Positions 1 through 64,000 of a stretch of DNA of 64,000 nucleotides are shown one piece after another (the stretch's first letter is position 1; every line of letters begins with the position of its first letter). The position numbers and the translations under genes are program-made. Source of the DNA: Sulfurisphaera javensis (GTDB taxonomy: Archaea > Thermoproteota > Thermoprotei_A > Sulfolobales > Sulfolobaceae); NCBI RefSeq assembly GCF_041154675.1, contig NZ_AP031322.1:620001-684000 (forward strand), written 5' to 3'. The notes below the pieces were generated by a model. It did not search any database. It was not told the DNA's origin and was given only the letters and a program-made list of their open reading frames with translations.

Positions 1-312
1 TTTAAACCTAAAATAATTGCATATTCTGCTGGTTTTGATGCCTATGAAGGTGATGGTCTAGCCAGTATTAGAGCTACTGAATGGACTTATTATAATATGG
101 GAATTTTATCTAATAGATTTGAAAGAAAGTATGCAGTATTAGAAGGTGGTTATACTGTTGGTTTAAAAAATGGAGTTAAAGCTTTTATACAAGGCCTAGA
201 GGGAGAGAAGAAAGAATATAACAAAAATACTTCATCTGAATCAGTAAAAAGTAGATTCAGAGATTATTTATCAGAAGAGAAAAGGATATTGAGAGAATAC
301 TGGAAGATTTAA
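1..312 (+). CDS. Histone deacetylase-family protein, C-terminal part (5' end outside window)
   Basis: The reading frame is open from base 1 to a TAA at 310-312. The first ATG (97) is internal, because the residues before it continue a conserved block: YSAGFDAYEGDGLASI matches the late active-site segment of the histone deacetylase / acetoin-utilisation (HDAC) family, whose Asp in the AGFDAH-type motif is a zinc ligand. Members remove acetyl groups from lysines or polyamines in the cytoplasm. About 103 residues are visible, roughly the last third of a usual 340-residue protein. Its stop codon overlaps by two bases with the stop codon of the convergent TnpB-like gene. Family assignment is moderate because most of the protein is missing. 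Confidence 0.72.
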   Translation, partial: FKPKIIAYSAGFDAYEGDGLASIRATEWTYYNMGILSNRFERKYAVLEGGYTVGLKNGVKAFIQGLEGEKKEYNKNTSSESVKSRFRDYLSEEKRILREYWKI

Positions 313-1142
313 CACGTATAATAGCATTTTAAAGCTAAATTATAGGCTGCATTGAAATCTCTATCTGCTTTATACCCACACGCTGGACAAACAAATAATG
401 GTCCTAACACTTCTCCTCTTTTAAACCCGCAATTTGAGCAAATCTTGCTTGTATTATAGGGATCGATAAGCTTATATCTTATACCTCTAGCATATAACTG
501 CTCCTCTAATTCAACCTCAATATTCCTTAGTGTATTTCCTACTTTATTCTCGAAAATTCTCAAATCCTCTAGGGCAACAATTTTTGGGTTCAAATCTTCA
601 ATAAACTTTACTATATCTGAAATTACTTTTTTTACTTTACTTCTTATGTTTTTAATTTCAGTTATTCCTTGTGGATCTCCTAGAATTTTAATCATTTCAT
701 CAGTTATTAATTCTTTTCCCCAGAATCTAGTTTTCCATAATTTTCCGTTTCTCAGTGCTACTACTGTAATTAGATGTCTTACACCAATATCTACGCCAAC
801 TATTGATTTTGGTTTTTCGTAAGCAAGGTAAACCTTTATATCGTTAGTAAAATCAATTATTGCATAAAGCGGAAGTCCTTCTCTTTCACTTTTTACTAAT
901 GCGTCTATGCCTTTTAATTTATAGGGATTTTTTCCTATAATTTCAATTGGCCCATATTTTACTTCGTTTGAAGTTAAGGCTAAATAGTATAGTTCTCGAG
1001 GAATGCCTAGTGGAGGAGGACCCACATCAGCACCTTTCATTTTTAAAACTCTTGAATATTGTCTTATGTATTGAACTTCCTTAAATAGGTCCTTTAACTT
1101 TCCAAACTCTATAATTTTAGCTTCAACTAACTCCTCATTCAT
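309..1142 (-). CDS. Short TnpB-like RuvC nuclease (IS605/OrfB family), probably not part of an intact IS
   Basis: 277 residues. The RuvC-like nuclease signature is complete: GVDIG with D118, ALEDL with E192, a CSNC...CPAC zinc ribbon at C235/C238 and C252/C255, and ADRDFNAA at 259-266. TnpB proteins are RNA-guided DNA nucleases of IS200/IS605 elements, usually 350-430 residues; here only about 117 residues precede the first catalytic Asp, so the N-terminal region is short. There is no TnpA gene beside it. Its 3' end overlaps the HDAC-family gene by four bases, leaving no room for a normal IS right end and the overlapping guide RNA. A TATA-like TTTAAATA lies about 26 bases before the ATG, suggesting leaderless transcription. 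It may be a domesticated TnpB or a deletion derivative that kept its catalytic residues. Confidence 0.8.
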   Translation of the reverse strand: MNEELVEAKIIEFGKLKDLFKEVQYIRQYSRVLKMKGADVGPPPLGIPRELYYLALTSNEVKYGPIEIIGKNPYKLKGIDALVKSEREGLPLYAIIDFTNDIKVYLAYEKPKSIVGVDIGVRHLITVVALRNGKLWKTRFWGKELITDEMIKILGDPQGITEIKNIRSKVKKVISDIVKFIEDLNPKIVALEDLRIFENKVGNTLRNIEVELEEQLYARGIRYKLIDPYNTSKICSNCGFKRGEVLGPLFVCPACGYKADRDFNAAYNLALKCYYTC

Positions 1143-1173
1143 AAATATAAATTCGATTATCTATTTAAATGTT

Positions 1174-1893
1174 TTAGCCAACTACTTCATTAATTGATGC
1201 AAAACTTAATTCTTCAACATGTTTACCTAAATAGTAAGCTACAGTAGAAGAGAATATATAGTTTTCATATCTATAAAGTTTATAGTACTCTTCCATTTCT
1301 TTCATTCTACTTTTATTATAATAATATCCTACAAAAATTTTAGGACCTTCTTGGCTGTTAAAAGTTAACAAAGCAGAGTTTAAACTTGAAGCATATGGAG
1401 ATAATGCTGAAAGTGCCTCTAAGTAAGCTATTTTGAAATCTCCTTTAACATTATAATTCTTAATGATTTCAAGAAAGAAGAGATAGCTATCAGTTGATGG
1501 ATAATTAGGTTCAGAGAACGCCTTTCTATTTATCGAGCCATTATGTACGAAATATGCGTCGTGTGTAGATAATCTATAATAATAAGGGTGATTATGTCTA
1601 ACGCCTAGGAGAAAGCTTTTGCCAGCCTTTCTAGCATGAAATATAGCGTAGATCTCATCTCCTTTTAGTAAGTTTATATAATCAAGAAAAGATTGATCTT
1701 CATATATTGGTTCACTGGTCTTATAGTATAATACTCGCCATTTTCCGTTTCTAAGTATATAAGCTACAAAACCCCATCCATCAGAGTGTGAACCATATTT
1801 AAAATAAACGTCATTTTTACTTGCATTAAGAAACGCTTTGAGAACCTCTAAGTTAGGCTCACCTTTAGCCTTAAAAGCTAATATTCTACACAT
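1174..1893 (-). CDS. Class II glutamine amidotransferase-like protein
   Basis: 239 residues beginning MCRILAF. Cys2 becomes the N-terminal nucleophile after Met removal, as in class II (Ntn) glutamine amidotransferases of the YafJ/GATase_4 group. Typical supporting blocks are HSDGWGF (about residues 36-42), FHARKAG, and HNHPYYY with VHNGSI (about 100-120), which form the glutamine pocket. The protein is a stand-alone amidotransferase domain, so the acceptor substrate is unknown. It overlaps the upstream metallo-hydrolase gene by eight bases and probably belongs to the same transcript that starts at the ThiD-ThiN gene. Family call is firm; physiological role unknown. Confidence 0.82.
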   Translation of the reverse strand: MCRILAFKAKGEPNLEVLKAFLNASKNDVYFKYGSHSDGWGFVAYILRNGKWRVLYYKTSEPIYEDQSFLDYINLLKGDEIYAIFHARKAGKSFLLGVRHNHPYYYRLSTHDAYFVHNGSINRKAFSEPNYPSTDSYLFFLEIIKNYNVKGDFKIAYLEALSALSPYASSLNSALLTFNSQEGPKIFVGYYYNKSRMKEMEEYYKLYRYENYIFSSTVAYYLGKHVEELSFASINEVVG

Positions 1894-2584
1894 CTAATAT
1901 CATACCATCATATGCTAAAATATATCCTTTTGCTATCTCTTTCACTTGATTTTCTATTTGTGATGGGATATGCGTTATTATGACTTTCTTCGGTTCAAAT
2001 AAATTCATGATTTCACCAATGGATGTATGACCGTACTGTTTACAATCATTTACGCAACTTCCCTCATGAATTATTAAATTAGCGTCCTTAGCTTCGTAAA
2101 GAATACTTTCACAAGGTTCAGATGTATCTCCAGTATAAAGTATCTTTTTTTCTCCATCAGTAATTACATAGCTAACGGCATAAATACTATGGCAAGCCTC
2201 AACAGAATATATTTCAATATCCTTAATTTTTGCTTTTGGCAACTTACTTTCCTTAACTATAGCAGAAATATTATTTCCAGTTTGTTTATAAGATTCAAGT
2301 AGTTGGTTAAACCCTGGTGGAGAATAAATCTCTATCTCTGGCATTCTTAATACTTTTCTTTGAACTAAATGATCAAATATTCCACTGACATGATCAATAT
2401 GCAAATGAGTAACGAAGATCGAGGAAAAATCAAGAAGATTCCAATCCTCTATCTTAAAGTTTGCACCAGTACCTAGATCAAGTAATATTGAAGTTCCATC
2501 GTCACTTTTTAAATATATTGAAGATTTGACTCTTTTAGATCCGAAAGTTGCTCCAGCACCAGTACCAACAAAGACTAATTTCAT
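1886..2584 (-). CDS. Metallo-beta-lactamase-fold hydrolase (RNase Z-like group)
   Basis: 232 residues. The zinc-binding signature HLHIDH (about residues 60-65) follows LLDLGTGANFK, and further ligands are seen in YTGDTS (about 150) and THIPSQ near the C-terminus, giving a full two-metal MBL site. The N-terminal FVGTGAGATFGSKR resembles the RNase Z/ elaC and phosphonate-type branch. The start ATG overlaps the TGA of a 33-codon ORF upstream (ATGA), so translation may be coupled. It could be a tRNA 3' processing-type nuclease or a small-molecule hydrolase; the sequence does not decide between them, and it lacks a clear flexible exosite arm. Confidence 0.8.
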   Translation of the reverse strand: MKLVFVGTGAGATFGSKRVKSSIYLKSDDGTSILLDLGTGANFKIEDWNLLDFSSIFVTHLHIDHVSGIFDHLVQRKVLRMPEIEIYSPPGFNQLLESYKQTGNNISAIVKESKLPKAKIKDIEIYSVEACHSIYAVSYVITDGEKKILYTGDTSEPCESILYEAKDANLIIHEGSCVNDCKQYGHTSIGEIMNLFEPKKVIITHIPSQIENQVKEIAKGYILAYDGMILDV

Positions 2585-2682
2585 AAATCATCCCTCTCGT
2601 TTATATCTACTAAATCATCACAACACAATCCTATACATTCATGTCCTTTAACTTCTTCTTCCTCTTTTTTACTAATTCTCAT
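2581..2682 (-). CDS. Small Cys-rich ORF, 33 residues, unknown function
   Basis: This ORF is shorter than usual annotation cut-offs. It starts with ATG at 2682, inside the last codons of the PfkB-kinase gene, and ends with a TGA at 2581-2583 that overlaps the ATG of the metallo-hydrolase (ATGA). The product is a charged N-terminus (KKEEEE) followed by GHECIGLCCDD, which is an H-x-C-x3-CC pattern at residues 14-21 that could bind a metal, and an acidic tail. Without it there would be a gap of about 90 bases in an operon whose other genes all overlap. The overlap at both ends and the Cys/His cluster support a real gene. Function is unknown; homologues in other Sulfolobales would settle it. Confidence 0.55.
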   Translation of the reverse strand: MRISKKEEEEVKGHECIGLCCDDLVDINERDDL

Positions 2683-3550
2683 TTTCTTCTTCTTCAATTA
2701 ATCTTTTCACCTCTTCATATCTAGGTCCAAGTGCACCCATAATTGTTGTTGAATAGGATGCCAGTTTATTTGCTAGTCTAACAGATTTGCGTAAATCGTA
2801 TCCTTTTTCTAAAAATACAGCCAAAGCTGCATTAAACACGTCTCCTGCACCAGTAGTATCAACAGGATTTACTTTTAGTGTTGGTACTAAAATCTTTTCT
2901 TGTCTCGTAGCAATTAATGCACCTCTTTCACCTAACGTTATAATTACAGCTTTTTTAATTTTCTTTAAAAGTACACTAATTCCATAATCAAAATCGTCAG
3001 TATTTGTTAATTCTTTAAATTCTATCTCATTTGGTGTCAGAATGTCCACGTAGTCAAGAATTGAATAATCTTTAAGAACTGCTGGAGCTGGGTTAAGTAT
3101 TCTTATTCCGTTAAATTCTCTTAACGCTTTTTTAACGACTCTCTCGTCAATTTCAAGTTGAGTTAAGAGTATATCTCCGGATAATGAATTATCTAAATCA
3201 TCTTCATCTAGTAGTGCGTTTGCACCTCTATTCACAACTATCATGTTTTCACCTCGTGAGTTAACTATAATATAAGCTGAGCCAGTTACTGAGTTTTTAA
3301 TTTTAACATAAGCTGTATCTAATCCTTCATCATCCCAAAATCTCAAAGCATTCTTACCAAATTCGTCATTTCCTACAGCGGCAATTATCCTAACTTTTGC
3401 ATTTAACCTTGAAGCAGAAACAGCTTGATTTGAACCTTTACCGCCATGATTTATGTAAATCTCTTTTGCAAAAACCGTCTCCCCTTCATTAGGGAATTCG
3501 TCAACCTTTAAAATGAAGTCAATGTTATAACTACCAACAACAGTAATCAT
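2672..3550 (-). CDS. PfkB-family carbohydrate kinase (ribokinase-like)
   Basis: 292 residues of the PfkB/ribokinase fold. The N-terminal signature GGKGSNQA (about 37-44) is in the sugar-binding region and the C-terminal signature DTTGAGDVFNAAL (about 229-241) carries the catalytic Asp and the anion hole. These enzymes phosphorylate sugars, nucleosides or coenzyme precursors with ATP in the cytoplasm. GSYNIDF and the NxxGGKGSNQA arrangement favour ribokinase or nucleoside kinase over the HMP-kinase branch. Its start overlaps the stop of the upstream ThiD-ThiN gene by four bases, so it sits inside the thiamine-linked operon, but a thiamine role is only inferred from position. Confidence 0.82.
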   Translation of the reverse strand: MITVVGSYNIDFILKVDEFPNEGETVFAKEIYINHGGKGSNQAVSASRLNAKVRIIAAVGNDEFGKNALRFWDDEGLDTAYVKIKNSVTGSAYIIVNSRGENMIVVNRGANALLDEDDLDNSLSGDILLTQLEIDERVVKKALREFNGIRILNPAPAVLKDYSILDYVDILTPNEIEFKELTNTDDFDYGISVLLKKIKKAVIITLGERGALIATRQEKILVPTLKVNPVDTTGAGDVFNAALAVFLEKGYDLRKSVRLANKLASYSTTIMGALGPRYEEVKRLIEEEENEN

Positions 3551-4755
3551 AGTTCTCTCATCCTCCTTAATTTATTTATAATGTCAGAAATAGAATCTCC
3601 TACTAAGTAGACTTTTCCTTCGCTAATTATAACATCACTATTTATCCCGCTTTCTGAGATTTTTATTAATCCTTTCTCAGAAGCCTCGAGTAGTTTTTTA
3701 GTTATAGAGATTGAAAGTAAGACTTTTTTATTAAACTGTTTGGCTTTTTCTGAGATCTCGTTCTTGATGTTTAAGAGGATAGGTCCATCTATTTTTATCT
3801 TATCTAGGTACTTTATAACACCACCAGCTAATGTCGCAACATCTCCATAATCTGTCATATAAGCTACATTAGCTTTTCCATTTTCGTCAAGTACTTGAAG
3901 TAGTAAAGATGGATCCCTTTCAAATTCCCAAAGTAATTTTTCAATCTCTTGCCTAGCGTTTTCTCTTTGTATAATAATATCGGCTGGCACAAAAGGATCT
4001 ACGGGACCATGTCCTTTACCTAAATCTAAGGAATACTTAATAGCTAGTGTAACATACTCTTTTGCCTTAAGTAATGCGTTTTCGAGCTTTTCTCCTTTTG
4101 CTAAATATGCTGTTAAAGAAGCTGAAAATACATCTCCGCTACCATGAGTATTTTTAGTATTTATTGGCTCACCTTTTAGTTCAATTTCTTTACCGTCTAT
4201 GATAGCATAATCCAATCCATTTAATGAACTTCCCCCCTTAACAACAACATTAACTTTAAAGCTATCGTAAATTTTTCTAGTAGCCTCTTTTAGAGAGGTT
4301 ATATCAATTATTTTCATTTCTGCTAATTTTTCAGCCTCATACTTGTTTGGCGTTATTATAAGAGAATTTTTGATTAATTCTTTTAGAGCATTAACTGTAT
4401 CTTCAGTGACTAAAGGAGCTCCAGATTTCGCTACCATCACTGGGTCTAAAACTAATGATATGTTATATTCAACTACTTTCTTTCTAACAGCATCAATAAT
4501 TTTACTTGAAGACAACATTCCGGTTTTAGCATATTTAGGTTTTAGATCTGCCATTACAGCATCAAACTGAGCTTCAATAAATTCCGGAGGAACTTCGAGA
4601 ACTTTTGTTACTGAATAGGTATTTTGTGCTGTTAAACCTGTTACTATTACTGTTCCAAAGACCCCTAAGCTAGTAAAAGTCTTTAAATCAGCTTGAAGAC
4701 CAGCCCCTCCTCCAGAATCACTTCCGGCTATTGTCATCGCAACTGGTCTTATCAT
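3547..4755 (-). CDS. thiDN: Bifunctional hydroxymethylpyrimidine (phosphate) kinase / ThiN-type thiamine-phosphate synthase fusion
   Basis: 402 residues. Residues 1 to about 255 are a ThiD kinase: AGSDSGGGAGLQADLKTF near the N-terminus, ALKPKY-type MADLKPKYAKTGML, DPVMVAKSG and NTHGSGDVFSASL near the end, the sequence that phosphorylates HMP and then HMP-phosphate. Residues from about 265 to 402 form a second domain resembling ThiN, which in archaea replaces ThiE and joins HMP-PP to thiazole phosphate; the match here (NVAYMTDYGDVATLAGG, SDVIISEGKVYLVGD) is looser than the kinase match. It is the first gene after a 36-base gap that contains TTAATAAA-like promoter sequence, so it likely begins the transcript that runs through the kinase, small ORF, metallo-hydrolase and amidotransferase. 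Confidence 0.85.
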   Translation of the reverse strand: MIRPVAMTIAGSDSGGGAGLQADLKTFTSLGVFGTVIVTGLTAQNTYSVTKVLEVPPEFIEAQFDAVMADLKPKYAKTGMLSSSKIIDAVRKKVVEYNISLVLDPVMVAKSGAPLVTEDTVNALKELIKNSLIITPNKYEAEKLAEMKIIDITSLKEATRKIYDSFKVNVVVKGGSSLNGLDYAIIDGKEIELKGEPINTKNTHGSGDVFSASLTAYLAKGEKLENALLKAKEYVTLAIKYSLDLGKGHGPVDPFVPADIIIQRENARQEIEKLLWEFERDPSLLLQVLDENGKANVAYMTDYGDVATLAGGVIKYLDKIKIDGPILLNIKNEISEKAKQFNKKVLLSISITKKLLEASEKGLIKISESGINSDVIISEGKVYLVGDSISDIINKLRRMREL

Positions 4756-4791
4756 AATTTAGAGATTAATAAAGAGACATATTTGTTTATC

Positions 4792-5412
4792 TCATTTAAT
4801 CTTTTTAAAAGGACAAATAGAAGAATATATGCAATAACTACATTCCCACGAATATCTAGGAACTTTAGATTTCTTTAATGTTTCTTCAGCTAATCTAATC
4901 ACTCCTATTTCATCTGCCGGCTCTTTAATCTCGTATTCAGTTATTCTATCTGGAGTTATGTAAACTAGCAAACCTTTCTTTATTCCAGTCATCCATAAGT
5001 AAATTTGCAATTGTGCTTTATGATGCTCATGTGGTAAACCTTTATCAGCCCTTGCACTTTTTATTTCAATTACAACTTTCTCTCCATCTATTTCAGCTAT
5101 AGCATCCATTCTTCCCTTTATCTTTATTGTTTGATTATTCACTGGAATTTCCTTTTCTATTTCTACCTCCACTTGTGAATTTGGAAATGCAGATTTTATA
5201 AATTCCTCAAGTCCAGTATGAACCATGTCCCCTAATACTGTTGCTGGAGTAAAAATCTCGGCTAAAGCTAGTTCTTTATAGACTTTCTCATAATATACCT
5301 TCATTGGACATCTAATAAGATCAGTAACATATAATGTGTTCTCTTCTTTCACATGAGAGTAATAATCATCTAATTTTTTCTTGAATATTTTTTCGATAAG
5401 CATTGTATTCAC
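4792..5412 (-). CDS. Cas4-like PD-(D/E)XK nuclease with iron-sulfur cluster motif (stand-alone)
   Basis: 206 residues with every Cas4/Dna2-type feature: one Cys near the N-terminus (C35, in DLIRCPMKVYY), a GDMVHTG motif with H65, D103 in GRMDAI, E116-x-K118 in IEIKSA, Q134 in AQLQIY, and three C-terminal Cys (C191, C194, C200) completing a [4Fe-4S] site with C35. Cas4 proteins are exonucleases that trim DNA ends, in CRISPR adaptation or in repair. There is no CRISPR array or other cas gene in the window, so this is a solitary Cas4-family nuclease. The GTG start overlaps the TGA of the upstream glycosyltransferase (GTGA). An internal ATG at codon 4 is a possible alternative. Confidence 0.83.
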   Translation of the reverse strand: MNTMLIEKIFKKKLDDYYSHVKEENTLYVTDLIRCPMKVYYEKVYKELALAEIFTPATVLGDMVHTGLEEFIKSAFPNSQVEVEIEKEIPVNNQTIKIKGRMDAIAEIDGEKVVIEIKSARADKGLPHEHHKAQLQIYLWMTGIKKGLLVYITPDRITEYEIKEPADEIGVIRLAEETLKKSKVPRYSWECSYCIYSSICPFKKIK

Positions 5413-6593
5413 TTCCCTAGTTCGGTTAAAATTTTTCCACTTCTTTCAGTTTTGACCCAAATTCTAGGTCTTCTAGTTATTTCAAGTATTAAAGCTATAA
5501 CGTTTAGTAGTATCACAAAGTTCATGTAAGCTAAAGATAGCAGAGAGTAAGGAAACTCTATTAAATGTTTCTTAGAAATTGCTAAAGCCGTGATAAAACT
5601 TGTAAACGAGGCTACAGATACAAATGCTGTAGTTATTATAAAAAGAGAAGTAGGGTATATCAGAATTAAAGAATAGTTAACAAGATTTAGTATCATGAAG
5701 ATAGGAGTTGAAACTATGAGAATTCCGTCTATGATTCTAAAATCTATTCTTCCTCTATTAATTCTTAGAGTAACTTCGAAATGTCCTCTATACCATCTCA
5801 GTCTTTGCTTAATTAACCATCTTAGACTAACTGGTACTTCTCTCCAAGCTATAATGGATGGCAAGTACACGATCTTATATCCTTTAGAAGCTAGTTTTAA
5901 ACTAAGATCTAAATCTTCAGTTAAGCTATATTCATTCCATCCCCCAACTTCTTGTAAAGCTGATTTTCTTACGAAAGTACAAGTACCCTCCAACGGTACA
6001 AAAAGACCTAACCTAGCCCTTCCTGCAATGGAATATTCATAATAAAGTTCTTCTAAACTAGCAAACCTAGCTATTATGCTTTCCCTAACGTTTATTGGTA
6101 TTAACTTTCCTTGTACTCCTGCGACTTGTGGATCAGAAAATACAGTAGAGGCATAATTTAATATATCTAATCTAGGGACAGTATCAGCATCAAATATCCC
6201 AATAATTTCATATTTCGCAATTTTTATTGCATGATTTAATGCTCTACTTTTACCATTTGGCACTTTAGCTGGAGGAAGCTTCACACATTGAACTAGATTA
6301 TCGTATAAGTTTTCATACTGTTTACAGATTTGATAAGTATTATCAGTCGAACCATCTTCTACTACTATTATTTCGTATTTAGATTTATCGTATTCTAGAT
6401 TTACCATTCTATCAAGGAGTCTACCTAAAACTTTTTCCTCGTTCTTTGCTGGGATAATTATAGAAAAAGAATGCTCAGAGAAATCTTTCGTGTCTATCCT
6501 TTTCCATGTTATCCCGTAAATCGCTAGAAATGAATTGTAAACGCTCCAAGAGGATACTAAGATACTTAAAAAGGCTATTAATTCATCTAACAT
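5409..6593 (-). CDS. Membrane GT2 glycosyltransferase (cellulose-synthase-like processive type)
   Basis: 394 residues: an N-terminal transmembrane segment (about 2-22), a GT2 catalytic domain and two or three C-terminal membrane segments (about 285-375). Catalytic motifs are present in order: SIIIPAKNEE, VEDGSTDNT, FDADTVP (DxD), TEDLDLSLKL (acceptor-base ED) and QRLRW (Q-x-x-R-W), which are typical of processive beta-glycosyltransferases such as hyaluronan or cellulose synthases. It probably builds a cell-surface polysaccharide or glycolipid at the cytoplasmic face of the membrane. It overlaps the Cas4-like gene by four bases, an unusual partner. The product cannot be predicted. Confidence 0.85.
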   Translation of the reverse strand: MLDELIAFLSILVSSWSVYNSFLAIYGITWKRIDTKDFSEHSFSIIIPAKNEEKVLGRLLDRMVNLEYDKSKYEIIVVEDGSTDNTYQICKQYENLYDNLVQCVKLPPAKVPNGKSRALNHAIKIAKYEIIGIFDADTVPRLDILNYASTVFSDPQVAGVQGKLIPINVRESIIARFASLEELYYEYSIAGRARLGLFVPLEGTCTFVRKSALQEVGGWNEYSLTEDLDLSLKLASKGYKIVYLPSIIAWREVPVSLRWLIKQRLRWYRGHFEVTLRINRGRIDFRIIDGILIVSTPIFMILNLVNYSLILIYPTSLFIITTAFVSVASFTSFITALAISKKHLIEFPYSLLSLAYMNFVILLNVIALILEITRRPRIWVKTERSGKILTELGK

Positions 6594-6638
6594 TATGTAA
6601 AAGTAGTAGTTCTTTTTTATATTTCTTTTCTAAAGAGA

Positions 6639-7775
6639 TTATATGTTATTCCAAGCAGATTTTAATATTCGTACGCCTTTTTTAATGTCCTCTTCCGAAG
6701 CAACAGAAATGCTTAACCTAGCCATGGTATCTCCTCCTCTAAGGAAGAAGGGTTTTGCTGGTACAAAACTTAAACCCATTTTTACAGCTTCTAGAAACAC
6801 TTTCCAACTATCCTTTTTTAAGTCCAGTAATAAGAAGAACCCGCATGAGGGTTTATTAAAATCTGTAAATCCTACATCTTGTAAGGACTCAATTAGGATT
6901 TTCATTTTGTTAGAATAATGGTTATAGAGGTAATTCATTCTCTCCTTAACTATTCCTTTCCTTAATAACCTTGACACCACGTATTGATTAATTGTTGATG
7001 TGGAGAAATCTAATTGTTCTATAAGAGAAATTTTTTCCGCAATTTCTTCATTAGCTAAAATAAATCCGACTCTTAAGCCTGGAGCAATTATCTTACTAAA
7101 TGAGCTTATATAAATCACTCTTCCGAATTTATCGAAGTATTTTATAGGTTTAGGTACGTCACCTGCTATTGGCCTATATGGATCATCTTCAAGAATATAA
7201 AAGTCGTGCAATTCAGCTAGTTCAACTAATCTTTTTCTTCTTTCTTCGCATAAATTAACTCCAGCAGGGTTATGGCAATTTGGAATAACATAAAGAAATT
7301 TTATATTTATGATTTTTAGTAAATTCTCTAATTCATCAACTACGATTCCATTTGAATCCAAACTAATTGGTAATACTACATTACTTCTTAGTTTCATAGC
7401 CATAAACGTTTCTATGAAAGTGGGATTTTCCACTGCTATAGTGTCATTCTCGAGAAAGTATTTCGATAAAAGCTCAATTGCATGTTGTGCACCACTTGTT
7501 ACTATAATCTTATCTTTCCCCTCAGATAACCCTAACAAAGGGAGATAATTCTTAATTTCATTAATGAGTTCTTCTTGTCCACCTGCTCCAGGATAAAAGA
7601 GGACTTTACTTCCGTACTCTTCTATCACCTCATTATATGCTTCTTTTATCTCTTTTATTGGCATTACTTTAGGATCTGGAGTACCACTTGCTAAATTAAT
7701 CTCAACTTTTTTTGCTGTCTGTGAAGCTAATTCCACTGGAGAAAGCTCGACCTCCTTTCCTATACGAGATACCAT
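6639..7775 (-). CDS. PLP-dependent class I/II aminotransferase (ARO8/LysN-like)
   Basis: 378 residues of fold-type I aminotransferase. YPGAGGQEELINEI, TSGAQHAIELL, NPTFIET, PNCHNPAG, EDDPYR and SSFSKIIAPGLRVGF are all present; K228 in SSFSKI should carry PLP. The EDDPYRP and SFSKIIAPGLRVG forms match the 2-aminoadipate / aromatic aminotransferase subgroup that also occurs fused to GntR regulators. It lies downstream of, and overlaps by 16 bases, an ornithine-cyclodeaminase-family gene, so the two probably act on the same amino acid. Substrate unknown. Confidence 0.87.
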   Translation of the reverse strand: MVSRIGKEVELSPVELASQTAKKVEINLASGTPDPKVMPIKEIKEAYNEVIEEYGSKVLFYPGAGGQEELINEIKNYLPLLGLSEGKDKIIVTSGAQHAIELLSKYFLENDTIAVENPTFIETFMAMKLRSNVVLPISLDSNGIVVDELENLLKIINIKFLYVIPNCHNPAGVNLCEERRKRLVELAELHDFYILEDDPYRPIAGDVPKPIKYFDKFGRVIYISSFSKIIAPGLRVGFILANEEIAEKISLIEQLDFSTSTINQYVVSRLLRKGIVKERMNYLYNHYSNKMKILIESLQDVGFTDFNKPSCGFFLLLDLKKDSWKVFLEAVKMGLSFVPAKPFFLRGGDTMARLSISVASEEDIKKGVRILKSAWNNI

Positions 7776-8707
7776 TTTCCTCTTATATCAATCTCACTTC
7801 CTAACCCATATTTCTTTGCTTTCTCATAAAGTAGTTTAAGGACTGCAACATCTTCAAGACCTATTCCCATTGATTTAAAGACTGTAATATCATCTTCACT
7901 ATTCCTCTTAACAACCCCAGCTATTACTTCTGCTAACGTTTTTACTTTATTCCAATCTAACATGTTCATCTTTTCAGCCATGATTAAGTCTCCAGCCTCT
8001 TCTTTTGCTTGATCCTTATCTTCTACCACTATAAGTGATGAATTTTTTATTACTTCTGGATATAGTTCAACTCTTTCTGGCAAATTAGATCCAAGGGCGT
8101 TAATATGTGTCCCCCTATTTAGGAATTCATATTTAAGAAAAGGATCTTTAGAATTTGTAATAGTTACGATAACATCAGCATTACAAACATCTTTGTAGTC
8201 CTTAGCTTTTTCTACTTTTATGCCTTCTTCTTCTATCTTCTTTAATTCTTCTTCTAATCTTTCTTTACTAAAAACTTTAATTTTTATTCCGGGCTTTAGT
8301 TCATAAAAAGCTTTAACTTGAAACTTGCCTTGCTTACCTAAGCCTATGATACCAACTGTATTATAATCTCTTTTAGCTAGGTAATCTGAGGCTAAGACAG
8401 ATATAGCACCAGTTCTTATTCTTGTAATCAAATCGGCTTCAGCCATAAGTAAAGGATCTCCAGAATCATTAAATAACATAGAAAAGAAAGTTCCTTTTAC
8501 AAAAACTTTAAAGCCTAAATAATGCTCAATTCCACCACTTTGATAGGTTAATACACTACCATGAAATGAGGTTCTAACTCTTTTAGTGTTTGTGGCTAAT
8601 TTTTGATAAAGTAAAAGAAAAGCTTCTTTAACAGTTTCGTATGAGTCTTTGAAATTTAATATTTTTTGCACATCACTTTCCTTTAATAATAGTACCAATG
8701 TTCTCAT
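7760..8707 (-). CDS. Ornithine cyclodeaminase / mu-crystallin family dehydrogenase
   Basis: 315 residues. The Rossmann motif VGIIGLGKQGKFQVKAF (about 118-134), ISVLASDYLAKR just before it, and NALGSNLPERVELYPEVI are characteristic of the ornithine cyclodeaminase/mu-crystallin family, which includes archaeal alanine dehydrogenase, imine reductases and ornithine cyclodeaminase. TRIRTGAIS contains the conserved RTGA motif for substrate carboxylate binding. It is the first gene of a two-gene unit with the aminotransferase and is divergent from a winged-helix gene only 52 bases away. The exact reaction (deamination of ornithine or alanine, or reduction of a cyclic imine) cannot be decided from sequence. 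Confidence 0.83.
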   Translation of the reverse strand: MRTLVLLLKESDVQKILNFKDSYETVKEAFLLLYQKLATNTKRVRTSFHGSVLTYQSGGIEHYLGFKVFVKGTFFSMLFNDSGDPLLMAEADLITRIRTGAISVLASDYLAKRDYNTVGIIGLGKQGKFQVKAFYELKPGIKIKVFSKERLEEELKKIEEEGIKVEKAKDYKDVCNADVIVTITNSKDPFLKYEFLNRGTHINALGSNLPERVELYPEVIKNSSLIVVEDKDQAKEEAGDLIMAEKMNMLDWNKVKTLAEVIAGVVKRNSEDDITVFKSMGIGLEDVAVLKLLYEKAKKYGLGSEIDIRGKWYLV

Positions 8708-8759
8708 TATTTCTTATGCCTTAGAGCTTAAAAGCAAATATTATGGTAAGCTTAAGAAT

Positions 8760-9074
8760 ATGGAGCTAACCCCAAGATTACAAGATATTATTTCTCTTTT
8801 AAAGGAAAAGAAAGAAATAAATATAAAAGATCTAGCATTAGAGTTAAAAATCTCTCCAAAAACAGCTAAAGGATATGCAAGGGAACTATATCGTTTAGGA
8901 TACGTAGAAATTGTAGATGAAAACATTAAATTAAAAGATGATCGACCAGTATCAAATGATGAAATAAAGAAAATTTTAGAGCTACATGAAAATGAAATAG
9001 CTAGTTTAAAGAAAGAGGTAGAATCATTAAAGGAAGAACTTTCTAAAATGAAGAAATCAAGAGGAAAGACCTAA
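8760..9074 (+). CDS. Winged-helix DNA-binding protein with C-terminal coiled coil
   Basis: 104 residues starting MELTPRLQDIISLL. The first 60 residues form a winged helix: EINIKDLALELKISPKTAKGYARELYRLGYVEI has a clear recognition helix. The last 45 residues are a heptad-rich coiled coil (LHENEIASLKKEVESLKEEL), probably for dimerisation. An upstream in-frame codon exists at 8649, but ATG 8760 is preferred because GCTTAAAAGC at about 8726-8735 is a TATA-like box at the leaderless distance, and the earlier frame lies in the divergent cyclodeaminase gene. It may regulate the adjacent cyclodeaminase-aminotransferase pair. Its 3' end overlaps the next minus-strand gene by 18 bases. Confidence 0.78.
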   Translation: MELTPRLQDIISLLKEKKEINIKDLALELKISPKTAKGYARELYRLGYVEIVDENIKLKDDRPVSNDEIKKILELHENEIASLKKEVESLKEELSKMKKSRGKT

Positions 9075-9740
9075 AGATAATTTTAAGACATAAATAAACC
9101 AATCTAGAATTTTTTCACTTCCTAATTTACTCTTTCCTTTACTTCTATCCCTAAAAGTTATTGGTACTTCAATAATTTTTAGTCCTGCTTTTTCAATTCT
9201 ATAAACTGCACATATTTGAAACTCGTAGCCATCTGCATTTTCACAATTTTTAATTAATTCAATTGCATTTCTAGAGTAAACCCTATAACCCGAAGTACTA
9301 TCTTTTACCTTTAAATGAAGTAAACTTCTTGCTAATATATTAGCACCTTTACTAATTATTCTTCTTTTTAAAGGCCAGTTTTCAATTCTTCCTCCTTCTA
9401 TGTATCTTGAGCCTATGACTAGATCAGCGTTTTTTGCAGCCTCAAACATTTTTGGTAGATAAACAGGATCATGACTTAAATCAGCATCCATTGTTGCAAT
9501 ATATTCAAAACCTAGTTCGATTCCTTTTAAGAGTCCAAATCTTAGTGCACTGCCTAATCCTCTTTCATTCTTTCTAACAAAAACAATTGCGCCTAAACTT
9601 TCTGCTATTTCTGCAGTTTTATCTGGGCTATTATCATCAACTATAATAATTTTAGCATCGGATACATTCTCCTTTATTCTGGGTATTAGTTCCTTAAGGT
9701 TTTCTGCCTCATTATAAGTTGGAACCAGAACTCCTTTCAT
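9057..9740 (-). CDS. DPM1-like polyprenol-phosphate glycosyltransferase (GT2)
   Basis: About 227 residues starting MKGVLVPTYNEAENL. Motifs VPTYNEAENL, VDDNSPDKTAEIA, TMDADLSHDP (DAD metal site), GSRYIEGG and SGYRVYSRNAI are those of soluble dolichol-phosphate mannose synthases, which transfer a sugar from a nucleotide donor to a lipid phosphate on the cytoplasmic side. No C-terminal membrane segments, so it is the short DPM1 form. An in-frame ATG at 9764 is also possible, but 9740 begins directly at the conserved fold and has GGGAAATG upstream. Both starts lie in the end of the PUA-protein gene, so the genes are translationally linked. Confidence 0.84.
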   Translation of the reverse strand: MKGVLVPTYNEAENLKELIPRIKENVSDAKIIIVDDNSPDKTAEIAESLGAIVFVRKNERGLGSALRFGLLKGIELGFEYIATMDADLSHDPVYLPKMFEAAKNADLVIGSRYIEGGRIENWPLKRRIISKGANILARSLLHLKVKDSTSGYRVYSRNAIELIKNCENADGYEFQICAVYRIEKAGLKIIEVPITFRDRSKGKSKLGSEKILDWFIYVLKLSLGLSS

Positions 9741-10191
9741 TGCACATTTCCCATATTTTGTCATTTAAATAATGTAAATTTATTCCAAACTTACCTTTCT
9801 TTTCAGCTAAAGCTTTCTCTTTATCCAGTATTACCTTAATAATAGCAATAGGAATGTTAGTTTTAGTCTTTACTAGAACAATATCCCCCTCTTTACACTC
9901 ACAATCATATTGTACTATTCCTGGGACAAAAAGATCAGCACCATTTACAATATGTTTTACAGCTCCTTCATCAACTACAACTGAGGGAAGTTGTAAGTTA
10001 TACTTTCTTATAAAGCAAAGGGTGGGGATTAAATCATCTGAAAAGAAGGAGAGAACTCCATCTATAAAATAATAAATCTCTTTTTTTTCTTTACCTACTT
10101 CTATTCTTCCTTGTATTTCTATTTTATATTTATTTTTTATTTCAGAAAGAATCTTTCTGGCTTCTTTCTCAGAAAGGAAATGTTTTTGCAT
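9712..10191 (-). CDS. PUA-domain protein (MCT-1/Tma20-like), likely RNA-binding
   Basis: 159 residues. The C-terminal half (about 75-150) is a PUA domain: LPSVVVDEGAVKHIVNGADLFVPGIVQYDCECKEGD in outline, with the conserved D-x-GA...GADLFVPGI core, then IPIAIIKVILD. The N-terminal half resembles the pre-PUA domain of archaeal MCT-1-like proteins linked to ribosome and tRNA binding. Its start codon shares one base with the stop of the molybdoenzyme gene upstream (TAATG), so it is probably co-transcribed. Function in archaea is not established; an RNA-binding translation factor is the likely class. Confidence 0.8.
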   Translation of the reverse strand: MQKHFLSEKEARKILSEIKNKYKIEIQGRIEVGKEKKEIYYFIDGVLSFFSDDLIPTLCFIRKYNLQLPSVVVDEGAVKHIVNGADLFVPGIVQYDCECKEGDIVLVKTKTNIPIAIIKVILDKEKALAEKKGKFGINLHYLNDKIWEMCNERSSGSNL

Positions 10192-12308
10192 TATTTTATC
10201 AACTCCTCAAATTTTATAGGCATTTTAGTTATTCTCTTTCTAATGCATTGTTCAACAGCATTTATAATTGTCGGTGTTCCAGCAATAGCTCCAGCCTCGC
10301 CAATGCCTTTACTTCCAGTCGGATGATTAGATTTGCCAATAACCTCATAATGCCATTCTATTTGTGGGACTTCAATAGCACTTGGAATAGGGTAATCTTG
10401 GAAATTAGTTGTTAAAAGTTGGCCGTTCTCGTCAAAGAAAGCACCTTCTAGTAAGGCCTGCCCTAATCCTTGTACTATTCCTCCAATAGCTTGCCCTTCA
10501 GCAAGTAATGGATTTATTACGTTACCTATATCGTCAATTGCAATATACTTTTTAACATAAACTTTTCCAGTATCATCTACTTTAATTAAAGCTAAATGAA
10601 CACCAAAGGGCGTGGTTGGAGGTTGATTTACAGTATATATTGATGTAACATCTAAGCTTTCGCCCATTTTAAATGCATTTTTAACTATCTCTAGGAAGCT
10701 TATCTTATTACCACTCCTTTTATGTATAACTTCACCATTTTTATATTCTACTTCTTCTTTATCTGCATTTAGCATTTTGGCACCGACTTCTATTAGTTTT
10801 TCCTTTAATTTTTGTGAAGCTAAAAGAACTGCAGAACCTCCAATAGTAACTGTTCTACTTCCCCACGTACCAATTCCATCTTCAATAATTTCTGTATCTC
10901 CCCATCTAACTTCAATTTTTTCTATTGGTAATTCCAATATATCTGCAGCAATTTGAGCGAATGCTGTAGCATCTCCTTGGCCATGAGGTCCTGTTCCCGT
11001 TATAAGAGTTACTTTACCATCATATTTTACAGAAATTCTAGCAACTTCCCAGGGACCAAAGGCAGTAATTTCGGTATAGGCTGTTATTCCTATGCATCCG
11101 TCCTCTTTTTTTAGTTCATCATAATATGGTTTAGCTATTTCAAGTAGTTTCTTTATGTTTCCAGAATCATAAGTTATTCCAAAAATGTTCTTATAAGGTG
11201 TTGAATCTATCGCGTTCTTTAATCTAATTTCATATTGGTCAATTCCTAATTCATTAGCTACAATATTAACTATTCTCTCAATAAAGTAAATCCCTTCTGG
11301 CCTACCAGCTCCTCTATATGACTGTGTTGGGGTTATGTTAGTATGTACTGCATAAACGTCAATGTCTGCTCCTAATATTTTATATATTCCGGGTAACATT
11401 CTAACTGTACTTTTTACGTTTCCAGCTTCATCATCGTTAGCATCTGGATAAGGTGCTCCAAGATTTGCAATTAATGTCCCTCTTAAACCTAATATTGTAC
11501 CATCTTTCTTTACTGCTACTTCAAACTTTAGCTTTTTATCTCTTCCATGGCCAGCTGAAATAAACTCCTCTGTTCTGGTAGGAATCCACTTTAAAGGTTT
11601 TCTTAGCTTAATAGCTAATTTGGCTAATGCATATTCTTCTGGATGAGCAATAATTTTACTTCCAAAAGCTCCACCAACATCAGGTTGAATAACTCTTATG
11701 TTTTCAAAACCAAGGAAGTCAACTAGATTTCTTCTTAGATAATGAGCAGATTGGGTTGAGGAATAGAAAGTTAGTTTACTTCCGTCAAAATAAGCTAATG
11801 CTCCTCTAGTTTCTAATGGTGATGCTATTACTCTTTGATTTATTAAGGTATCAGAAATAACTAAATCAGCTTCTTTAAACGCTTTTTCAACGTCTCCTCC
11901 TTTCCATCTTTCATGGTAATATATATTTGAGGATAATCCAGAATAAACTCTTATTTTATCTTCTAATGCTTTTTCGGGGTCAATTACGTAATCTAAAGGC
12001 TCATATTCTACCTCAACTGATTCAATCAAGTCATAAGCTTCATATCTATCTTTTGCTATTACAATTGCAACTGGTTGTCCTACATAGGTAGTTTCTTTTG
12101 TTGGTATAGGAAAATCTTTCCCTGGGTTTATGTCTTCCCCAGTATATACTCCCTCAGTTTTTTTAATTTTTATTCTTGCATGAGGATATTTACTTCTAAC
12201 AAATGTAACAAAATGAGTTCCGGGAATTTCAATATCATCAACGTAAGTTCCCTTTCCAGTTATTAGTTTTACGTCTTCAATCCTCTTTATAGGTTTACCA
12301 ATGTACAT
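10191..12308 (-). CDS. Xanthine dehydrogenase-family molybdopterin-binding large subunit (aldehyde oxidoreductase type)
   Basis: 705 residues. The N-terminal GKPIKRIEDVKLITGKGTY-type region and the Mo-site blocks DVGGAFGSK, QSYRGAGRPE, GPHGQGDATAFAQ, GSRTVTIGGSA and GSKGIGEAG (catalytic Glu in GIGE) place it in the CoxL/CutA family. The loop QSYRGAGRP is the aldehyde/purine oxidase form, not the selenyl-Cys AYRCSFR of form I CO dehydrogenase. Archaeal relatives oxidise glyceraldehyde or other aldehydes and normally work with a FAD subunit and a [2Fe-2S] subunit. Neither is encoded nearby. A TATA-like ATTTTAAATC lies about 26 bases before the ATG. Its partners are presumably elsewhere in the genome. 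Confidence 0.86.
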   Translation of the reverse strand: MYIGKPIKRIEDVKLITGKGTYVDDIEIPGTHFVTFVRSKYPHARIKIKKTEGVYTGEDINPGKDFPIPTKETTYVGQPVAIVIAKDRYEAYDLIESVEVEYEPLDYVIDPEKALEDKIRVYSGLSSNIYYHERWKGGDVEKAFKEADLVISDTLINQRVIASPLETRGALAYFDGSKLTFYSSTQSAHYLRRNLVDFLGFENIRVIQPDVGGAFGSKIIAHPEEYALAKLAIKLRKPLKWIPTRTEEFISAGHGRDKKLKFEVAVKKDGTILGLRGTLIANLGAPYPDANDDEAGNVKSTVRMLPGIYKILGADIDVYAVHTNITPTQSYRGAGRPEGIYFIERIVNIVANELGIDQYEIRLKNAIDSTPYKNIFGITYDSGNIKKLLEIAKPYYDELKKEDGCIGITAYTEITAFGPWEVARISVKYDGKVTLITGTGPHGQGDATAFAQIAADILELPIEKIEVRWGDTEIIEDGIGTWGSRTVTIGGSAVLLASQKLKEKLIEVGAKMLNADKEEVEYKNGEVIHKRSGNKISFLEIVKNAFKMGESLDVTSIYTVNQPPTTPFGVHLALIKVDDTGKVYVKKYIAIDDIGNVINPLLAEGQAIGGIVQGLGQALLEGAFFDENGQLLTTNFQDYPIPSAIEVPQIEWHYEVIGKSNHPTGSKGIGEAGAIAGTPTIINAVEQCIRKRITKMPIKFEELIK

Positions 12309-12415
12309 AAATAAAAATATAATGAGGAGATTTAAAATATATTTTTTGTGAAGTAGTTTTGAATATTCTTCTAAAAATAAGTTTAAAGTTTGATGATTCG
12401 ATCTTAAAAACTTTC

Positions 12416-12931
12416 TTATGTTGTGGCAAGCATTTTTATTCTTACATCTGCATTGGGATGGGTTGAAAAAAGTCCTATTTCATTGTCACCGTATTTATAG
12501 ATTACGTTTTTTAACAAATCTCCGACAACCCTATAAGCTAATCTATCGGCTTCTATTTCTTGCTTTTTTGAAATATAATTTTGTAAAAGGAATGCGAATA
12601 TTAAAGCGATAAGGGATATAAAAATGTTAAATTGAAAAAGGAGGAAGGAGACTCCTAAACTGATAATTATTATAGATCTCAATTTATTATAATGATTTAG
12701 GGTAACATGTGCTAATTCATGAGCTAAAATAGCTTTTTGCTCATCCTTATTGAGGGTTAGAAATCCCTTAGTTATTACAAGATTGTTTCCAATTATATAC
12801 GCGTTAATATCAGTACTATCGTCAAGTAAAACTTTCAAATTATGAAAATTAAACAAGAAGCGAAATTTTCTAATTTTTAGTCTATCAACTATAAATAAAA
12901 GAGGGAGTAAACCAAAAATAAAAATATTCAT
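12416..12931 (-). CDS. Small M48-family metallopeptidase (HtpX-like), membrane-associated
   Basis: 171 residues with the zinc protease motif HELAH at about 91-95 and the third ligand in EIEADRLAYR at about 137. Two hydrophobic hairpin segments (LRSIIIISLGVSFLLF and IFISLIALIFAFLL) lie between them, as in HtpX. The C-terminal STHPNADVRIKML is the conserved M48 tail. It is about half the length of typical HtpX (about 290-330 residues) and lacks the N-terminal membrane pair, with a single hydrophobic segment at the very start. A second, full-length HtpX is encoded at 18154-19128. It looks complete rather than truncated. Confidence 0.78.
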   Translation of the reverse strand: MNIFIFGLLPLLFIVDRLKIRKFRFLFNFHNLKVLLDDSTDINAYIIGNNLVITKGFLTLNKDEQKAILAHELAHVTLNHYNKLRSIIIISLGVSFLLFQFNIFISLIALIFAFLLQNYISKKQEIEADRLAYRVVGDLLKNVIYKYGDNEIGLFSTHPNADVRIKMLATT

Positions 12932-13063
12932 AAGTATTTTTACGCGGTATTACTATATATCTTTGCTTAAAAATAAAAAGCAGTTTCATTACACTTGACT
13001 TATTCTACTTTGAACGCTCTCTAAGCAAAAAGAGATTTAATTCTACTCTTCTTCTTTCTAATT

Positions 13064-14083
13064 GTGAAAGCAGTACTAATGGAAAATGGTAAAGCTGTAG
13101 TAAAAGAAATACCAAAACCAACTATAAAGGAAAAGGGAGATGTAATAGTTAAAATGAAAGCATGCGGACTTTGTGGTACTGACATAGAAAAAATATGTGG
13201 GCAATATACGGCTTCACAACCTATACTTGGTCATGAACCTACTGGTATAATAGAGGAATCAAGCGTTGATTTTCTTAAACCGGGACAAAGGGTTTTTGCT
13301 CATCATCATGTTCCATGCTATGAATGTTATTATTGTACCCATGGAAGCCCTACTATGTGTCCTTATTATAGGAAAACAAACTTAGACCCTGGAGGTTTTG
13401 CTGAATATTTTAGGGTTCCAGCATGGAATGTATTGAGAGGTGGAATCTTAGTATTACCAGATACAGTATCTTTTGATGAAGGTGCTTTTATCGAACCTCT
13501 AGCTACTGTAGTTAGGGCACAAAGGAGAGTGAAAGTTAACAAAGGTGATAGTGTTTTAGTTGTAGGAGCTGGACCAATGGGTTTATTACACGTAATGATG
13601 GCAAAGGCTAATGGAGCTGGAGAAGTAATAACTTCAGATGTAGCTGATTATAGAATTGAGTATGCAACTAAAGTTGGTGCGGATTACTCATTAAATGCTA
13701 GAAAAGTTGATGTTCCTACTGAAGTTAAAAAGTTAACAGATGGAAGAGGAGTCGATGTTGCAATAATAGCTTCTGGTTCCCCTTCAGCAATATTGTCTGG
13801 CTTACTATCGGTTAGGAAAGGAGGTTATGTTTTACTCTTTGGTGTTCCATACAAAGGTACAATATTAAATTATGATATAAGTGAACTACTTAATAACGAA
13901 ATTTCCATAATCTCAAGCAATGCAGCAGTAGAAGAAGATACAAAGGAAGCATTACAACTTATATATGAGAAAAGAGTTGATGTAAAGAAATTAATTACAC
14001 ACAAATTCCCATTAGAGGAATTTAATGAGGCCGTAAGGATAGCTAAGGAAGGAGAGGCCATAAAGGTAATAATATATGATTGA
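13064..14083 (+). CDS. Zinc-dependent medium-chain dehydrogenase (sorbitol/threonine dehydrogenase-like)
   Basis: 339 residues from a GTG start. The catalytic-zinc region CGLCGTDIEKICG and GHEPTGII, and structural-zinc cysteines in HHVPCYECYYCTHGSPTMC, show a two-zinc MDR enzyme. The NAD(P) fold has VVGAGPMGLLHVMMAKANGA and a DVADYR segment after beta-2, where the Asp suggests NAD preference. Substrate is probably a polyol, sugar or amino-alcohol. A GATTTAAT box at about 13034-13041 lies at leaderless spacing to the GTG. The last 72 bases overlap the convergent cobalamin gene cbiB. Confidence 0.85.
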   Translation: MKAVLMENGKAVVKEIPKPTIKEKGDVIVKMKACGLCGTDIEKICGQYTASQPILGHEPTGIIEESSVDFLKPGQRVFAHHHVPCYECYYCTHGSPTMCPYYRKTNLDPGGFAEYFRVPAWNVLRGGILVLPDTVSFDEGAFIEPLATVVRAQRRVKVNKGDSVLVVGAGPMGLLHVMMAKANGAGEVITSDVADYRIEYATKVGADYSLNARKVDVPTEVKKLTDGRGVDVAIIASGSPSAILSGLLSVRKGGYVLLFGVPYKGTILNYDISELLNNEISIISSNAAVEEDTKEALQLIYEKRVDVKKLITHKFPLEEFNEAVRIAKEGEAIKVIIYD

Positions 14084-14923
14084 AATCATTAAGATGAAAA
14101 GAATGAGTGTAACTTTAAATATTTTTAACGCTATTTTAACGTCATTTTCATTTGGTAAATTTCCTCCTCCAACAGAATAGTAACCAATTTTTTCTAATTT
14201 TACATTTAAAATTGCTGAAGCAAATGAAATAGGGTACCTAGCGTTTATACTCTCAATATTACTTTTCTTTAGAGTTTCTATTGTATTTCTAGGTTTAAAA
14301 CCAAGTAAATAAGCTGAGATTAACATAAGAATTGCTGTTAATCTCGCCGGAATATAATTTAATATTGTATCAACTTTCGCAGAAAACCATCCCTCTTTTA
14401 TCAATTCTGGCGTTTTATATCCTACCATACTGTCCATAGTGTTTGCTAACCTTTGAAGTAAAGCACCAGGATAACCTAAGATAAGGAACCAAAAAATAGG
14501 TGAAGTAATTCCGTCCACCAAACTCTCAAACAATGATTCGATTACTGCTGAAGCTACATGAGGATCGTCAATTATATAAACGTTTCTCCTAACTAATTGT
14601 TGAGCATATTTTCTATTTTCTAAGTTAATAGGAATTGATTTTCTGACTAGTGAATAAAGTAATCTTATTGAAAATGTGGTTTTAAGGAATAATACAAGTA
14701 GTATAATCTGTATTAATTTATTAGGAATGTATAACGGAAAGAGAAGAAATATAAGAACTGGAATTACTGAAGTAATCCAGATAAAAATACCGTAAGCATA
14801 TCCACGATAAGGTTTAATTAATTTTTCAGAGATTTTACCAGTCCACACTACTGGGTGTATAAATAAAGGTGGCTCTCCTATTAAAAGATCAAGTAAAATA
14901 GCGAGATAAAGAATGGGTAACAA
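14012..14923 (-). CDS. cbiB: Adenosylcobinamide-phosphate synthase (CbiB/CobD)
   Basis: 303 residues, hydrophobic, with [21 protein letters not shown] at the start in outline, the family hallmark (D-x-x-x-G-E/D-P...HPV-x-x-x-G), and [27 protein letters not shown] and [10 protein letters not shown] in the middle. It condenses cobyric acid with aminopropanol (phosphate) during cobalamin assembly at the membrane. Start is TTG, inside the last codons of cobS, with a 43-base overlap. The 3' end overlaps the convergent dehydrogenase gene by 72 bases, which is long, but the reading frame is intact and the C-terminal hydrophobic helix is normal for the family. Confidence 0.86.
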
Positions 14924-15627
14924 CTTCTTTCAGCTATTAAAAGGAATAAAGGAAATGATAAAGTTATTATAGCTCCAACAAGATCACCAGAACTTCCCTT
15001 TAACGTTTTATAACCTAGGAAATAGAAGAGAAGGAATAGAAATAAAAATGAGATAATCACTAAAATATTTCCTATTAATGCTATCTGAATTAAGAGACTA
15101 ATAATTTTCCATTTATTGTTTAATCTTTCATGGAAAACTCTACCCATATAACTACCTTCCATTGGTTTCATTATAGAAAGTATAAGAATTCCTAACCCTC
15201 TACTCTCAACTTCAGCAATTAGCAATGGAAAGAAACTCAAATTTTTCATAGATAAAATCACAGATAAAAAGAGCGAAAGATAAACCAGAAATAATCCGAT
15301 GCCTCCAGCTCCTACCTCTACGTCATGTAAAGCCTTTAATCTTTTGTTGTAATCTTTAGTCATTAAAGCGTCTCCGAAATCAAGAAGACCATCAAGATGA
15401 TGAAAACCTCTTATTATTTCAACTGTAGGTATAAGAAGAATAAACCCATAATTTCCAAGGACTTTAATACTTACATATAGTACTGTATAGTCTATTAATG
15501 CTGTTACTAAACCAACGAGTATAGGTGAAATAAAAGCCATATTTGCTGTCTCTTCTAATGTAGCCTTAACTGAAGGAATGATAGTGAAAAAAGATATTTG
15601 AGATGCAATCTCCTTAAATACTTTCAT
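14881..15627 (-). CDS. cobS: Cobalamin-5'-phosphate synthase (adenosylcobinamide-GDP ribazoletransferase)
   Basis: 248 residues with about six membrane segments. FFTIIP near the start, [22 protein letters not shown] (in outline) and [11 protein letters not shown] are the CobS signature residues; the Asp-rich loop binds metal and substrate. It joins adenosylcobinamide-GDP to alpha-ribazole in the last steps of cobalamin synthesis. It is divergent from cobQ with only 16 bases between start codons, so the two promoters must overlap each other's coding starts. It precedes cbiB in the same transcript. Confidence 0.85.
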
Positions 15628-15643
15628 CTTCTTGTGATAAAAT

Positions 15644-17038
15644 GTGGCAATTATTATAGCTTCAACTATGAGTGATACTGGTAAATCTACTGTAACTACT
15701 GGGATAGTAAAGACCCTTGGTTTAACTCCAATGAAGATTCAAAATATGTCGTTGAATAGTTTTCCTACTATGGATGGAGGAGAAATAGCATTTATTCAAG
15801 CTTATCAAGCTTTTGCAAAAGGAGTTGAACCAGAGCGATATATGAATCCTATTCTATTAAAACCATCGGGTAAAGGAATAGAAGTAATTTATTTTGGTAC
15901 TCCTATAGGCATTTTTTCTACTACTGAATACTATTCTAAAGTAGATTATTTATGGGAAAAAATAAGGTACTATATAAAAGAAGATCTAGTAATAGAATCT
16001 GCTGGAGGAATTGAACCTAATTTCATTGAAAAAGACGTTACTATGGTCAAAGTAATTAAGGATTTTAATATTCCAGTAATACTAGTTCTTGATATTGACA
16101 GAGGAGGTGCATTTACATCAGCATTAGGAGCATATTATACTATTCCAGAGAATTTAAGAAAGAACCTGAAAGGTTTTATAATAAATAAGTTCCGTGGTGA
16201 AGAGAAGTTATTAGAACCAGCGATAAAATGGTTAGAAGAAAAAACTGGCATGAGGTTTCTTGGGTATCTTCCTTATTTGGATGAACCCCCCATAATGCAG
16301 GAAGATTCTATGAATATTTACGAAATTGGAGAAGGAGAATTAGAGATAGGAGTAGTCTCGTATCCTTTTATGAGTAACTTTAATGAATTTTATCCTTTTC
16401 AAAAGTCAAATGCTCATTTAAGGTTTGTAAGAAAACCTTCTCAGTTAGCTAAGGTTGACCTTGTAATTTTGCCTGGTAGTAGGAATACATATGAAAGCCT
16501 AACTTGGCTAATAGAAAATGGATTTGTAGAGTATATACGAAAGAAACCAGTTTTAGGAATATGTGGCGGTTTTCAGATATTAGGCAAAAAGCTCGTTGAT
16601 CCGTATGGTTATGAAACTGGTGAGAGACGAGAATACGATGGTTTAGGAGTATTCGACTTTGTTACGACCTTCGATAAAGATAAAGTTATAGCAAGAAGCT
16701 GGAGTGATATTGAGCTAAACGGATATGAGATTAGAAGGGGAAGAATCTTTTACTATAGTGATAAGCCTCTATTAACTATAACAAGGCGCGGTTTTAATGA
16801 AGTTAATGTAAAAGATGGTGCCCTTAAAGGAGATAAAATGGGATTTAGTATTCATGGCTCTTTATTTTCTAAAGGAGGAAAGAAATTACTAGAAGAACAA
16901 TACGGAATAAAGATTTATGCTTCCAGTATGGAGGAAGAAATCAGAGAACAAGCTGATAAATTTTCGGCTATTTTTAAAAAACACATTTATGTCGATTTAC
17001 TTAGTCAAATAAATATAGAGCAGAATTTATTAGGGTAA
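15644..17038 (+). CDS. cobQ: Cobyric acid synthase
   Basis: 464 residues from a GTG start (the ATG two bases earlier is out of frame). The N-terminal dethiobiotin-synthetase-like domain has [14 protein letters not shown] (P-loop), MSLNSF and DIDRGGAF; the C-terminal class I glutamine amidotransferase has [12 protein letters not shown] with nucleophile C307 and a late FSIHGSLF His. It amidates four carboxylates of adenosylcobyrinate diamide using glutamine and ATP. A TTAAATAC at about 15613-15620 is a candidate TATA box. Length is slightly below the bacterial norm of about 485. Confidence 0.87.
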
Positions 17039-17057
17039 TTTTTAATTAGATAAATCA

Positions 17058-18170
17058 ATGGAGTTCAACCCGGAAAAGTTTATCGAGGAAATTTCACCAC
17101 AATTAAAAGAGATAGTTGATGGTAAAGCTATTGCAGCTGTAAGTGGTGGAGTTGATAGTACAACAGCATCTGTTCTCTCATACAAAATCCTTGGAGAGAA
17201 AATAATTCCAATAATGATAGATACTGGTTTTCTAAGAGAAAACGAAGCTAATAATGTAAAGAATATGCTTAAAGATATTATGCCTTTACAGATAATTGAC
17301 GAAAGTGAGAGATTTATATCTGGGCTTGAAGGACTCTCTGACGCAGAAGAAAAAAGGAAGAAATTTCGACAACTTTTCTATGATACTTTATCTAGACTTG
17401 TGAAGGAATATAATGCTAAATATTTAATTCAAGGTACAATAGCAGCTGATTGGGTAGAAACGCAAGGAGGAATAAAGACACAGCACAATGTTTTAGTTCA
17501 ACTTGGTATAGATACTGAGAAAGAATGGGGTTTCAAAGTAGTAGAACCATTAGCTGATTTATATAAAGATGAAGTTAGGGCTTTAGCGAGATATTTAGGA
17601 CTTCCAAAAGAGATATATAATAGGCAGCCATTTCCTGGTCCGGGATTGCTCGTCAGAACTGTAGGAAAACTAACTAGGGAAAAACTTGAGTTAGTTAGGA
17701 GAGCAACTGCAATAGTTGAGAGAAATTTATCTAATCTAAATCTCTCACAATACTTTGCTGTTATTTTTGAGTCTGACGCCGAATACAATGAGAAACTAAG
17801 TTCAGAAGTAGGGTGCAAAGTAAAAATTTACAAATCATTAGCTACTGGTGTAAAAGGAGATGTAAGAGCTTATGGTAATGTTGCCGGTTTAGAATGTTCT
17901 AAGGATTACGAATCTTTACGTGAAATTATGGAAAAAATAACAAAATATAATATAACTCATGTAGTGGTAAAGGTGAAGGATAAAGATCCTAATGGTGTTT
18001 ACACTGTAGGGATAAGGGCTGTAATAACACAAGATTTTATGACTGCAGACTTTGCAAAAATAGACTGGGATTTACTTGAAAAAATAGCTGATGAAATTAA
18101 TATACAAAAAATTAAGGAAATTGTTTATGATATTACTACAAAACCTCCAGCTACTATTGAGTATGAGTAA
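17058..18170 (+). CDS. guaAb: GMP synthase, ATP pyrophosphatase subunit B
   Basis: 370 residues. The PP-loop SGGVDST sits at 29-35 and is followed by [11 protein letters not shown] and [13 protein letters not shown], then the C-terminal dimerisation domain with [15 protein letters not shown] and [12 protein letters not shown] at the end. This is the separate PP-ATPase half of the archaeal two-subunit GMP synthetase; the glutaminase half is encoded elsewhere. It adenylylates XMP for amination to GMP. It lies 19 bases after cobQ and is probably co-transcribed with it. Its 3' end overlaps htpX by 17 bases. Confidence 0.92.
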
Positions 18171-19128
18171 GTTTTTCTAGTAATTGTATCCTCTTTGCCG
18201 GATGAGGATGATCGCTTAATAGATCAGCAAATGGGCTTACTTTTATATGTTTCCAGTATTCTACAAGTTCTTGAACTTTATAAGATGGAATATTTTCTTC
18301 TACATGAAATCCAGAGAATAATAACATACTGCCTATTTGTCCATATTTCTTTTTGTATCTCTCTATAATATCAGGATCAGTTGAAAGAACTATTTTTGCT
18401 AAGGCTGTTTGCAAGTTTTTAGCACCATTAGGAACTGTTAATGCAGAATTAACATCAGCATAGGCTTCTCTCATTCTATTAAGGAATAATACAAATAAGT
18501 TAAAGACAAAACTAAATGCTATTAAAGCTATACCTACTAGAAACATTGTTCCAGAGTTATTATTTCTTCCTCCTCCACCGCCTAATAATCCTCCCCACCA
18601 TAAGCTATATCCTATCCAATATAGTAAAGTTGGAATAAGACCTACTGCAAGTAATAATTCAGTATCCTTATGTTTTAGATGGCCTAATTCATGTCCTACA
18701 ACAGCTTTTATCTCTTCCGGTGTTAACATTCTTAAAAGTGGCATCGTAATAGCCATGTTTTTGCCATATATTGGGCTTTCAAACGCAAAAGCGTTAGGAA
18801 ATGGAACGTTAGCAATATATACTTTAGGCATGCTTATTCTATTATAATAAGCTACTTCTTGCACCAAATTGTAAACCCATCCAAATTGTGGATCTGTAGG
18901 CTCAACTTCTGTGAGATGATAAAATATTTTGATTAATGCTGGTCCAAATAACCATTGAAGAATTGTAAAGAAAGTCACTAAAATTAACGAAGCTGTAATA
19001 ATTATTGGGGCATTTGAGAATCCGAAGAAATATCCTAAAATTCCATATATCAAACCAAAACCTAGTAGTACGATAGCAATAGCTGATAATATCATACTTA
19101 TTCTTAATTTAGTTACTTCCCAAAACAT
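18154..19128 (-). CDS. htpX: HtpX-type membrane zinc metalloprotease (M48)
   Basis: 324 residues: two N-terminal membrane segments (about 10-60), the zinc site [13 protein letters not shown] (about 135-147), a Gly/Asn-rich loop and further membrane segments (about 160-215), [10 protein letters not shown] with the third ligand, and a conserved [16 protein letters not shown] tail. HtpX degrades misfolded membrane proteins at the cytoplasmic face. Sulfolobales often carry two copies, and a much shorter M48 gene is at 12416-12931. Convergent with the GMP synthetase gene. Confidence 0.87.
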
Positions 19129-19240
19129 TTCAAAAGTGATATCGAATTAATTGTTTAAATATTTTTTCATAATTGATGTTAGTTATTTCAAGTTAGGTTT
19201 GAGGAAAACTCTTATTAGTCTCTTCATCGAATATTTCACT

Positions 19241-19642
19241 ATGGAGGAAGAGACTGTTAAAGAATATATGAAAAGCCAAGTTATTTCAATTTCTAAAGAT
19301 ACTTCTTTAAGTGAGATAGCAAAGATAATGACAGAGAAAAATATAGGTTCAGTTATAGTTGTTGATGGCAATAAACCAGTAGGGATAATTACGGAAAGAG
19401 ATATTGTGAAGGCAATTGGAAAAGGAAAAGGTCTAGATGCAAAAGCTGAAGAAATAATGACTGCTTCTCTTATAACCATTAGGGAAGACTCTCCTATTAC
19501 TGGAGCGTTAGCATTAATGAGACAATTTAATATCAGGCATTTACCAGTAATTGATGATAAGGGTAATTTAAAAGGAATAGTTTCTATAAGAGATATCGCT
19601 AGAGCAGTAGATGATATGTTTGAAACTATGGGTGAATATTAA
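19241..19642 (+). CDS. Tandem CBS-domain protein
   Basis: 133 residues starting MEEETVKEYM. Two CBS motifs: ISKDTSLSEIAKIMTEKNIGSVIVV with GIITERDIV, and IREDSPITGALALMRQFNIRHLPVI with GIVSIRDIA. CBS pairs bind adenine nucleotides or other ligands and report energy state. The frame stays open to a TTG at 19151, but ATG 19241 is better: it begins just before CBS1 and CTTATTAG at about 19210-19217 is at TATA distance. A related CBS protein is encoded at 45681-46076. Target unknown. Confidence 0.82.
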   Translation: MEEETVKEYMKSQVISISKDTSLSEIAKIMTEKNIGSVIVVDGNKPVGIITERDIVKAIGKGKGLDAKAEEIMTASLITIREDSPITGALALMRQFNIRHLPVIDDKGNLKGIVSIRDIARAVDDMFETMGEY

Positions 19643-19666
19643 AGTCTTTTATTCTTCCTTTTTCTT

Positions 19667-19888
19667 ATGAAACTTAATATACCAAAAGAATGGTATGAGA
19701 TACTCTTAAAGATTAGTAAAGATAAGAAAATAAATCTTTCAGCTCTATTAATTCAGATATATAATTCGTCTGAGTGTCTTAACCTTTCTTACATAGAACC
19801 TTCTAGTTATAAAAGTATCAATATTCAATGCGAGTGTAAAGATTTGATAAAACATTTAAAGTACTATTTGTTCTGTTTGCATGAATGA
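19667..19888 (+). CDS. Small uncharacterised protein, 73 residues
   Basis: Not recognised. The N-terminal part (IPKEWYEILLKISKDKKINLSALLIQIYN) reads like one or two amphipathic helices, perhaps ribbon-helix-helix-like. The C-terminal part contains three Cys (CECKDLIKHL and a last LFCLHE). The stop overlaps the start of the flippase-like gene by four bases (ATGA), so the two genes are probably translated together. It may be a small regulator or accessory of the membrane protein; no motif proves that. Confidence 0.6.
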   Translation: MKLNIPKEWYEILLKISKDKKINLSALLIQIYNSSECLNLSYIEPSSYKSINIQCECKDLIKHLKYYLFCLHE

Positions 19889-21366
19889 AAGAAAAACAGC
19901 AAGAGGTTAGACTTGTTTACACCGGGGTCAGAAACCTATTTTTACGTATAATTACCGCCCCATTGTCTTTTATATTTACATACTTGGTTGCAAAATACCT
20001 AAGTTCCTTACCTAATGGAGAAGTAGTATTTGCTTCTTGGCAGTCTTTATACGTTTTAGTTTTAGGCTATTTTACTATTCCAGCAGATATTTTTTCTACG
20101 TTAACATCAAGATATGCAAGTGAAAATAAACCTGTTGGAGGAATAATTTTCTTTAATCTCTTAATTGGTACTATAAGTAGTTTAATCTATGTCTTTCTTG
20201 TACCTTTCTTTGTTTCTGCAGTTAATTATCCAGATTATACGGCTTTTTATATGGCTTCATTAATGATAATCTCTTTTTATCTTTATAGAATAACTTACGC
20301 TATAGCCAGAGGTAAAACACCTTTAGTTATTGGTAGTATAACTATGGCTTTTCAAATAATAAGATTAGTTACTGTCATAATAGCTTTTTATGTTTTTCAT
20401 TTATCCATTCTTGGTGTTATATATGCCTATTTTTTAGGCTATTTAACCCAAACAATTTTAAGTATTTCTAGAATAAAAGCAAATTTAAAAATTGATTTCA
20501 AATCAGCATTAATTACGATTAAAAAGTCAATAGTGACAGTTATTTATTATATACAACTTATCTTAGAGGCAACAATTGTATGGATAACTATAATACTTCT
20601 TCATAACGATATACCAGTTGCCTATTTTGAATCAGCTTTAATAATTTCTAATGTAGTAACTTGGTCTTACTCTTTATATGACGGACTAATTGCAAAACTT
20701 AGTGAAACTAAAGATCCTAGTGTGTTAACTACTTCATTAAATTTGTTTTTCTTCCTATCAACCCTTTGGTTAGTATTAGTAATATCTGAAGGGCACGCCT
20801 TACTTTATCATATAAGAAGAGACTATCTTACAGCGATATACTCATTAATAATTTTATCGATATCATTTTATTTACGCGGTTTATATTCTATATTTTATAC
20901 CTCAATTGTAATGAAAGATAAATCATTAGGATTGGAAGACTCTGAGAACCCATTTAAAGGGATAACAGCTAAGTTAAATGGTACCAACATAAAATTAAGT
21001 GCAATTGGTGTTATTATCTCGGCTATTGCTGTTTATCTTTTGCGTGATAAATCACCAGATCTAATAGCAATAGGGATGAGCTTAGGTTTGCTTATAAATT
21101 CTTTATGGTTAACAAGAACATCATACTCAATAGCTAAAAAAGAATATAATTTTAATTTACCGAAAAAGGAGATCATTGTATCACTCCTTATCGGATTACT
21201 TCTATCTATTATATTTCTTCATTTTACTTTTGTTTCTTATACGGACATGATAATTTATGGTGCTCTAGTTTCTTTCTTGTATTTATTGTTAAGTTATTTA
21301 TTTAATCCATATGCAAGAACATTCGTTAAGTCTACAATAAGAGAGATAAGAAAAATTCTTATGTAG
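19885..21366 (+). CDS. Polytopic membrane protein, MOP/Wzx flippase-like
   Basis: 493 residues with about 13-14 predicted membrane segments and no soluble domain. The opening amphipathic segment followed by paired helices, the middle cytoplasmic loop at about 355-375 and overall length fit the polysaccharide flippase branch of the MOP exporter superfamily, which moves lipid-linked glycans across the membrane. Its neighbours make nucleotide sugars and glycans, which supports the call. There are no diagnostic catalytic residues in this family, so the assignment rests on topology and context. Confidence 0.65.
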   Translation: MKEKQQEVRLVYTGVRNLFLRIITAPLSFIFTYLVAKYLSSLPNGEVVFASWQSLYVLVLGYFTIPADIFSTLTSRYASENKPVGGIIFFNLLIGTISSLIYVFLVPFFVSAVNYPDYTAFYMASLMIISFYLYRITYAIARGKTPLVIGSITMAFQIIRLVTVIIAFYVFHLSILGVIYAYFLGYLTQTILSISRIKANLKIDFKSALITIKKSIVTVIYYIQLILEATIVWITIILLHNDIPVAYFESALIISNVVTWSYSLYDGLIAKLSETKDPSVLTTSLNLFFFLSTLWLVLVISEGHALLYHIRRDYLTAIYSLIILSISFYLRGLYSIFYTSIVMKDKSLGLEDSENPFKGITAKLNGTNIKLSAIGVIISAIAVYLLRDKSPDLIAIGMSLGLLINSLWLTRTSYSIAKKEYNFNLPKKEIIVSLLIGLLLSIIFLHFTFVSYTDMIIYGALVSFLYLLLSYLFNPYARTFVKSTIREIRKILM

Positions 21367-21384
21367 ATAAGGCTACTATAGTTT

Positions 21385-22203
21385 ATGTCTGGTTTAGAAA
21401 TAAGGATGAGGAAACTTTTTGAAAGAGGAAAAGCTTTCGTTGTAGCCCTAGACCATGGTCTAGTTATGGGTCCATTAAAAGGAATAGAGAGAGTAGGTGA
21501 GGTTGTTAGAAAAATTGCATTTAATGGCCCAGACGCATTGCAAATGACTCCCGCAATGGTAAAACTTGTTAAAGAAAATTTCTTTTCTAGAGCATCGCCA
21601 ATGTTAATTGCTAGATTGGATACAGCTAACGTATGGAGACAGCAATATAGAAAATATGAGAGTGGTTATTACTCAGCTGTATATACAATTAGAGACGCTA
21701 TTGAAGCTGGAGCAGATGCTGTTGTAACTTATCTCGTAGTAGGATATGGGGAAGATCAAGTTGAAGGAGTTAATTTAGATACATTAGCTATACTAAGGAG
21801 AGAAGCAAATGATTATGGAATCCCATTTATCATAGAGCCATTGTTCGTTTCTCCAGACAATCCAGACTCAATTAAGGACCCCGAACTAGTAAAATATGTT
21901 ACCCGTTTAGCTTCAGAAATAGGAGCTGATATTTTAAAAGTAGACTATACTGGAGAAAAAGAAAGTTTTAAGAAAGTTGTTGATGTAGCTTTTGCGCCAA
22001 TTTTAATTAGAGGAGGCCCTAAGACCAGAAATGATGAAGAATTTCTTACAATGCTAAAGGATGCTATTGAGGCTGGAGCTTCTGGTGTTACAGTTGGTAG
22101 AAATCTATGGCAAGCCAGAGAACCAGATAAGATGGCTAGAGCTATTTCAGCCTTAGTTCATGAAAAGAAGAATGTTGGAGAAGTTTTAAAAATGTTAGAA
22201 TAG
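21385..22203 (+). CDS. Archaeal class I fructose-bisphosphate aldolase (DhnA family)
   Basis: 272 residues. VVALDHGLVMGP near the N-terminus, ADILKVDYTG with Schiff-base Lys K185, and LIRGGPKTRNDEEFL and GVTVGRNLWQ phosphate-binding loops are characteristic of DhnA-type TIM-barrel aldolases. The usual reaction is cleavage or formation of fructose 1,6-bisphosphate. The same family includes the 3-deoxy-type enzyme for archaeal aromatic precursor synthesis (AroA'), which cannot be fully excluded, though no aromatic genes are nearby. Lies 18 bases after the flippase-like gene. Confidence 0.83.
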   Translation: MSGLEIRMRKLFERGKAFVVALDHGLVMGPLKGIERVGEVVRKIAFNGPDALQMTPAMVKLVKENFFSRASPMLIARLDTANVWRQQYRKYESGYYSAVYTIRDAIEAGADAVVTYLVVGYGEDQVEGVNLDTLAILRREANDYGIPFIIEPLFVSPDNPDSIKDPELVKYVTRLASEIGADILKVDYTGEKESFKKVVDVAFAPILIRGGPKTRNDEEFLTMLKDAIEAGASGVTVGRNLWQAREPDKMARAISALVHEKKNVGEVLKMLE

Positions 22204-22214
22204 ACGTTTTTTTA

Positions 22215-23342
22215 ATGAATAAAATTACTTTAGTTTCGATTATAGTTCTTGCTGTTGCCTTGGCAATTTATACATATTACACAGTAATCACTTTTGGTCC
22301 GGTTCAAGGGTATATAGGTGATGAAGTTTGGTATCCTACAGCAGCCTATAACATCTTGAAGTTTATATTTCACGTTCAACCTCCAATGTATTTTCCTTAT
22401 TCTAATGAGCAGAATATTCAAACTTATATAAATCCAGAACACCCACCCTTAGGCAAGTATTTTATGGACATATTTATTTTGCTTTTAGGTTATAAACCAA
22501 TTGCATGGAGAATACCAAGTTGGATTATGGGAGATTTAACTGTTATAGTTTCTTTCTTATTAACTAGAAAACTGGTAGGAAATGATTTATGGGGTAATGT
22601 TGCTGGTTTAGTTTCTGCTGCCCTAATAATGCTTTCACCAAACATATGGGTAATTCATGGTATAGCGATATTAGACGTCTATGTAGGATTCTTCTCTCTA
22701 TTAGCAATGTATTTACTCCTTTCTGATAATAAACTTTTATGGGCTTCAGTTGCCTTAGGCTTAGCTTTTGCTTCTAAAGAAAGCGCATTTCCTTTACTTT
22801 TACCATTTTTATTTTACGTTGGTGAATTAAGGAAAAGCCCAATACAACGTGCTGTTTATGGTATAGGAATACCGGCGGCTACGTTCGCAATAGTTTCTAT
22901 TCCGATAATGGTATATTTTGGAAGTTTAGATGCGTGGTTCCATAATTCCTTTTTGTACATGTTAGGTTGGGATGCAACAAATGGCCATATAGCATTATCC
23001 GCTGTTACTCAAATCTCGACTCCTTGGGACTGGTTTTTAGATGTTCATCCTTTTTATTTAGGTTATAATTTTTACGCCTCAACGAATCCACTGATAATGT
23101 GGTTATGGGTGGCAACAACTCCTATTGCATTTGTTCTAAAAGATACAAAGTTGATCACTTTAACAATGGCAGCCTGGACAATGTGGATAGCTTTTGTTGC
23201 AGTTTATTTCTTAGGCAATCACACTTTATTTAGTTTTTATGTAACTGATTTTGCCCCTATATTAAATACTTACATAGCAGCCTCAATATTTAAATTAATA
23301 AAGAATATAGATTTAAAGAACGTGGTAAAAAATGGTAAGTAA
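22215..23342 (+). CDS. GT39-like membrane glycosyltransferase (PMT family)
   Basis: 375 residues with about 9-10 membrane helices. After the first helix comes YIGDEVWYPTAA, where the D-E pair sits in the first external loop like the catalytic Asp of protein O-mannosyltransferases, then INPEHPPLGKY, the second conserved loop motif of the family. These enzymes transfer sugar from a polyprenyl phosphate to proteins or lipids on the outer face. It is shorter than eukaryotic PMTs and lacks MIR domains. The overlap of 11 bases with the nucleotidyltransferase gene places it in a glycan gene cluster. Confidence 0.75.
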   Translation: MNKITLVSIIVLAVALAIYTYYTVITFGPVQGYIGDEVWYPTAAYNILKFIFHVQPPMYFPYSNEQNIQTYINPEHPPLGKYFMDIFILLLGYKPIAWRIPSWIMGDLTVIVSFLLTRKLVGNDLWGNVAGLVSAALIMLSPNIWVIHGIAILDVYVGFFSLLAMYLLLSDNKLLWASVALGLAFASKESAFPLLLPFLFYVGELRKSPIQRAVYGIGIPAATFAIVSIPIMVYFGSLDAWFHNSFLYMLGWDATNGHIALSAVTQISTPWDWFLDVHPFYLGYNFYASTNPLIMWLWVATTPIAFVLKDTKLITLTMAAWTMWIAFVAVYFLGNHTLFSFYVTDFAPILNTYIAASIFKLIKNIDLKNVVKNGK

Positions 23343-24111
23343 AGCTGTAATAACTGCTGCAGGAAAAGGAAGTAGAATGAAATATATTACATCTGTTTTG
23401 CCTAAAGCATTATTACCACTATTTATAACTGAAGATGGAAAAATAGTTATGAGACCAGTTATAGATTTAATCATGGATTCATTACAAGAGGCAGGAGTAA
23501 ATAAGTTTTGCATAGTTGTAGGTAGGCATGGAAAGCTCTTAATGGACTATTTATTTGAAAGAGGAGTGACATTTGTCTTTCAGCCCGAACCCAAAGGGTT
23601 TGGTGACGCTGTTTTGAGGGCTGAGGATTTTTCGAATAATGATCCATTCTTTGTTCATGCGGATGATGGTGTATTAACTGGAGGATACAAAGAAGCAAAT
23701 TCTCTTTTTGAAGAAAATAAACCAGATGCTATTCTTCTAGTAAGAGAAGTTAATAATCCTAAAAGATATGGTATAGTATCTGTAAAAGATTTAGGTGAAT
23801 ATAAAGGACATAAGTTATTTAAGGTTTTAGAAGCTCAAGAGAAACCAAATGAACCTAAAAGCAATCTTGCTATCTCTGCTGTTTACGTATTTTCTCCTAA
23901 GATCTTCAATGGTTTAAAAAGCATTAGGGTTGAAGAAGGGAAGGAATTAGAATTAACTTATGGTATTCAGCACATTATAGAAAATGGAGGAGAAGTGTTT
24001 GCAATAAAACTTGAAAATGAGAAGTGGCTTAATGTTGGAGATCCTCAGAGTTATTATGAGGCTTTGAACTACTCATATAAGAGACTAGGAAATATAGAAA
24101 TAAAAAGATAA
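23332..24111 (+). CDS. Sugar-1-phosphate nucleotidyltransferase (UTP-glucose-1-phosphate uridylyltransferase-like)
   Basis: 259 residues. The signature AAGKGSRMKYITSVLPKALLPL begins at about residue 7 (G-x-G-x-R...PK), HADDGVLTGG carries the metal-binding Asp, and FKVLEAQEKP has the sugar-phosphate Glu-Lys pair. It makes a nucleotide sugar, most likely UDP-glucose. UDP-glucose is the substrate of UDP-sulfoquinovose synthase, which is encoded convergently immediately downstream with zero bases between the stop codons. That pairing strengthens the UDP-glucose inference. Confidence 0.82.
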   Translation: MVSKAVITAAGKGSRMKYITSVLPKALLPLFITEDGKIVMRPVIDLIMDSLQEAGVNKFCIVVGRHGKLLMDYLFERGVTFVFQPEPKGFGDAVLRAEDFSNNDPFFVHADDGVLTGGYKEANSLFEENKPDAILLVREVNNPKRYGIVSVKDLGEYKGHKLFKVLEAQEKPNEPKSNLAISAVYVFSPKIFNGLKSIRVEEGKELELTYGIQHIIENGGEVFAIKLENEKWLNVGDPQSYYEALNYSYKRLGNIEIKR

Positions 24112-25269
24112 TTATTTCCATTTAGTTTTAGGTAATATAGCGTGTTTAAATCTTTCTAATCTTTCCTTATACGGCAATAAATCTTTTATTATATTTTTAA
24201 TCTCATCTCTTAAATTTTTCTTAGGATAGAATCCTAAAGAGGGTAAGACTTTCCTTTCTGGGTTATAATAGTGTTCTTCTGCCTCTACTCTTGGGTTTGG
24301 TAATGGGCCAATTTCTACGCTTAATCCTAATTCTTCTCCAGCTTTTTTAACCATCTCGGCAATTTGTTTAACACTATAAATTTCAGCAAATTGGTTAGCT
24401 ACTCTATACTCTCCTTGGTTCGGTGGGTGTTCTAAAAGAAGTGTTAATGCCTCCATACTATCTTCTAATGATATAAACCCTCTAGTTTGTCCTCCTTTTC
24501 CGTAAACTGTTAAAGGTATTCCTAAAATTGCTTGTACACAGAACCTATTAACTACTGTTCCCCAAGTTTCATCAAAATCAAATCTAGTTCTTAAACTCTC
24601 ATCAACAATTTCTTCAGTTCTAGTTCCGTAAACTGGTCCTTGCATTATATCTGTTACTGTGAGTCCCCAAAGTTCATGGAAGTAAAGTAAAAAGTCAGTG
24701 TCATGAACTTTAGTCCAGTGATATACTGAGCCAGCTTTTCTAGGTACAATAATTTTATCTTTTTTACCATTGACAATTGCCTCAACATAAATGTTTTCTG
24801 GTATGTCAAAGTTTGGTGTACCGTATTCTCCCATAGTACCCATCTTAAGTATGTGAATAGATGGGTCGACGTTCTTAACGGCATAAATTAAATTCAACGT
24901 GCTTACCTCATTATTGATTACCGTATAAACAGCATGGTCTCTATCCTTCATAGAGTAAGGAGCAGATCTCTGTTCGGCAAAATGAACAATTGTGTCTGGT
25001 TTATGTCTTCTTATCACGTCAAGAAGGAAATTATAATCAGTAACGTCACCGACGTAAAAAGTAATATCAACATCAAGGTGTTTTTTTGCTTCTTTTACTC
25101 TATCTTCTGGCTTAGGTAAAGGAAATGCTGAATCAGAGCCAACTTCTTCGGAAAATCTTCTAGTAGAAAGATTGTCTATTCCAACTACTTCATGGCCTCT
25201 TTTAGCTAATCTTAATGCTAAAGGCCATCCTAAATATCCATCAATTCCTAATATTAATACTTTCATCAT
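24112..25269 (-). CDS. agl3: UDP-sulfoquinovose synthase (Agl3/SQD1-like)
   Basis: 385 residues of the extended SDR fold. LILGIDGYLGWPLALRLAKR is the NAD site, and the catalytic set is T in KMGTMGEYGTP with YHWTK (Y-x-x-x-K). HFAEQRSAPYSM and GPVYGTRTEEI are hallmarks of SQD1-type enzymes, which turn UDP-glucose plus sulfite into UDP-sulfoquinovose. In Sulfolobus acidocaldarius this enzyme (Agl3) supplies sulfoquinovose for the S-layer N-glycan. The start could be either of two adjacent ATG codons. Convergent with the nucleotidyltransferase gene and divergent from the hexokinase gene. Confidence 0.87.
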   Translation of the reverse strand: MMKVLILGIDGYLGWPLALRLAKRGHEVVGIDNLSTRRFSEEVGSDSAFPLPKPEDRVKEAKKHLDVDITFYVGDVTDYNFLLDVIRRHKPDTIVHFAEQRSAPYSMKDRDHAVYTVINNEVSTLNLIYAVKNVDPSIHILKMGTMGEYGTPNFDIPENIYVEAIVNGKKDKIIVPRKAGSVYHWTKVHDTDFLLYFHELWGLTVTDIMQGPVYGTRTEEIVDESLRTRFDFDETWGTVVNRFCVQAILGIPLTVYGKGGQTRGFISLEDSMEALTLLLEHPPNQGEYRVANQFAEIYSVKQIAEMVKKAGEELGLSVEIGPLPNPRVEAEEHYYNPERKVLPSLGFYPKKNLRDEIKNIIKDLLPYKERLERFKHAILPKTKWK

Positions 25270-25318
25270 AATCTTTAATTATCAATAAGTAAAAAATTTA
25301 TTCGATAAGGTGTTTTTT

Positions 25319-26215
25319 ATGATTATTGTAGGTGTGGATGCTGGTGGTACAAAAACGAAAGCAGTAGCTTACGACTGTGACGGAAATTTTATTGGCGAAG
25401 GTTCATCCGGACCAGGGAACTATCATAATGTTGGCTTAACACGAGCTATTGAAAATATTAAAGAAGCTGTAAAAATTGCTTCAAAAAAAGAACCGGATGT
25501 AGTTGGAATGGGAGTTGCCGGTTTAGATTCTAAATTTGATTGGGAAAATTTTGTACCTCTTGCTTCTTTAATTGCTCCTAGAGTTATTATTCAACACGAT
25601 GGCGTAATTGCTCTCTTTGCTGAAACTTTAGGAGAGCGAGGAGTAGTAGTTATCTCTGGTACTGGGAGTGTTGTTGAGGGATTTGATGGAAGAGATTTTA
25701 TTAGAGTAGGAGGTAGAGGATGGTTAATATCTGATGATGGTTCTGGTTATTGGATAGGACGAAAGGCTTTAAGGAAAGTATTAAAGATGATGGATGGCAT
25801 AGAGGAAAAGAGTGAATTATATTATAAGGTCTTGAACAAAATAAATGTGAAAGACTTAGATGAATTAGTAATATGGACTTATACAAGTAGTTGTCAAATT
25901 GATTTAATTGCATCTATTGCAGTGGCAGTAGATGAAGCAGCAAATGAAGGAGATGAAAATGCTATTAATATCTTAAAAGAAGGAGCAGAATTATTAGCGA
26001 GTCAAGCTGTTTTTCTAGCTAAAAAAATAGGAGTAGATAGAGTATATCTAAAAGGCGGAATGTTTAAGTCTAAATATTATTACAAGTTCTTTTCTTCTTA
26101 TCTTGAAAGATATGGTATAAAAGGTGATTTAGGTAAGAGAAACCCAGAAATAGGTGCTGTGGTATTAGCCTATAAAGAAGTTGGGTGTGATATTAAAAAA
26201 TTAGTTAACGACTAA
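25319..26215 (+). CDS. ATP-dependent hexokinase (BadF/BcrA ATPase-type fold)
   Basis: 298 residues starting MIIVGVDAGGTKTKA. The phosphate-1 loop DAGGTKTK, ISGTGSVVEG (phosphate-2) and GGRGWLISDDGSGYWIGRKA are all present, and AGLDSKFDW and QHDGVIAL are sugar-site blocks. It matches closely, in my memory, the structurally characterised S. tokodaii hexokinase that phosphorylates glucose, glucosamine, GlcNAc and mannose. An in-frame GTG at 25310 exists, but ATG 25319 fits the family start and the AAAATTTATT box about 26 bases upstream. Ends in a 15-base overlap with the convergent ggt gene. Confidence 0.9.
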   Translation: MIIVGVDAGGTKTKAVAYDCDGNFIGEGSSGPGNYHNVGLTRAIENIKEAVKIASKKEPDVVGMGVAGLDSKFDWENFVPLASLIAPRVIIQHDGVIALFAETLGERGVVVISGTGSVVEGFDGRDFIRVGGRGWLISDDGSGYWIGRKALRKVLKMMDGIEEKSELYYKVLNKINVKDLDELVIWTYTSSCQIDLIASIAVAVDEAANEGDENAINILKEGAELLASQAVFLAKKIGVDRVYLKGGMFKSKYYYKFFSSYLERYGIKGDLGKRNPEIGAVVLAYKEVGCDIKKLVND

Positions 26216-27637
26216 AGCTACTCCTTCACTTCTAGGATCAGCTACAGCTATACTATATTTGTTTGTTCTTTTTAATGCTTGAACAACTCCTACTTCTGGA
26301 GAGTAATAATCGAGTTGTTGATATTTTGTTCTTAATCTTTTTTCTGCAACTACTTTGCTTCCTAGAAACATAAAACGAGGAGCATCAACTGCCTCATCTA
26401 TTTCCATGTTATAGTCTACATAATATTCAAATACTTGCGAATGTATTTGAGGTCTAAGATCCCCTCCAGCACAGCCTATTATCAAATTTTCTTTGTCTTT
26501 TTCTGCCATTAGAATAGATAGTGTATGCAAAGGTCTTTTCCTAGGCTCTGGCTTATTTCTTCCTTCAGTAAATCCAAAACCTCTATTATTAAATGGAATA
26601 TCCTTAACTACTATTCCAGAGCCAAAGGCAAAGAATAAGCTTTGTATAAAGCCTATCTCATTTTCTCCATCTGAGACTACAAAGAACGTAGTATCTTGAG
26701 TATTCATACTTGTTGCTGTTACATTAAAATCTTTCATTCTCTTCATTAAATACTTTTCATCGAGTAAATTAACATCAAGGGGATAAAATCTGGGATCAGT
26801 AATATAATTATTTCTATCACTATACACTATACCATATATTTTAATATGTTCATTAATTCTAGTATCATCATCGTAAGGAAATCTATTTATATTACTTAAT
26901 TCAACTAATTTAAGAGCTTCCAAAGTAGAAATTCCTTGAGTATTAGGAGGTAATTCATAAACTTCATAATCTTTGTAAGTAGTCTTTATAGGCTTAATTT
27001 CTTCCCCTCTAAAATTTGCGAAATCTGAAAAGTCTACATTTACTCCTTGTTTTCTTAATCCTAAAACTATATCTTCAGTTATTTTTCCTTCATAGAATTC
27101 TCTTGGATCCCTAGAAATTATTTTAAGAACCTCTCCCATTTCCCTTAATTTCAATATGTCTCCTGCCTCTTTATTTCCGTAAACTTTTCTCCAACTCTCA
27201 CCTAAATCTTGAGAATTCTTTATCGCTTTGGCAAGAGATTTACTTATATAAAACCCATTTATAGCTAAGCTAATTGCAGGTTTTAGGAGCTCATGCAAAC
27301 TCATTGTGGTATAATTTTCTACAATATAATTCCAAAGGTCAACTAATCCTGGTACTACAACCGTTGAAGGATGTCTTGGAGAAGGTATTTTTTCAACATT
27401 TAATCCTTTTGGTGACCAACCAGATGCATTATAAGCAATTATTCCCTCTGGAGTTTTTGCTAATAAAAAACCATCACCGCCGATGCCACTTGTATAAGGC
27501 AAAACCACTGAAAGTGTGGCACTTATTCCAATTGCTGCATCAAAAGCATTACCACCATTTTCCAATATTTTTGCACCAACATAACTCGCAATATAATTTT
27601 GTGAGGCTACGACTTTTTTGCCATAAGCTACTTTCAT
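26201..27637 (-). CDS. ggt: Gamma-glutamyltransferase-family Ntn hydrolase
   Basis: 478 residues. GGNAFDAAIGISATLSVV and SGIGGDGFLL near the N-terminus and the autoprocessing site MNTQDTTFFVVSD, where the second Thr of DTT should become the nucleophile, followed by GSGIVVKDIPFNNRGFGF, define the Ggt family. The later GCAGGDLRPQ corresponds to the glycine-rich oxyanion block. Family members cleave gamma-glutamyl bonds; in archaea without glutathione the substrate may be a gamma-glutamyl peptide or a related compound such as cephalosporin-like amides. No signal peptide is visible, so it is probably cytoplasmic. Confidence 0.84.
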   Translation of the reverse strand: MKVAYGKKVVASQNYIASYVGAKILENGGNAFDAAIGISATLSVVLPYTSGIGGDGFLLAKTPEGIIAYNASGWSPKGLNVEKIPSPRHPSTVVVPGLVDLWNYIVENYTTMSLHELLKPAISLAINGFYISKSLAKAIKNSQDLGESWRKVYGNKEAGDILKLREMGEVLKIISRDPREFYEGKITEDIVLGLRKQGVNVDFSDFANFRGEEIKPIKTTYKDYEVYELPPNTQGISTLEALKLVELSNINRFPYDDDTRINEHIKIYGIVYSDRNNYITDPRFYPLDVNLLDEKYLMKRMKDFNVTATSMNTQDTTFFVVSDGENEIGFIQSLFFAFGSGIVVKDIPFNNRGFGFTEGRNKPEPRKRPLHTLSILMAEKDKENLIIGCAGGDLRPQIHSQVFEYYVDYNMEIDEAVDAPRFMFLGSKVVAEKRLRTKYQQLDYYSPEVGVVQALKRTNKYSIAVADPRSEGVALVVN

Positions 27638-27679
27638 CAGTATAATTTTTTTAATGAAATAAATAAATCATCATGTATA

Positions 27680-28039
27680 ATGAAAATACCAGATGAAATA
27701 AAGTCTCAACTAAAAGAAGGGAGTTGTATAGTTTGCTGTGATGAGTATGTACTATGCATGACTGAAGATTTGCCAAAACGTACTGATGTAAATATTGATC
27801 TAGAAATAGATAGAGAAGAAGGTGAAGTAGTATTAAGGAATATAATTCATGATGATCCTTCAAATCCTCTTTATCTAGAATATTTTATAAACAAAAAATT
27901 TGTTCAAAACATCTCAGAGAAAGGAGAAATTCAAGTGTTCTTTGTTGATAAAAATTTCAACGAAAAAATGAAGATGAATATAAAAATTGATAAGGATGAT
28001 ATTAGACTATTAAAAAGGGAACTAGGAATTGGAAGTTAA
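27680..28039 (+). CDS. Conserved-looking uncharacterised protein, 119 residues
   Basis: Not recognised. The N-terminal half has GSCIVCCDEYVLC, three Cys close together, then alternating beta-like segments with many acidic residues (LEIDREEGEVVLRN). The C-terminal half has further beta-strand-like repeats and a helical end. It overlaps the MazG-like gene by 11 bases and probably shares its transcript with MazG and tmcA. The Cys cluster might bind metal but there is no matching His or second Cys pair. Confidence 0.6.
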   Translation: MKIPDEIKSQLKEGSCIVCCDEYVLCMTEDLPKRTDVNIDLEIDREEGEVVLRNIIHDDPSNPLYLEYFINKKFVQNISEKGEIQVFFVDKNFNEKMKMNIKIDKDDIRLLKRELGIGS

Positions 28040-28274
28040 ATATATTCAAGAGAAGCTTAAAGAATTATATTTCGAGAAAGATTCAGAAAGAGGATTATAT
28101 GCAACATTTACTTGGCTAGTTGAAGAAGTTGGTGAGCTTGCTGAAGCTCTTCTTTCTAAGGATAAAAACTCTATCGAAGAAGAATTAGCTGATGTTATTG
28201 CTTGGGCCATATCAGTAGCTAACTTAACTGGGATAGACGTAGAAGAAGCTTTAAGGAAGAAATACAAGATATAA
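28029..28274 (+). CDS. MazG-like nucleotide pyrophosphohydrolase
   Basis: 81 residues from a TTG start. Contains the all-alpha NTP-PPase metal motif EEVGELAEAL followed by EEELADVIAWAISVA (E-x-x-E and E-x-x-D pairs). Such small MazG-like enzymes hydrolyse non-canonical or excess (d)NTPs to the monophosphate and act as dimers or tetramers. It overlaps the preceding gene by 11 bases and lies three bases from tmcA. Housecleaning of modified nucleotides is the usual role. Confidence 0.85.
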   Translation: MEVKYIQEKLKELYFEKDSERGLYATFTWLVEEVGELAEALLSKDKNSIEEELADVIAWAISVANLTGIDVEEALRKKYKI

Positions 28275-28277
28275 GTA

Positions 28278-30581
28278 ATGAATAAAGAGGAGTTCTTTAA
28301 GCTTCTTGAAGATAGTATTAGAGATAGTGTTCAGCGATATTATAGAAACTTAATATTTATACAAGATAAGGACTATTTAACACACTTAAGGGAAATTCTT
28401 GAACTTTACCTCAGAGTTAATCCTAACCCTTCTGTAGCTTATGCGTTTCATCCATGGGTTTCCGGAGCAAAAGATAGATTGCATGAGATAAAGAAAATAG
28501 TGAGTTTAACTGATATTGATTATTCATCTTCAGAAAGGTATCTTGGTTCAACATTCGATGTTGTCATTTTAGATTTAGTGGATAATTTCGAACCAAATTA
28601 TATTGGTAGACTTGTAGACCTTATACGCGGTGGAGGAATAGGAATTCTTTATACTGATGATTTAAAAGAACACAAACTGTTTAGGAATTCTATAATAAGA
28701 AATGGCAAAATAAGAGATGTGTATGAGAATAGATTTCTAAGGAAATTGAATGAGCATGAAGGTATATTCATGATTATAAATTCAGACTATATCGCAAGGC
28801 CTTTTGATGGCGAAGTAAAGGAAAAGCCTTCTCCTCAAATACCTAAAAAACCTTCAATGCCAATTGAGTTGCATAAGCTTTGTATGAGTAAAGATCAAAA
28901 CAAAGTACTTGAAAGTTTTAACTTTATCAGGGGAGGTTCAAGAAGAGTTCTAGTAATAACTTCAGCAAGAGGAAGAGGTAAAAGTGCTGTGACTGGATTA
29001 GGTTTAGCTGGATTAATCTCTAAGGTAGAAAAGAGAAGAAAGTTCAAAATAGTTATAACTGCTCCATCATCAACTGGAATATCACAACTAATGCTATTTT
29101 TAAAGAAAGGTTTAGACGCTTTATTAATTCCTTATAAGACAAAAGATTCAATTTATGGCTATCCACTTTCTATTGAAGGCCCCAATTTTAAAGTGTATTA
29201 TGAAATACCGGAGGCTACATTAGAAGATGAAGGAGATTTATTAGTAGTAGATGAAGCTGCTGCAATAGGAATTGGTTATATTGACTCAGCATTAAAAGTT
29301 TGGAAAAAAGTGGTTTTAGTTACTACAGTCCATGGTTATGAAGGTTCTGGTAAAACATTTTTACGATACTTAAAAAAGATATTAAACTCAAGAAAGGTTG
29401 CCGTTAATTGGCAAGAAATGGTCAAACCACTTAGATATGCTGAAGGAGATCCTATTGAAAAGTGGCTTTATGATACTCTATTGTTAGATGCTGAGCCAGA
29501 AGAACCACCAGAAGACGTTTCTCACTTATTATTTGAGACAGTATCACCAGAAGAGTTGTTTAGTGATGATAAAAAGTTAAGACAAATATATGGAATTTTA
29601 GTGACTGCACATTATAGAAATAATCCTAACGATTTAATGATAATGGCTGATGGAGTTCATCATAAAATAAAGGCTTTAAGTACTTTGGATGGGAAATATG
29701 TAGGTTTAGTTCAGATAGCTGATGAAGGTGGATTACCAGATAACTTAATTGATTTAGCTTTAAGAGGAGGAACTTTTGATGGTGATTTAATTCCAGATAG
29801 ACTCATCAAACATGTTAGGCTTAAAGAATTTGGAAGAATGAAAGGATGGAGAATTGTGAGAATTGCAGTAATACAAGAGTTACAAGACATGGGTCTTGGA
29901 AGTACAATGTTAAAGATGGTTTATGAAGATGCAAAAGAAGAAAATATTGATTGGGTAGGCTCAGCTTTCATGGGAGATATAAGGGTTTTAAACTTTTGGA
30001 TTAAGAATGGTTTTGTTCCAGTTCACGTTTCACCTAGGAAGAACGAAAAATTAGGTGATTATCCTGTAGTTGTAATGAAACCAATAAGTGAAACAGCAAA
30101 AAAGGCAATTGAAGTGGCATCGATGATACTTAAAGATAAGATACTAAATACGCTTCATGACATTTATTTCAGCATGGATCCAGAAGTAGCGAGAGTTATA
30201 CTAAATGGTATAAAGGTACACAGAGAGGTGTATGTCAATAAAATCTATGTTGATAAGATATTGGCGTTTGTTCAAGGAGTTAGCCCTTATGAGTCTTCTG
30301 CAGATGGAATACATATGATTACATTAAAGTATTTTTGGGATGCAAAAAGGGATTGGTCATTATCCCCAGAACAAGAAATTATATTAATAGCGAAGGTACT
30401 TCAAGGGAGACCCTGGAGGTTTACATCGTCTAGTTTAAATTCAAATAGGACAACAATTAATGAACTATTATATGAGGCAATAGCTGAACTCCTATATAGG
30501 TATTATGGTTTGACGCCAGATTCAAAAGGAGGTCTAGAATTAAAAAAACTAGATGATGAGTTTCACAAAAATGAGTTGTGA
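28278..30581 (+). CDS. tmcA: tRNA(Met) cytidine acetyltransferase
   Basis: 767 residues. An N-terminal domain is followed by an ATPase module with TSARGRGKSAVTGLGLAG (Walker A at about 229-240) and LLVVDEAAAIGI (Walker B), then a GNAT domain with the acetyl-CoA loop LQDMGLGSTML near residue 535 and a C-terminal tRNA-binding region. It forms N4-acetylcytidine, an RNA modification abundant in thermophilic archaea, on tRNA and probably other RNAs. ATG lies three bases after mazG, indicating one operon. Confidence 0.92.
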   Translation: MNKEEFFKLLEDSIRDSVQRYYRNLIFIQDKDYLTHLREILELYLRVNPNPSVAYAFHPWVSGAKDRLHEIKKIVSLTDIDYSSSERYLGSTFDVVILDLVDNFEPNYIGRLVDLIRGGGIGILYTDDLKEHKLFRNSIIRNGKIRDVYENRFLRKLNEHEGIFMIINSDYIARPFDGEVKEKPSPQIPKKPSMPIELHKLCMSKDQNKVLESFNFIRGGSRRVLVITSARGRGKSAVTGLGLAGLISKVEKRRKFKIVITAPSSTGISQLMLFLKKGLDALLIPYKTKDSIYGYPLSIEGPNFKVYYEIPEATLEDEGDLLVVDEAAAIGIGYIDSALKVWKKVVLVTTVHGYEGSGKTFLRYLKKILNSRKVAVNWQEMVKPLRYAEGDPIEKWLYDTLLLDAEPEEPPEDVSHLLFETVSPEELFSDDKKLRQIYGILVTAHYRNNPNDLMIMADGVHHKIKALSTLDGKYVGLVQIADEGGLPDNLIDLALRGGTFDGDLIPDRLIKHVRLKEFGRMKGWRIVRIAVIQELQDMGLGSTMLKMVYEDAKEENIDWVGSAFMGDIRVLNFWIKNGFVPVHVSPRKNEKLGDYPVVVMKPISETAKKAIEVASMILKDKILNTLHDIYFSMDPEVARVILNGIKVHREVYVNKIYVDKILAFVQGVSPYESSADGIHMITLKYFWDAKRDWSLSPEQEIILIAKVLQGRPWRFTSSSLNSNRTTINELLYEAIAELLYRYYGLTPDSKGGLELKKLDDEFHKNEL

Positions 30582-30592
30582 TTGAATGCACC

Positions 30593-31354
30593 TCAGCTGA
30601 AGAATATCAATGAAATTACAACAGCTAAAGAGAATAATTGGTGCAATCCTATAACAGCTCCAGGTTTAGTCGGGTTTTTATTAATTTGATAATAGGTCCA
30701 TAATCCTACTGCACTTTCAATTAACGCAAAGACTAATGGAATCCAGTACCTTAAGATTATTAAAGCTATAAAGAATATTGCTCCAACAATTCCATGTATA
30801 ACCCAAGCCCATTGAAGTTTATTTTTTGGTTTTCTAACATCTCCTATACTTAGTTTCATTCTCCTAGTCCCAGTTACTACTCCTCCCATAAATATTACAA
30901 AATATAGGAAATGTGGAGGTGTTATTGCACTTATTAAAAATCCTATGTACTTAGAAGGAGGAATATAATTTGTTGCCAAAATAAGGTAAGTAATGAAAGT
31001 TGTGTAAGCTGCAATATCATGAAAACCTTGAAATACTGAAGGTAATTTCCCTGCAAGAACGTATAGTGTAGCCATTCCTAGAAGGGCTGTAGCAACTATG
31101 CTTATGAAGCCTATAACAGTTAACGTGTTAAAATCTATAACAAGTAAAACGAGAGAAAGTAATCCAACTAAAGTAGCAACGATTCTGTGGATTGCTTCTG
31201 GATCTCCTTTCCCAGCTAATTCTACTATATTATTTGTATAAGGCCAATTTGTACCTAAAGACAATCCATATCCATACCCTTCAACTATTCCACCTAAAAC
31301 TATTGCAGAACCAGCCAAGACTGTGGTGACATATCCCAAAATTTCATTAATCAT
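30593..31354 (-). CDS. CtaA/COX15-like membrane protein, possible heme A synthase
   Basis: 253 residues with seven to eight membrane helices. Conserved-type His are seen in EAIHRIVATLVG, VFQGFHDIAAY, WVIHGIVGAIF and IGLHQLFSLAVV, which match the paired heme-binding His arrangement of CtaA (heme O to heme A). N-terminal YGLSLGTNWPYTNN resembles the conserved loop after helix 1 with GxxxPxxN. The protein would serve terminal oxidases containing heme A-type hemes. Some spacing differs from bacterial CtaA, so the call is moderately sure. Confidence 0.62.
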   Translation of the reverse strand: MINEILGYVTTVLAGSAIVLGGIVEGYGYGLSLGTNWPYTNNIVELAGKGDPEAIHRIVATLVGLLSLVLLVIDFNTLTVIGFISIVATALLGMATLYVLAGKLPSVFQGFHDIAAYTTFITYLILATNYIPPSKYIGFLISAITPPHFLYFVIFMGGVVTGTRRMKLSIGDVRKPKNKLQWAWVIHGIVGAIFFIALIILRYWIPLVFALIESAVGLWTYYQINKNPTKPGAVIGLHQLFSLAVVISLIFFS

Positions 31355-31403
31355 AAATTAACTTCAGAGATAACTCTAATAAATCTTAGTCAGTCTATTT
31401 AAA

Positions 31404-31733
31404 ATGATGAATGAAGAAGTCCTTTCAATATTGTGGAGGGTTATAGATAACGATATTCCACTGGTAAACGATGATATGACTACATTTCTAGTAAAAGATG
31501 GAGAAATAACAGAAGAAGATTTAAAAATATGGAATGATGCAGTAAAGAAGATAAAGGAGGCCTATAAAAAAGTTAATTATAATCAGAATGATGCAAAATC
31601 ACTTTTAAATTCTGCATTAGAACTATTAAATTCTATTAAACCTAAAAAGCCTTTCCCACCAGAAGTAAAAATAAGGTTCGATGAATTGAAAAATTCAGTT
31701 TCAAAATGCATAGAACTATTGAACAAGACCTAA
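31404..31733 (+). CDS. Uncharacterised small alpha-helical protein, 109 residues
   Basis: Not recognised. Charged and predicted mostly helical: NEEVLSILWRVIDND, then EDLKIWNDAVKKIKEAYKK and a C-terminal helix ending CIELLNKT. A short PFPPEVK turn separates the last helices. Two consecutive ATG codons are possible starts. It stands alone between a divergent CtaA-like gene and a 195-base regulatory gap, so it is probably a single-gene transcript. Confidence 0.55.
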   Translation: MMNEEVLSILWRVIDNDIPLVNDDMTTFLVKDGEITEEDLKIWNDAVKKIKEAYKKVNYNQNDAKSLLNSALELLNSIKPKKPFPPEVKIRFDELKNSVSKCIELLNKT

Positions 31734-31845
31734 ATTATCAGGAAGTTTATATATTTTTCCTGTTAATTGTTAAAAATCATTTCATGTGAAATTGAATAAT
31801 TTTTCTTCTACCTTTAAGCCTATTTTATACTGTTTAAGGTCTTCT

Positions 31846-31923
31846 CCCTTTAAGCTTTGCTGAAACTATCGGTGGAAATTTAGGAAAGATTTAAAAACTT
31901 TTAGGACAGAAAAGCTTAAAGGG
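31846..31923. promoter_or_regulatory. 13-base inverted repeat flanking the APC-permease promoter
   Basis: The arms CCCTTTAAGCTTT (31846-31858) and AAAGCTTAAAGGG (31911-31923) are exact reverse complements separated by 52 bases. A TATA-like ATTTAAAAAC (31889-31898) lies between them and the downstream arm covers the expected transcription start, just before the ATG at 31929. A related partial copy CCTTTAAGCC is at 31811. The placement is that of a repressor operator with a distal partner site. Nothing else is seen in the 195-base gap 31734-31928. Confidence 0.5.
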
Positions 31924-31928
31924 CGATT

Positions 31929-33350
31929 ATGATGGGACTTGCTAAGGGATCTTTAAGTATAAGAGAAGCTTATGGTCAAGCTATGGCAGTTACTGCACCT
32001 TTAGGAAGCGTTGTATCTACTACAACAGCAGCAATAGCATATGCTGGGAAAGGAGTAGTATTTGCAACTATCTTAGCTTTAATTGGAAGCGCTTTATGGA
32101 TTTACACTCTTACAAGATATTCTTCAAAAATAGCATCAGCTGGCGGATATTACACTTATGGAGCAGCAGCATGGAGAAATAGAACATTAGCTTATTACGA
32201 AGCAATATTAGAAGTTGTAGCTTATTCAGCATTAAATGCTGTTAATGCACTAGCTATCTATTTGCTTGTTCAGACATTTCTCCAAATGATTAATGTTAGT
32301 ATACCTAGTATTTACTTGGATCTTTTTATAGTCCTGGGTTTAGTATATCCTACGCTCATATCATTTACCACTCATATAAAGAACTTGTTAGGTCAAATAG
32401 TAAGTATAAGTGCTACACTTGAAGTAATTATACTTTATGCAATGTTTATTTACGCCGTAGCTACTAAAGGCTTTAACTTATCTTATTTTAATCCTTCTGG
32501 AGTTTCATTAGGTTCATTGGGTACAGCAATGATATTATCAATTGTTAGTATATCTGGAGCCGGTGCCTCAACTTATTTGGGTGAAGAATCAAAGGTTCCA
32601 AGAAAAACCATAACGTTAGGAATGTGGTTATCCCTTATTATAGGGGGTTCAGCAATATTAGCAGGAACTTATGGTTTAGTTGCCTTATGGAATGGTTCTA
32701 TAACTAGTTTAGAAAATGCTAACCAACCATTGATTCAAGAGCTATTTGGATTTGGTTTACCAATAGTGATGATAGGATTATTAATGTCAATAAATAGTTT
32801 ATTAGCCTCTAATATAGGTACTACTGTGGGTAGTGCAAGAGTTTTATTTAACTTGGCGAGAGAAAAAGCAATGCCTAAAATATTGGAAAAAGTAAATAGA
32901 ACACAAGAGCCAATCATTGCGACAATTATTATTGGTTTTATCTCTACATTGTTCGTGATATTCTCCACCATAATAACGGGATCTATCTCTAATGCATTTA
33001 ATGAGATCAGTGTGATAACAAGCGTATTTTGGCTAACTGGAAGAATAATTGATGGATTTGGAGTCCCAGTATTTTACTGGAGAATAAGTTCCTTAAATAT
33101 AACAACGTTAGTTATTCCTATCTCAGCAACATTAATTAATCTAACTGGAGTTGCACTATCATTTCAGACTCCAGACCTATTCCAGAGTGTTTCGATTATA
33201 ACTATATTAGTATTAGCAACTTTGTGGTATGGACTTAGAGCCAAAAAGAGCTTGGCTGGAACTTATGTGGTTGATGATAATAATCAGTTAATTACAATAG
33301 ATGAATATATAGAAAAATTGAAAAGAGAAAAACAGGTTGTTGCACAATAG
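31929..33350 (+). CDS. APC-family amino acid permease
   Basis: 473 residues with about 12 membrane helices. Helix 1 has TAPLGSVVSTTTAAIAYAGKG, close to the G-S/G motif that binds substrate in APC transporters, followed by SSKIASAGGYYTYGAAA, the well-conserved segment after helix 2. SISGAGASTYLGEESKVPRKTI matches the APC helix 6-7 region. It probably imports an amino acid or amine with protons or sodium. Two ATG codons in a row; the first is used here. Expression probably depends on the inverted repeat upstream. Confidence 0.82.
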   Translation: MMGLAKGSLSIREAYGQAMAVTAPLGSVVSTTTAAIAYAGKGVVFATILALIGSALWIYTLTRYSSKIASAGGYYTYGAAAWRNRTLAYYEAILEVVAYSALNAVNALAIYLLVQTFLQMINVSIPSIYLDLFIVLGLVYPTLISFTTHIKNLLGQIVSISATLEVIILYAMFIYAVATKGFNLSYFNPSGVSLGSLGTAMILSIVSISGAGASTYLGEESKVPRKTITLGMWLSLIIGGSAILAGTYGLVALWNGSITSLENANQPLIQELFGFGLPIVMIGLLMSINSLLASNIGTTVGSARVLFNLAREKAMPKILEKVNRTQEPIIATIIIGFISTLFVIFSTIITGSISNAFNEISVITSVFWLTGRIIDGFGVPVFYWRISSLNITTLVIPISATLINLTGVALSFQTPDLFQSVSIITILVLATLWYGLRAKKSLAGTYVVDDNNQLITIDEYIEKLKREKQVVAQ

Positions 33351-33492
33351 TATTTATCACTTTCATTTCTCTTTGTTTAATTTATCTTCTTGATATTCTA
33401 GATTAAGTTGATATTTATTTACGCTATATTATTAAACAATTTTTAATTTTTTCACCTTTAAGAATATATACTTGTTTAACCAATTCTATCTT

Positions 33493-33885
33493 ATGAAAAT
33501 TTTGATAGCATATGATGGTTCAGATCACTCAAAAAAAGCAGTGTTTTTTACCTTAAACTTCATCAAAAAAGAAGATGAAATATATTTAGTAACAGTAATA
33601 AAAGAAGCACCTAAATCGCCAGAGCAAAAGATAATCCAAGCTAGGGAAGAAGCTGAGCAAAAGCAAAAGGAAGTACTTAAAGATCTTGAAGGCTATAAAG
33701 TAACCGCTGAAATTCTAGAAAGTCCAGATGTCTCATCTGCATTAATTGAATATTGTAAAAAAGTAAATTGTAATATGATTGTAACTGGTAGTAGAGGATT
33801 AACTGGATTAAAGAAGGCTATTCTAGGTAGCGTATCATCAGAATTAGTAAGTAAATCTGATATACCAGTACTCGTTGTTAAATAA
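33493..33885 (+). CDS. UspA-family universal stress protein
   Basis: 130 residues starting MKILIAYDGSDHSKKA. The C-terminal ATP-binding signature TGSRGLTGLKKAILGSVSSELV (G-x2-G-x9-G-S/T) is intact, so it belongs to the nucleotide-binding subgroup. It folds as a single Usp domain. The frame is open to 33472, but ATG 33493 begins at the fold and AATATATAC at about 33463-33471 is a TATA-like box at leaderless spacing. A single gene between two transporters. Confidence 0.87.
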   Translation: MKILIAYDGSDHSKKAVFFTLNFIKKEDEIYLVTVIKEAPKSPEQKIIQAREEAEQKQKEVLKDLEGYKVTAEILESPDVSSALIEYCKKVNCNMIVTGSRGLTGLKKAILGSVSSELVSKSDIPVLVVK

Positions 33886-33897
33886 CTATATAAACTA

Positions 33898-33930
33898 TAT
33901 AGTTAACAATAGTTTATATTGTTAACTATA
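33898..33930. promoter_or_regulatory. Perfect 14-base inverted repeat upstream of Pho84-like transporter
   Basis: TATAGTTAACAATA (33898-33911) and TATTGTTAACTATA (33917-33930) are exact reverse complements with a 5-base spacer. A partial third copy (TAACTATATAAACTATA) precedes the left arm at about 33892. It lies 55 bases before the ATG of the MFS transporter and 13 bases after the UspA stop. The perfect dyad, compact spacer and position point to a dimeric-regulator operator; a bidirectional terminator is less likely because there is no T-run. Regulator unknown. Confidence 0.5.
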
Positions 33931-33984
33931 TGCTCTATACGGTAAAATTATAAGCTATAATAAATACTCTTACTCGAAAGTAAA

Positions 33985-35466
33985 ATGTCTAATAATCCAT
34001 TTAAGTCCATTGATTCCCTAAAACTCTCTTTTAATCATATAAAGATATGGTATACAGCAGGAATGGGGTTTTTTACAGATGCATATGATTTGCTAATCAT
34101 TTCGTATATTTTAGCAACTATAATTGATGCAGATAAATATGCAGGAATAGTTATACCAGGCTTTACAGAGTATTTAATAGGTCCTTCTTCAGTATTCTGG
34201 ACTGGTTTACTAGCTTCTTCAGCAATTTGGACAGCAATACTAGGTCAATTACTTTTTGGTTATTTAGGTGACAGATTAGGTAGAAAGAAAGTTTATGGAG
34301 TTGAGGCAGCACTACTGACTTTTGGAGCTTTTGCAAGTGCTCTTGCTTGGAACTTACCAGCTTTAGTAGCATTTAGAATGATAATGGGATTTGGAATCGG
34401 TGGAGATTATCCTATATCTTCAACGATTATGAGTGAATATGCTAATGTGAAAGATAGAGGAAAACTAGTTGCCTTAGTTTTCGCAAACCAAGGAATAGGT
34501 TCAATAGTTGCCGCTGTAGTGGGAATTGTTTCTGCACTAACATTGCCACCAGATATCGCATGGAGAGTCATGGCTGGAATAGGTGCTATACCAGCTGCAA
34601 CAGTTATATATTTAAGAAGAAAAGTCCCAGAGACACCAAGGTATTCTTTACTTGTAGAAGGAAAAGTTGAAGAAGCTAAAAAAGCAGCAAAGATCCTAGG
34701 AACAGAACTACAAGTTGATAAACCAGTTGTATCTAAGAAAATAAGTATATCTGAATTTTTAGCAAAATATGGAATGTTATTGATAGGTACTGCTGGGACG
34801 TGGTTTATATTAGATATTGCTTTCTATGGAACTGGAGTTTATTCCTCAGCAGTGATTGCACCAGTATTTGGAAGTCCATTCCCAAGTGGGCATGTTACTT
34901 TAACTCTTCCAGATTTTCAAGCAGATTTAGCTAGAGTCTTATTTCAAGGTGCTATACCATTCTTAGTTGGTTTCCCTGGATACTTTACAGCAGTAGCATT
35001 AATGGATAAGCTAGGTAGAAAAATAATACAATTACAAGGTTTTGTGATGATGGCTTTGATTTACGGAATAGTTGCGTCTTTGGCTATAACAGCTGGAACA
35101 AAAATAACCGGTTTCGTTATTCCTTCAATTATGGCTTTTGCAATATACTCCTTATCATATTTCTTCATTGATTTTGGCCCTAACACAACAACCTTTGTGG
35201 TGCCAGCAGAAGTTTATCCTGTAAGATATAGGACTACTGGTCATGGTATATCTGCTGCTAGTGGTAAACTGGGTGCTGCTATAACTACATACTTCTTCCC
35301 AGCTTTGTTAGCTTCTATAGGTGTAAAAGATATTTTAGTAATGCTAGCTATTTTAAGCATAGTAGGTGCTATATTGACTTACTTCTTTGTACCAGAGCCA
35401 AAGCATAAATCATTAGAAGAAGTAGCAAAAGAAGAATTAGAAGAGGAGCAGATTCAAAGATCGTAA
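33985..35466 (+). CDS. MFS transporter, Pho84-like phosphate:proton symporter group
   Basis: 493 residues with 12 membrane helices. FFTDAYDLLIISYI after helix 1 is the D-A-Y-D motif of the Pho84-type phosphate symporters, LFGYLGDRLGRKKVYG is the MFS loop 2-3 motif, and MGFGIGGDYPISSTIMSEYA matches the family's GxGGDYP signature. PAEVYPVRYRTTGHGISAA and PEPKHKSLEE are typical late motifs. It probably imports inorganic phosphate or a related anion. A perfect palindrome lies 55 bases upstream, suggesting specific control. Confidence 0.82.
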   Translation: MSNNPFKSIDSLKLSFNHIKIWYTAGMGFFTDAYDLLIISYILATIIDADKYAGIVIPGFTEYLIGPSSVFWTGLLASSAIWTAILGQLLFGYLGDRLGRKKVYGVEAALLTFGAFASALAWNLPALVAFRMIMGFGIGGDYPISSTIMSEYANVKDRGKLVALVFANQGIGSIVAAVVGIVSALTLPPDIAWRVMAGIGAIPAATVIYLRRKVPETPRYSLLVEGKVEEAKKAAKILGTELQVDKPVVSKKISISEFLAKYGMLLIGTAGTWFILDIAFYGTGVYSSAVIAPVFGSPFPSGHVTLTLPDFQADLARVLFQGAIPFLVGFPGYFTAVALMDKLGRKIIQLQGFVMMALIYGIVASLAITAGTKITGFVIPSIMAFAIYSLSYFFIDFGPNTTTFVVPAEVYPVRYRTTGHGISAASGKLGAAITTYFFPALLASIGVKDILVMLAILSIVGAILTYFFVPEPKHKSLEEVAKEELEEEQIQRS

Positions 35467-35583
35467 TCTTTTTTAATCTTCTATTATTTTATGAGTTTTA
35501 CCAAACTCTGTATATTGCATTTAAAATGTATGTGTTTAATCTAATCAAAATGTTTATATCTTGCATTTTTGTAATATACGGAT

Positions 35584-38500
35584 ATGAAAAGTGTTTTATC
35601 AACTATCGTATCCCTTATAATATTATTTAGTATTTTAACAATAATAACTCCAGTAAATGGTTATAGTGGAACATATATTGGACCCACTTTGAAAGGAGAA
35701 AAGATAGGAACTATTTCATCAAGTACTATAATTACAATTGGAATACTCATACCTCCAAAAAATATGAACTTACTTTATTTAACAGCTGAAGAAGTAGCCA
35801 ATCATCAAACCAAGCCCATGTCATTTAAACAAGTTTTTTCAATGTTTGCTCAACCTCAACTAGAAAATCAGATAGCGAAATATTTAGAAGAAAAAGGTTT
35901 TTCAATATCATTAAGTAATCCTTTTGTAATAATTGCAGAAGCACCAGCATCTACTGTAGAAGAGACATTTCATACAACTCTTTATTTGTATAAATATGGG
36001 AATATCACATACTATAAGCCTTATTCTACACCAATATTTCCATCATTCTTTAATGGTGTTTCAATCCTTGGTTTAACTAATTATACTACGTATCAATATC
36101 AGCTTAATACTGAAGTTTTAGGAAAAGTTGTAAACGGGAAATTAATACCTCAAATTCCTCAAGTAACTACATTTCAATTTTCCGCTGATATGTATTCTCC
36201 AGAAGATATTGTAGGAGCATATAACATCACACAAGGAGGTAAAAACGTGACCGTAGCTATCATAGACGCTTATGGAGATCCTTTAATTTATCAAGATTTA
36301 CAAGCATTTGACAAACAATTTAATTTACCTCAAGCTAATTTAACAATAATACCAATAGGGCCTTATCATTCTATATTTGGATTAGCAACAGGATGGGATG
36401 TAGAGACAGCACTAGATGTTGAGACTGTTCACTCTATTGCTCCTTACGCTCATATAGACTTAGTAGTTACTGCTTCAACTGGTTTAATCCCTGCTGCTAT
36501 CGATTATATTGTAAGTGAAGATTTAGCGCAAGTAGTATCAATGAGCTTCGGAATAACAGAAAACTTAATTGGAGATACAGGATTTTATTTTGTCTTTGAT
36601 GGAATCCCTCAACCTAATTTACCCTATTGGGATTATTACTTTGAATTAGGCACAGTTGAAGGAATATCATTCTTTGCTGCTGCTGGTGATGAAGGTGCAT
36701 ACGGAGGAACTTTAATATCCTATGGTGGTGTTTCGTTCCCAGCTTCTTCTCCATTTGTAACAGCTGTTGGAGGTACATCACTCTTTGTCAATGTAACTAG
36801 CGGTTATCTTTCTTCACAAAACTCAACAGCAACTTATGGCTATGAAACTGGTTGGAATATTTTTGATCTAGATTTTCCATTTATTAGTGGTGGAGGAGGC
36901 TACAGTACATATTTTCCTAAGCCTTGGTATCAGTATATAATAAATGGCACTACAAAAGCCACTCCAGATGTTGCAGCTGACGCTAATCCTTATACTGGTT
37001 TAGTTATTTATGTACTCGGACAAGAGGAAGTTGTTGGTGGTACTAGTTTAGCTACACCAATATGGGCTGGAATGGCTGCTGATATTATTTCAGTAATTCA
37101 TAAACCATTGGGATTGTTCAATAATATATTATATTGGATATACTCTAATTCTACGCTTTATAATGAAGCTTTTCATCAAATTACATTTGGATTTAACGGA
37201 GTCTATTCTGCTCATTCTGGATATAATTTAGTTACTGGTTTAGGTTCACCAGATTGGTATGGGTTATTAAAAGCAGTTGAAGAATATTTTGCCAAACCAA
37301 GGTTATCAATTTCTGTAACTGTTACAGAACCGGGTGTCCCATATCCTTGGTTTATGTATAATTCAACATTTAACATAATTGCAAAAATAAGTTATCCAAA
37401 CACTACTATGGTAACTAACGGTAGCTTTTTAGCCTATATCTTTACTACCAAAGGATTATTGAAAACTGTTCCTCTCACATTTAATGGAACTTATTGGGTA
37501 GGCAGTTATACTATTACACCCGGCAATCCTCCAAACATATGGTTAGTTGTAGTTAATGGGACTTCAGCCGGTTTCTCCGGTGTTGGGGCTTATGAAATAA
37601 CTGTTGGACTTTCAATTGATATAATAGAGCCAATTCCATATCCGTTTGAAATAAGTATACCACCCAATGAAGTGTTCCAAGTAGAGGCATGTATATACTA
37701 TCCTAACTTGACACCAGTAGAATATCCGTCATTTACAGCTTACTTTATTCATAATGGAAAAGATATCTTCAATGTGACTCTATTACCCACGTCAGCTCCA
37801 GGTTTATATGAAGGAATATATGCATTGGTCACACCAGAGCCAGAAGGACTATACGTTATGGTAATTAATGATTCATATAGTTCGGCATACACTTATGAGA
37901 CTTTTGGAGGGATAAATATTGAAACAGTAGTATTTACTCCTATAGATGATGGTTTCTCTTCAGTCTCTCCTGGACAAAATATTACAATATTTTCATTTAC
38001 TTTTGATCAAAGTGGATTAGCAATATTTTCCTCAAACGTTACTGCTTTTATTTATAATCCACAAGGAAAATTGATAGCCTCATTACCAATGAAATTAGCC
38101 CCAGATACAGTGCAATTTGGTGATATTATAGCCTTTGGAACCCATGAGGTAAACTACACTATTCCATTAAACGCTACACCAGGAATTTACACTATCATTA
38201 CTGAAGCCTGGTATAATAGTTCAATTGGTGTGGAAGAATTCAATTATACTGACTACATATATGTATCTCCTTATATACTTCATGCTCAAGTTAAATACCA
38301 GACTACTTTGTATGAAGGTGAAAATATTATCATTTATGCTAATATTACTTATCCAAATGGAACTGAAGTGAAATATGGTGAATTTCAAGCCACACTAGTG
38401 CCTTCAGAATTACAGTTCGAACAGTTGGCTTTAGAATTTTACACAGAAATTCCATTACAATATAATTCAACGCTTAATGAATGGGTAGGGATAATAAAAG

Positions 38501-39480
38501 TGCCTTCAATAAACTCTACTAACATTTATCAAGGTTCCCCAGTTTATACACTTGCAGGTCCTTGGAATTTAGAGATTAGTGGAATTTCTCCAGAAGGAGC
38601 AATAATAGAGTCAATTAATAACTACTTAACTGTTTTACCATACACAGATATAGGAACTAAAATATTATCTCCAATTAATGCTACTAGTATACCTTTAACT
38701 TATTATAACGGTAATGCTTTAGAATTATCACAAGTATATTCACCATCTTTAACGTTAGAGAACGGTAACTTCATATTAGATAACGTAATAATTGGTAGTT
38801 TAACTGTAAAAGATGCTACTGTAACTGTAATTGACTCTAAAGTAAATACAATTAATGCTATCTCATCTAATGTAGATTTAGTATCTACTAAAATTACTGA
38901 TAGTAAAATTGGCATTAATGCTATCTCATCTAATGTAACACTATCTTCAGTTGTTGCAGATAACGTAGAATACTTGATAAACCAGAGTGCTAACACTAAC
39001 ATAATTCTTCACGGAGTAACGTTAAATAATGTTACTAGTCTCAGTACTATTCCAGAACCTAAAATAACCTATCCAACAAACATAACAAGCTTAACGTCAA
39101 ATATAACAATAACTGTTACTGGTAAATATCTTAAAGTGTTAGGAGTAAAAGTGAACGGGCAATCAGTACCTTATACCACCTCGACAACGAGTAGTGGAAT
39201 AGCCGTAATTATTCCATTTAACTCTCTTTCTTCTCCACCAGGGAATAATATAATAACGATTAAATTATCAGATGGTATTGAATACAATTATACCGCTATT
39301 ATATACAACGACTATCCTTTCATTCAAATTCACTCTACACTTAATGATCTGAGTAGCTCAGTAACTACTTTAAGTTCCTCGCTTTCAAGAACTACTGGTT
39401 TAGCTATAGGTGGTTTAGTTATAGCCATAATTGCAGTTATTTTATTCCTTATACTCTTTAGGAGGGGTGGTAAGAAATGA
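35584..39480 (+). CDS. Secreted membrane-anchored S53 serine-carboxyl peptidase (sedolisin/kumamolisin family)
   Basis: 1298 residues. A signal peptide (about 1-27) is followed by a pro-domain (about 50-190) and an S53 catalytic domain (about 200-570). The catalytic set is complete: E274 and D278 in VETALDVE, oxyanion D369 in AAAGDEGA, and S488 in GGTSLATP. About 500 residues of beta-rich, Asn-Thr-rich repeats follow, then a beta-helix-like stretch with a 21-residue duplicated unit, a short coiled coil (LNDLSSSVTTLSSSLS) and a C-terminal membrane helix with basic tail (RRGGKK). Acid-active endopeptidase acting outside the cell is expected. It overlaps the PNGase A-like gene by four bases. Confidence 0.88.
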   Translation: MKSVLSTIVSLIILFSILTIITPVNGYSGTYIGPTLKGEKIGTISSSTIITIGILIPPKNMNLLYLTAEEVANHQTKPMSFKQVFSMFAQPQLENQIAKYLEEKGFSISLSNPFVIIAEAPASTVEETFHTTLYLYKYGNITYYKPYSTPIFPSFFNGVSILGLTNYTTYQYQLNTEVLGKVVNGKLIPQIPQVTTFQFSADMYSPEDIVGAYNITQGGKNVTVAIIDAYGDPLIYQDLQAFDKQFNLPQANLTIIPIGPYHSIFGLATGWDVETALDVETVHSIAPYAHIDLVVTASTGLIPAAIDYIVSEDLAQVVSMSFGITENLIGDTGFYFVFDGIPQPNLPYWDYYFELGTVEGISFFAAAGDEGAYGGTLISYGGVSFPASSPFVTAVGGTSLFVNVTSGYLSSQNSTATYGYETGWNIFDLDFPFISGGGGYSTYFPKPWYQYIINGTTKATPDVAADANPYTGLVIYVLGQEEVVGGTSLATPIWAGMAADIISVIHKPLGLFNNILYWIYSNSTLYNEAFHQITFGFNGVYSAHSGYNLVTGLGSPDWYGLLKAVEEYFAKPRLSISVTVTEPGVPYPWFMYNSTFNIIAKISYPNTTMVTNGSFLAYIFTTKGLLKTVPLTFNGTYWVGSYTITPGNPPNIWLVVVNGTSAGFSGVGAYEITVGLSIDIIEPIPYPFEISIPPNEVFQVEACIYYPNLTPVEYPSFTAYFIHNGKDIFNVTLLPTSAPGLYEGIYALVTPEPEGLYVMVINDSYSSAYTYETFGGINIETVVFTPIDDGFSSVSPGQNITIFSFTFDQSGLAIFSSNVTAFIYNPQGKLIASLPMKLAPDTVQFGDIIAFGTHEVNYTIPLNATPGIYTIITEAWYNSSIGVEEFNYTDYIYVSPYILHAQVKYQTTLYEGENIIIYANITYPNGTEVKYGEFQATLVPSELQFEQLALEFYTEIPLQYNSTLNEWVGIIKVPSINSTNIYQGSPVYTLAGPWNLEISGISPEGAIIESINNYLTVLPYTDIGTKILSPINATSIPLTYYNGNALELSQVYSPSLTLENGNFILDNVIIGSLTVKDATVTVIDSKVNTINAISSNVDLVSTKITDSKIGINAISSNVTLSSVVADNVEYLINQSANTNIILHGVTLNNVTSLSTIPEPKITYPTNITSLTSNITITVTGKYLKVLGVKVNGQSVPYTTSTTSSGIAVIIPFNSLSSPPGNNIITIKLSDGIEYNYTAIIYNDYPFIQIHSTLNDLSSSVTTLSSSLSRTTGLAIGGLVIAIIAVILFLILFRRGGKK
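38851..38937. repeat. 24-base direct repeat, 63-base period, inside the S53 protease gene
   Basis: The same 24 bases (beginning ATTAATGCTATCTC) occur at 38851-38874 and 38914-38937. Both are in frame and encode INAISSNV, giving a 21-residue repeat unit. The flanking residues alternate V/I and small polar residues, as in parallel beta-helix turns. The repeat is recent at DNA level and could expand or contract by slippage. Confidence 0.85.
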
Positions 39481-41228
39481 AGGTAAATAAAATCCTTTCT
39501 CTTCTATTAGTTTTATTTTTAATATCCCCAATTTTAGTAAATAGCTTACCTACAAATATACATATAGAATTACAACGTCCATTTTTACCTCTTAATATTA
39601 CTTTACCAGCTTATCTAGACCCACATTATTATTCATTTGAAGCATTTCAAATAAAGCCACCGACTAACGTGACACCAATTATAATTCCAGTCGCTGTTAA
39701 TGCAACTTTTAATAATACTGGTTTGATGCCAATAGTTAAGAGAGTGTATATTCCTCCAGGAAATTATAGCTTAATCTTGATGAATGTCTCTATATCTGAA
39801 AATAATGGTCCGCAATATGATAGAGCTGCATACATATTCGTTAATGGTATTCCAATATTCTGGGGATCAACTCAAGAGCTAGCAAATTCAACAGCTCAAG
39901 TTGATGTGACTTTATTTGAAAACTTACTACAAGGCAATGTTACTTTCCAATTAGTTATAGAGAATTTCTATGATGCTAAAATTGGAATAACTGGGTTATA
40001 CCATATGAATGTAACTCTCATACTATATCCTGGGCAAAAACCACAAGGTTTGCCAAATATGTTTATACCACTTTATTTATCAAAGTACAATTATTCATAT
40101 CAAATATTAAACCCATTAATGCCTAGTATAACTCAAGAAGTCAAAATACCAAACGGAACGTACAAAATGATGCTCTTATTATATGAAGAAGGAGGAGGAT
40201 TAGATGAGTTTTGGTATGCTAATGAACCAGCAACTAGAAGTATCTTAGTTTATTATGATAACTTATTAGCGGGTGTTGTTAATCCTTATGAGACTATTTA
40301 TACTGGTGGGATCGATTTACTATGGTGGAAACCATTAACATCTATAAACACCCTTTCTTTCCATTCCCCAATTATGATTGATTTAACTCCAATGTTAGCT
40401 TATGGTTTAACTGCAAATATAACAACTTGTGTAACAAATTTAATTACTGCTTATGAAATAACAGGATCTACTGCTTTTGACTGGGATATATCAGCTGTCT
40501 TAATGTTATGGGTTAATCAATCTAATCCCTTAGTTTCTGCAAAACCACTAACCTCAATATCACGCTTTATTGATTCTACTCCATTATTTACTTTTGGTTA
40601 CAGTGCTGAATATTACCAAGAAGATGGAAACTACTTGCTTAACTACTCCTCAGAATTAGTGTTTAAACATGGTACAGAATTTGCGTGGACATTGCAAGAA
40701 GGGAAATTTGTAGCTTATCAAACATTTAATCAAATATTTGAGAAAGCTTATTTAGATGAGAACTTCTACGAAATAGCTGTAGATAAGGGTATTTATAACT
40801 CTACGATGGTGATTAAAGGTAATTATCCAATATTATTAGATTTTAGTGCTTTTGCTGTTCCAATAACAAATCCGCATGTAATACCATATAACTTATCTTA
40901 CTTCCAAAACGGAACATTATCTCTAGGGCTAAAGTATTATTACGAGTACATATTTGGAAACTATAACTTTACAGTAAAGACTATTGAGAATTTAACTACA
41001 ATAGGTGGTTTTGGTGGAATAATTGAAGTCATAAATAGTTATGGTGGAGCAATACTAGTTAAATTAACAGCAAATTATGCCAATACGCAAAAGAATTTAA
41101 CTTCTTGGTTCCTTATTGACAACACAGGATATAAGGAACTATTCTCTGCTGAAGGATTACAAAATAGTACAACTAATCTAACTGGGTATTATAAATATGT
41201 GCACATTAATTTTGTTCCAATAAGTTAA
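39477..41228 (+). CDS. Secreted PNGase A-like protein (peptide N-glycosidase A family)
   Basis: 583 residues with a signal peptide (about 1-24) and no membrane anchor. The block [20 protein letters not shown] (about 118-138, in outline) resembles the YDR...G-x-x-x-x-x-G-S/T-T-x-E segment of the PNGase A family, beta-sandwich enzymes that release N-glycans from Asn. Later repeats are Tyr/Asn/Thr rich, typical of secreted Sulfolobales proteins. The start codon overlaps the stop of the S53 protease gene (ATGA). Deglycosylation of glycoproteins before proteolysis is an attractive joint role, but enzymatic activity is inferred. Confidence 0.62.
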
Positions 41229-42409
41229 TATTTTTTCCATGTTCCTTTTACAACCCACACTGGTTCTTCTAAAACCTCTAGTTCTTTTGGCTCAACCTTT
41301 AAACTCTCTATTAATTTCTCATTGATACTTACTCCAATACCAGGCTTTTCAGGCACTTTTACATGTCCATCTTCAACTTTTGTCTCGTCGTAAACCACAT
41401 CTCTTTTCCACTGTGGGAACCAATCATAAAAGTTCTCCAGTAAATATAAGTTTGGAGTAATTGAAGCCAATTGTAGTGAGTAAGCATTTTGTATTGAACC
41501 GAAGGCGTTATGGAAGGCAATTTCAACATCAAAAGCCTCAGCTAATGAAATAACTTTCCTTCCTACTGTGATTCCTCCAATATTACACAAGTCTGGTTGC
41601 AAAATATTTACTAATCCCTCTGAGACGTAAAACGCTGCTTCTTTTAAACTAATAAGTCTTTCTCCTAAAGCAATATTTAGACTTGTGTGTTGCTTATATT
41701 TTCTTAAACCTTCAATATCCTCATGATGAACAGGTTCTTCCATAAACATTGGATTATATTTTTCAAGTCTTTTAGCAATTAATATTGCGCTATTAGCGTT
41801 AAATCTTCCATGATGCTCAATTAAAATGTCAATTTCATCACCAACAGCCTCCCTAACAGCCTTAACTCTTTCCTCAGCTTCTTTTAATCCCTTTTCATCA
41901 ATCCAATTGTAATAAGGACCAAAAGGATCAAATTTTAGTGCCTTATAACCTTTTTTAATTACGTCTTTTGCTTTCTCAGCAAAATCTTCTGGTGTAACAG
42001 CATCTTGATACCAACCATTTGCATAAACTGGTATTTTATCTCTAACTTTCCCACCAAGTAGTTTGTAAATTGGTGCTCCTAACTCTTTCCCAATAATGTC
42101 CCATAACGCTTGGTCTATAGCACTTGTTGCGGTTGCTGACTCAAAAGATCTTGCTAAATAAAAGTCTTGTTTATACCACTCTTGGTAATTCTCTTCTGGC
42201 TTTTCTGCCTCTTTACCTATATAACCTTTGCTTACTTGCTTTATAGTGTTATAGACGTTAATAACTCTTAAAGTTGGTACTGCTTCACCGTAACCTACTT
42301 GGCCATCTGAAGTAATTACTTTAACTACTATCATAACTGAAGCCCAAGTTGCACTCCCTTTTTCAGAATGGGCTAATACAATTGGTTCTATTTCAGATAT
42401 TTTAGCCAT
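41225..42409 (-). CDS. gnaD: D-gluconate dehydratase
   Basis: 394 residues of the enolase superfamily, mandelate racemase branch. The N-terminal capping domain is followed by a barrel with ALKFDPFG (catalytic Lys region), metal ligands in [14 protein letters not shown] and LGERL, and a general-base His in AFHNAFGS. It matches the Sulfolobus gluconate dehydratase GnaD, which makes 2-keto-3-deoxygluconate in the branched Entner-Doudoroff pathway. A galactonate activity is also possible. GATTAAG upstream is a TATA candidate. It is convergent with the PNGase-like gene, overlapping by four bases. Confidence 0.86.
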
Positions 42410-42508
42410 ATAATAATTTCTACTTAATCATATTTGTATTTTTTGTATTGTGAGAAGAGAGAGTTTTGCTAAAATAATTTTTATATGTTAATATATGTAG
42501 ATGTTAAT

Positions 42509-43384
42509 ATGGCTGAAATTAATTACAATGAGATCTTTGACCTTATGGATAGGGCTAAAGATATTTTCAAGGAAAATAAAACTGTAGCTGGAGTTTACAA
42601 GGTAAGAAAAGTTGCCTTTGTTGGAGATACACACGGCGCTTTAGATGTAACCCAATATGTTTTTAATGAAATATTTGATAAGGTTGACTTACTAGTTTTT
42701 TTAGGCGATTATGTAGACAGAGAACCACAGCTAGGAATAGAAAATTTAATGTTAATATTACAAAAATTTCTTGAAAACAGAGACAAAATTGTAATTCTTC
42801 GAGGAAATCATGAAAGCCCAATAACAAACATGTATTATGGTTTTTATGATGAAGTTTCCGTAAAATTTGGTGATGAAAAAGTTTACGAGAAATTTAAAGA
42901 GTTCTTTTCTTATATGCCTTATGTTGCGATTGTGAACAATTATTTTTGTGTTCATGGAGGTTTGCCGGGAAAGGTAACTAATGACAGTCAAATGAGCTTA
43001 GCAATACATTCAATAGATGAAGTTCTATCTTTGCCATATCCAGATATAGAACCAAGTGATCCCACAGCGTTCCAATTATTGTGGAATGACCCTAGAGAAG
43101 GTTTAGATGATTTTGGTTTCTTACCAAACATTAGAGGAGAAGGTACTTATTACTATGGAGAAAAAATAGTGAAAGAATTTCTAGATTCTACTGGATATTC
43201 TGGAATAATTAGGGGTCACGAGGCAGTTGATGGTTTTAGGATAGATATGAATAAAAAAGTTATTACTGTGTTTTCAAGTAGGTATCATGGTCAATCTGCT
43301 GGAGTTCTTTTAATGGACGAAAATAAAATAAAAAGGATCTATCTTCATCTAGACGGTTCTATATCTTCCTTTGATGGACTTTAA
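42509..43384 (+). CDS. PPP-family serine/threonine protein phosphatase
   Basis: 291 residues. The metallophosphatase signatures are complete and in order: GDTHGALD, GDYVDREP, RGNHESP and VHGGLPG, with a later RGHEAVDG and SSRYHG. These coordinate two metals for phosphoester hydrolysis, as in PP1/PP2A. Archaeal members dephosphorylate serine/threonine in signalling proteins. ATG 42509 is preferred over the in-frame ATG at 42485 because ATTTTTATA at about 42475-42483 then lies at TATA distance. Confidence 0.87.
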   Translation: MAEINYNEIFDLMDRAKDIFKENKTVAGVYKVRKVAFVGDTHGALDVTQYVFNEIFDKVDLLVFLGDYVDREPQLGIENLMLILQKFLENRDKIVILRGNHESPITNMYYGFYDEVSVKFGDEKVYEKFKEFFSYMPYVAIVNNYFCVHGGLPGKVTNDSQMSLAIHSIDEVLSLPYPDIEPSDPTAFQLLWNDPREGLDDFGFLPNIRGEGTYYYGEKIVKEFLDSTGYSGIIRGHEAVDGFRIDMNKKVITVFSSRYHGQSAGVLLMDENKIKRIYLHLDGSISSFDGL

Positions 43385-43944
43385 CAACTCTCATAAGCTT
43401 CCTCGATTAATTGCTTAGCTAATTCTTCTGGTAATTTCTTATTTACTTTGTAATTCTCATGAAGCACAATAACCTCAATGTCTGTGCTTTTTGCTCCTTC
43501 TAGATCAAAAGTTAAATATTGAACAGTACTAAATTCGTCACCTTGTTCTCTTCCACCTTCTGGTTCTCCTTGAATTAATTTATCTCCAACTTTCAAAAAT
43601 ACTGAATTATATATTCCTTTAAGCTCTTTGAAAACTTTCTTTAAATCATTAAAGTCATAAGCATTTATATAAAGTGTTGCCTTAATTTTTCCATCACAAG
43701 GTAATAGTGATGAATAAACTTTAATTTCATGTTCGATTTCTTTTTCATTTTCTAATCTATCTAGATAAACCATCTCTTGTATTTGATGTAATACCGTATC
43801 CTTATTTTCAAAGAGTAACGTAAGTCTATCTCCAAGTTCTATTCTTCTTTTCTCCTTAACTTGAGATATCCACTTTATTCTTTCCATTCTGATTTTCTCA
43901 TACTCTTTCCAAGGAATTATATCTGAAATAGAAATTTTACTCAT
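43381..43944 (-). CDS. DUF3501-family protein
   Basis: 187 residues. The pattern KRRIELGDRLTLLFENKDTVLHQIQEMVYLDR (in outline) and the later PCDGKIKATLYI are those of DUF3501, a family of unknown biochemistry that is repeatedly found beside rubrerythrin and a CCG-domain iron-sulfur protein. The same order occurs here and the start overlaps the iron-sulfur gene by eight bases. It may be part of a redox or peroxide-defence complex. Mostly soluble, no signal peptide. Confidence 0.78.
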   Translation of the reverse strand: MSKISISDIIPWKEYEKIRMERIKWISQVKEKRRIELGDRLTLLFENKDTVLHQIQEMVYLDRLENEKEIEHEIKVYSSLLPCDGKIKATLYINAYDFNDLKKVFKELKGIYNSVFLKVGDKLIQGEPEGGREQGDEFSTVQYLTFDLEGAKSTDIEVIVLHENYKVNKKLPEELAKQLIEEAYESC

Positions 43945-45127
43945 TTTTTAACACCTCCTTTAAAATTTGAATTGGATGAAGGGGTTGTTTCCCAGAAGCT
44001 TTTTGAATCTGTAAACCTGCTAATGGACATTCAGTCATAAATATATCTGCTTTGTTTTCAGCAAAGGCATTCATCATTTTACTTCCAATTATCTTTGCTT
44101 TTTCATAATTCCTTAACCCCCATCCGCCATCAATACCAGAACAGCCTTTATCAGAAATTTCAACTTTAGCTCCTAATTTTCTCATTAGTGTAACTCCTGC
44201 GTAACCTACCTTAAGATACTTTAGATGACAAGGAGGGTGATAAAATATACTTTTATCTAATTTTCCGCTTATTCTTATTTTTCCTTCTCTATCGAGCTTG
44301 AGAAGATATTCCATTGCATCATATACTTTTATCCCTTCTTTTCCGAGTATAGAAGGATACTCTTTACTTAACATAAGCGTGCAAGTTGGTATAGGTGATA
44401 CAATATCGTAACCTTGTTCTATAAATTTCTTAAGTAAGGAATAATTATACTCAGCGTTCTTCTTTAACCTTTTTATGTCTCCTACATCTAACATTGGAGC
44501 TCCACAACACAAAAAGTTAGCAGTGATAACTTCTATTCCTAACTTGTTATAAACTTCTACCAAATCAAATCCTAATTCTGGGTAAAAATTCTCTACTAAA
44601 CAAGTATGGAATAGAACTACTTTAGCAACTGGCTTTTCTATCTTTTTTATCTTAACCTCTCTTATGAATCCTTTTTCTTTAACTATAGGCATGGGAGCTT
44701 CTTCATTTATTCCAAGTATTTTTTTAGTATGAGGATAGAGTCTAGAGACTAGAGGTCTTGCTATGTTAGTCCCATCAACTAGTTCATAAAGGAAATCTCT
44801 TAAACTAAGAGGTTTTTGTGATCTAAAATATAACCATGCCCAGTCCATTAGATCAGCAAAATCCATTGCAAATTCATGCGGTGGAGTATAAGGGCAATTG
44901 TTATAACACATCTTGCAATGAAAACACTCCGAAGAGATATATTCTAAATCATTCAAGGTAAGATTCTTTGGTCCTTTCTCATCAGTTAGTTTAAATAGCT
45001 TAGGAAATGCAAAGCAGTAATTGAAACAAAGTCTACAACCATGGCAAATAGATGCTTGCCTTATAAATTCGGAGAGGAGTTTAGATGAATCAAAAAAAGA
45101 TTTATCTTGTGGGTTTAAACTATACAT
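43937..45127 (-). CDS. CCG-domain iron-sulfur oxidoreductase (GlpC/HdrD-like)
   Basis: 396 residues. Two [4Fe-4S] ferredoxin motifs, CHGCRLCFNYC and CFHCKMCYNNC, occupy the first 90 residues. Two cysteine-rich CCG-type domains follow: FHTCLVENFYPELG with FLCCGAPM, and HPPCHLKYL with DKGCSGIDGGWG, the second with CSG instead of CCG. Such proteins pass electrons or reduce disulfides. It sits four bases after the rubrerythrin gene and overlaps the DUF3501 gene, so it is likely the electron donor or acceptor of that module. Cytoplasmic or peripherally membrane-bound. Confidence 0.84.
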   Translation of the reverse strand: MYSLNPQDKSFFDSSKLLSEFIRQASICHGCRLCFNYCFAFPKLFKLTDEKGPKNLTLNDLEYISSECFHCKMCYNNCPYTPPHEFAMDFADLMDWAWLYFRSQKPLSLRDFLYELVDGTNIARPLVSRLYPHTKKILGINEEAPMPIVKEKGFIREVKIKKIEKPVAKVVLFHTCLVENFYPELGFDLVEVYNKLGIEVITANFLCCGAPMLDVGDIKRLKKNAEYNYSLLKKFIEQGYDIVSPIPTCTLMLSKEYPSILGKEGIKVYDAMEYLLKLDREGKIRISGKLDKSIFYHPPCHLKYLKVGYAGVTLMRKLGAKVEISDKGCSGIDGGWGLRNYEKAKIIGSKMMNAFAENKADIFMTECPLAGLQIQKASGKQPLHPIQILKEVLKNE

Positions 45128-45131
45128 AACT

Positions 45132-45566
<435 letters not shown>

Positions 45567-45680
45567 TTGTAAATATTATCTTTTCTAATACTTAAAAATT
45601 TTTCTCATTTAGTTTAGCTTCTAAATAATAGTTACTTTTAATAGATGAGAATTATTAATTAAAAATAATAAAAATTAAAT

Positions 45681-46076
45681 TTACCAGAAGGCTAAATCCA
45701 ATGCTATAGCACCTACAGCCTTTGCAACATCTCTTATACTTATTACTCCTTTCACTTTTCCTTCATGGTCAACTACTATGAGATGTCTAATTTCCCTTGA
45801 GGTCATTAGTGCAATAGCTTCGCTAATATCGCTATTTTCTTCGATAATAACTGGATTTTGACTCATTATTTCAGAAACCGGTTTATCCAAAGGTATTTCA
45901 TCTGCTATGGCATATAATAAATCTCTTTCAGTTACAATTCCGACAGCTTTATTATTCTTATCAACTATAATAAGGGAGCCAACCTCCTCCTTTTTCATAA
46001 TCTTAGCAGCTTCCTTTATGGATATTTTTTCGTTTGCAATCACGGGTTTTTTTGTAATGAGTTGAGAAACAATCAC
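45681..46076 (-). CDS. Tandem CBS-domain protein
   Basis: 131 residues from a GTG start. Two CBS motifs, IVSQLITKKPVIANEKISIKEAA in outline with GIVTERDLL, and MSQNPVIIEENSDISEAIALM with GVISIRDVA. Adenine nucleotide binding is the usual function. It starts 14 bases after the stop of the membrane-anchored HTH gene and therefore probably lies on the same transcript, so it may sense energy state for the same regulatory output. Paralogue of the CBS protein at 19241-19642. Confidence 0.82.
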   Translation of the reverse strand: MIVSQLITKKPVIANEKISIKEAAKIMKKEEVGSLIIVDKNNKAVGIVTERDLLYAIADEIPLDKPVSEIMSQNPVIIEENSDISEAIALMTSREIRHLIVVDHEGKVKGVISIRDVAKAVGAIALDLAFW

Positions 46077-46090
46077 AATTATAATTCATT

Positions 46091-46915
46091 CTACTCCTTT
46101 TTATTCTCTTCATATCTTATTTTGTTACCTTCTCTGATTTTCTTAACATACCCTAAGCTAACAAGCTTTTTAACTCTTCTATATACTGTAGCTCTTGATA
46201 AGCCCGTCATTCTTGATATTTTAGCTATCGAATCTGCTCCTTTTGAGATTGCGTCTAAAACTAATCTATCTCTTTCATCTAAACCAGAAATTAATATAGG
46301 TTCTTCAATTTTTCCCTTTCTAATGTTCTTTAGCAATAAGTAAGTAAGAACTCCAGTTGATAATAAACTTAGAGAAAATGAAATTAGAAGAAGTATAAAG
46401 ATGTTAGAATTTGGAGAGAAAGAATTCGATGATTGTGAATAATTTGTATAAATAAGTGTTAGATTAGAAGTATAAAAAGTAAGATTAAGTAAATTATTCT
46501 GAAAGTTAACGAAATCAGGCGATGTTGAAAGATATGTTATTTGAGAAGTTGATGTTATGATAATATTAATAGCAATGTTGTAAGGTTCATTTATTTTTAT
46601 TTCATTCTTTATATCCGAAGAATAAATTAGAGTAGCATTAGAAGATGAAAGGAAAATCGTGTTATTAAATAACTTAAAAGGAGTAGTAGAATAGATTTTT
46701 GAAATATTCTGTAACGGTAAATAAAGACTAGTTTGGTTAATGACATGTATGGTTATAGTTCCATTATAGTATACAGTAGTAAAGACTGATGAGTGAACAG
46801 TTAATGTGAGCATAACAAGAGGAAGAAAAATAAGGATAATGGTTATCTTTTTCACAACATTATAATCTAAGTAAGGAAATATAAATCGATTAGATATAGG
46901 AGAGTTATGCTTCAA
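46091..46915 (-). CDS. Membrane-anchored winged-helix regulator
   Basis: 274 residues: an N-terminal hydrophobic segment (about 22-43), an extracytoplasmic Asn/Ser/Thr-rich beta-like domain (about 45-170), a membrane helix (about 173-197) and a cytoplasmic winged helix (about 210-270). The HTH reads ISKGADSIAKISRMTGLSRATVYRRVKKLVSLGYV. This layout, a sensor outside and a DNA-binding domain inside at the C-terminus, suggests one-component control of transcription from the membrane. The target is unknown. N-glycosylation sequons (N-x-S/T) are frequent in the outer domain. Confidence 0.78.
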   Translation of the reverse strand: MKHNSPISNRFIFPYLDYNVVKKITIILIFLPLVMLTLTVHSSVFTTVYYNGTITIHVINQTSLYLPLQNISKIYSTTPFKLFNNTIFLSSSNATLIYSSDIKNEIKINEPYNIAINIIITSTSQITYLSTSPDFVNFQNNLLNLTFYTSNLTLIYTNYSQSSNSFSPNSNIFILLLISFSLSLLSTGVLTYLLLKNIRKGKIEEPILISGLDERDRLVLDAISKGADSIAKISRMTGLSRATVYRRVKKLVSLGYVKKIREGNKIRYEENKKE

Positions 46916-47172
46916 TGAATTTCATGAATTTTGTATCATCTGTTTTTAAGTTTTATAACATTTCATAGTAATTTCCACATCTTAGTCAGTCTTATTTGAT
47001 GCCATTAAGAATATAGTTATCATCTGAAATTTTTGAAAGTTATAGAAACAATTAAATCAACTTTATCAAGTTTGATTATTAACTTACTAAGATAAATATA
47101 TACACTCACAAAGAAAATTCAGTTTGATAACTGCTCACAATTAAATACAAAAAAATCATGGATTAGTTTTAT

Positions 47173-47520
47173 TCATAGTAAAAGCCTTGGCATTATTAAT
47201 ATTGCAAATAGCATCAAGAGAAGCACAACTAAACTTATCGTTACATATATTTTATCTCTTTCAAATAGATAAATTAAGACTTGTTCAAAAACGATAAGGA
47301 TTGGTATCGAGATTAAAACTACAACTCCGTATAGAGTTATAGTTAAAGGATCCATATAATCTGTTAAGGGAATACTACTAGTATTAAACTTATATATATC
47401 TGAAGGAGATTTATCACTTATAATAAAGATTATTAACCCAGCTATCACAAGAATCGAAGCTATAATTACGCCATATCTAAGAGTAGTAGTAATTATTCTC
47501 TTCTCATCCAAATATCCCAA
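47173..47520 (-). CDS. DUF1634 membrane protein (second copy)
   Basis: 115 residues with three predicted membrane helices (about 15-33, 55-80 and 95-113). The pattern IASILVIAGLIIFI, then DPLTITLYGVVVLISIPILIVFEQVLIYLFERD is that of DUF1634, small proteins that co-occur with TauE/SafE transporters. Its start overlaps the upstream TauE gene by 17 bases. Probably an auxiliary subunit of that transporter. Paralogue of 48399-48764. Confidence 0.8.
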   Translation of the reverse strand: MGYLDEKRIITTTLRYGVIIASILVIAGLIIFIISDKSPSDIYKFNTSSIPLTDYMDPLTITLYGVVVLISIPILIVFEQVLIYLFERDKIYVTISLVVLLLMLFAILIMPRLLL

Positions 47521-48358
47521 ACCCCCTTAAAATAAGTTGTATTCCTAAAATTACTAAAACTAATGTAAATAATTGCCTTAATCTTCTACTCATTAATTTG
47601 TTAAGATATCTTGACCCAAGATTAGATCCTAAAAATACACCAGGAATTGTAACTCCAACAATTATAGGGTTAACTATTCCTAAAGCCCAGTAAACGCCAG
47701 AACTAGTAGCTGCTGTGACTCCTATCATAAAGCTGCTGGTTGCCGTACTTATTTTAAAAGGTAAGTTCATTCCTAAATCCATTGCTAAGACTTTTAATGC
47801 TCCGGATCCAATTCCTAAAAGTCCAGAAACTAACCCAGCTATATACATTCCTAAAAGTCCAAAAGGATACCTAACACCATGATACTCTATTTCTTTCTTC
47901 AATGCTTCATCAAAGTATTTTCCATTAAATTTTAATTTTGATGATATACCATCTGGGTTAACGTAAACTGGAACCTCGCTTTTCATTCTCATAAAGTTAG
48001 GAATAACTGAAAAAATCAATACTATACCAAAAATAATATCTAATAAATTGAAAAGATGTTCTTTCTCTACGACATACTCTAGAAAGGAACCAGTTATTGC
48101 ACCACTTGTAGTTGCTAATTCTAATGCTATTGCAATTCTCATATTAGCCAACCCTGATTTTAAATATCTACTTCCAGATGATGCTGAGGTTGCAATAGTT
48201 GATATTAGGCTTGCCCCTACAGCATAAGGAATTGGAACTCCTAAAAATAAAACTAGTATTGGAGTGAGTACTACTCCTCCGCCTAATCCCGTTAATGAAC
48301 CTAATAATCCAGCTATTATTGAGGCTATGAAGAGTAGTACTAATAAGGTTAGTAGCAT
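47504..48358 (-). CDS. TauE/SafE-family sulfur-anion exporter (second copy)
   Basis: 284 residues with about eight membrane helices. GLLGSLTGLGGGVVLTPIL in the first repeat and GLVSGLLGIGSGALKVLAM in the second are the two symmetric family motifs. TauE/SafE proteins export sulfite, sulfoacetate or other organosulfur anions, or import thiosulfate in the related TsuA branch. Organised with a DUF1634 partner, and duplicated immediately upstream. Sulfur anions are plausible in a sulfur-oxidising Sulfolobales host. Confidence 0.85.
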   Translation of the reverse strand: MLLTLLVLLFIASIIAGLLGSLTGLGGGVVLTPILVLFLGVPIPYAVGASLISTIATSASSGSRYLKSGLANMRIAIALELATTSGAITGSFLEYVVEKEHLFNLLDIIFGIVLIFSVIPNFMRMKSEVPVYVNPDGISSKLKFNGKYFDEALKKEIEYHGVRYPFGLLGMYIAGLVSGLLGIGSGALKVLAMDLGMNLPFKISTATSSFMIGVTAATSSGVYWALGIVNPIIVGVTIPGVFLGSNLGSRYLNKLMSRRLRQLFTLVLVILGIQLILRGFGIFG

Positions 48359-48398
48359 AAAGTGTAGTTTTAATTTAGTAGTAAAAAATTATCTCTAA

Positions 48399-48764
48399 TT
48401 AATGTATGAAAAGCGGTAATATAAATATAGCTAACATTAAATTAAAGAAGACAATTATTGTTATTATAGTATATAGTATATTTCTCTCTTTAGCAAACTG
48501 TATTATTCCAATTAAGACTCTAATTACTGGAGTTGCTATTAAAACCATTAAACCCAGAAGTATTAGATCTAATCCGTTACCAGAAAAAGCACTTATTGGA
48601 ACTTTTGTAGGATTTATTACAGAAGTATTTACTCTGGACGTAGGTGATACTAATTCAGAGAAGTCTCTATTACCGGATAGAAAAGCAAGTCCTATAATGA
48701 TTAATATTACACTAATTATAACTCCAATTCTTAACGCATAACCTATTACATCATTTAAATCCAT
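48399..48764 (-). CDS. DUF1634 membrane protein (first copy)
   Basis: 121 residues with three membrane helices. VIISVILIIIGLAFL opens the protein, then LDLILLGLMVLIATPVIRVLIGIIQF contains the conserved P and R of the middle helix. It overlaps the TauE gene at 48755-49612 by ten bases and repeats the TauE-DUF1634 arrangement downstream. The family has no known biochemistry; coupling to the transporter is the reason it is called accessory. Confidence 0.8.
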   Translation of the reverse strand: MDLNDVIGYALRIGVIISVILIIIGLAFLSGNRDFSELVSPTSRVNTSVINPTKVPISAFSGNGLDLILLGLMVLIATPVIRVLIGIIQFAKERNILYTIITIIVFFNLMLAIFILPLFIH

Positions 48765-49612
48765 AATTGGGCGCCCCTAATTATCATTTCAATCCCTAGA
48801 AAAGCTAAGATTAACATGAATATTAACCTAAGTCTTACGTTTCTAATTTTCGGTAAAACTTTGCTTCCAGCAAAAGAACCTATTAATACACCAATAGCAG
48901 TTATTCCAGCCATTAATGGTTGGATGTACCCAAAAAACCAGTATAATGAACTACTTGTAGCTGCAGTAACTCCTATCATAAAGTTACTTGTTGTAGTACT
49001 AACTTTAATTGGTAGATTCATTGCCCAGTCCATTCCAATAACCTTAAGTGCTCCGGATCCAATTCCTAAAAGCCCCGAAATCATACCAGCAAAAAACATA
49101 ATTATTTCCCCTAACCACCATCTAACTCCATAATATTCAACCTCTTGATGTAAAGCAATATCATAATACTTTCCATAAAGCTGGAAAACTCTAGTAGTCC
49201 AATCCGGTTTTATAGGTTTAGGAAGCTCTAATGAGGCTTTCTTAAGTTGTGGATAAATTGAAGTTAATATAACTATACCAAAAATTATAAACAAAATAAA
49301 AGCGAGATGATGTTCATAGATATAATGAGCAATTAAAGAACCTATTATAGCTCCAGTAGTAGTAGCAATTTCTAGACCCATACCAATTCTGACGTTTGTT
49401 ATTCTATCCTTTACATACGCACTAGCAGCTCCACTAGAAGTAGCAATAGTAGAAATTAAACTTGCGCCAGTAGCATATTCTATTGGAATTGATAAGAAAA
49501 GAGTATAAATCGGTACTAAAACTGTAGCACCACCTAATCCTGTTAATGAACCTATAAACCCGGCTATTATACTTGAGATCAAGAGTGAAAAAATGAATAA
49601 TATGTCATTCAT
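48755..49612 (-). CDS. TauE/SafE-family sulfur-anion exporter (first copy)
   Basis: 285 residues. GFIGSLTGLGGATVLVPIY and GMISGLLGIGSGALKVIGM are the twin family motifs, with about eight membrane helices. The paralogue at 47504-48358 keeps the same overall layout and motifs, including the cytoplasmic insert ending YYGVRWWLG versus YHGVRYPFG, showing tandem duplication of a two-gene unit. It is the first gene of the four-gene transcript, 39 bases after an unrelated gene's stop in the same direction. Confidence 0.85.
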   Translation of the reverse strand: MNDILFIFSLLISSIIAGFIGSLTGLGGATVLVPIYTLFLSIPIEYATGASLISTIATSSGAASAYVKDRITNVRIGMGLEIATTTGAIIGSLIAHYIYEHHLAFILFIIFGIVILTSIYPQLKKASLELPKPIKPDWTTRVFQLYGKYYDIALHQEVEYYGVRWWLGEIIMFFAGMISGLLGIGSGALKVIGMDWAMNLPIKVSTTTSNFMIGVTAATSSSLYWFFGYIQPLMAGITAIGVLIGSFAGSKVLPKIRNVRLRLIFMLILAFLGIEMIIRGAQLWI

Positions 49613-49651
49613 AGCAAGAATTTTTACTTTATCACTTAAATTATTATCTTT

Positions 49652-50071
49652 TTAGTTTTCAGCTTTATATGCAATGTTAACGTAAATACCTAGATTATTT
49701 ATCGAAATATTTCTAACATATTCAACTATATAGATAATTTTCGCATAATAGTAATCGTGAGATAGATGAATTATTCTATAGGTTTGATTTGAATTAAGTT
49801 CTACTATTAGAACTTTTTCCTTATGGTTATGATTAATTTTCATTAGTTGTATTATAGCATTAACATAAGTTATATTTCTGTTTTTAATTTCTAGATAAAT
49901 TATATATTTTCCAGATTTCACAGCATTAAATGTTTCATTATAGGTAAGAATAATTGTATATATGGTTTTAGTTCTATTTATTTGCTGAGCAGTATGAGTA
50001 GTAAAATATCCTAAATATACATTTAAGGCTAAAGAAATGGATAATAAAATTGCTATAAGTTTTATATTCAC
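49652..50071 (-). CDS. Uncharacterised secreted or membrane-anchored small protein
   Basis: 139 residues if translation starts at GTG 50071, giving MNIKLIAILLSISLALNVYL, a signal or anchor helix. An in-frame TTG at 50110 gives 13 extra residues, but a TTTAAACTTAAG box sits about 26 bases before the GTG. The rest is beta-like with several N-x-T/S sequons (TYNETFN, NRNITY, SNQTYR). Not recognised. Probably exposed outside the cell. Confidence 0.6.
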   Translation of the reverse strand: MNIKLIAILLSISLALNVYLGYFTTHTAQQINRTKTIYTIILTYNETFNAVKSGKYIIYLEIKNRNITYVNAIIQLMKINHNHKEKVLIVELNSNQTYRIIHLSHDYYYAKIIYIVEYVRNISINNLGIYVNIAYKAEN

Positions 50072-50144
50072 AAAATATAAGTGAGTCTTAAGTTTAAATC
50101 TAATTATCAATTAACTTTTAGTTACTTTAAGGAAGTAAAAGTTA

Positions 50145-50639
50145 GTGAACCTAGAGATATGTAAAGATGAGAAGAATATAGGTATTAAACTATCAGACAG
50201 GGTATTAACGTTAGTAAGCAATAAAATTATTGAAATTAAACCTGTTAAATGCGAAAAAATAAGCATTGAAATTAAAGAAAAAGAAGCAGTCTACAAGGGC
50301 ATAAAAATACCACTCTACTTCCCATCTATCGAGCTAAACTTACTAAGATTACTTTATATTATAAAAGGTGAAGTAGCTCACGATATTTTTTATTATAAAA
50401 ATTCAGTAGAAATCCATATTGATAGTAAACTAAAGGATATGAGACTTATGGATGAGAGTAAAGTCACATTTACTCGGTTTTGCGGTAATTATGGTTTACT
50501 TTTTCCAAATTATTGTATAGGAAATGAAACATTTGCTATATTCAGTAAAAATAAAAATGATGTAATTTCAGCATACAGAGAGTTTAAGGAATTCCTAGAG
50601 TATATTAGAAAAATTTTATTAAACTTAGGTATAAGTTAA
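50145..50639 (+). CDS. Uncharacterised protein, 164 residues
   Basis: Not recognised. GTG start. Lys/Ile-rich beta-like N-terminal half (IKLSDRVLTLVSNKIIEIKP), a hydrophobic LNLLRLLYII helix near residue 65, then a C-terminal half with FCGNYGLLFPNYCIG (two Cys) and a long helix at the end. No signal peptide. It stands at the start of a plus-strand run with the membrane protein, MscS and macro-domain genes (gaps of 5, 13 and 8 bases), so all four are probably co-transcribed. Confidence 0.6.
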   Translation: MNLEICKDEKNIGIKLSDRVLTLVSNKIIEIKPVKCEKISIEIKEKEAVYKGIKIPLYFPSIELNLLRLLYIIKGEVAHDIFYYKNSVEIHIDSKLKDMRLMDESKVTFTRFCGNYGLLFPNYCIGNETFAIFSKNKNDVISAYREFKEFLEYIRKILLNLGIS

Positions 50640-50644
50640 GCCTA

Positions 50645-51100
50645 ATGGCTCAAAAAATAACTACCTACTATTCCTACGTTTTAGCCTTAACTATTATTTT
50701 ACTTATTTTTGCGTTAGCCTTAGGCCCTTTAGCTCCAATAGATGAACCAACACAATTTCCTGGTTACGATCTACAAATCCCAGTAGGGTTAAGTTTTTCA
50801 GGGTTTATTTTATTAATTATCTTTATAATATCCACGATTTTGTTTTGGGGAAGTAAAAATGTTTTTTTAAATGTTCTTATTGATTCCTCTGCATTGTCAT
50901 TCTCAATAATTAATTACATAAATTTTTATATAGTTTATGAAATTTGGAAACCTATAATGATAATTCTTCCCTTTTTCTTTTATATAAAATATGATGGAGT
51001 TTCATCTCTTACATTTGATTTTGGTCAAATAAGCTTAATAATTTTCTTTTATCGCTTATATAAGAATCTAAAAACAAGAAGGACTTTTAAGTCTGTATAA
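50645..51100 (+). CDS. Uncharacterised membrane protein, 151 residues
   Basis: Four predicted membrane helices at about 9-30, 48-70, 77-100 and 100-145, with a short external loop of Pro residues (APIDEPTQFPGYD) after the first. No recognised motif. The start is five bases after the preceding gene and 13 bases before the MscS gene, so it may be co-expressed with the channel. A partner or sensor of the channel is possible but unproven. Confidence 0.6.
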   Translation: MAQKITTYYSYVLALTIILLIFALALGPLAPIDEPTQFPGYDLQIPVGLSFSGFILLIIFIISTILFWGSKNVFLNVLIDSSALSFSIINYINFYIVYEIWKPIMIILPFFFYIKYDGVSSLTFDFGQISLIIFFYRLYKNLKTRRTFKSV

Positions 51101-51113
51101 TAACTAATCTTTT

Positions 51114-52007
51114 ATGTCTCAGAGTTCGTCAACAACCTTACTTTACAAGAATCAAATAATAAAGTTACTAGTGATTTTGGCTGTATTAGCTGCAGTGGAC
51201 TTTGTTCTAAAGGACATTGTAGATATATTAACATATGATTTTCCTAAACTGTTAAGTCCTTATCAATCAGCAATCATAACTGGAATTGACGTTATTATAA
51301 TAGCCTTGGGTGGCATTTTTATAATCAGATTCATACAGAATATTCTATCAATAACAGTTTATGGAAAGCTTGAAAAAGGAATGGCTGGCATGCTAAAGTT
51401 TGTACTAGATGTAATTCTCTATACTCTTTTAGTATTGGCAATTTTAGCAGCATTACATGTTAATTTGACTAGTGTTCTAGTTGGTGGTGCTGTTGGTGGC
51501 GTAATAATAGGTTTAGCTGTTCAAACTGTTGCTCAAAATTTACTCTCAGGAGTGTTAGTGACGTCAAGTAGAACAATTAAGCCTGGGGACGCAGTTTCAT
51601 TACTTTCATGGATTTGGGGTACACCAATAATAGGGGAAGTAACAAAAGTTTCATTATTATTTACTGAAATAAAGAGTATTACTGGGAATATTTTTAAAAT
51701 ACCTAACACAGCATTTTTAGGAAATACAGTTTTTCAGAAATTAGAGGGTGAACATTCTCTTGTTTATCCATTACAAGTAACAGTAAATGCTGATGTTGCA
51801 GCAGAAAAGGTACTATTAAGAGTAAATGAAATATTAAAGGATAAAATTAAAGATGAAAAGAAAATAGAGATTTTCTTTACGGCTAAAAACGGCGGAACTA
51901 ACGTGTTTACGGCAATAATCCATTTTGATAGGATGGATGATTTAAGAGAATTAATAGATTTAGTAAATAGTGCTTTTGATAAAGCTTATTGGAGTGCTAA
52001 GTCTTAA
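51114..52007 (+). CDS. MscS-family mechanosensitive channel
   Basis: 297 residues with three N-terminal membrane helices (about 15-35, 50-70 and 95-130). The pore helix has GGAVGGVIIGLAVQTVAQNLLSGVLV, close to the MscS TM3 consensus, followed by RTIKPGDAVSL and GEVTKVSLLFTEIKSITGNIFKIPNT, the beta-domain signature. The soluble vestibule domain makes up the C-terminal half. It releases solutes during osmotic downshift. Confidence 0.85.
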   Translation: MSQSSSTTLLYKNQIIKLLVILAVLAAVDFVLKDIVDILTYDFPKLLSPYQSAIITGIDVIIIALGGIFIIRFIQNILSITVYGKLEKGMAGMLKFVLDVILYTLLVLAILAALHVNLTSVLVGGAVGGVIIGLAVQTVAQNLLSGVLVTSSRTIKPGDAVSLLSWIWGTPIIGEVTKVSLLFTEIKSITGNIFKIPNTAFLGNTVFQKLEGEHSLVYPLQVTVNADVAAEKVLLRVNEILKDKIKDEKKIEIFFTAKNGGTNVFTAIIHFDRMDDLRELIDLVNSAFDKAYWSAKS

Positions 52008-52015
52008 GTTTTAAT

Positions 52016-52591
52016 GTGAAAGTAAAGATAGTTAAGGGAGATATTACTGAGATAGAAGCTGATGCAATAGTAAATGCTGCAAATTCTTACCTCGAACATG
52101 GTGGAGGAGTGGCTTTAGCAATTGTAAAGAAAGGGGGTTATATTATTCAAAAAGAAAGTAGAGAGTATGTTAAAAAGTACGGACCGGTTCCAGTAGGAGG
52201 TGTTGCTGTAACCTCTGCTGGAAAGTTAAAGGCAAAGTATGTTATTCATGCTGTTGGTCCTCGATATGGTCTTGAAGGAGAGGATAAACTAGAAGAAGCT
52301 ATAAGAAACTCTATCAGAAAAGCTGAGGAATTAAGACTCACAAGTATCGCATTACCAGCTATTTCAACTGGAATTTATGGCTATCCTTATGAAATTTGTG
52401 CGATGAAAATGGCTAAAGTAATAAAGGAAGAATACAAAAATCTCAAACACCTAAATATGATTATTATAGCCTTATACTCAGAAGAGGCTTATAGAATATT
52501 TGTGGAGATTTTGGAGAGAGAATTAAGTAGTGAAAAAAGTATTACCTTAGAAGAAATCCAAGAATTTAACAACTACGCAAATTTGAAGTAA
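52016..52591 (+). CDS. Macro-domain protein (ADP-ribose-binding or hydrolysing)
   Basis: 191 residues from a GTG start (the overlapping ATG is out of frame). IVKGDITEIEADAIVNAANSYLEHGGGVA in outline carries the conserved Asp and NAANSxLxHGGGV adenosine/ribose loop, and PAISTGIYGYP is the second phosphate loop, matching AF1521/POA1p-like macro domains. They bind ADP-ribose and may hydrolyse ADP-ribose 1''-phosphate or remove ADP-ribose from proteins or DNA. It is eight bases after the MscS gene. Confidence 0.87.
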   Translation: MKVKIVKGDITEIEADAIVNAANSYLEHGGGVALAIVKKGGYIIQKESREYVKKYGPVPVGGVAVTSAGKLKAKYVIHAVGPRYGLEGEDKLEEAIRNSIRKAEELRLTSIALPAISTGIYGYPYEICAMKMAKVIKEEYKNLKHLNMIIIALYSEEAYRIFVEILERELSSEKSITLEEIQEFNNYANLK

Positions 52592-53640
52592 GGGGAAATT
52601 CCCTCAATACCTCTGTATTTTTCAAAGCATTTTTTCATTCTCCTTTTGCACACAAATATAATCTTTAACACTTTAGGGAATACTAAAAGTGTTAACAAAC
52701 CAAAGAGTATCGCTAATAACGAAGCGTAAATTGTTGGCAAAAATGGTGAAATAACAAATAATGCTGTCGCTAATGTATATCCAATAAGCCATAATGATAT
52801 TTCAACCAGAGTCACTTTCACTGAATCCTTAAGATCATTGATTTCAACGTTATCTACTCCTAATGCAGTTAAAGCTTCTGATATTCCGTAAAACATTGCT
52901 CCAAAAGGTAATATACTATTTGTTGAAATTAATGAAAAACTCAATAATGCTAATGACAAACCTCTTTTCATTTTGCTGAAGTAAGTTGCCATTAATATTC
53001 CTATAAACTCTCCTATTGCATAAATTACCGGAATTAAACTCAAAGGAATTTTAATATAAAGGTAGGGGAGTGAAATTGAAAGAGGAAGAATCGTAAATAT
53101 GAGTGGAGTGAAATTATTATTTTTACCAGTTGCCACTCCCCTACCTTTGATCTCAACGTTAATTATTGGTACCGCCGTAAACGCCATTATTATTCCAGAA
53201 ATAATAAAGATATATCTAAGACCTAGCGAAATTATTATATTTTCACTGATAAACGGTATTAATAAAGCTGGTAGCATTGATATAGCCCAAATTTTAGCTA
53301 CCTCATCTCTCATAAGTAGATAAAATACTGGTACTGAGACCCAATACATGCTGTAAAGAATAATCGATATGATAACTGAAATTGGATTAATAGAGAACGA
53401 TAGAAGTACTAAACCTAACCCAGAAAGTATCAGAGATACAATAGTTACTTCTTTAACCTTATTTGTATATAAGGGAATTATTGCATAAACCAAACCTACT
53501 AAGGAAGATAGTATGTATATAACTCCTATAAAGTCTTCTTTAACTATACTCTTTAAAAATACTGTTAAATATGGAGAATAAAGATAGTAAGCTAAACCCC
53601 ATAAAGTCCATGAGATAGCTATAGCCTTTATTGACCTCAA
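52573..53640 (-). CDS. MFS-like polytopic membrane protein
   Basis: 355 residues with about 11 membrane helices. The first segment SWTLWGLAYYLYSPYLTVFL and general layout resemble a short MFS transporter. Classic MFS loop motifs are weak, so substrate and even class are uncertain. The TTG start is supported by a perfect Shine-Dalgarno-like GAGGTGAT on the minus strand (53646-53653), five bases upstream. It overlaps the convergent macro-domain gene by 19 bases. Confidence 0.65.
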   Translation of the reverse strand: MRSIKAIAISWTLWGLAYYLYSPYLTVFLKSIVKEDFIGVIYILSSLVGLVYAIIPLYTNKVKEVTIVSLILSGLGLVLLSFSINPISVIISIILYSMYWVSVPVFYLLMRDEVAKIWAISMLPALLIPFISENIIISLGLRYIFIISGIIMAFTAVPIINVEIKGRGVATGKNNNFTPLIFTILPLSISLPYLYIKIPLSLIPVIYAIGEFIGILMATYFSKMKRGLSLALLSFSLISTNSILPFGAMFYGISEALTALGVDNVEINDLKDSVKVTLVEISLWLIGYTLATALFVISPFLPTIYASLLAILFGLLTLLVFPKVLKIIFVCKRRMKKCFEKYRGIEGISPYFKFA

Positions 53641-53833
53641 TCCTCATCACCTCAATATCCCTCATTTCTCCTTCCTATTATATTATATATTTTTAAATAT
53701 ATAAAAATTTTTTTCTTTTGGCTTGCTCGGGCAAATAATACACAATATGTATACTGTTAAAATCAAAAATTTGCCAATATCATAATTTTTTGATAATGAT
53801 AAATATGTAAAATCTGATTGATAAATATAATTT

Positions 53834-54754
53834 TTACAGTCTTTTTTTAATAAATTCTTCATAGTACATTACAGCTTTTCTTAGGTTCTCTAGTTCATTT
53901 TCTTTTTTCGAAAGTTCAACATAAGCTCTTGCCAGAAAGAGATACTCGTCCTCTTTTTCAGCTATGCTTATAGCTTGCTTTAAAAAATCGACTATTCCAG
54001 TTCTTTTGTAAAGTTCATTAAGTAACTTTATTTTATCTTGCGCAGTCCCCTCTCCTGCTTCCTCAAGTTTTTGTAATGCCTCATAAAGAAGCTCTGGCTT
54101 ATAGTAAGATAATTTATACAAAGCCCTAGCCTCTCCTTTCACATCTTTTAACTCTCTAAACAACTCTAAAGCTCTCTCTATCTTCTCTTTATCGTCATAA
54201 GAAATCAAAGCCTCAGCTAATAATCTTTTGTTCTTAAGTAGTTCAGCATATTTCACTGCTTTATCTAAGTAATCTTTCTTATTAGAAGTGTTTCTTCCTA
54301 AGAAAATGTAGGCTACAATTAAATCCTCATTTGGTTCATCAAAACCTTCTAATATAGCCCTTGCCTCTTCAACGTGTTTAATATCACCAAAACTTAAACA
54401 AACTTTAGCTAAAAGCCTTTGAGCATGAGTCTTTAGAGAAGTATTAGATAATTGCCTTAATATTTCATAAGCCCTCACTAAATCCTTTTCTCTATAGAGG
54501 GCTAAAGCCAAGTTAAAATTAATTATATTCTTATCATCAGAACTCTTTGCCTTTTTTAAAGCCTCTTCAAAACATCCAATTGCTTTTTTATTTTCTCCTT
54601 TTTCTAGATATAATAAACCTAACTGATTTAGAGATAGTACGTCTTTTCTATCCTGTAAAAGTCTTATTGCTTCTTCAAGCTTTTCAATATTCCTAGTCTT
54701 CTTATACTCTTCATAAAGGAGCTTAGCCCTTTCTAAGACTCTGCTATCTTCCAT
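53834..54754 (-). CDS. TPR-repeat protein
   Basis: 306 residues, entirely helical. Tetratricopeptide-like units are visible, for example LNQLGLLYLEKGENKKAIGCFEEAL (about 58-82, in outline) and repeats of the A-x-x-L/Y...A pattern across the protein, about seven or eight units. TPR proteins form scaffolds for complexes. It overlaps the upstream glycosyltransferase gene by 22 bases, so it could organise a glycan-assembly complex, but the partner is unknown. Confidence 0.8.
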   Translation of the reverse strand: MEDSRVLERAKLLYEEYKKTRNIEKLEEAIRLLQDRKDVLSLNQLGLLYLEKGENKKAIGCFEEALKKAKSSDDKNIINFNLALALYREKDLVRAYEILRQLSNTSLKTHAQRLLAKVCLSFGDIKHVEEARAILEGFDEPNEDLIVAYIFLGRNTSNKKDYLDKAVKYAELLKNKRLLAEALISYDDKEKIERALELFRELKDVKGEARALYKLSYYKPELLYEALQKLEEAGEGTAQDKIKLLNELYKRTGIVDFLKQAISIAEKEDEYLFLARAYVELSKKENELENLRKAVMYYEEFIKKRL

Positions 54755-55785
54755 ATATATTTATAATATTCCTCCGCGGTTTTATTCCAATCGTATTTTA
54801 ATGAACTTTCATAACTACGTTTTGATAAGTATTTCATTACATTTTCATCCTCTAATATATAGTCAAGTCTCTCAGCAGCCTTATTAAAGTCTTGATAAGG
54901 AACTAAAAAACCATTCACTCCATCTTCAATTATTTCTGGCATAGAACCAGTAGAATAAGCAATAGAAGGAGTTCCACAAGCATTTGCTTCAACAATAGTC
55001 ATACCCCATCCTTCTATAAAAGAAGTCGAAAGGATAGCCCAAGACTGCTGATAAAGTTTTACTTTCTGGCTTTCAGATACTTTACCTAAATAGATAATAT
55101 TTTTATTACCTCCAATTGCCCTTCTTACTTCTTCCTCTAAATCACCTCCACCTGCAATATAAAGGGTGGCGTTTGTTTTCAATTTTTTAAAAATCTTTAT
55201 AGCATCTAATGGATTTTTATACCTCTTCATTCTTCCAATCCATAAAACTATAGGTGTACTAGGCTTCTCTCCAGGCTTATACTTTTCATGATCAACACCA
55301 TTATGAATTACACTTATTTTACTCTCATCTACATGTAACCTTTTTACGAGCTCGTTCTTCGTTGTATTAGATACTGAAATAACATAAGGGTAGTTTTTAA
55401 TTTTCTTTTCTAACTGCCTTACGAGAAATGCCAACAAAGGGTTTAGTTCATATTTAACAACATCCTGATGAACATGATGAACTAAAGCAATTGACTTTTC
55501 ATTAACTCTATAAGAAAAGAAAGGAACAGCGTGAGCAACACTATCAATCACAACATCATAATCTTTGGCATAACGCGAAGATATAAAGTGGAGAGTATAT
55601 TTTCCTCCAGCATGAATAAACTTAATCCCTTCCAATTCATCATCTGGGTTTCCTACATCCTCACTAAGCCAACTTACTTCAATTCCTTTCTTTACTAACC
55701 TTCTACCTACCTCATAAATTACTCCTTCAGCACCACCAGCTTGAGGATGAAAAATATCTCTGTGATTTATAAATAATAATTTCAC
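54733..55785 (-). CDS. GT4-family glycosyltransferase (GT-B fold)
   Basis: 350 residues from a GTG start. N-terminal domain opens with HPQAGGAEGVIYEVGRRL (G-G-A-E loop). The C-terminal donor domain has IGRMKRYKNPLDAIKIFK, then SFIEGWGMTIVEANACGTP with the E-x7-E motif, typical of retaining GT4 enzymes using nucleotide sugars. It probably adds a sugar to a lipid-linked or surface glycan in the cytoplasm. Acceptor unknown. Confidence 0.85.
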   Translation of the reverse strand: MKLLFINHRDIFHPQAGGAEGVIYEVGRRLVKKGIEVSWLSEDVGNPDDELEGIKFIHAGGKYTLHFISSRYAKDYDVVIDSVAHAVPFFSYRVNEKSIALVHHVHQDVVKYELNPLLAFLVRQLEKKIKNYPYVISVSNTTKNELVKRLHVDESKISVIHNGVDHEKYKPGEKPSTPIVLWIGRMKRYKNPLDAIKIFKKLKTNATLYIAGGGDLEEEVRRAIGGNKNIIYLGKVSESQKVKLYQQSWAILSTSFIEGWGMTIVEANACGTPSIAYSTGSMPEIIEDGVNGFLVPYQDFNKAAERLDYILEDENVMKYLSKRSYESSLKYDWNKTAEEYYKYIWKIAES

Positions 55786-55820
55786 GAAATAAATTAGGTT
55801 TACAACTTTAAAAAATTAAA

Positions 55821-55880
55821 GAGCCGAGGGGACAAAGGGTTCTCATTGAGCCCTAATGGGCACTTGAACCCCGCGGCTTA
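55821..55880. ncRNA. Candidate structured RNA (GC-rich self-complementary island)
   Basis: A 60-base stretch with about 59 percent G+C stands in AT-rich intergenic DNA. Nested pairings are seen: GAGCCG (55821-55826) with CGGCTT (55874-55879); GGGTTC (55837-55842) with GAACCC (55866-55871); GCCC (55850-55853) with GGGC (55858-55861); an alternative GGGG (55828-55831) with CCCC (55869-55872). T-runs follow on both sides, so the strand is not decided. It is not a tRNA (no usable T arm) and shows no C/D box. In AT-rich hyperthermophiles such islands are usually stable RNAs. Lies between a GT4 gene and a small membrane-protein gene, both on the minus strand. Confidence 0.5.
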
Positions 55881-55909
55881 ATAATAAAAAAGATTTAACT
55901 TTTTTAACT

Positions 55910-56302
55910 TTAACTTTTATCGAATTTCCAGAGTAATGCTGATACAGCAATTAAAATAACATCCAAAATCCAGCTCTCAACTACATAAATGTTTACTGGT
56001 AAAGGTTTGCCTATGAACAGTGCTGGTGCTGTTCTAGTTTCAGTAAGTAATAAGAAATCGATAACGTAAAAGATTAATGCTGGCAAATAAAGATTTCTAA
56101 TTCCTAAAATAAACGCTACAGCAGCTACTATTGCTAAAGATGCTGTAAAGGCGAAGAACGTTGAATATATTTCTGTCGCTAAAACATTTTTAGGAAAAGC
56201 TACGTGGGATGCTAAAACTATATGTACCCCAGCCCATAATGCTGATCCTAGCAGTCCAGTCCATCTTAGTGCTTGTGTTCCAAGTCCTATTTTGCTTGCC
56301 AT
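55910..56302 (-). CDS. Small four-helix membrane protein
   Basis: 130 residues with four predicted membrane helices (about 10-28, 40-62, 66-86 and 98-122). No recognised motif; a polar loop GKPLPVNIYVVES separates helices 3 and 4. A GTG is in frame at 56308, but ATG 56302 fits a TATATTTAAG box 26 bases upstream on the minus strand. An 8-base inverted repeat with a MarR gene behind it lies just beyond that box. Possibly a target of the MarR regulator. Confidence 0.65.
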   Translation of the reverse strand: MASKIGLGTQALRWTGLLGSALWAGVHIVLASHVAFPKNVLATEIYSTFFAFTASLAIVAAVAFILGIRNLYLPALIFYVIDFLLLTETRTAPALFIGKPLPVNIYVVESWILDVILIAVSALLWKFDKS

Positions 56303-56334
56303 ATGCACACGTTAGAAACTTAAATATAACTATG

Positions 56335-56356
56335 TTTTCCCAAAAGTATGGGAAAA
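56335..56356. promoter_or_regulatory. Inverted repeat between MarR-family gene and the small membrane-protein promoter
   Basis: TTTTCCCA (56335-56342) and TGGGAAAA (56349-56356) are exact reverse complements with a 6-base spacer, overall 22 bases. It sits between the MarR stop codon (56360) and the TATA-like box of the downstream minus-strand gene (about 56319-56328). Dyads of this size and position are typical MarR-family operators, so autonomous or local regulation is plausible. No regulator-site proof is available from sequence. Confidence 0.45.
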
Positions 56357-56359
56357 AAT

Positions 56360-56773
56360 TTAAATAGTATCATCTTTTTCGACTTCATTTATTAAAATAT
56401 TAAAGAATTCTATTACACAAGAAGGATCTTTTACTTTAGATAAAAGGGATAAAATTAACTCCTTATATTTCCCCCTAACTTCTTCTAATACTTTTTTTCC
56501 TTCATCAGTAATTTTAACAATTACTACTCTTCTATCTTCGGAATCCCTCTCTCTAATTATATATCCTCTTTTCTCTAACTTATCTAGAACTTCAACCATT
56601 GTAGATTTATTTACATCAGCGAAATTAGCCAAAGAAGTCACGTTCTTTTCTCCATTCTTAAGAAAGTATAAAACTTGAACTTCAGTATATGATAACCCAA
56701 ACTTTTCAGCCTCTCTCTGAAGGAGCCTTCGAAATTTCTTGTTTCCTTTCAACACTATTTCCCAAGGTTCCAA
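56360..56773 (-). CDS. MarR-family transcriptional regulator
   Basis: 137 residues from a TTG start. A clear winged helix: EVQVLYFLKNGEKNVTSLANFADVNKSTMVEVLDKLEKRGYI with RERDSEDRRVVIVKITDEGKKVLEEV, the MarR wing D-x-R motif. MarR proteins bind short palindromes as dimers and often respond to phenolics, oxidants or metals. It is next to the arsenite-oxidase cluster and a palindrome (56335-56356) lies just downstream of its gene. Targets may include the small membrane protein, the arsenite-oxidase unit or both. Confidence 0.84.
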   Translation of the reverse strand: MEPWEIVLKGNKKFRRLLQREAEKFGLSYTEVQVLYFLKNGEKNVTSLANFADVNKSTMVEVLDKLEKRGYIIRERDSEDRRVVIVKITDEGKKVLEEVRGKYKELILSLLSKVKDPSCVIEFFNILINEVEKDDTI

Positions 56774-56940
56774 ATTAAGACACCTTAATTTACCATTGAA
56801 AATATTGTATAGATAACTATTAAAACTGTTGAGCCTTTTAGGTAATAAAATAGTTTAAATTTCCTTAGATTTCTATAGTTTAATTCAATTAAAGAAGTGA
56901 AATATATGGATAAAAAACTATAATTTATAAAAATATAGTT

Positions 56941-57711
56941 TTAATTCGTATTAGTTTCTTTATTTATATTACAGTTTCTAAACCTTAATCTATATACGGC
57001 TTTGTTTAAATCTCTCAGATTAAAAAGAAGAATTAAAACCGAACTAATCGGTAATCCGTACCATATAAATCCGAAATAAATTGGAGATGCAAGTATAGGT
57101 AAAACAGAAGATACCATTCCCAAATCTAATGCAACAAAGTATATAACTAAACTAGGAAGGGAGAGACAACAACTAGTGCCAGAAACAACTCCCAAGGCTG
57201 GAATAGCTATTAGAGCTGTACTTCTTTTATATGAAGTTAACATATCTTTTAGTTCCATAATTTTTTGAATATTACTACCAATTAGGAAGGCTAAAATAAC
57301 TCCAATGAAAGTTGTGAAAGGAAAAATTCCCATATCATATCCAGCTATAATAATACTAATTGAGGGACTATTTGAAATCCAATACAAAAAATATGGCAAA
57401 GGAGGTGTAATTGAAGCATCAACATATATAGTATATATTGGGTAATATATTATAGCTCCTAAAATTATATAATAGAAGAAACCATATAAAATTAAGTGAA
57501 AAAGAAAATATAAAGAAAATGATATCCAATAAGCTCTTCCTTTATTTATATTCCAAGTTAAATCAAAAAATCTCTTCGGAATAAAAAGCCATAGACCTAT
57601 CCAAAAGGTAAGCGTTAAGATAGAACCTAATAGTAAATAGTGAAGGGAAACAAAATAACCAATAATGGAAAATAAACATAAAAAAATTCCTATGATGACT
57701 TTGACATTCAT
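56941..57711 (-). CDS. Membrane protein with MerT-like vicinal Cys pair (paralogue B)
   Basis: 256 residues with about seven membrane helices. The central hallmark is [19 protein letters not shown] with C181-C182 at the start of a membrane helix, like the SCC-x-x-P helix of mercury transporter MerT and of MerF. A large external loop with Pro and Tyr residues (about 85-115) precedes it. It overlaps paralogue A by four bases and shares the same overall layout. Possible role: binding of soft metal or metalloid such as As(III) or copper. No known transporter family assignment. Confidence 0.62.
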
Positions 57712-58490
57712 ATATTATTATTTTTCCCTTGAGATAATAAACTTAATCTGAAGTCTTTCGGTGTCTTTGGGAATAAACTGTTATAATGAAAAGCTAAGCC
57801 TAATGCAGTTAAAGGTGGAAGTAAAATGTAAGCTAAAAAAAGTGCAGTATTCCCTATTGGTAGAAAGAAGAGAACATTTGCGGCTGGTATAACTGATGCT
57901 AAGAGTATAGGTAAAGAAATACAACAACTTCCGCCAGCTATCACTCCTAAAATTGGAGCAATAAGTATTGCTTTAATTTTTATAGTTTTACCTATCTCTA
58001 AGACCCTCATTATCGTCGCAGTAACAATTGATCCTATTATAAAACCAAGAACTATTGAATAAGCTGAAAGTTCAATATAAAAGTTAGGAGGAAAACCAGT
58101 CGTTATGGTAGGGTTAAAAAGCAAATTTATAAAGGTAGTGTAAATGCTTGGCGGATAGAAAGGAGTAATTGACGCAGAAAAGAAAGGAGAACTAACGTAA
58201 AATATTTCTCCATAAAAATTGGTTAATAACTTTTCTAATGCAATACTATAAACAAAATAATGAACGGATAGATAACTTACTAGTATAGTAATTGACATTT
58301 TGTTTAAATGTTTTCCTAAATAGGTGAAAACCCTTCTAAGTAATTTTCTTATCAAGAGTAAAAGCAACGATGACCAAAAAAGAATATTTCCTAGAGTCAC
58401 GTAAGCTTCGTAATTTAGTGAGAGAGGGGAAATATAAACTAAAATAAATCCTAAAAAAAGAATAATTAAATAGTAAATTGTTTTTGCCAT
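57708..58490 (-). CDS. Membrane protein with MerT-like vicinal Cys pair (paralogue A)
   Basis: 260 residues with about seven membrane helices. [19 protein letters not shown] carries C189-C190, matching the Cys pair of paralogue B in context (G-x2-x-G-x-SCC-x-SLP). An external loop (about 100-145) rich in Pro and aromatic residues precedes a helix and the Cys segment. It starts 31 bases after the stop of the molybdoenzyme gene, in the same direction, so is likely co-transcribed with the arsenite oxidase genes. Role unknown; involvement in As(III), Cu or membrane attachment is inferred only from context. Confidence 0.62.
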
Positions 58491-58521
58491 AAAAATATCT
58501 TAAGGATAGGAATTAAAAAAT

Positions 58522-61500
58522 TTAACTTGAAGAACTTGATGAAGATGGTACAGTAAATTGAACTGGAGCGAATGTTATTAACTGTTTCTCATCTTGTGAT
58601 AAAGTTCCAATTTTCACTATATTTACCCAAGCCCACTTTACCATTTGGTTATCAGTCACTGGATCAACTGTTGGAGATGTTAATTGATTAGCACCAGGAC
58701 TGGTTGGATAAGCCATTGCAACAAACACTTGACCGGGAGCGACAGTGTTAGATATCCACGCTACACCAGTTATTGATCCCCAGTCATTATACAACATAAG
58801 GATATCACCATTATTCCAACCATTGGCACTAGCGTCTTGCTGGCTTACTGCAATTATCGGGAATGGAACTCTTCTGTATATATCTGGAATCTGAAAGTCA
58901 GTCCAACCAGACTGGAATATAATATTCCATCTTCCGTTATTGACCCAGAACTTGTATTTCGATTGTAATTGTGAAGCATAGCCAAATACTCCTACATAAG
59001 GCATTGGGAATGGATTGAGACCGTTAATAACATATTTCATTAGTGTGTTGTAATCATAACCAAACATGGATTGTAAGTCATTTATGTTAATATATGTAAC
59101 CTCTCTAGTAATTAGTGGAAGCTGAGTGTTTCCTACAGTTACTGACTGATTAGGATTGACAGTTACAGCTTCTACTCTAAATTGACCGTTAATCGCTCCT
59201 TGAATACCAGGTTCAGCGTAATTTACCAATCCGTATAGTGTATAACTTCCATCGGAGTTAGTAACTTTACCCAGTATAGGTAATTGAACACCAATAGTTC
59301 TGGTTGATTTTAAGTCACTTAATGACATTTGACTCCAGCCTGGTGCCCAGTGAGGTACGAAATAACCATAAGGCCATGAAGAGAAGTTAGTTGGTCCATT
59401 TGCTACGTAGTAAGTCCATAGGTCACTATAGATGTTAAACCAGTTATAATCATAGTAGAATTGTGAGAAACTTGAAAGTTCTGATAACGATAGAGGCTGT
59501 GAGTTTTGTGTCATATTATTCATTAACGAAGTCCAAATTTGGTTAAATGCCGTATATAATCTTTGAGCTTGCGGCGAATTCTCCATTCCATTTTGCTTAA
59601 ACATCTGATATATTAAGTAAGATAGAAGTCCGTATGTCCATACATCTGGCATAGCATTTCCAGGTGGGGAGTGGAATGGCTCAACTAACCTTAATCTCCT
59701 ATCATGTCCGTTCCATCTAATCTCATAAGTTTCACCATGATTAGCAGCTGCAGGTAATATAATATGAGCTGCATTTTCTAGCAATCCGTTCTGATTAAGT
59801 ATAATATCATGACCTACAATAAATAATGCTCCTGGCGTTTTATTACTTCCACTTAGGCATGATATTACAGCATCAGCATATTGGTCTGGGTCTGGAAATT
59901 GTGGAATAGTTGAACTAACTGCATTAGTATTATAATATGGTGAAGATGATATTATTGATGAAGTTGAACCAGATGGTACTCCAGCGGATAGAGTATTTTC
60001 TACACATTCTTGTAAAAGTTTTGATCTATGATTAATTGTCTGTGCTAGTTTACCTCCTGCCATAGTTAGCTTATATGGTACAGCTGTGAATACCCATAAT
60101 ACTTTTCCATAACCGCTATATATGAGATAGTCAACGACTGGATTATACTGATAAATTTGAGGAACTAAGGAACTTGTGTATTGACTATAGAAATTCTTTA
60201 TAAATTCGGCTATTGTTGTACCACTCACAGTTTGTCCTTGAGACTTTAGTTGTTGAGGAACATAACTACTCATTTGTATCCATAGTTGCCTTCCTTGATT
60301 TAACGATAGTCCAATATTAGGATACCATGGTGGTGGTGGAGGCAATGGGAATGCAGCACCTCTCTGATGGCCAAATCCAGTAGATATCCCACAACCTGGT
60401 CTACCAGATAATGCTCCAATTATTATGGCTAAATTAGCTAAGGAATATATTGGAGTGTAATTTCCAGACCAAATTATACCTTTTTCAAATTCAATTACAA
60501 CTCTTTTATAATATGTCTGCCCATTAGAACCAGTTTTTGGTTTAGCTAGCATATCACCCATCATTTGTATGATATTTTGAGACACACCAGTTATTGACTC
60601 GGCCTCAGATAACCATTCGCTTAAGCTCTTAGATTGTAAGTATTGTAAATAGTATTGATAGTTTGTATTATTAAATGTGAATGCATTATTACTATTGCTT
60701 TGAGCTTGCTGATACATGTTAATGAAGTTTTGAACTGTTGTACTTCCATAAGTATAGTAAATATAAGCTGCTACAGCATTTATTAGCTCAGTATCTGTAC
60801 CTGGATTTACTAATACAACTAGAACTTGTGGTAATCCATCTTGAGATTTTCCTACGTTACAAGTGCCATTCATTGCTTCTTCAACTGTACATCCTACCGC
60901 AGCTGCGACAGCATGTGCTGTTTCGGACGGTCTCGCTTCAACGACAATTGCCATTCCGGGTGGTGTAGGTTCACCAGGCTCAAACCACTGAGCTTTTCTG
61001 CTCTGTGTAGCTCCTCTTAAATTATCGAAAATGTGCTGAATAAGATTAACAGTTGATGTAACATATTCGTTAATTCCCCACATTACCATTACATCTGTTA
61101 TGCTAATGTCTAACATGCTAGACGTATCAGTACCATTACCATTAGTTGCCTCCATTAAAGCATCTTCTGTTAGAGAGAAGGCAACTTGATAGTGAAACCT
61201 TATAAATGGAGTAGCTAAACCCATATGAATGAATAATCCCGGCATTAAATTACTGAATACTCCTCCACCTTCCCCACCTCCGTGGTCGGATCTTATAGCC
61301 ATAACTTCTGTTGCAGCTGGGCCTACTGGATAATCAGTCGTTTCGTTTGTTAGATAATAATACAAGATTTTCGCTAATACTTTAAACACATAACTCCATC
61401 CAACTGGCTGTAGCGTTCCATTCCATCTTATCATAGGAGTCTTTATTCTGGTTTCATATACTCTAAATCCAGCAGCATTATCAACTAATGGACTCCATAT

Positions 61501-61935
61501 TCTTTGAGCATTCCTTCCTCCTCTAGTGGAATAATTTCCTTCATTGACTGGACATTCAGAGCTAGGGACTTCTAATATATATACTTCTTCCCAAGTCTGA
61601 GTATTTGGATTATATGTTATTGTTTTACTAACCATTCCTTCTCCAATCCACGGGGTTCCAGAATTAGCTGAAAGTGAGGGTAAAACTTGAGTATAATCAG
61701 CTTTATAATTCTGTAGATTTCTGTTAAATACTTTATCTACCATGTTATAAACTATTGCGTTTTGTCCTGCTTGTGGACTACCTTCTTGTCCTACTGGAAA
61801 GACAAAAACATCATAACCACAGCCAACATTACAGAATCTACATGTAACATGGTATATCTGTGCTGTAACTGGTGGTAAAGGCACTTTATTATTTGGAACT
61901 GGTGTTATTTGAGAAGTTGAACTATTCATACTCAT
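58522..61935 (-). CDS. aioA: Arsenite oxidase large (molybdopterin, [3Fe-4S]) subunit, extended archaeal form
   Basis: 1137 residues. The N-terminal cluster motif [16 protein letters not shown] (C32, C35, C39) has three Cys, and the fourth ligand position is not Cys, as in arsenite oxidase. [20 protein letters not shown] then follows, and later blocks ([43 protein letters not shown]) continue the AioA fold. Bacterial AioA has about 825-850 residues, so about 290 extra residues are present, mostly as insertions and a Ser-rich tail. No signal peptide; export would be with the Rieske subunit by Tat. Overlaps aioB by four bases. It oxidises As(III) to As(V), or possibly a related substrate. Confidence 0.84.
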
Positions 61936-62570
61936 GAACTACCACCTCCAGAGGAAGAAGACATACCTTGTAAAGCTGTGTTATACGTACCATAGACTAA
62001 TCTATTAAAACCTAGGGCATATATGTCACCAGTAGATGAATCATACTCTAAAATAAGTTGGGTTAAATACTGATTTGGATGTCCTACGACTTGCATACCA
62101 CCTCTAGTAACATCATATTGGCTAAAGTGTTCAGGACATAAGAGACAATTAGTAGCAGGATCAAACTCTAATATATATCCCATATGTGCGCAATATGCTG
62201 AAAAACCTACTATATCATTATCTGGGCCTACACCATTTTCTGAAGGGACTCCAGTCTTAATTATATAAACTAGGTACCCCATATAGTTTGTTGTTACATA
62301 TTGTCCGGGAGATGATAATTGAGAAATATTAGCTACCTTCTGTTTTACATAGCCTATTTGCTTAACAGTAGTTGTTGTCACAGTTTTTGTTACAGTAGAA
62401 ATTTCCTTTTCTACTGTAACTTGAGGTTGAACTACTTTAGTGGTTCTAGGGAAACCATAACCACCTATAACAATACCCGCTGCAATTCCAGCAACAGCAG
62501 CTGCACCACCAATTATAACAGCACGCCTATTAGGGTCAACATTCCCCTTCTTATCCTTTCCTTCGGCCAT
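61932..62570 (-). CDS. aioB: Arsenite oxidase small (Rieske) subunit
   Basis: 212 residues. N-terminal [20 protein letters not shown] is a Tat-type signal with twin Arg. The Rieske [2Fe-2S] ligands are C127 and H129 in CAHMGY, and C145 and H148 in CPEH. Both disulfide-forming Cys of classic Rieske proteins are missing, which is also the case in the low-potential Alcaligenes AioB; an extra C142 precedes the second pair. A Ser/Gly tail ends the protein. It holds the AioA subunit outside the membrane and passes electrons on. A TATA-like ATTTTTAAT lies about 26 bases upstream on the minus strand. Confidence 0.85.
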
Positions 62571-62860
62571 CCTAGAACACCTATTGTTATTAAAAATTAA
62601 ATAACATATTTAAAAAACTTAACCTTCGAAAATATATATATGTCTGAGTAAACATATTTTTCTTTATGAAAAATATTTTAATTTAATATTAGTAAATTTT
62701 AGTAAAAATTGACAAAGTTTAAAAAAGCTCAAGTTTTATATTGTAGATATTTAGTTATTTATTATCATAAAAATTAAAATAAGAAAAGAATAGTTTATAT
62801 AAGAACATAAGCATTATTATGAAAAATCTTTTAATCCACTATTTAAAACTATAAATCAAC
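62571..62860. promoter_or_regulatory. Divergent promoter region between aioB and the sulfocyanin gene
   Basis: 290 bases without a gene and very AT-rich. On the minus strand ATTTTTAAT near 62595 is a TATA-like box for aioB. On the plus strand TTTTAATC near 62829-62836 sits about 26-30 bases before the sulfocyanin ATG. In between lies ATATTTTTC (62654-62662) and GAAAAATAT (62668-62676), a perfect 9-base inverted repeat with 5-base spacer, and a near-repeat of TTAGTAAA. Shared control of both transcripts is plausible. Confidence 0.45.
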
Positions 62861-63541
62861 ATGGCCTCGAATACACCTATAATAGTGGCTGTAGTAATAG
62901 CCATAATTCTTGTTGCTGTAGCAGGTTACTATATAGCAACAAAACCATCACTTACAATAACTACGACAGCTCCTCCTACAACTATTGGCACAATAACTCA
63001 AACTTCAACAACTCCTACTACAACTACTCCTACTACTACTACGATTGTATCTACTACAACCTCAACTACTACGACTTCTGTTTCCTTACCTCCTGGTGCT
63101 ATTAAGTTACCTTATAATCCTAGTAATCATACTGTTTTCTTATATATAGCTTCCCTATCTACTGGTTCACCATTCAACTTTAATGGTACTTCTAATGGTC
63201 AATTGCATATTTACATTCCAGCTGGTTGGACTGTAATAGTTTATTATACTAATGAAGAGAGCGGTCTTGCACACAACTTCTTAATAGTACAAAATGATAC
63301 AGCAACACCAAATAACGCCAATGTAGCTCAAGATGGCAAAATATTACTCTACGTAGGAACTAGCTCATCATCTTATGAATCCACAGGATTAATTAGTGGA
63401 CAATCAGCAAGTGGAACAATAACACTATCACCCGGATACTACTGGTTCTGCTGTGGAATAGCAGGACATGCACTAGCAGGAATGTGGGGAGTAATAATAG
63501 TATCATCATCAGTAACAGTACCATACGCAATAACAAGCTAA
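62861..63541 (+). CDS. Sulfocyanin-type blue copper protein
   Basis: 226 residues. An N-terminal membrane helix (about 8-27) anchors it, a Thr-rich linker (about 33-75) acts as spacer, and the cupredoxin domain follows. Type 1 copper ligands are complete: H138 in [10 protein letters not shown]198 and H203 and M208 in the [11 protein letters not shown] loop. Sulfocyanins carry electrons in Sulfolobales respiration, for example in the SoxM oxidase. The adjacent C197, next to the ligand C198, is unusual. Being divergent from aioBA, it is a good candidate acceptor for arsenite electrons. N-glycosylation sequons are frequent. Confidence 0.86.
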
Positions 63542-63580
63542 ATAAGGCAATGGCAATCACTACACTAAATTAAAAAGACA

Positions 63581-63607
63581 TTTTTTGTTTCAATTTCTCA
63601 TTTTTTT
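63581..63607 (+). terminator. T-rich terminator region after the sulfocyanin gene
   Basis: Two T-runs (63581-63586 and 63601-63607) follow the stop codon within 70 bases. Pyrimidine-rich tracts are the usual terminators in Sulfolobales. No hairpin is needed and none is obvious. The rest of 63542-63667 has no gene. Confidence 0.45.
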
Positions 63608-63667
63608 ATAAAAGTAAGTTTCCATCAGATTGTGTTCATAGTGTTCAGTAGTAAATCTTCTGGTTAA

Positions 63668-63778
63668 AAATTTCGTATACTCTGTGATTTTTCTCATTTT
63701 AGTAAGGCGGAGAAGTTTGTTGCTTATTGTGGTTTAGATCCTGTTACTGAGAGGAAAGCTTCTTATGAGAGACCTTAC
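63668..63778 (+). pseudogene. IS110-family transposase fragment
   Basis: The frame encodes CDFSHFSKAEKFVAYCGLDP, which matches the conserved C-terminal block of IS110-family transposases (sequence around R/K-F-V-A-Y-x-G-L-D-P). The frame is closed by TAA just upstream and no N-terminal DEDD domain exists. About 37 codons remain, so it is a dead remnant. Sulfolobales commonly hold ISC1190/ISC1229-type IS110 elements. Confidence 0.62.
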
Positions 63779-64000
63779 CCTTTCCTCTCATTATAATACT
63801 TAAAGCTGTTTTAGCAATCCTCCTTAACAAATCCCTCCTCATATCCTCAAGCTTAAGAAGCTGTCTTGCTAGTAATTGTTTTTGCTTAACTTGTGAGATT
63901 TAGTATCGTAAACTGTTGAGTTGCAATTTTTTCACTTGTATTTCTTTTTCCTCTTGATGAACCGTTTTTTATTATTTGACTTGCATTTTGGGCAAGTTAT
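63744..64000 (-). pseudogene. Decayed zinc-ribbon transposase-like remnant (continues past window end)
   Basis: Reading inward from the window end on the minus strand, ITCPKCKSNNKKRF is an N-terminal CPxC zinc ribbon. An in-frame TGA at 63934-63932 falls exactly where the next Cys of a CxxC would be (TGA KNC). After that the frame ends at TAG 63871-63869, and a shifted frame holds QLLKLEDMRRDLLRRIAKTA up to a TAA at 63746-63744. A nonsense change plus a frameshift make it a pseudogene, probably of a zinc-ribbon IS transposase. It overlaps the IS110 fragment on the other strand. Confidence 0.5.

Follow-up and report, generated by a model that had tools for sequence, protein, structure and literature searches.

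What is encoded by a short GC-rich island that lies between two genes of the archaeon Sulfurisphaera javensis (G000, genome of 2.57 Mb)? In the window, by which we mean the whole stretch of 64,000 nucleotides that was analyzed, positions 55821-55880 contain 35 G+C among 60 bases (58%), against about 23-40% G+C in the neighbourhood. The island is intergenic, with the start of a GT4 glycosyltransferase gene at 55785 (minus strand) on one side and the end of a gene for a 132-aa protein at 55910 (minus strand) on the other. A previous reading of the sequence alone had described a GC-rich island in AT-rich DNA, with three nested stems and an alternative GGGG/CCCC pairing, that was neither a tRNA nor a box C/D RNA, and this description was borne out in every point: the compositional contrast is real, the stems are present (5 + 6 + 4 bp) and the GGGG/CCCC pairing is possible in S. 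javensis. ARAGORN and Rfam returned no tRNA cloverleaf match for the island, the Rfam search gave no match to any family, and inspection of the island sequence revealed no pair of C (RUGAUGA) and D (CUGA) boxes.

In our judgement, the island probably encodes, on the minus strand, an H/ACA-like guide RNA for U39 of an unspliced CAU pre-tRNA, which would replace TruA at that position. The conserved core of this putative RNA (55816-55882, minus strand, ends estimated) is kept in seven genomes (G000, G001, G002, G003, G013, G019, and G011).

Conservation, strand and genomic setting

The island is about 95% identical in three Sulfurisphaera congeners, with diverging flanks, and homologs were also identified in two further Sulfolobaceae genera. 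The homolog of one of them (G013) was a 77% match in a DNA search, and those of the other (G019 and G011) were found by a covariance model, with E-values of 2.5e-11 and 4.5e-7, respectively; a refined model, whose training set included these two sequences themselves, scored them at 78 and 68 bits. Each genome has one strong copy of the RNA. G019 and G011 again have it downstream of a 130-aa gene, on the same strand, and in G013 it occupies a different neighbourhood, after a radical-SAM-type gene. The different setting in G013, together with the single strong copy, argues for an RNA gene in its own right. Weak covariance-model matches in other families (G058, G084, and G219, among others) were taken as chance, and a 20-bp congener match inside a TldD-like gene as coincidence.

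The 132-aa protein (55910-56308, minus strand) has no Pfam match and is conserved across Sulfolobaceae, in 28 of 31 genomes. Its gene adjoins the guide RNA in two genera, and no such RNA was found downstream of its orthologs in other genera. Elsewhere in the window, positions 58522-61935 (minus strand) encode a 1137-aa molybdopterin oxidoreductase-like protein with Molydop_binding and Rieske_3 matches, whose gene lies beside those of membrane proteins that match no Pfam family and of a MarR-type regulator.

Covariation in relatives had been proposed as a check on the island, and it was observed: five base pairs have changed on both sides, a number equalled in none of 500 shuffles, and the signal disappeared when the partners were slid by one column. 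In the six distinct sequences compared, 94.9% of cells are paired in the conserved structure. Covariation across homologs is seen in both the inner and the apical stem; Sulfurisphaera has GGGUUC/GAACCC as its inner stem, G013 has GAGGCC/GGCCUC, and G019 has GGGAUU/AAUCCC. At a single site of the outer stem, the change turns G-C into G-U on the minus strand and gives A.C on the plus strand. Moreover, each of the seven homologs has on the minus strand a TATA-like box, judged by eye, at a distance of 42-49 nt upstream from the K-turn; in S. javensis the box is GTTAAAAAAG (55899-55908, minus strand), a possible promoter of the guide RNA. Since the outer pair is kept only on the minus strand and TATA-like boxes stand upstream, we read the RNA on that strand, and the locus is most likely a minus-strand RNA gene of a Sulfurisphaera-type archaeon. 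Another TATA-like box, TTTTTTAAAG (55806-55815, minus strand), precedes the GTG start codon of GT4 by 21-30 nt and is conserved in congeners. Its position suggests a leaderless GT4 mRNA, which would leave the hairpin outside the GT4 5' leader.

Architecture of the candidate guide RNA

Along the minus strand, in 5' to 3' direction, the homologs present a 5' guide, an 8-layer stem, (A/G)A, the apical C-stem GUGCCC-AUNA-GGGCUC, an NAU bulge, GA, the returning stem, and a UGUCCCC 3' guide. From its sequence, we identify this conserved fold, a stem with an archaeal K-turn, as the core of an H/ACA or H/ACA-like pseudouridine guide. In S. javensis the 5' guide AGCCG (55874-55878, minus strand) is predicted to pair with C41-U45 (CGGUU) of the CAU pre-tRNA, and is followed by the 5' strand of the GA stem, CGGGGUUC (55866-55873, minus strand), whose outermost layer is C x U and the next G-U. 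The K-turn (55843-55865, minus strand) consists of AA, the C-stem GUGCCC-AUUA-GGGCUC, the bulge AAU, and GA, and is shared by every homolog and by further Sulfolobaceae guides. The 3' strand of the GA stem, GAACCCUU (55835-55842, minus strand), carries compensatory changes, as does the 5' strand. The 3' guide, UGUCCCCU (55827-55834, minus strand), could form 8 pairs with the CAU pre-tRNA, at the intron end AGGGGAC and A38, and its segment UGUCCCC is invariant across homologs. Finally, the lower stem survives as 5 bp between 55874-55878 and, on its 3' side, CGGCU (55822-55826, minus strand). This remnant is paired in both Sulfurisphaera and G013, and it would have to open for target pairing.

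The K-turn sequence (A/G)A-GUGCYC...GRGCUC-NAU-GA is conserved on the minus strand, the G013 variant having a longer bulge. The GA stem comprises 8 layers, which with 2 GA pairs make 10 stacked layers, the length of productive guides (PMC4652768); its outermost layer, C x U in Sulfurisphaera and G013, is A-U or G-U in G011 and G019. The canonical lower stem of 7-9 bp is replaced by 5 bp in Sulfurisphaera and G013 and is mostly lost in G019 and G011. At 14-16 nt from the pair that closes the pocket, where an ANA box belongs, the homologs have none; G019 has UCA near position 15. In the comparison with H/ACA models that the sequence-only reading had called for, the K-turn and the 10-layer GA stem agreed, and the ANA box and the lower stem did not. 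Lacking an ANA box, and with a lower stem that is either short or absent, the feature is best classed from its sequence as H/ACA-like, and not as a canonical box H/ACA RNA.

Canonical archaeal H/ACA sRNAs (Pyrococcus, Archaeoglobus, and Haloferax) share with the Sulfolobaceae RNA the K-turn, the 10-layer GA stem, the bipartite guide, and the UN pocket, but differ from it in those same two elements. Closer models are the H/ACA-like sR203-sR210 of Pyrobaculum, which are likewise K-turn hairpins with guides in single-stranded 5' and 3' ends, a lower stem truncated to residual pairs, and an ANA box that is sometimes missing (PMC4652768). Unlike these, the Sulfolobaceae RNA keeps 5 bp of the lower stem in some species, would target a pre-tRNA intron/exon junction, and appears to have changed its tRNA between genera.

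The same K-turn module was observed in other Sulfolobaceae RNAs (L124, L125, L128, L129, L132, L133, and L139, near position 1500), and L124 and L128 have a lower stem of 7 bp. With the G000 rRNA as target and the same register, these sibling guides fit U8 of 16S rRNA, CCGG-UU-GAUCCUGCC, with 3 + 8 or 9 pairs as the best rRNA site, and thereby provide a positive control for the register. When the genome contigs were scanned with a K-turn pattern, one Sulfolobaceae match came up, a 16S-type sibling.

Predicted target and rival explanations

The target was predicted from the two flanking guide segments by the published 10-layer rule. A loose-register pattern (GGGGRYR, 0-2 nt, UN, 1-3 nt, GGYU) was searched in G000, G001, and G013; in G000 it gave 10 matches against 9 in the reversed control, so that match counts alone are meaningless. 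However, GGGGACATCCGGTT, which is in the exact 10-layer register, was the only sequence common to the matches of the three genomes. In G000 it falls within a tRNA that has an intron and the anticodon CAU (Rfam tRNA, 61.5 bits); G001 and G013 have it in the orthologous CAU tRNA gene. The target span runs from the 3' end of the intron through A38-U39-C40 to C41-U45, with 13-14 guide-target pairs, and 0.018 GGGGACATNCGGYT sites are expected by chance in G000 from base composition. We take the CAU tRNA to be elongator Met, since its anticodon stem lacks the initiator GGG/CCC pairs; Ile2 is the remaining alternative.

Within the scored target sets, which were confined to 16S, 23S (from G000 or G013), and the tRNAs for Met and Leu, the own-species target scored 31-37 and the next site 12-17, and none of 400 shuffled guides equalled the real own-species score, in both cases for all genomes but G002. 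For the CAU tRNA target the corresponding scores were 33-37 and 15-17. Bipartite pairing that leaves UN unpaired was found in 6 of 7 genomes, with 5-7 + 6-8 pairs around U39, and fails in G002. In that genome (L004, near 1501-1609, and L194), the CAU-tRNA intron ends in CGGGGAA, as in several genomes of genus g5, and the guide no longer fits; the guide itself carries an extra 1 nt in the GA stem, unique among congeners. It is possible that the G002 guide has lost its target and is now decaying.

These tRNA introns often have a run of G in front of the 3' splice site, probably because it forms pairs within the splice motif, and a match to the 3' guide alone therefore counts for little. The case for the predicted target is built on both guides and on a coordinated guide change between genera. 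The 5' guide of G019 reads CCAGUG in place of AGCCG, and it has no fit to the CAU tRNA; the target predicted for it has a single genome-wide match, in tRNA-Leu(CAA) at U39 (reversed control, 0; chance expectation for the pattern about 0.28 from composition), and the intron of this tRNA ends in GGGGAU. In G011 the 5' guide is CCAGCG and fits the genome's own tRNA-Leu(CAA) with 6 + 6 pairs; this genome contains no perfect match to the Leu(CAA) target pattern. In two other genomes (G007, L190; G044, L196), the intron of the CAU pre-tRNA shares its GGGGAC end with that of Sulfurisphaera; no guide homolog was detected in them, and another guide may serve their CAU pre-tRNA.

Other targets were considered and set aside. 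Scans of 16S and 23S rRNA gave no strong match, the 23S candidate GGGGGACAA is broken in G011 (GGGGAACAG), and for U35 of tRNA-Tyr, C32-U33-G34 can by sequence logic pair with UGU at two bases only. An H/ACA-like guide with another main target, such as a different tRNA, an mRNA, or an imperfectly paired rRNA site, is unlikely. In its favour are the lack of an ANA box, a less than exhaustive scoring of other pre-tRNAs and mRNAs, and the many chance matches that the loose pattern yields; against it, the U39 junction is the only common match, the guide change in G019 and G011 leads again to a U39 junction, and the rRNA scans lack a close match. Less probable still is an L7Ae-binding RNA without modification activity, either a chaperone or splicing aid of pre-tRNA or a 3'-UTR element of the 132-aa gene. 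In three lineages the RNA follows that gene, both being on the same strand, which would suit such a role, as would the lack of an ANA box; against it stand the unrelated gene upstream in G013, the TATA-like boxes directly upstream, and a bipartite guide that leaves an exact UN pocket.

Both strands fold more stably than their shuffles, and the folding statistics favour the plus strand, with -28.2 kcal/mol and a z-score of -3.8 (equalled by none of 200 dinucleotide shuffles), compared with -2.2 to -2.8 for the minus strand. Nevertheless, we consider a plus-strand RNA or a DNA-level palindrome, such as a mobile-element end or a protein-binding site, to be very improbable, given the single strong copy per genome, an outer pair that survives on the minus strand alone, and a K-turn and guide logic that exist only there. 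A plus-strand H/ACA reading has a K-turn-like UGA-GCCC...GGGC-ACUUGA, and G013 is without GA at that place. The switch between two pairings that the sequence-only reading had offered beside an H/ACA-like guide can practically be dismissed. GGGG/CCCC is indeed part of the minimum-energy fold in S. javensis (with AGGGTTC/GAGCCCT), but this fold is lost in the G013 homolog, where the second pairing is impossible (CGGAGGCC against CCCCC), and CCCC belongs to the conserved 3' guide. The guide half of that proposal is the one supported, by conservation, compensatory changes, the K-turn, and a matched target.

In the guide reading, a 60-70 nt H/ACA-like RNA would be transcribed from the minus strand, and its stem and K-turn would be the binding site for L7Ae and for the pseudouridine synthase Cbf5-Nop10-Gar1. 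The UGUCCCC guide would pair with the last six intron bases and A38 of the unspliced CAU pre-tRNA, and the AGCCG guide with C41-U45, placing U39 and C40 in the pocket, where U39 would become pseudouridine before splicing. In the sister genus (G019 and G011), the 5' guide would have changed to fit U39 of pre-tRNA-Leu(CAA). Transcription, protein binding, and U39 modification are what we infer from sequence features. A CBF5 gene is reported for S. tokodaii (PMC2738675).

Position 39 in Sulfolobaceae apparently without TruA

Pseudouridines at positions 38-40 are normally made by TruA/Pus3 (PMC6313347; PMC2584109). At E <= 1, PF01416 (TruA) had no match in 8 of 8 Sulfolobaceae genomes (G000, G004, G011, G012, G013, G017, G019, and G044); among 14 control genomes it matched 13, the exception being Sulfolobus acidocaldarius, from the control list. 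In such apparently TruA-less Sulfolobaceae, the guide would take the place of the enzyme at U39. According to Wolff et al., pseudouridine 39 is likely in Sulfolobales, and mass spectrometry cannot separate pseudouridine from U (PMC7668247).

A precedent is known from the same order, where pseudouridine 35 of tRNA-Tyr is described as H/ACA RNA-guided (Muller 2009, as cited in PMC4652768), aPus7 being deficient there. Its guide, Sso1, resembles the present RNA as a guide that replaces a deficient tRNA pseudouridine synthase, in the account given in PMC4652768. Compared by that description, the Sulfolobaceae RNA differs in its predicted site (U39, TruA-type) and tRNA, and in having no 9-bp lower stem.

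Position 39 is widely modified in tRNA, and for one tRNA the candidate guide offers a concrete, testable answer to how it is treated in Sulfolobales, which appear to lack TruA. If correct, it would be the second case in Sulfolobales, after pseudouridine 35 of tRNA-Tyr, in which an RNA guide replaces a protein tRNA enzyme, and would extend H/ACA-like guides beyond Pyrobaculum. Furthermore, a guide RNA gene would apparently have changed its target tRNA between genera with its structure kept. For a broader proposal we see the chances as evenly balanced: Sulfolobaceae may lack TruA and make pseudouridine 39 in some tRNAs by lineage-specific H/ACA-like guides that read intron/exon junctions of unspliced tRNAs, one and the same guide gene having switched between pre-tRNA-Met and pre-tRNA-Leu by a change of its 5' guide, and tRNA introns may thus have a role as guide-docking sites.
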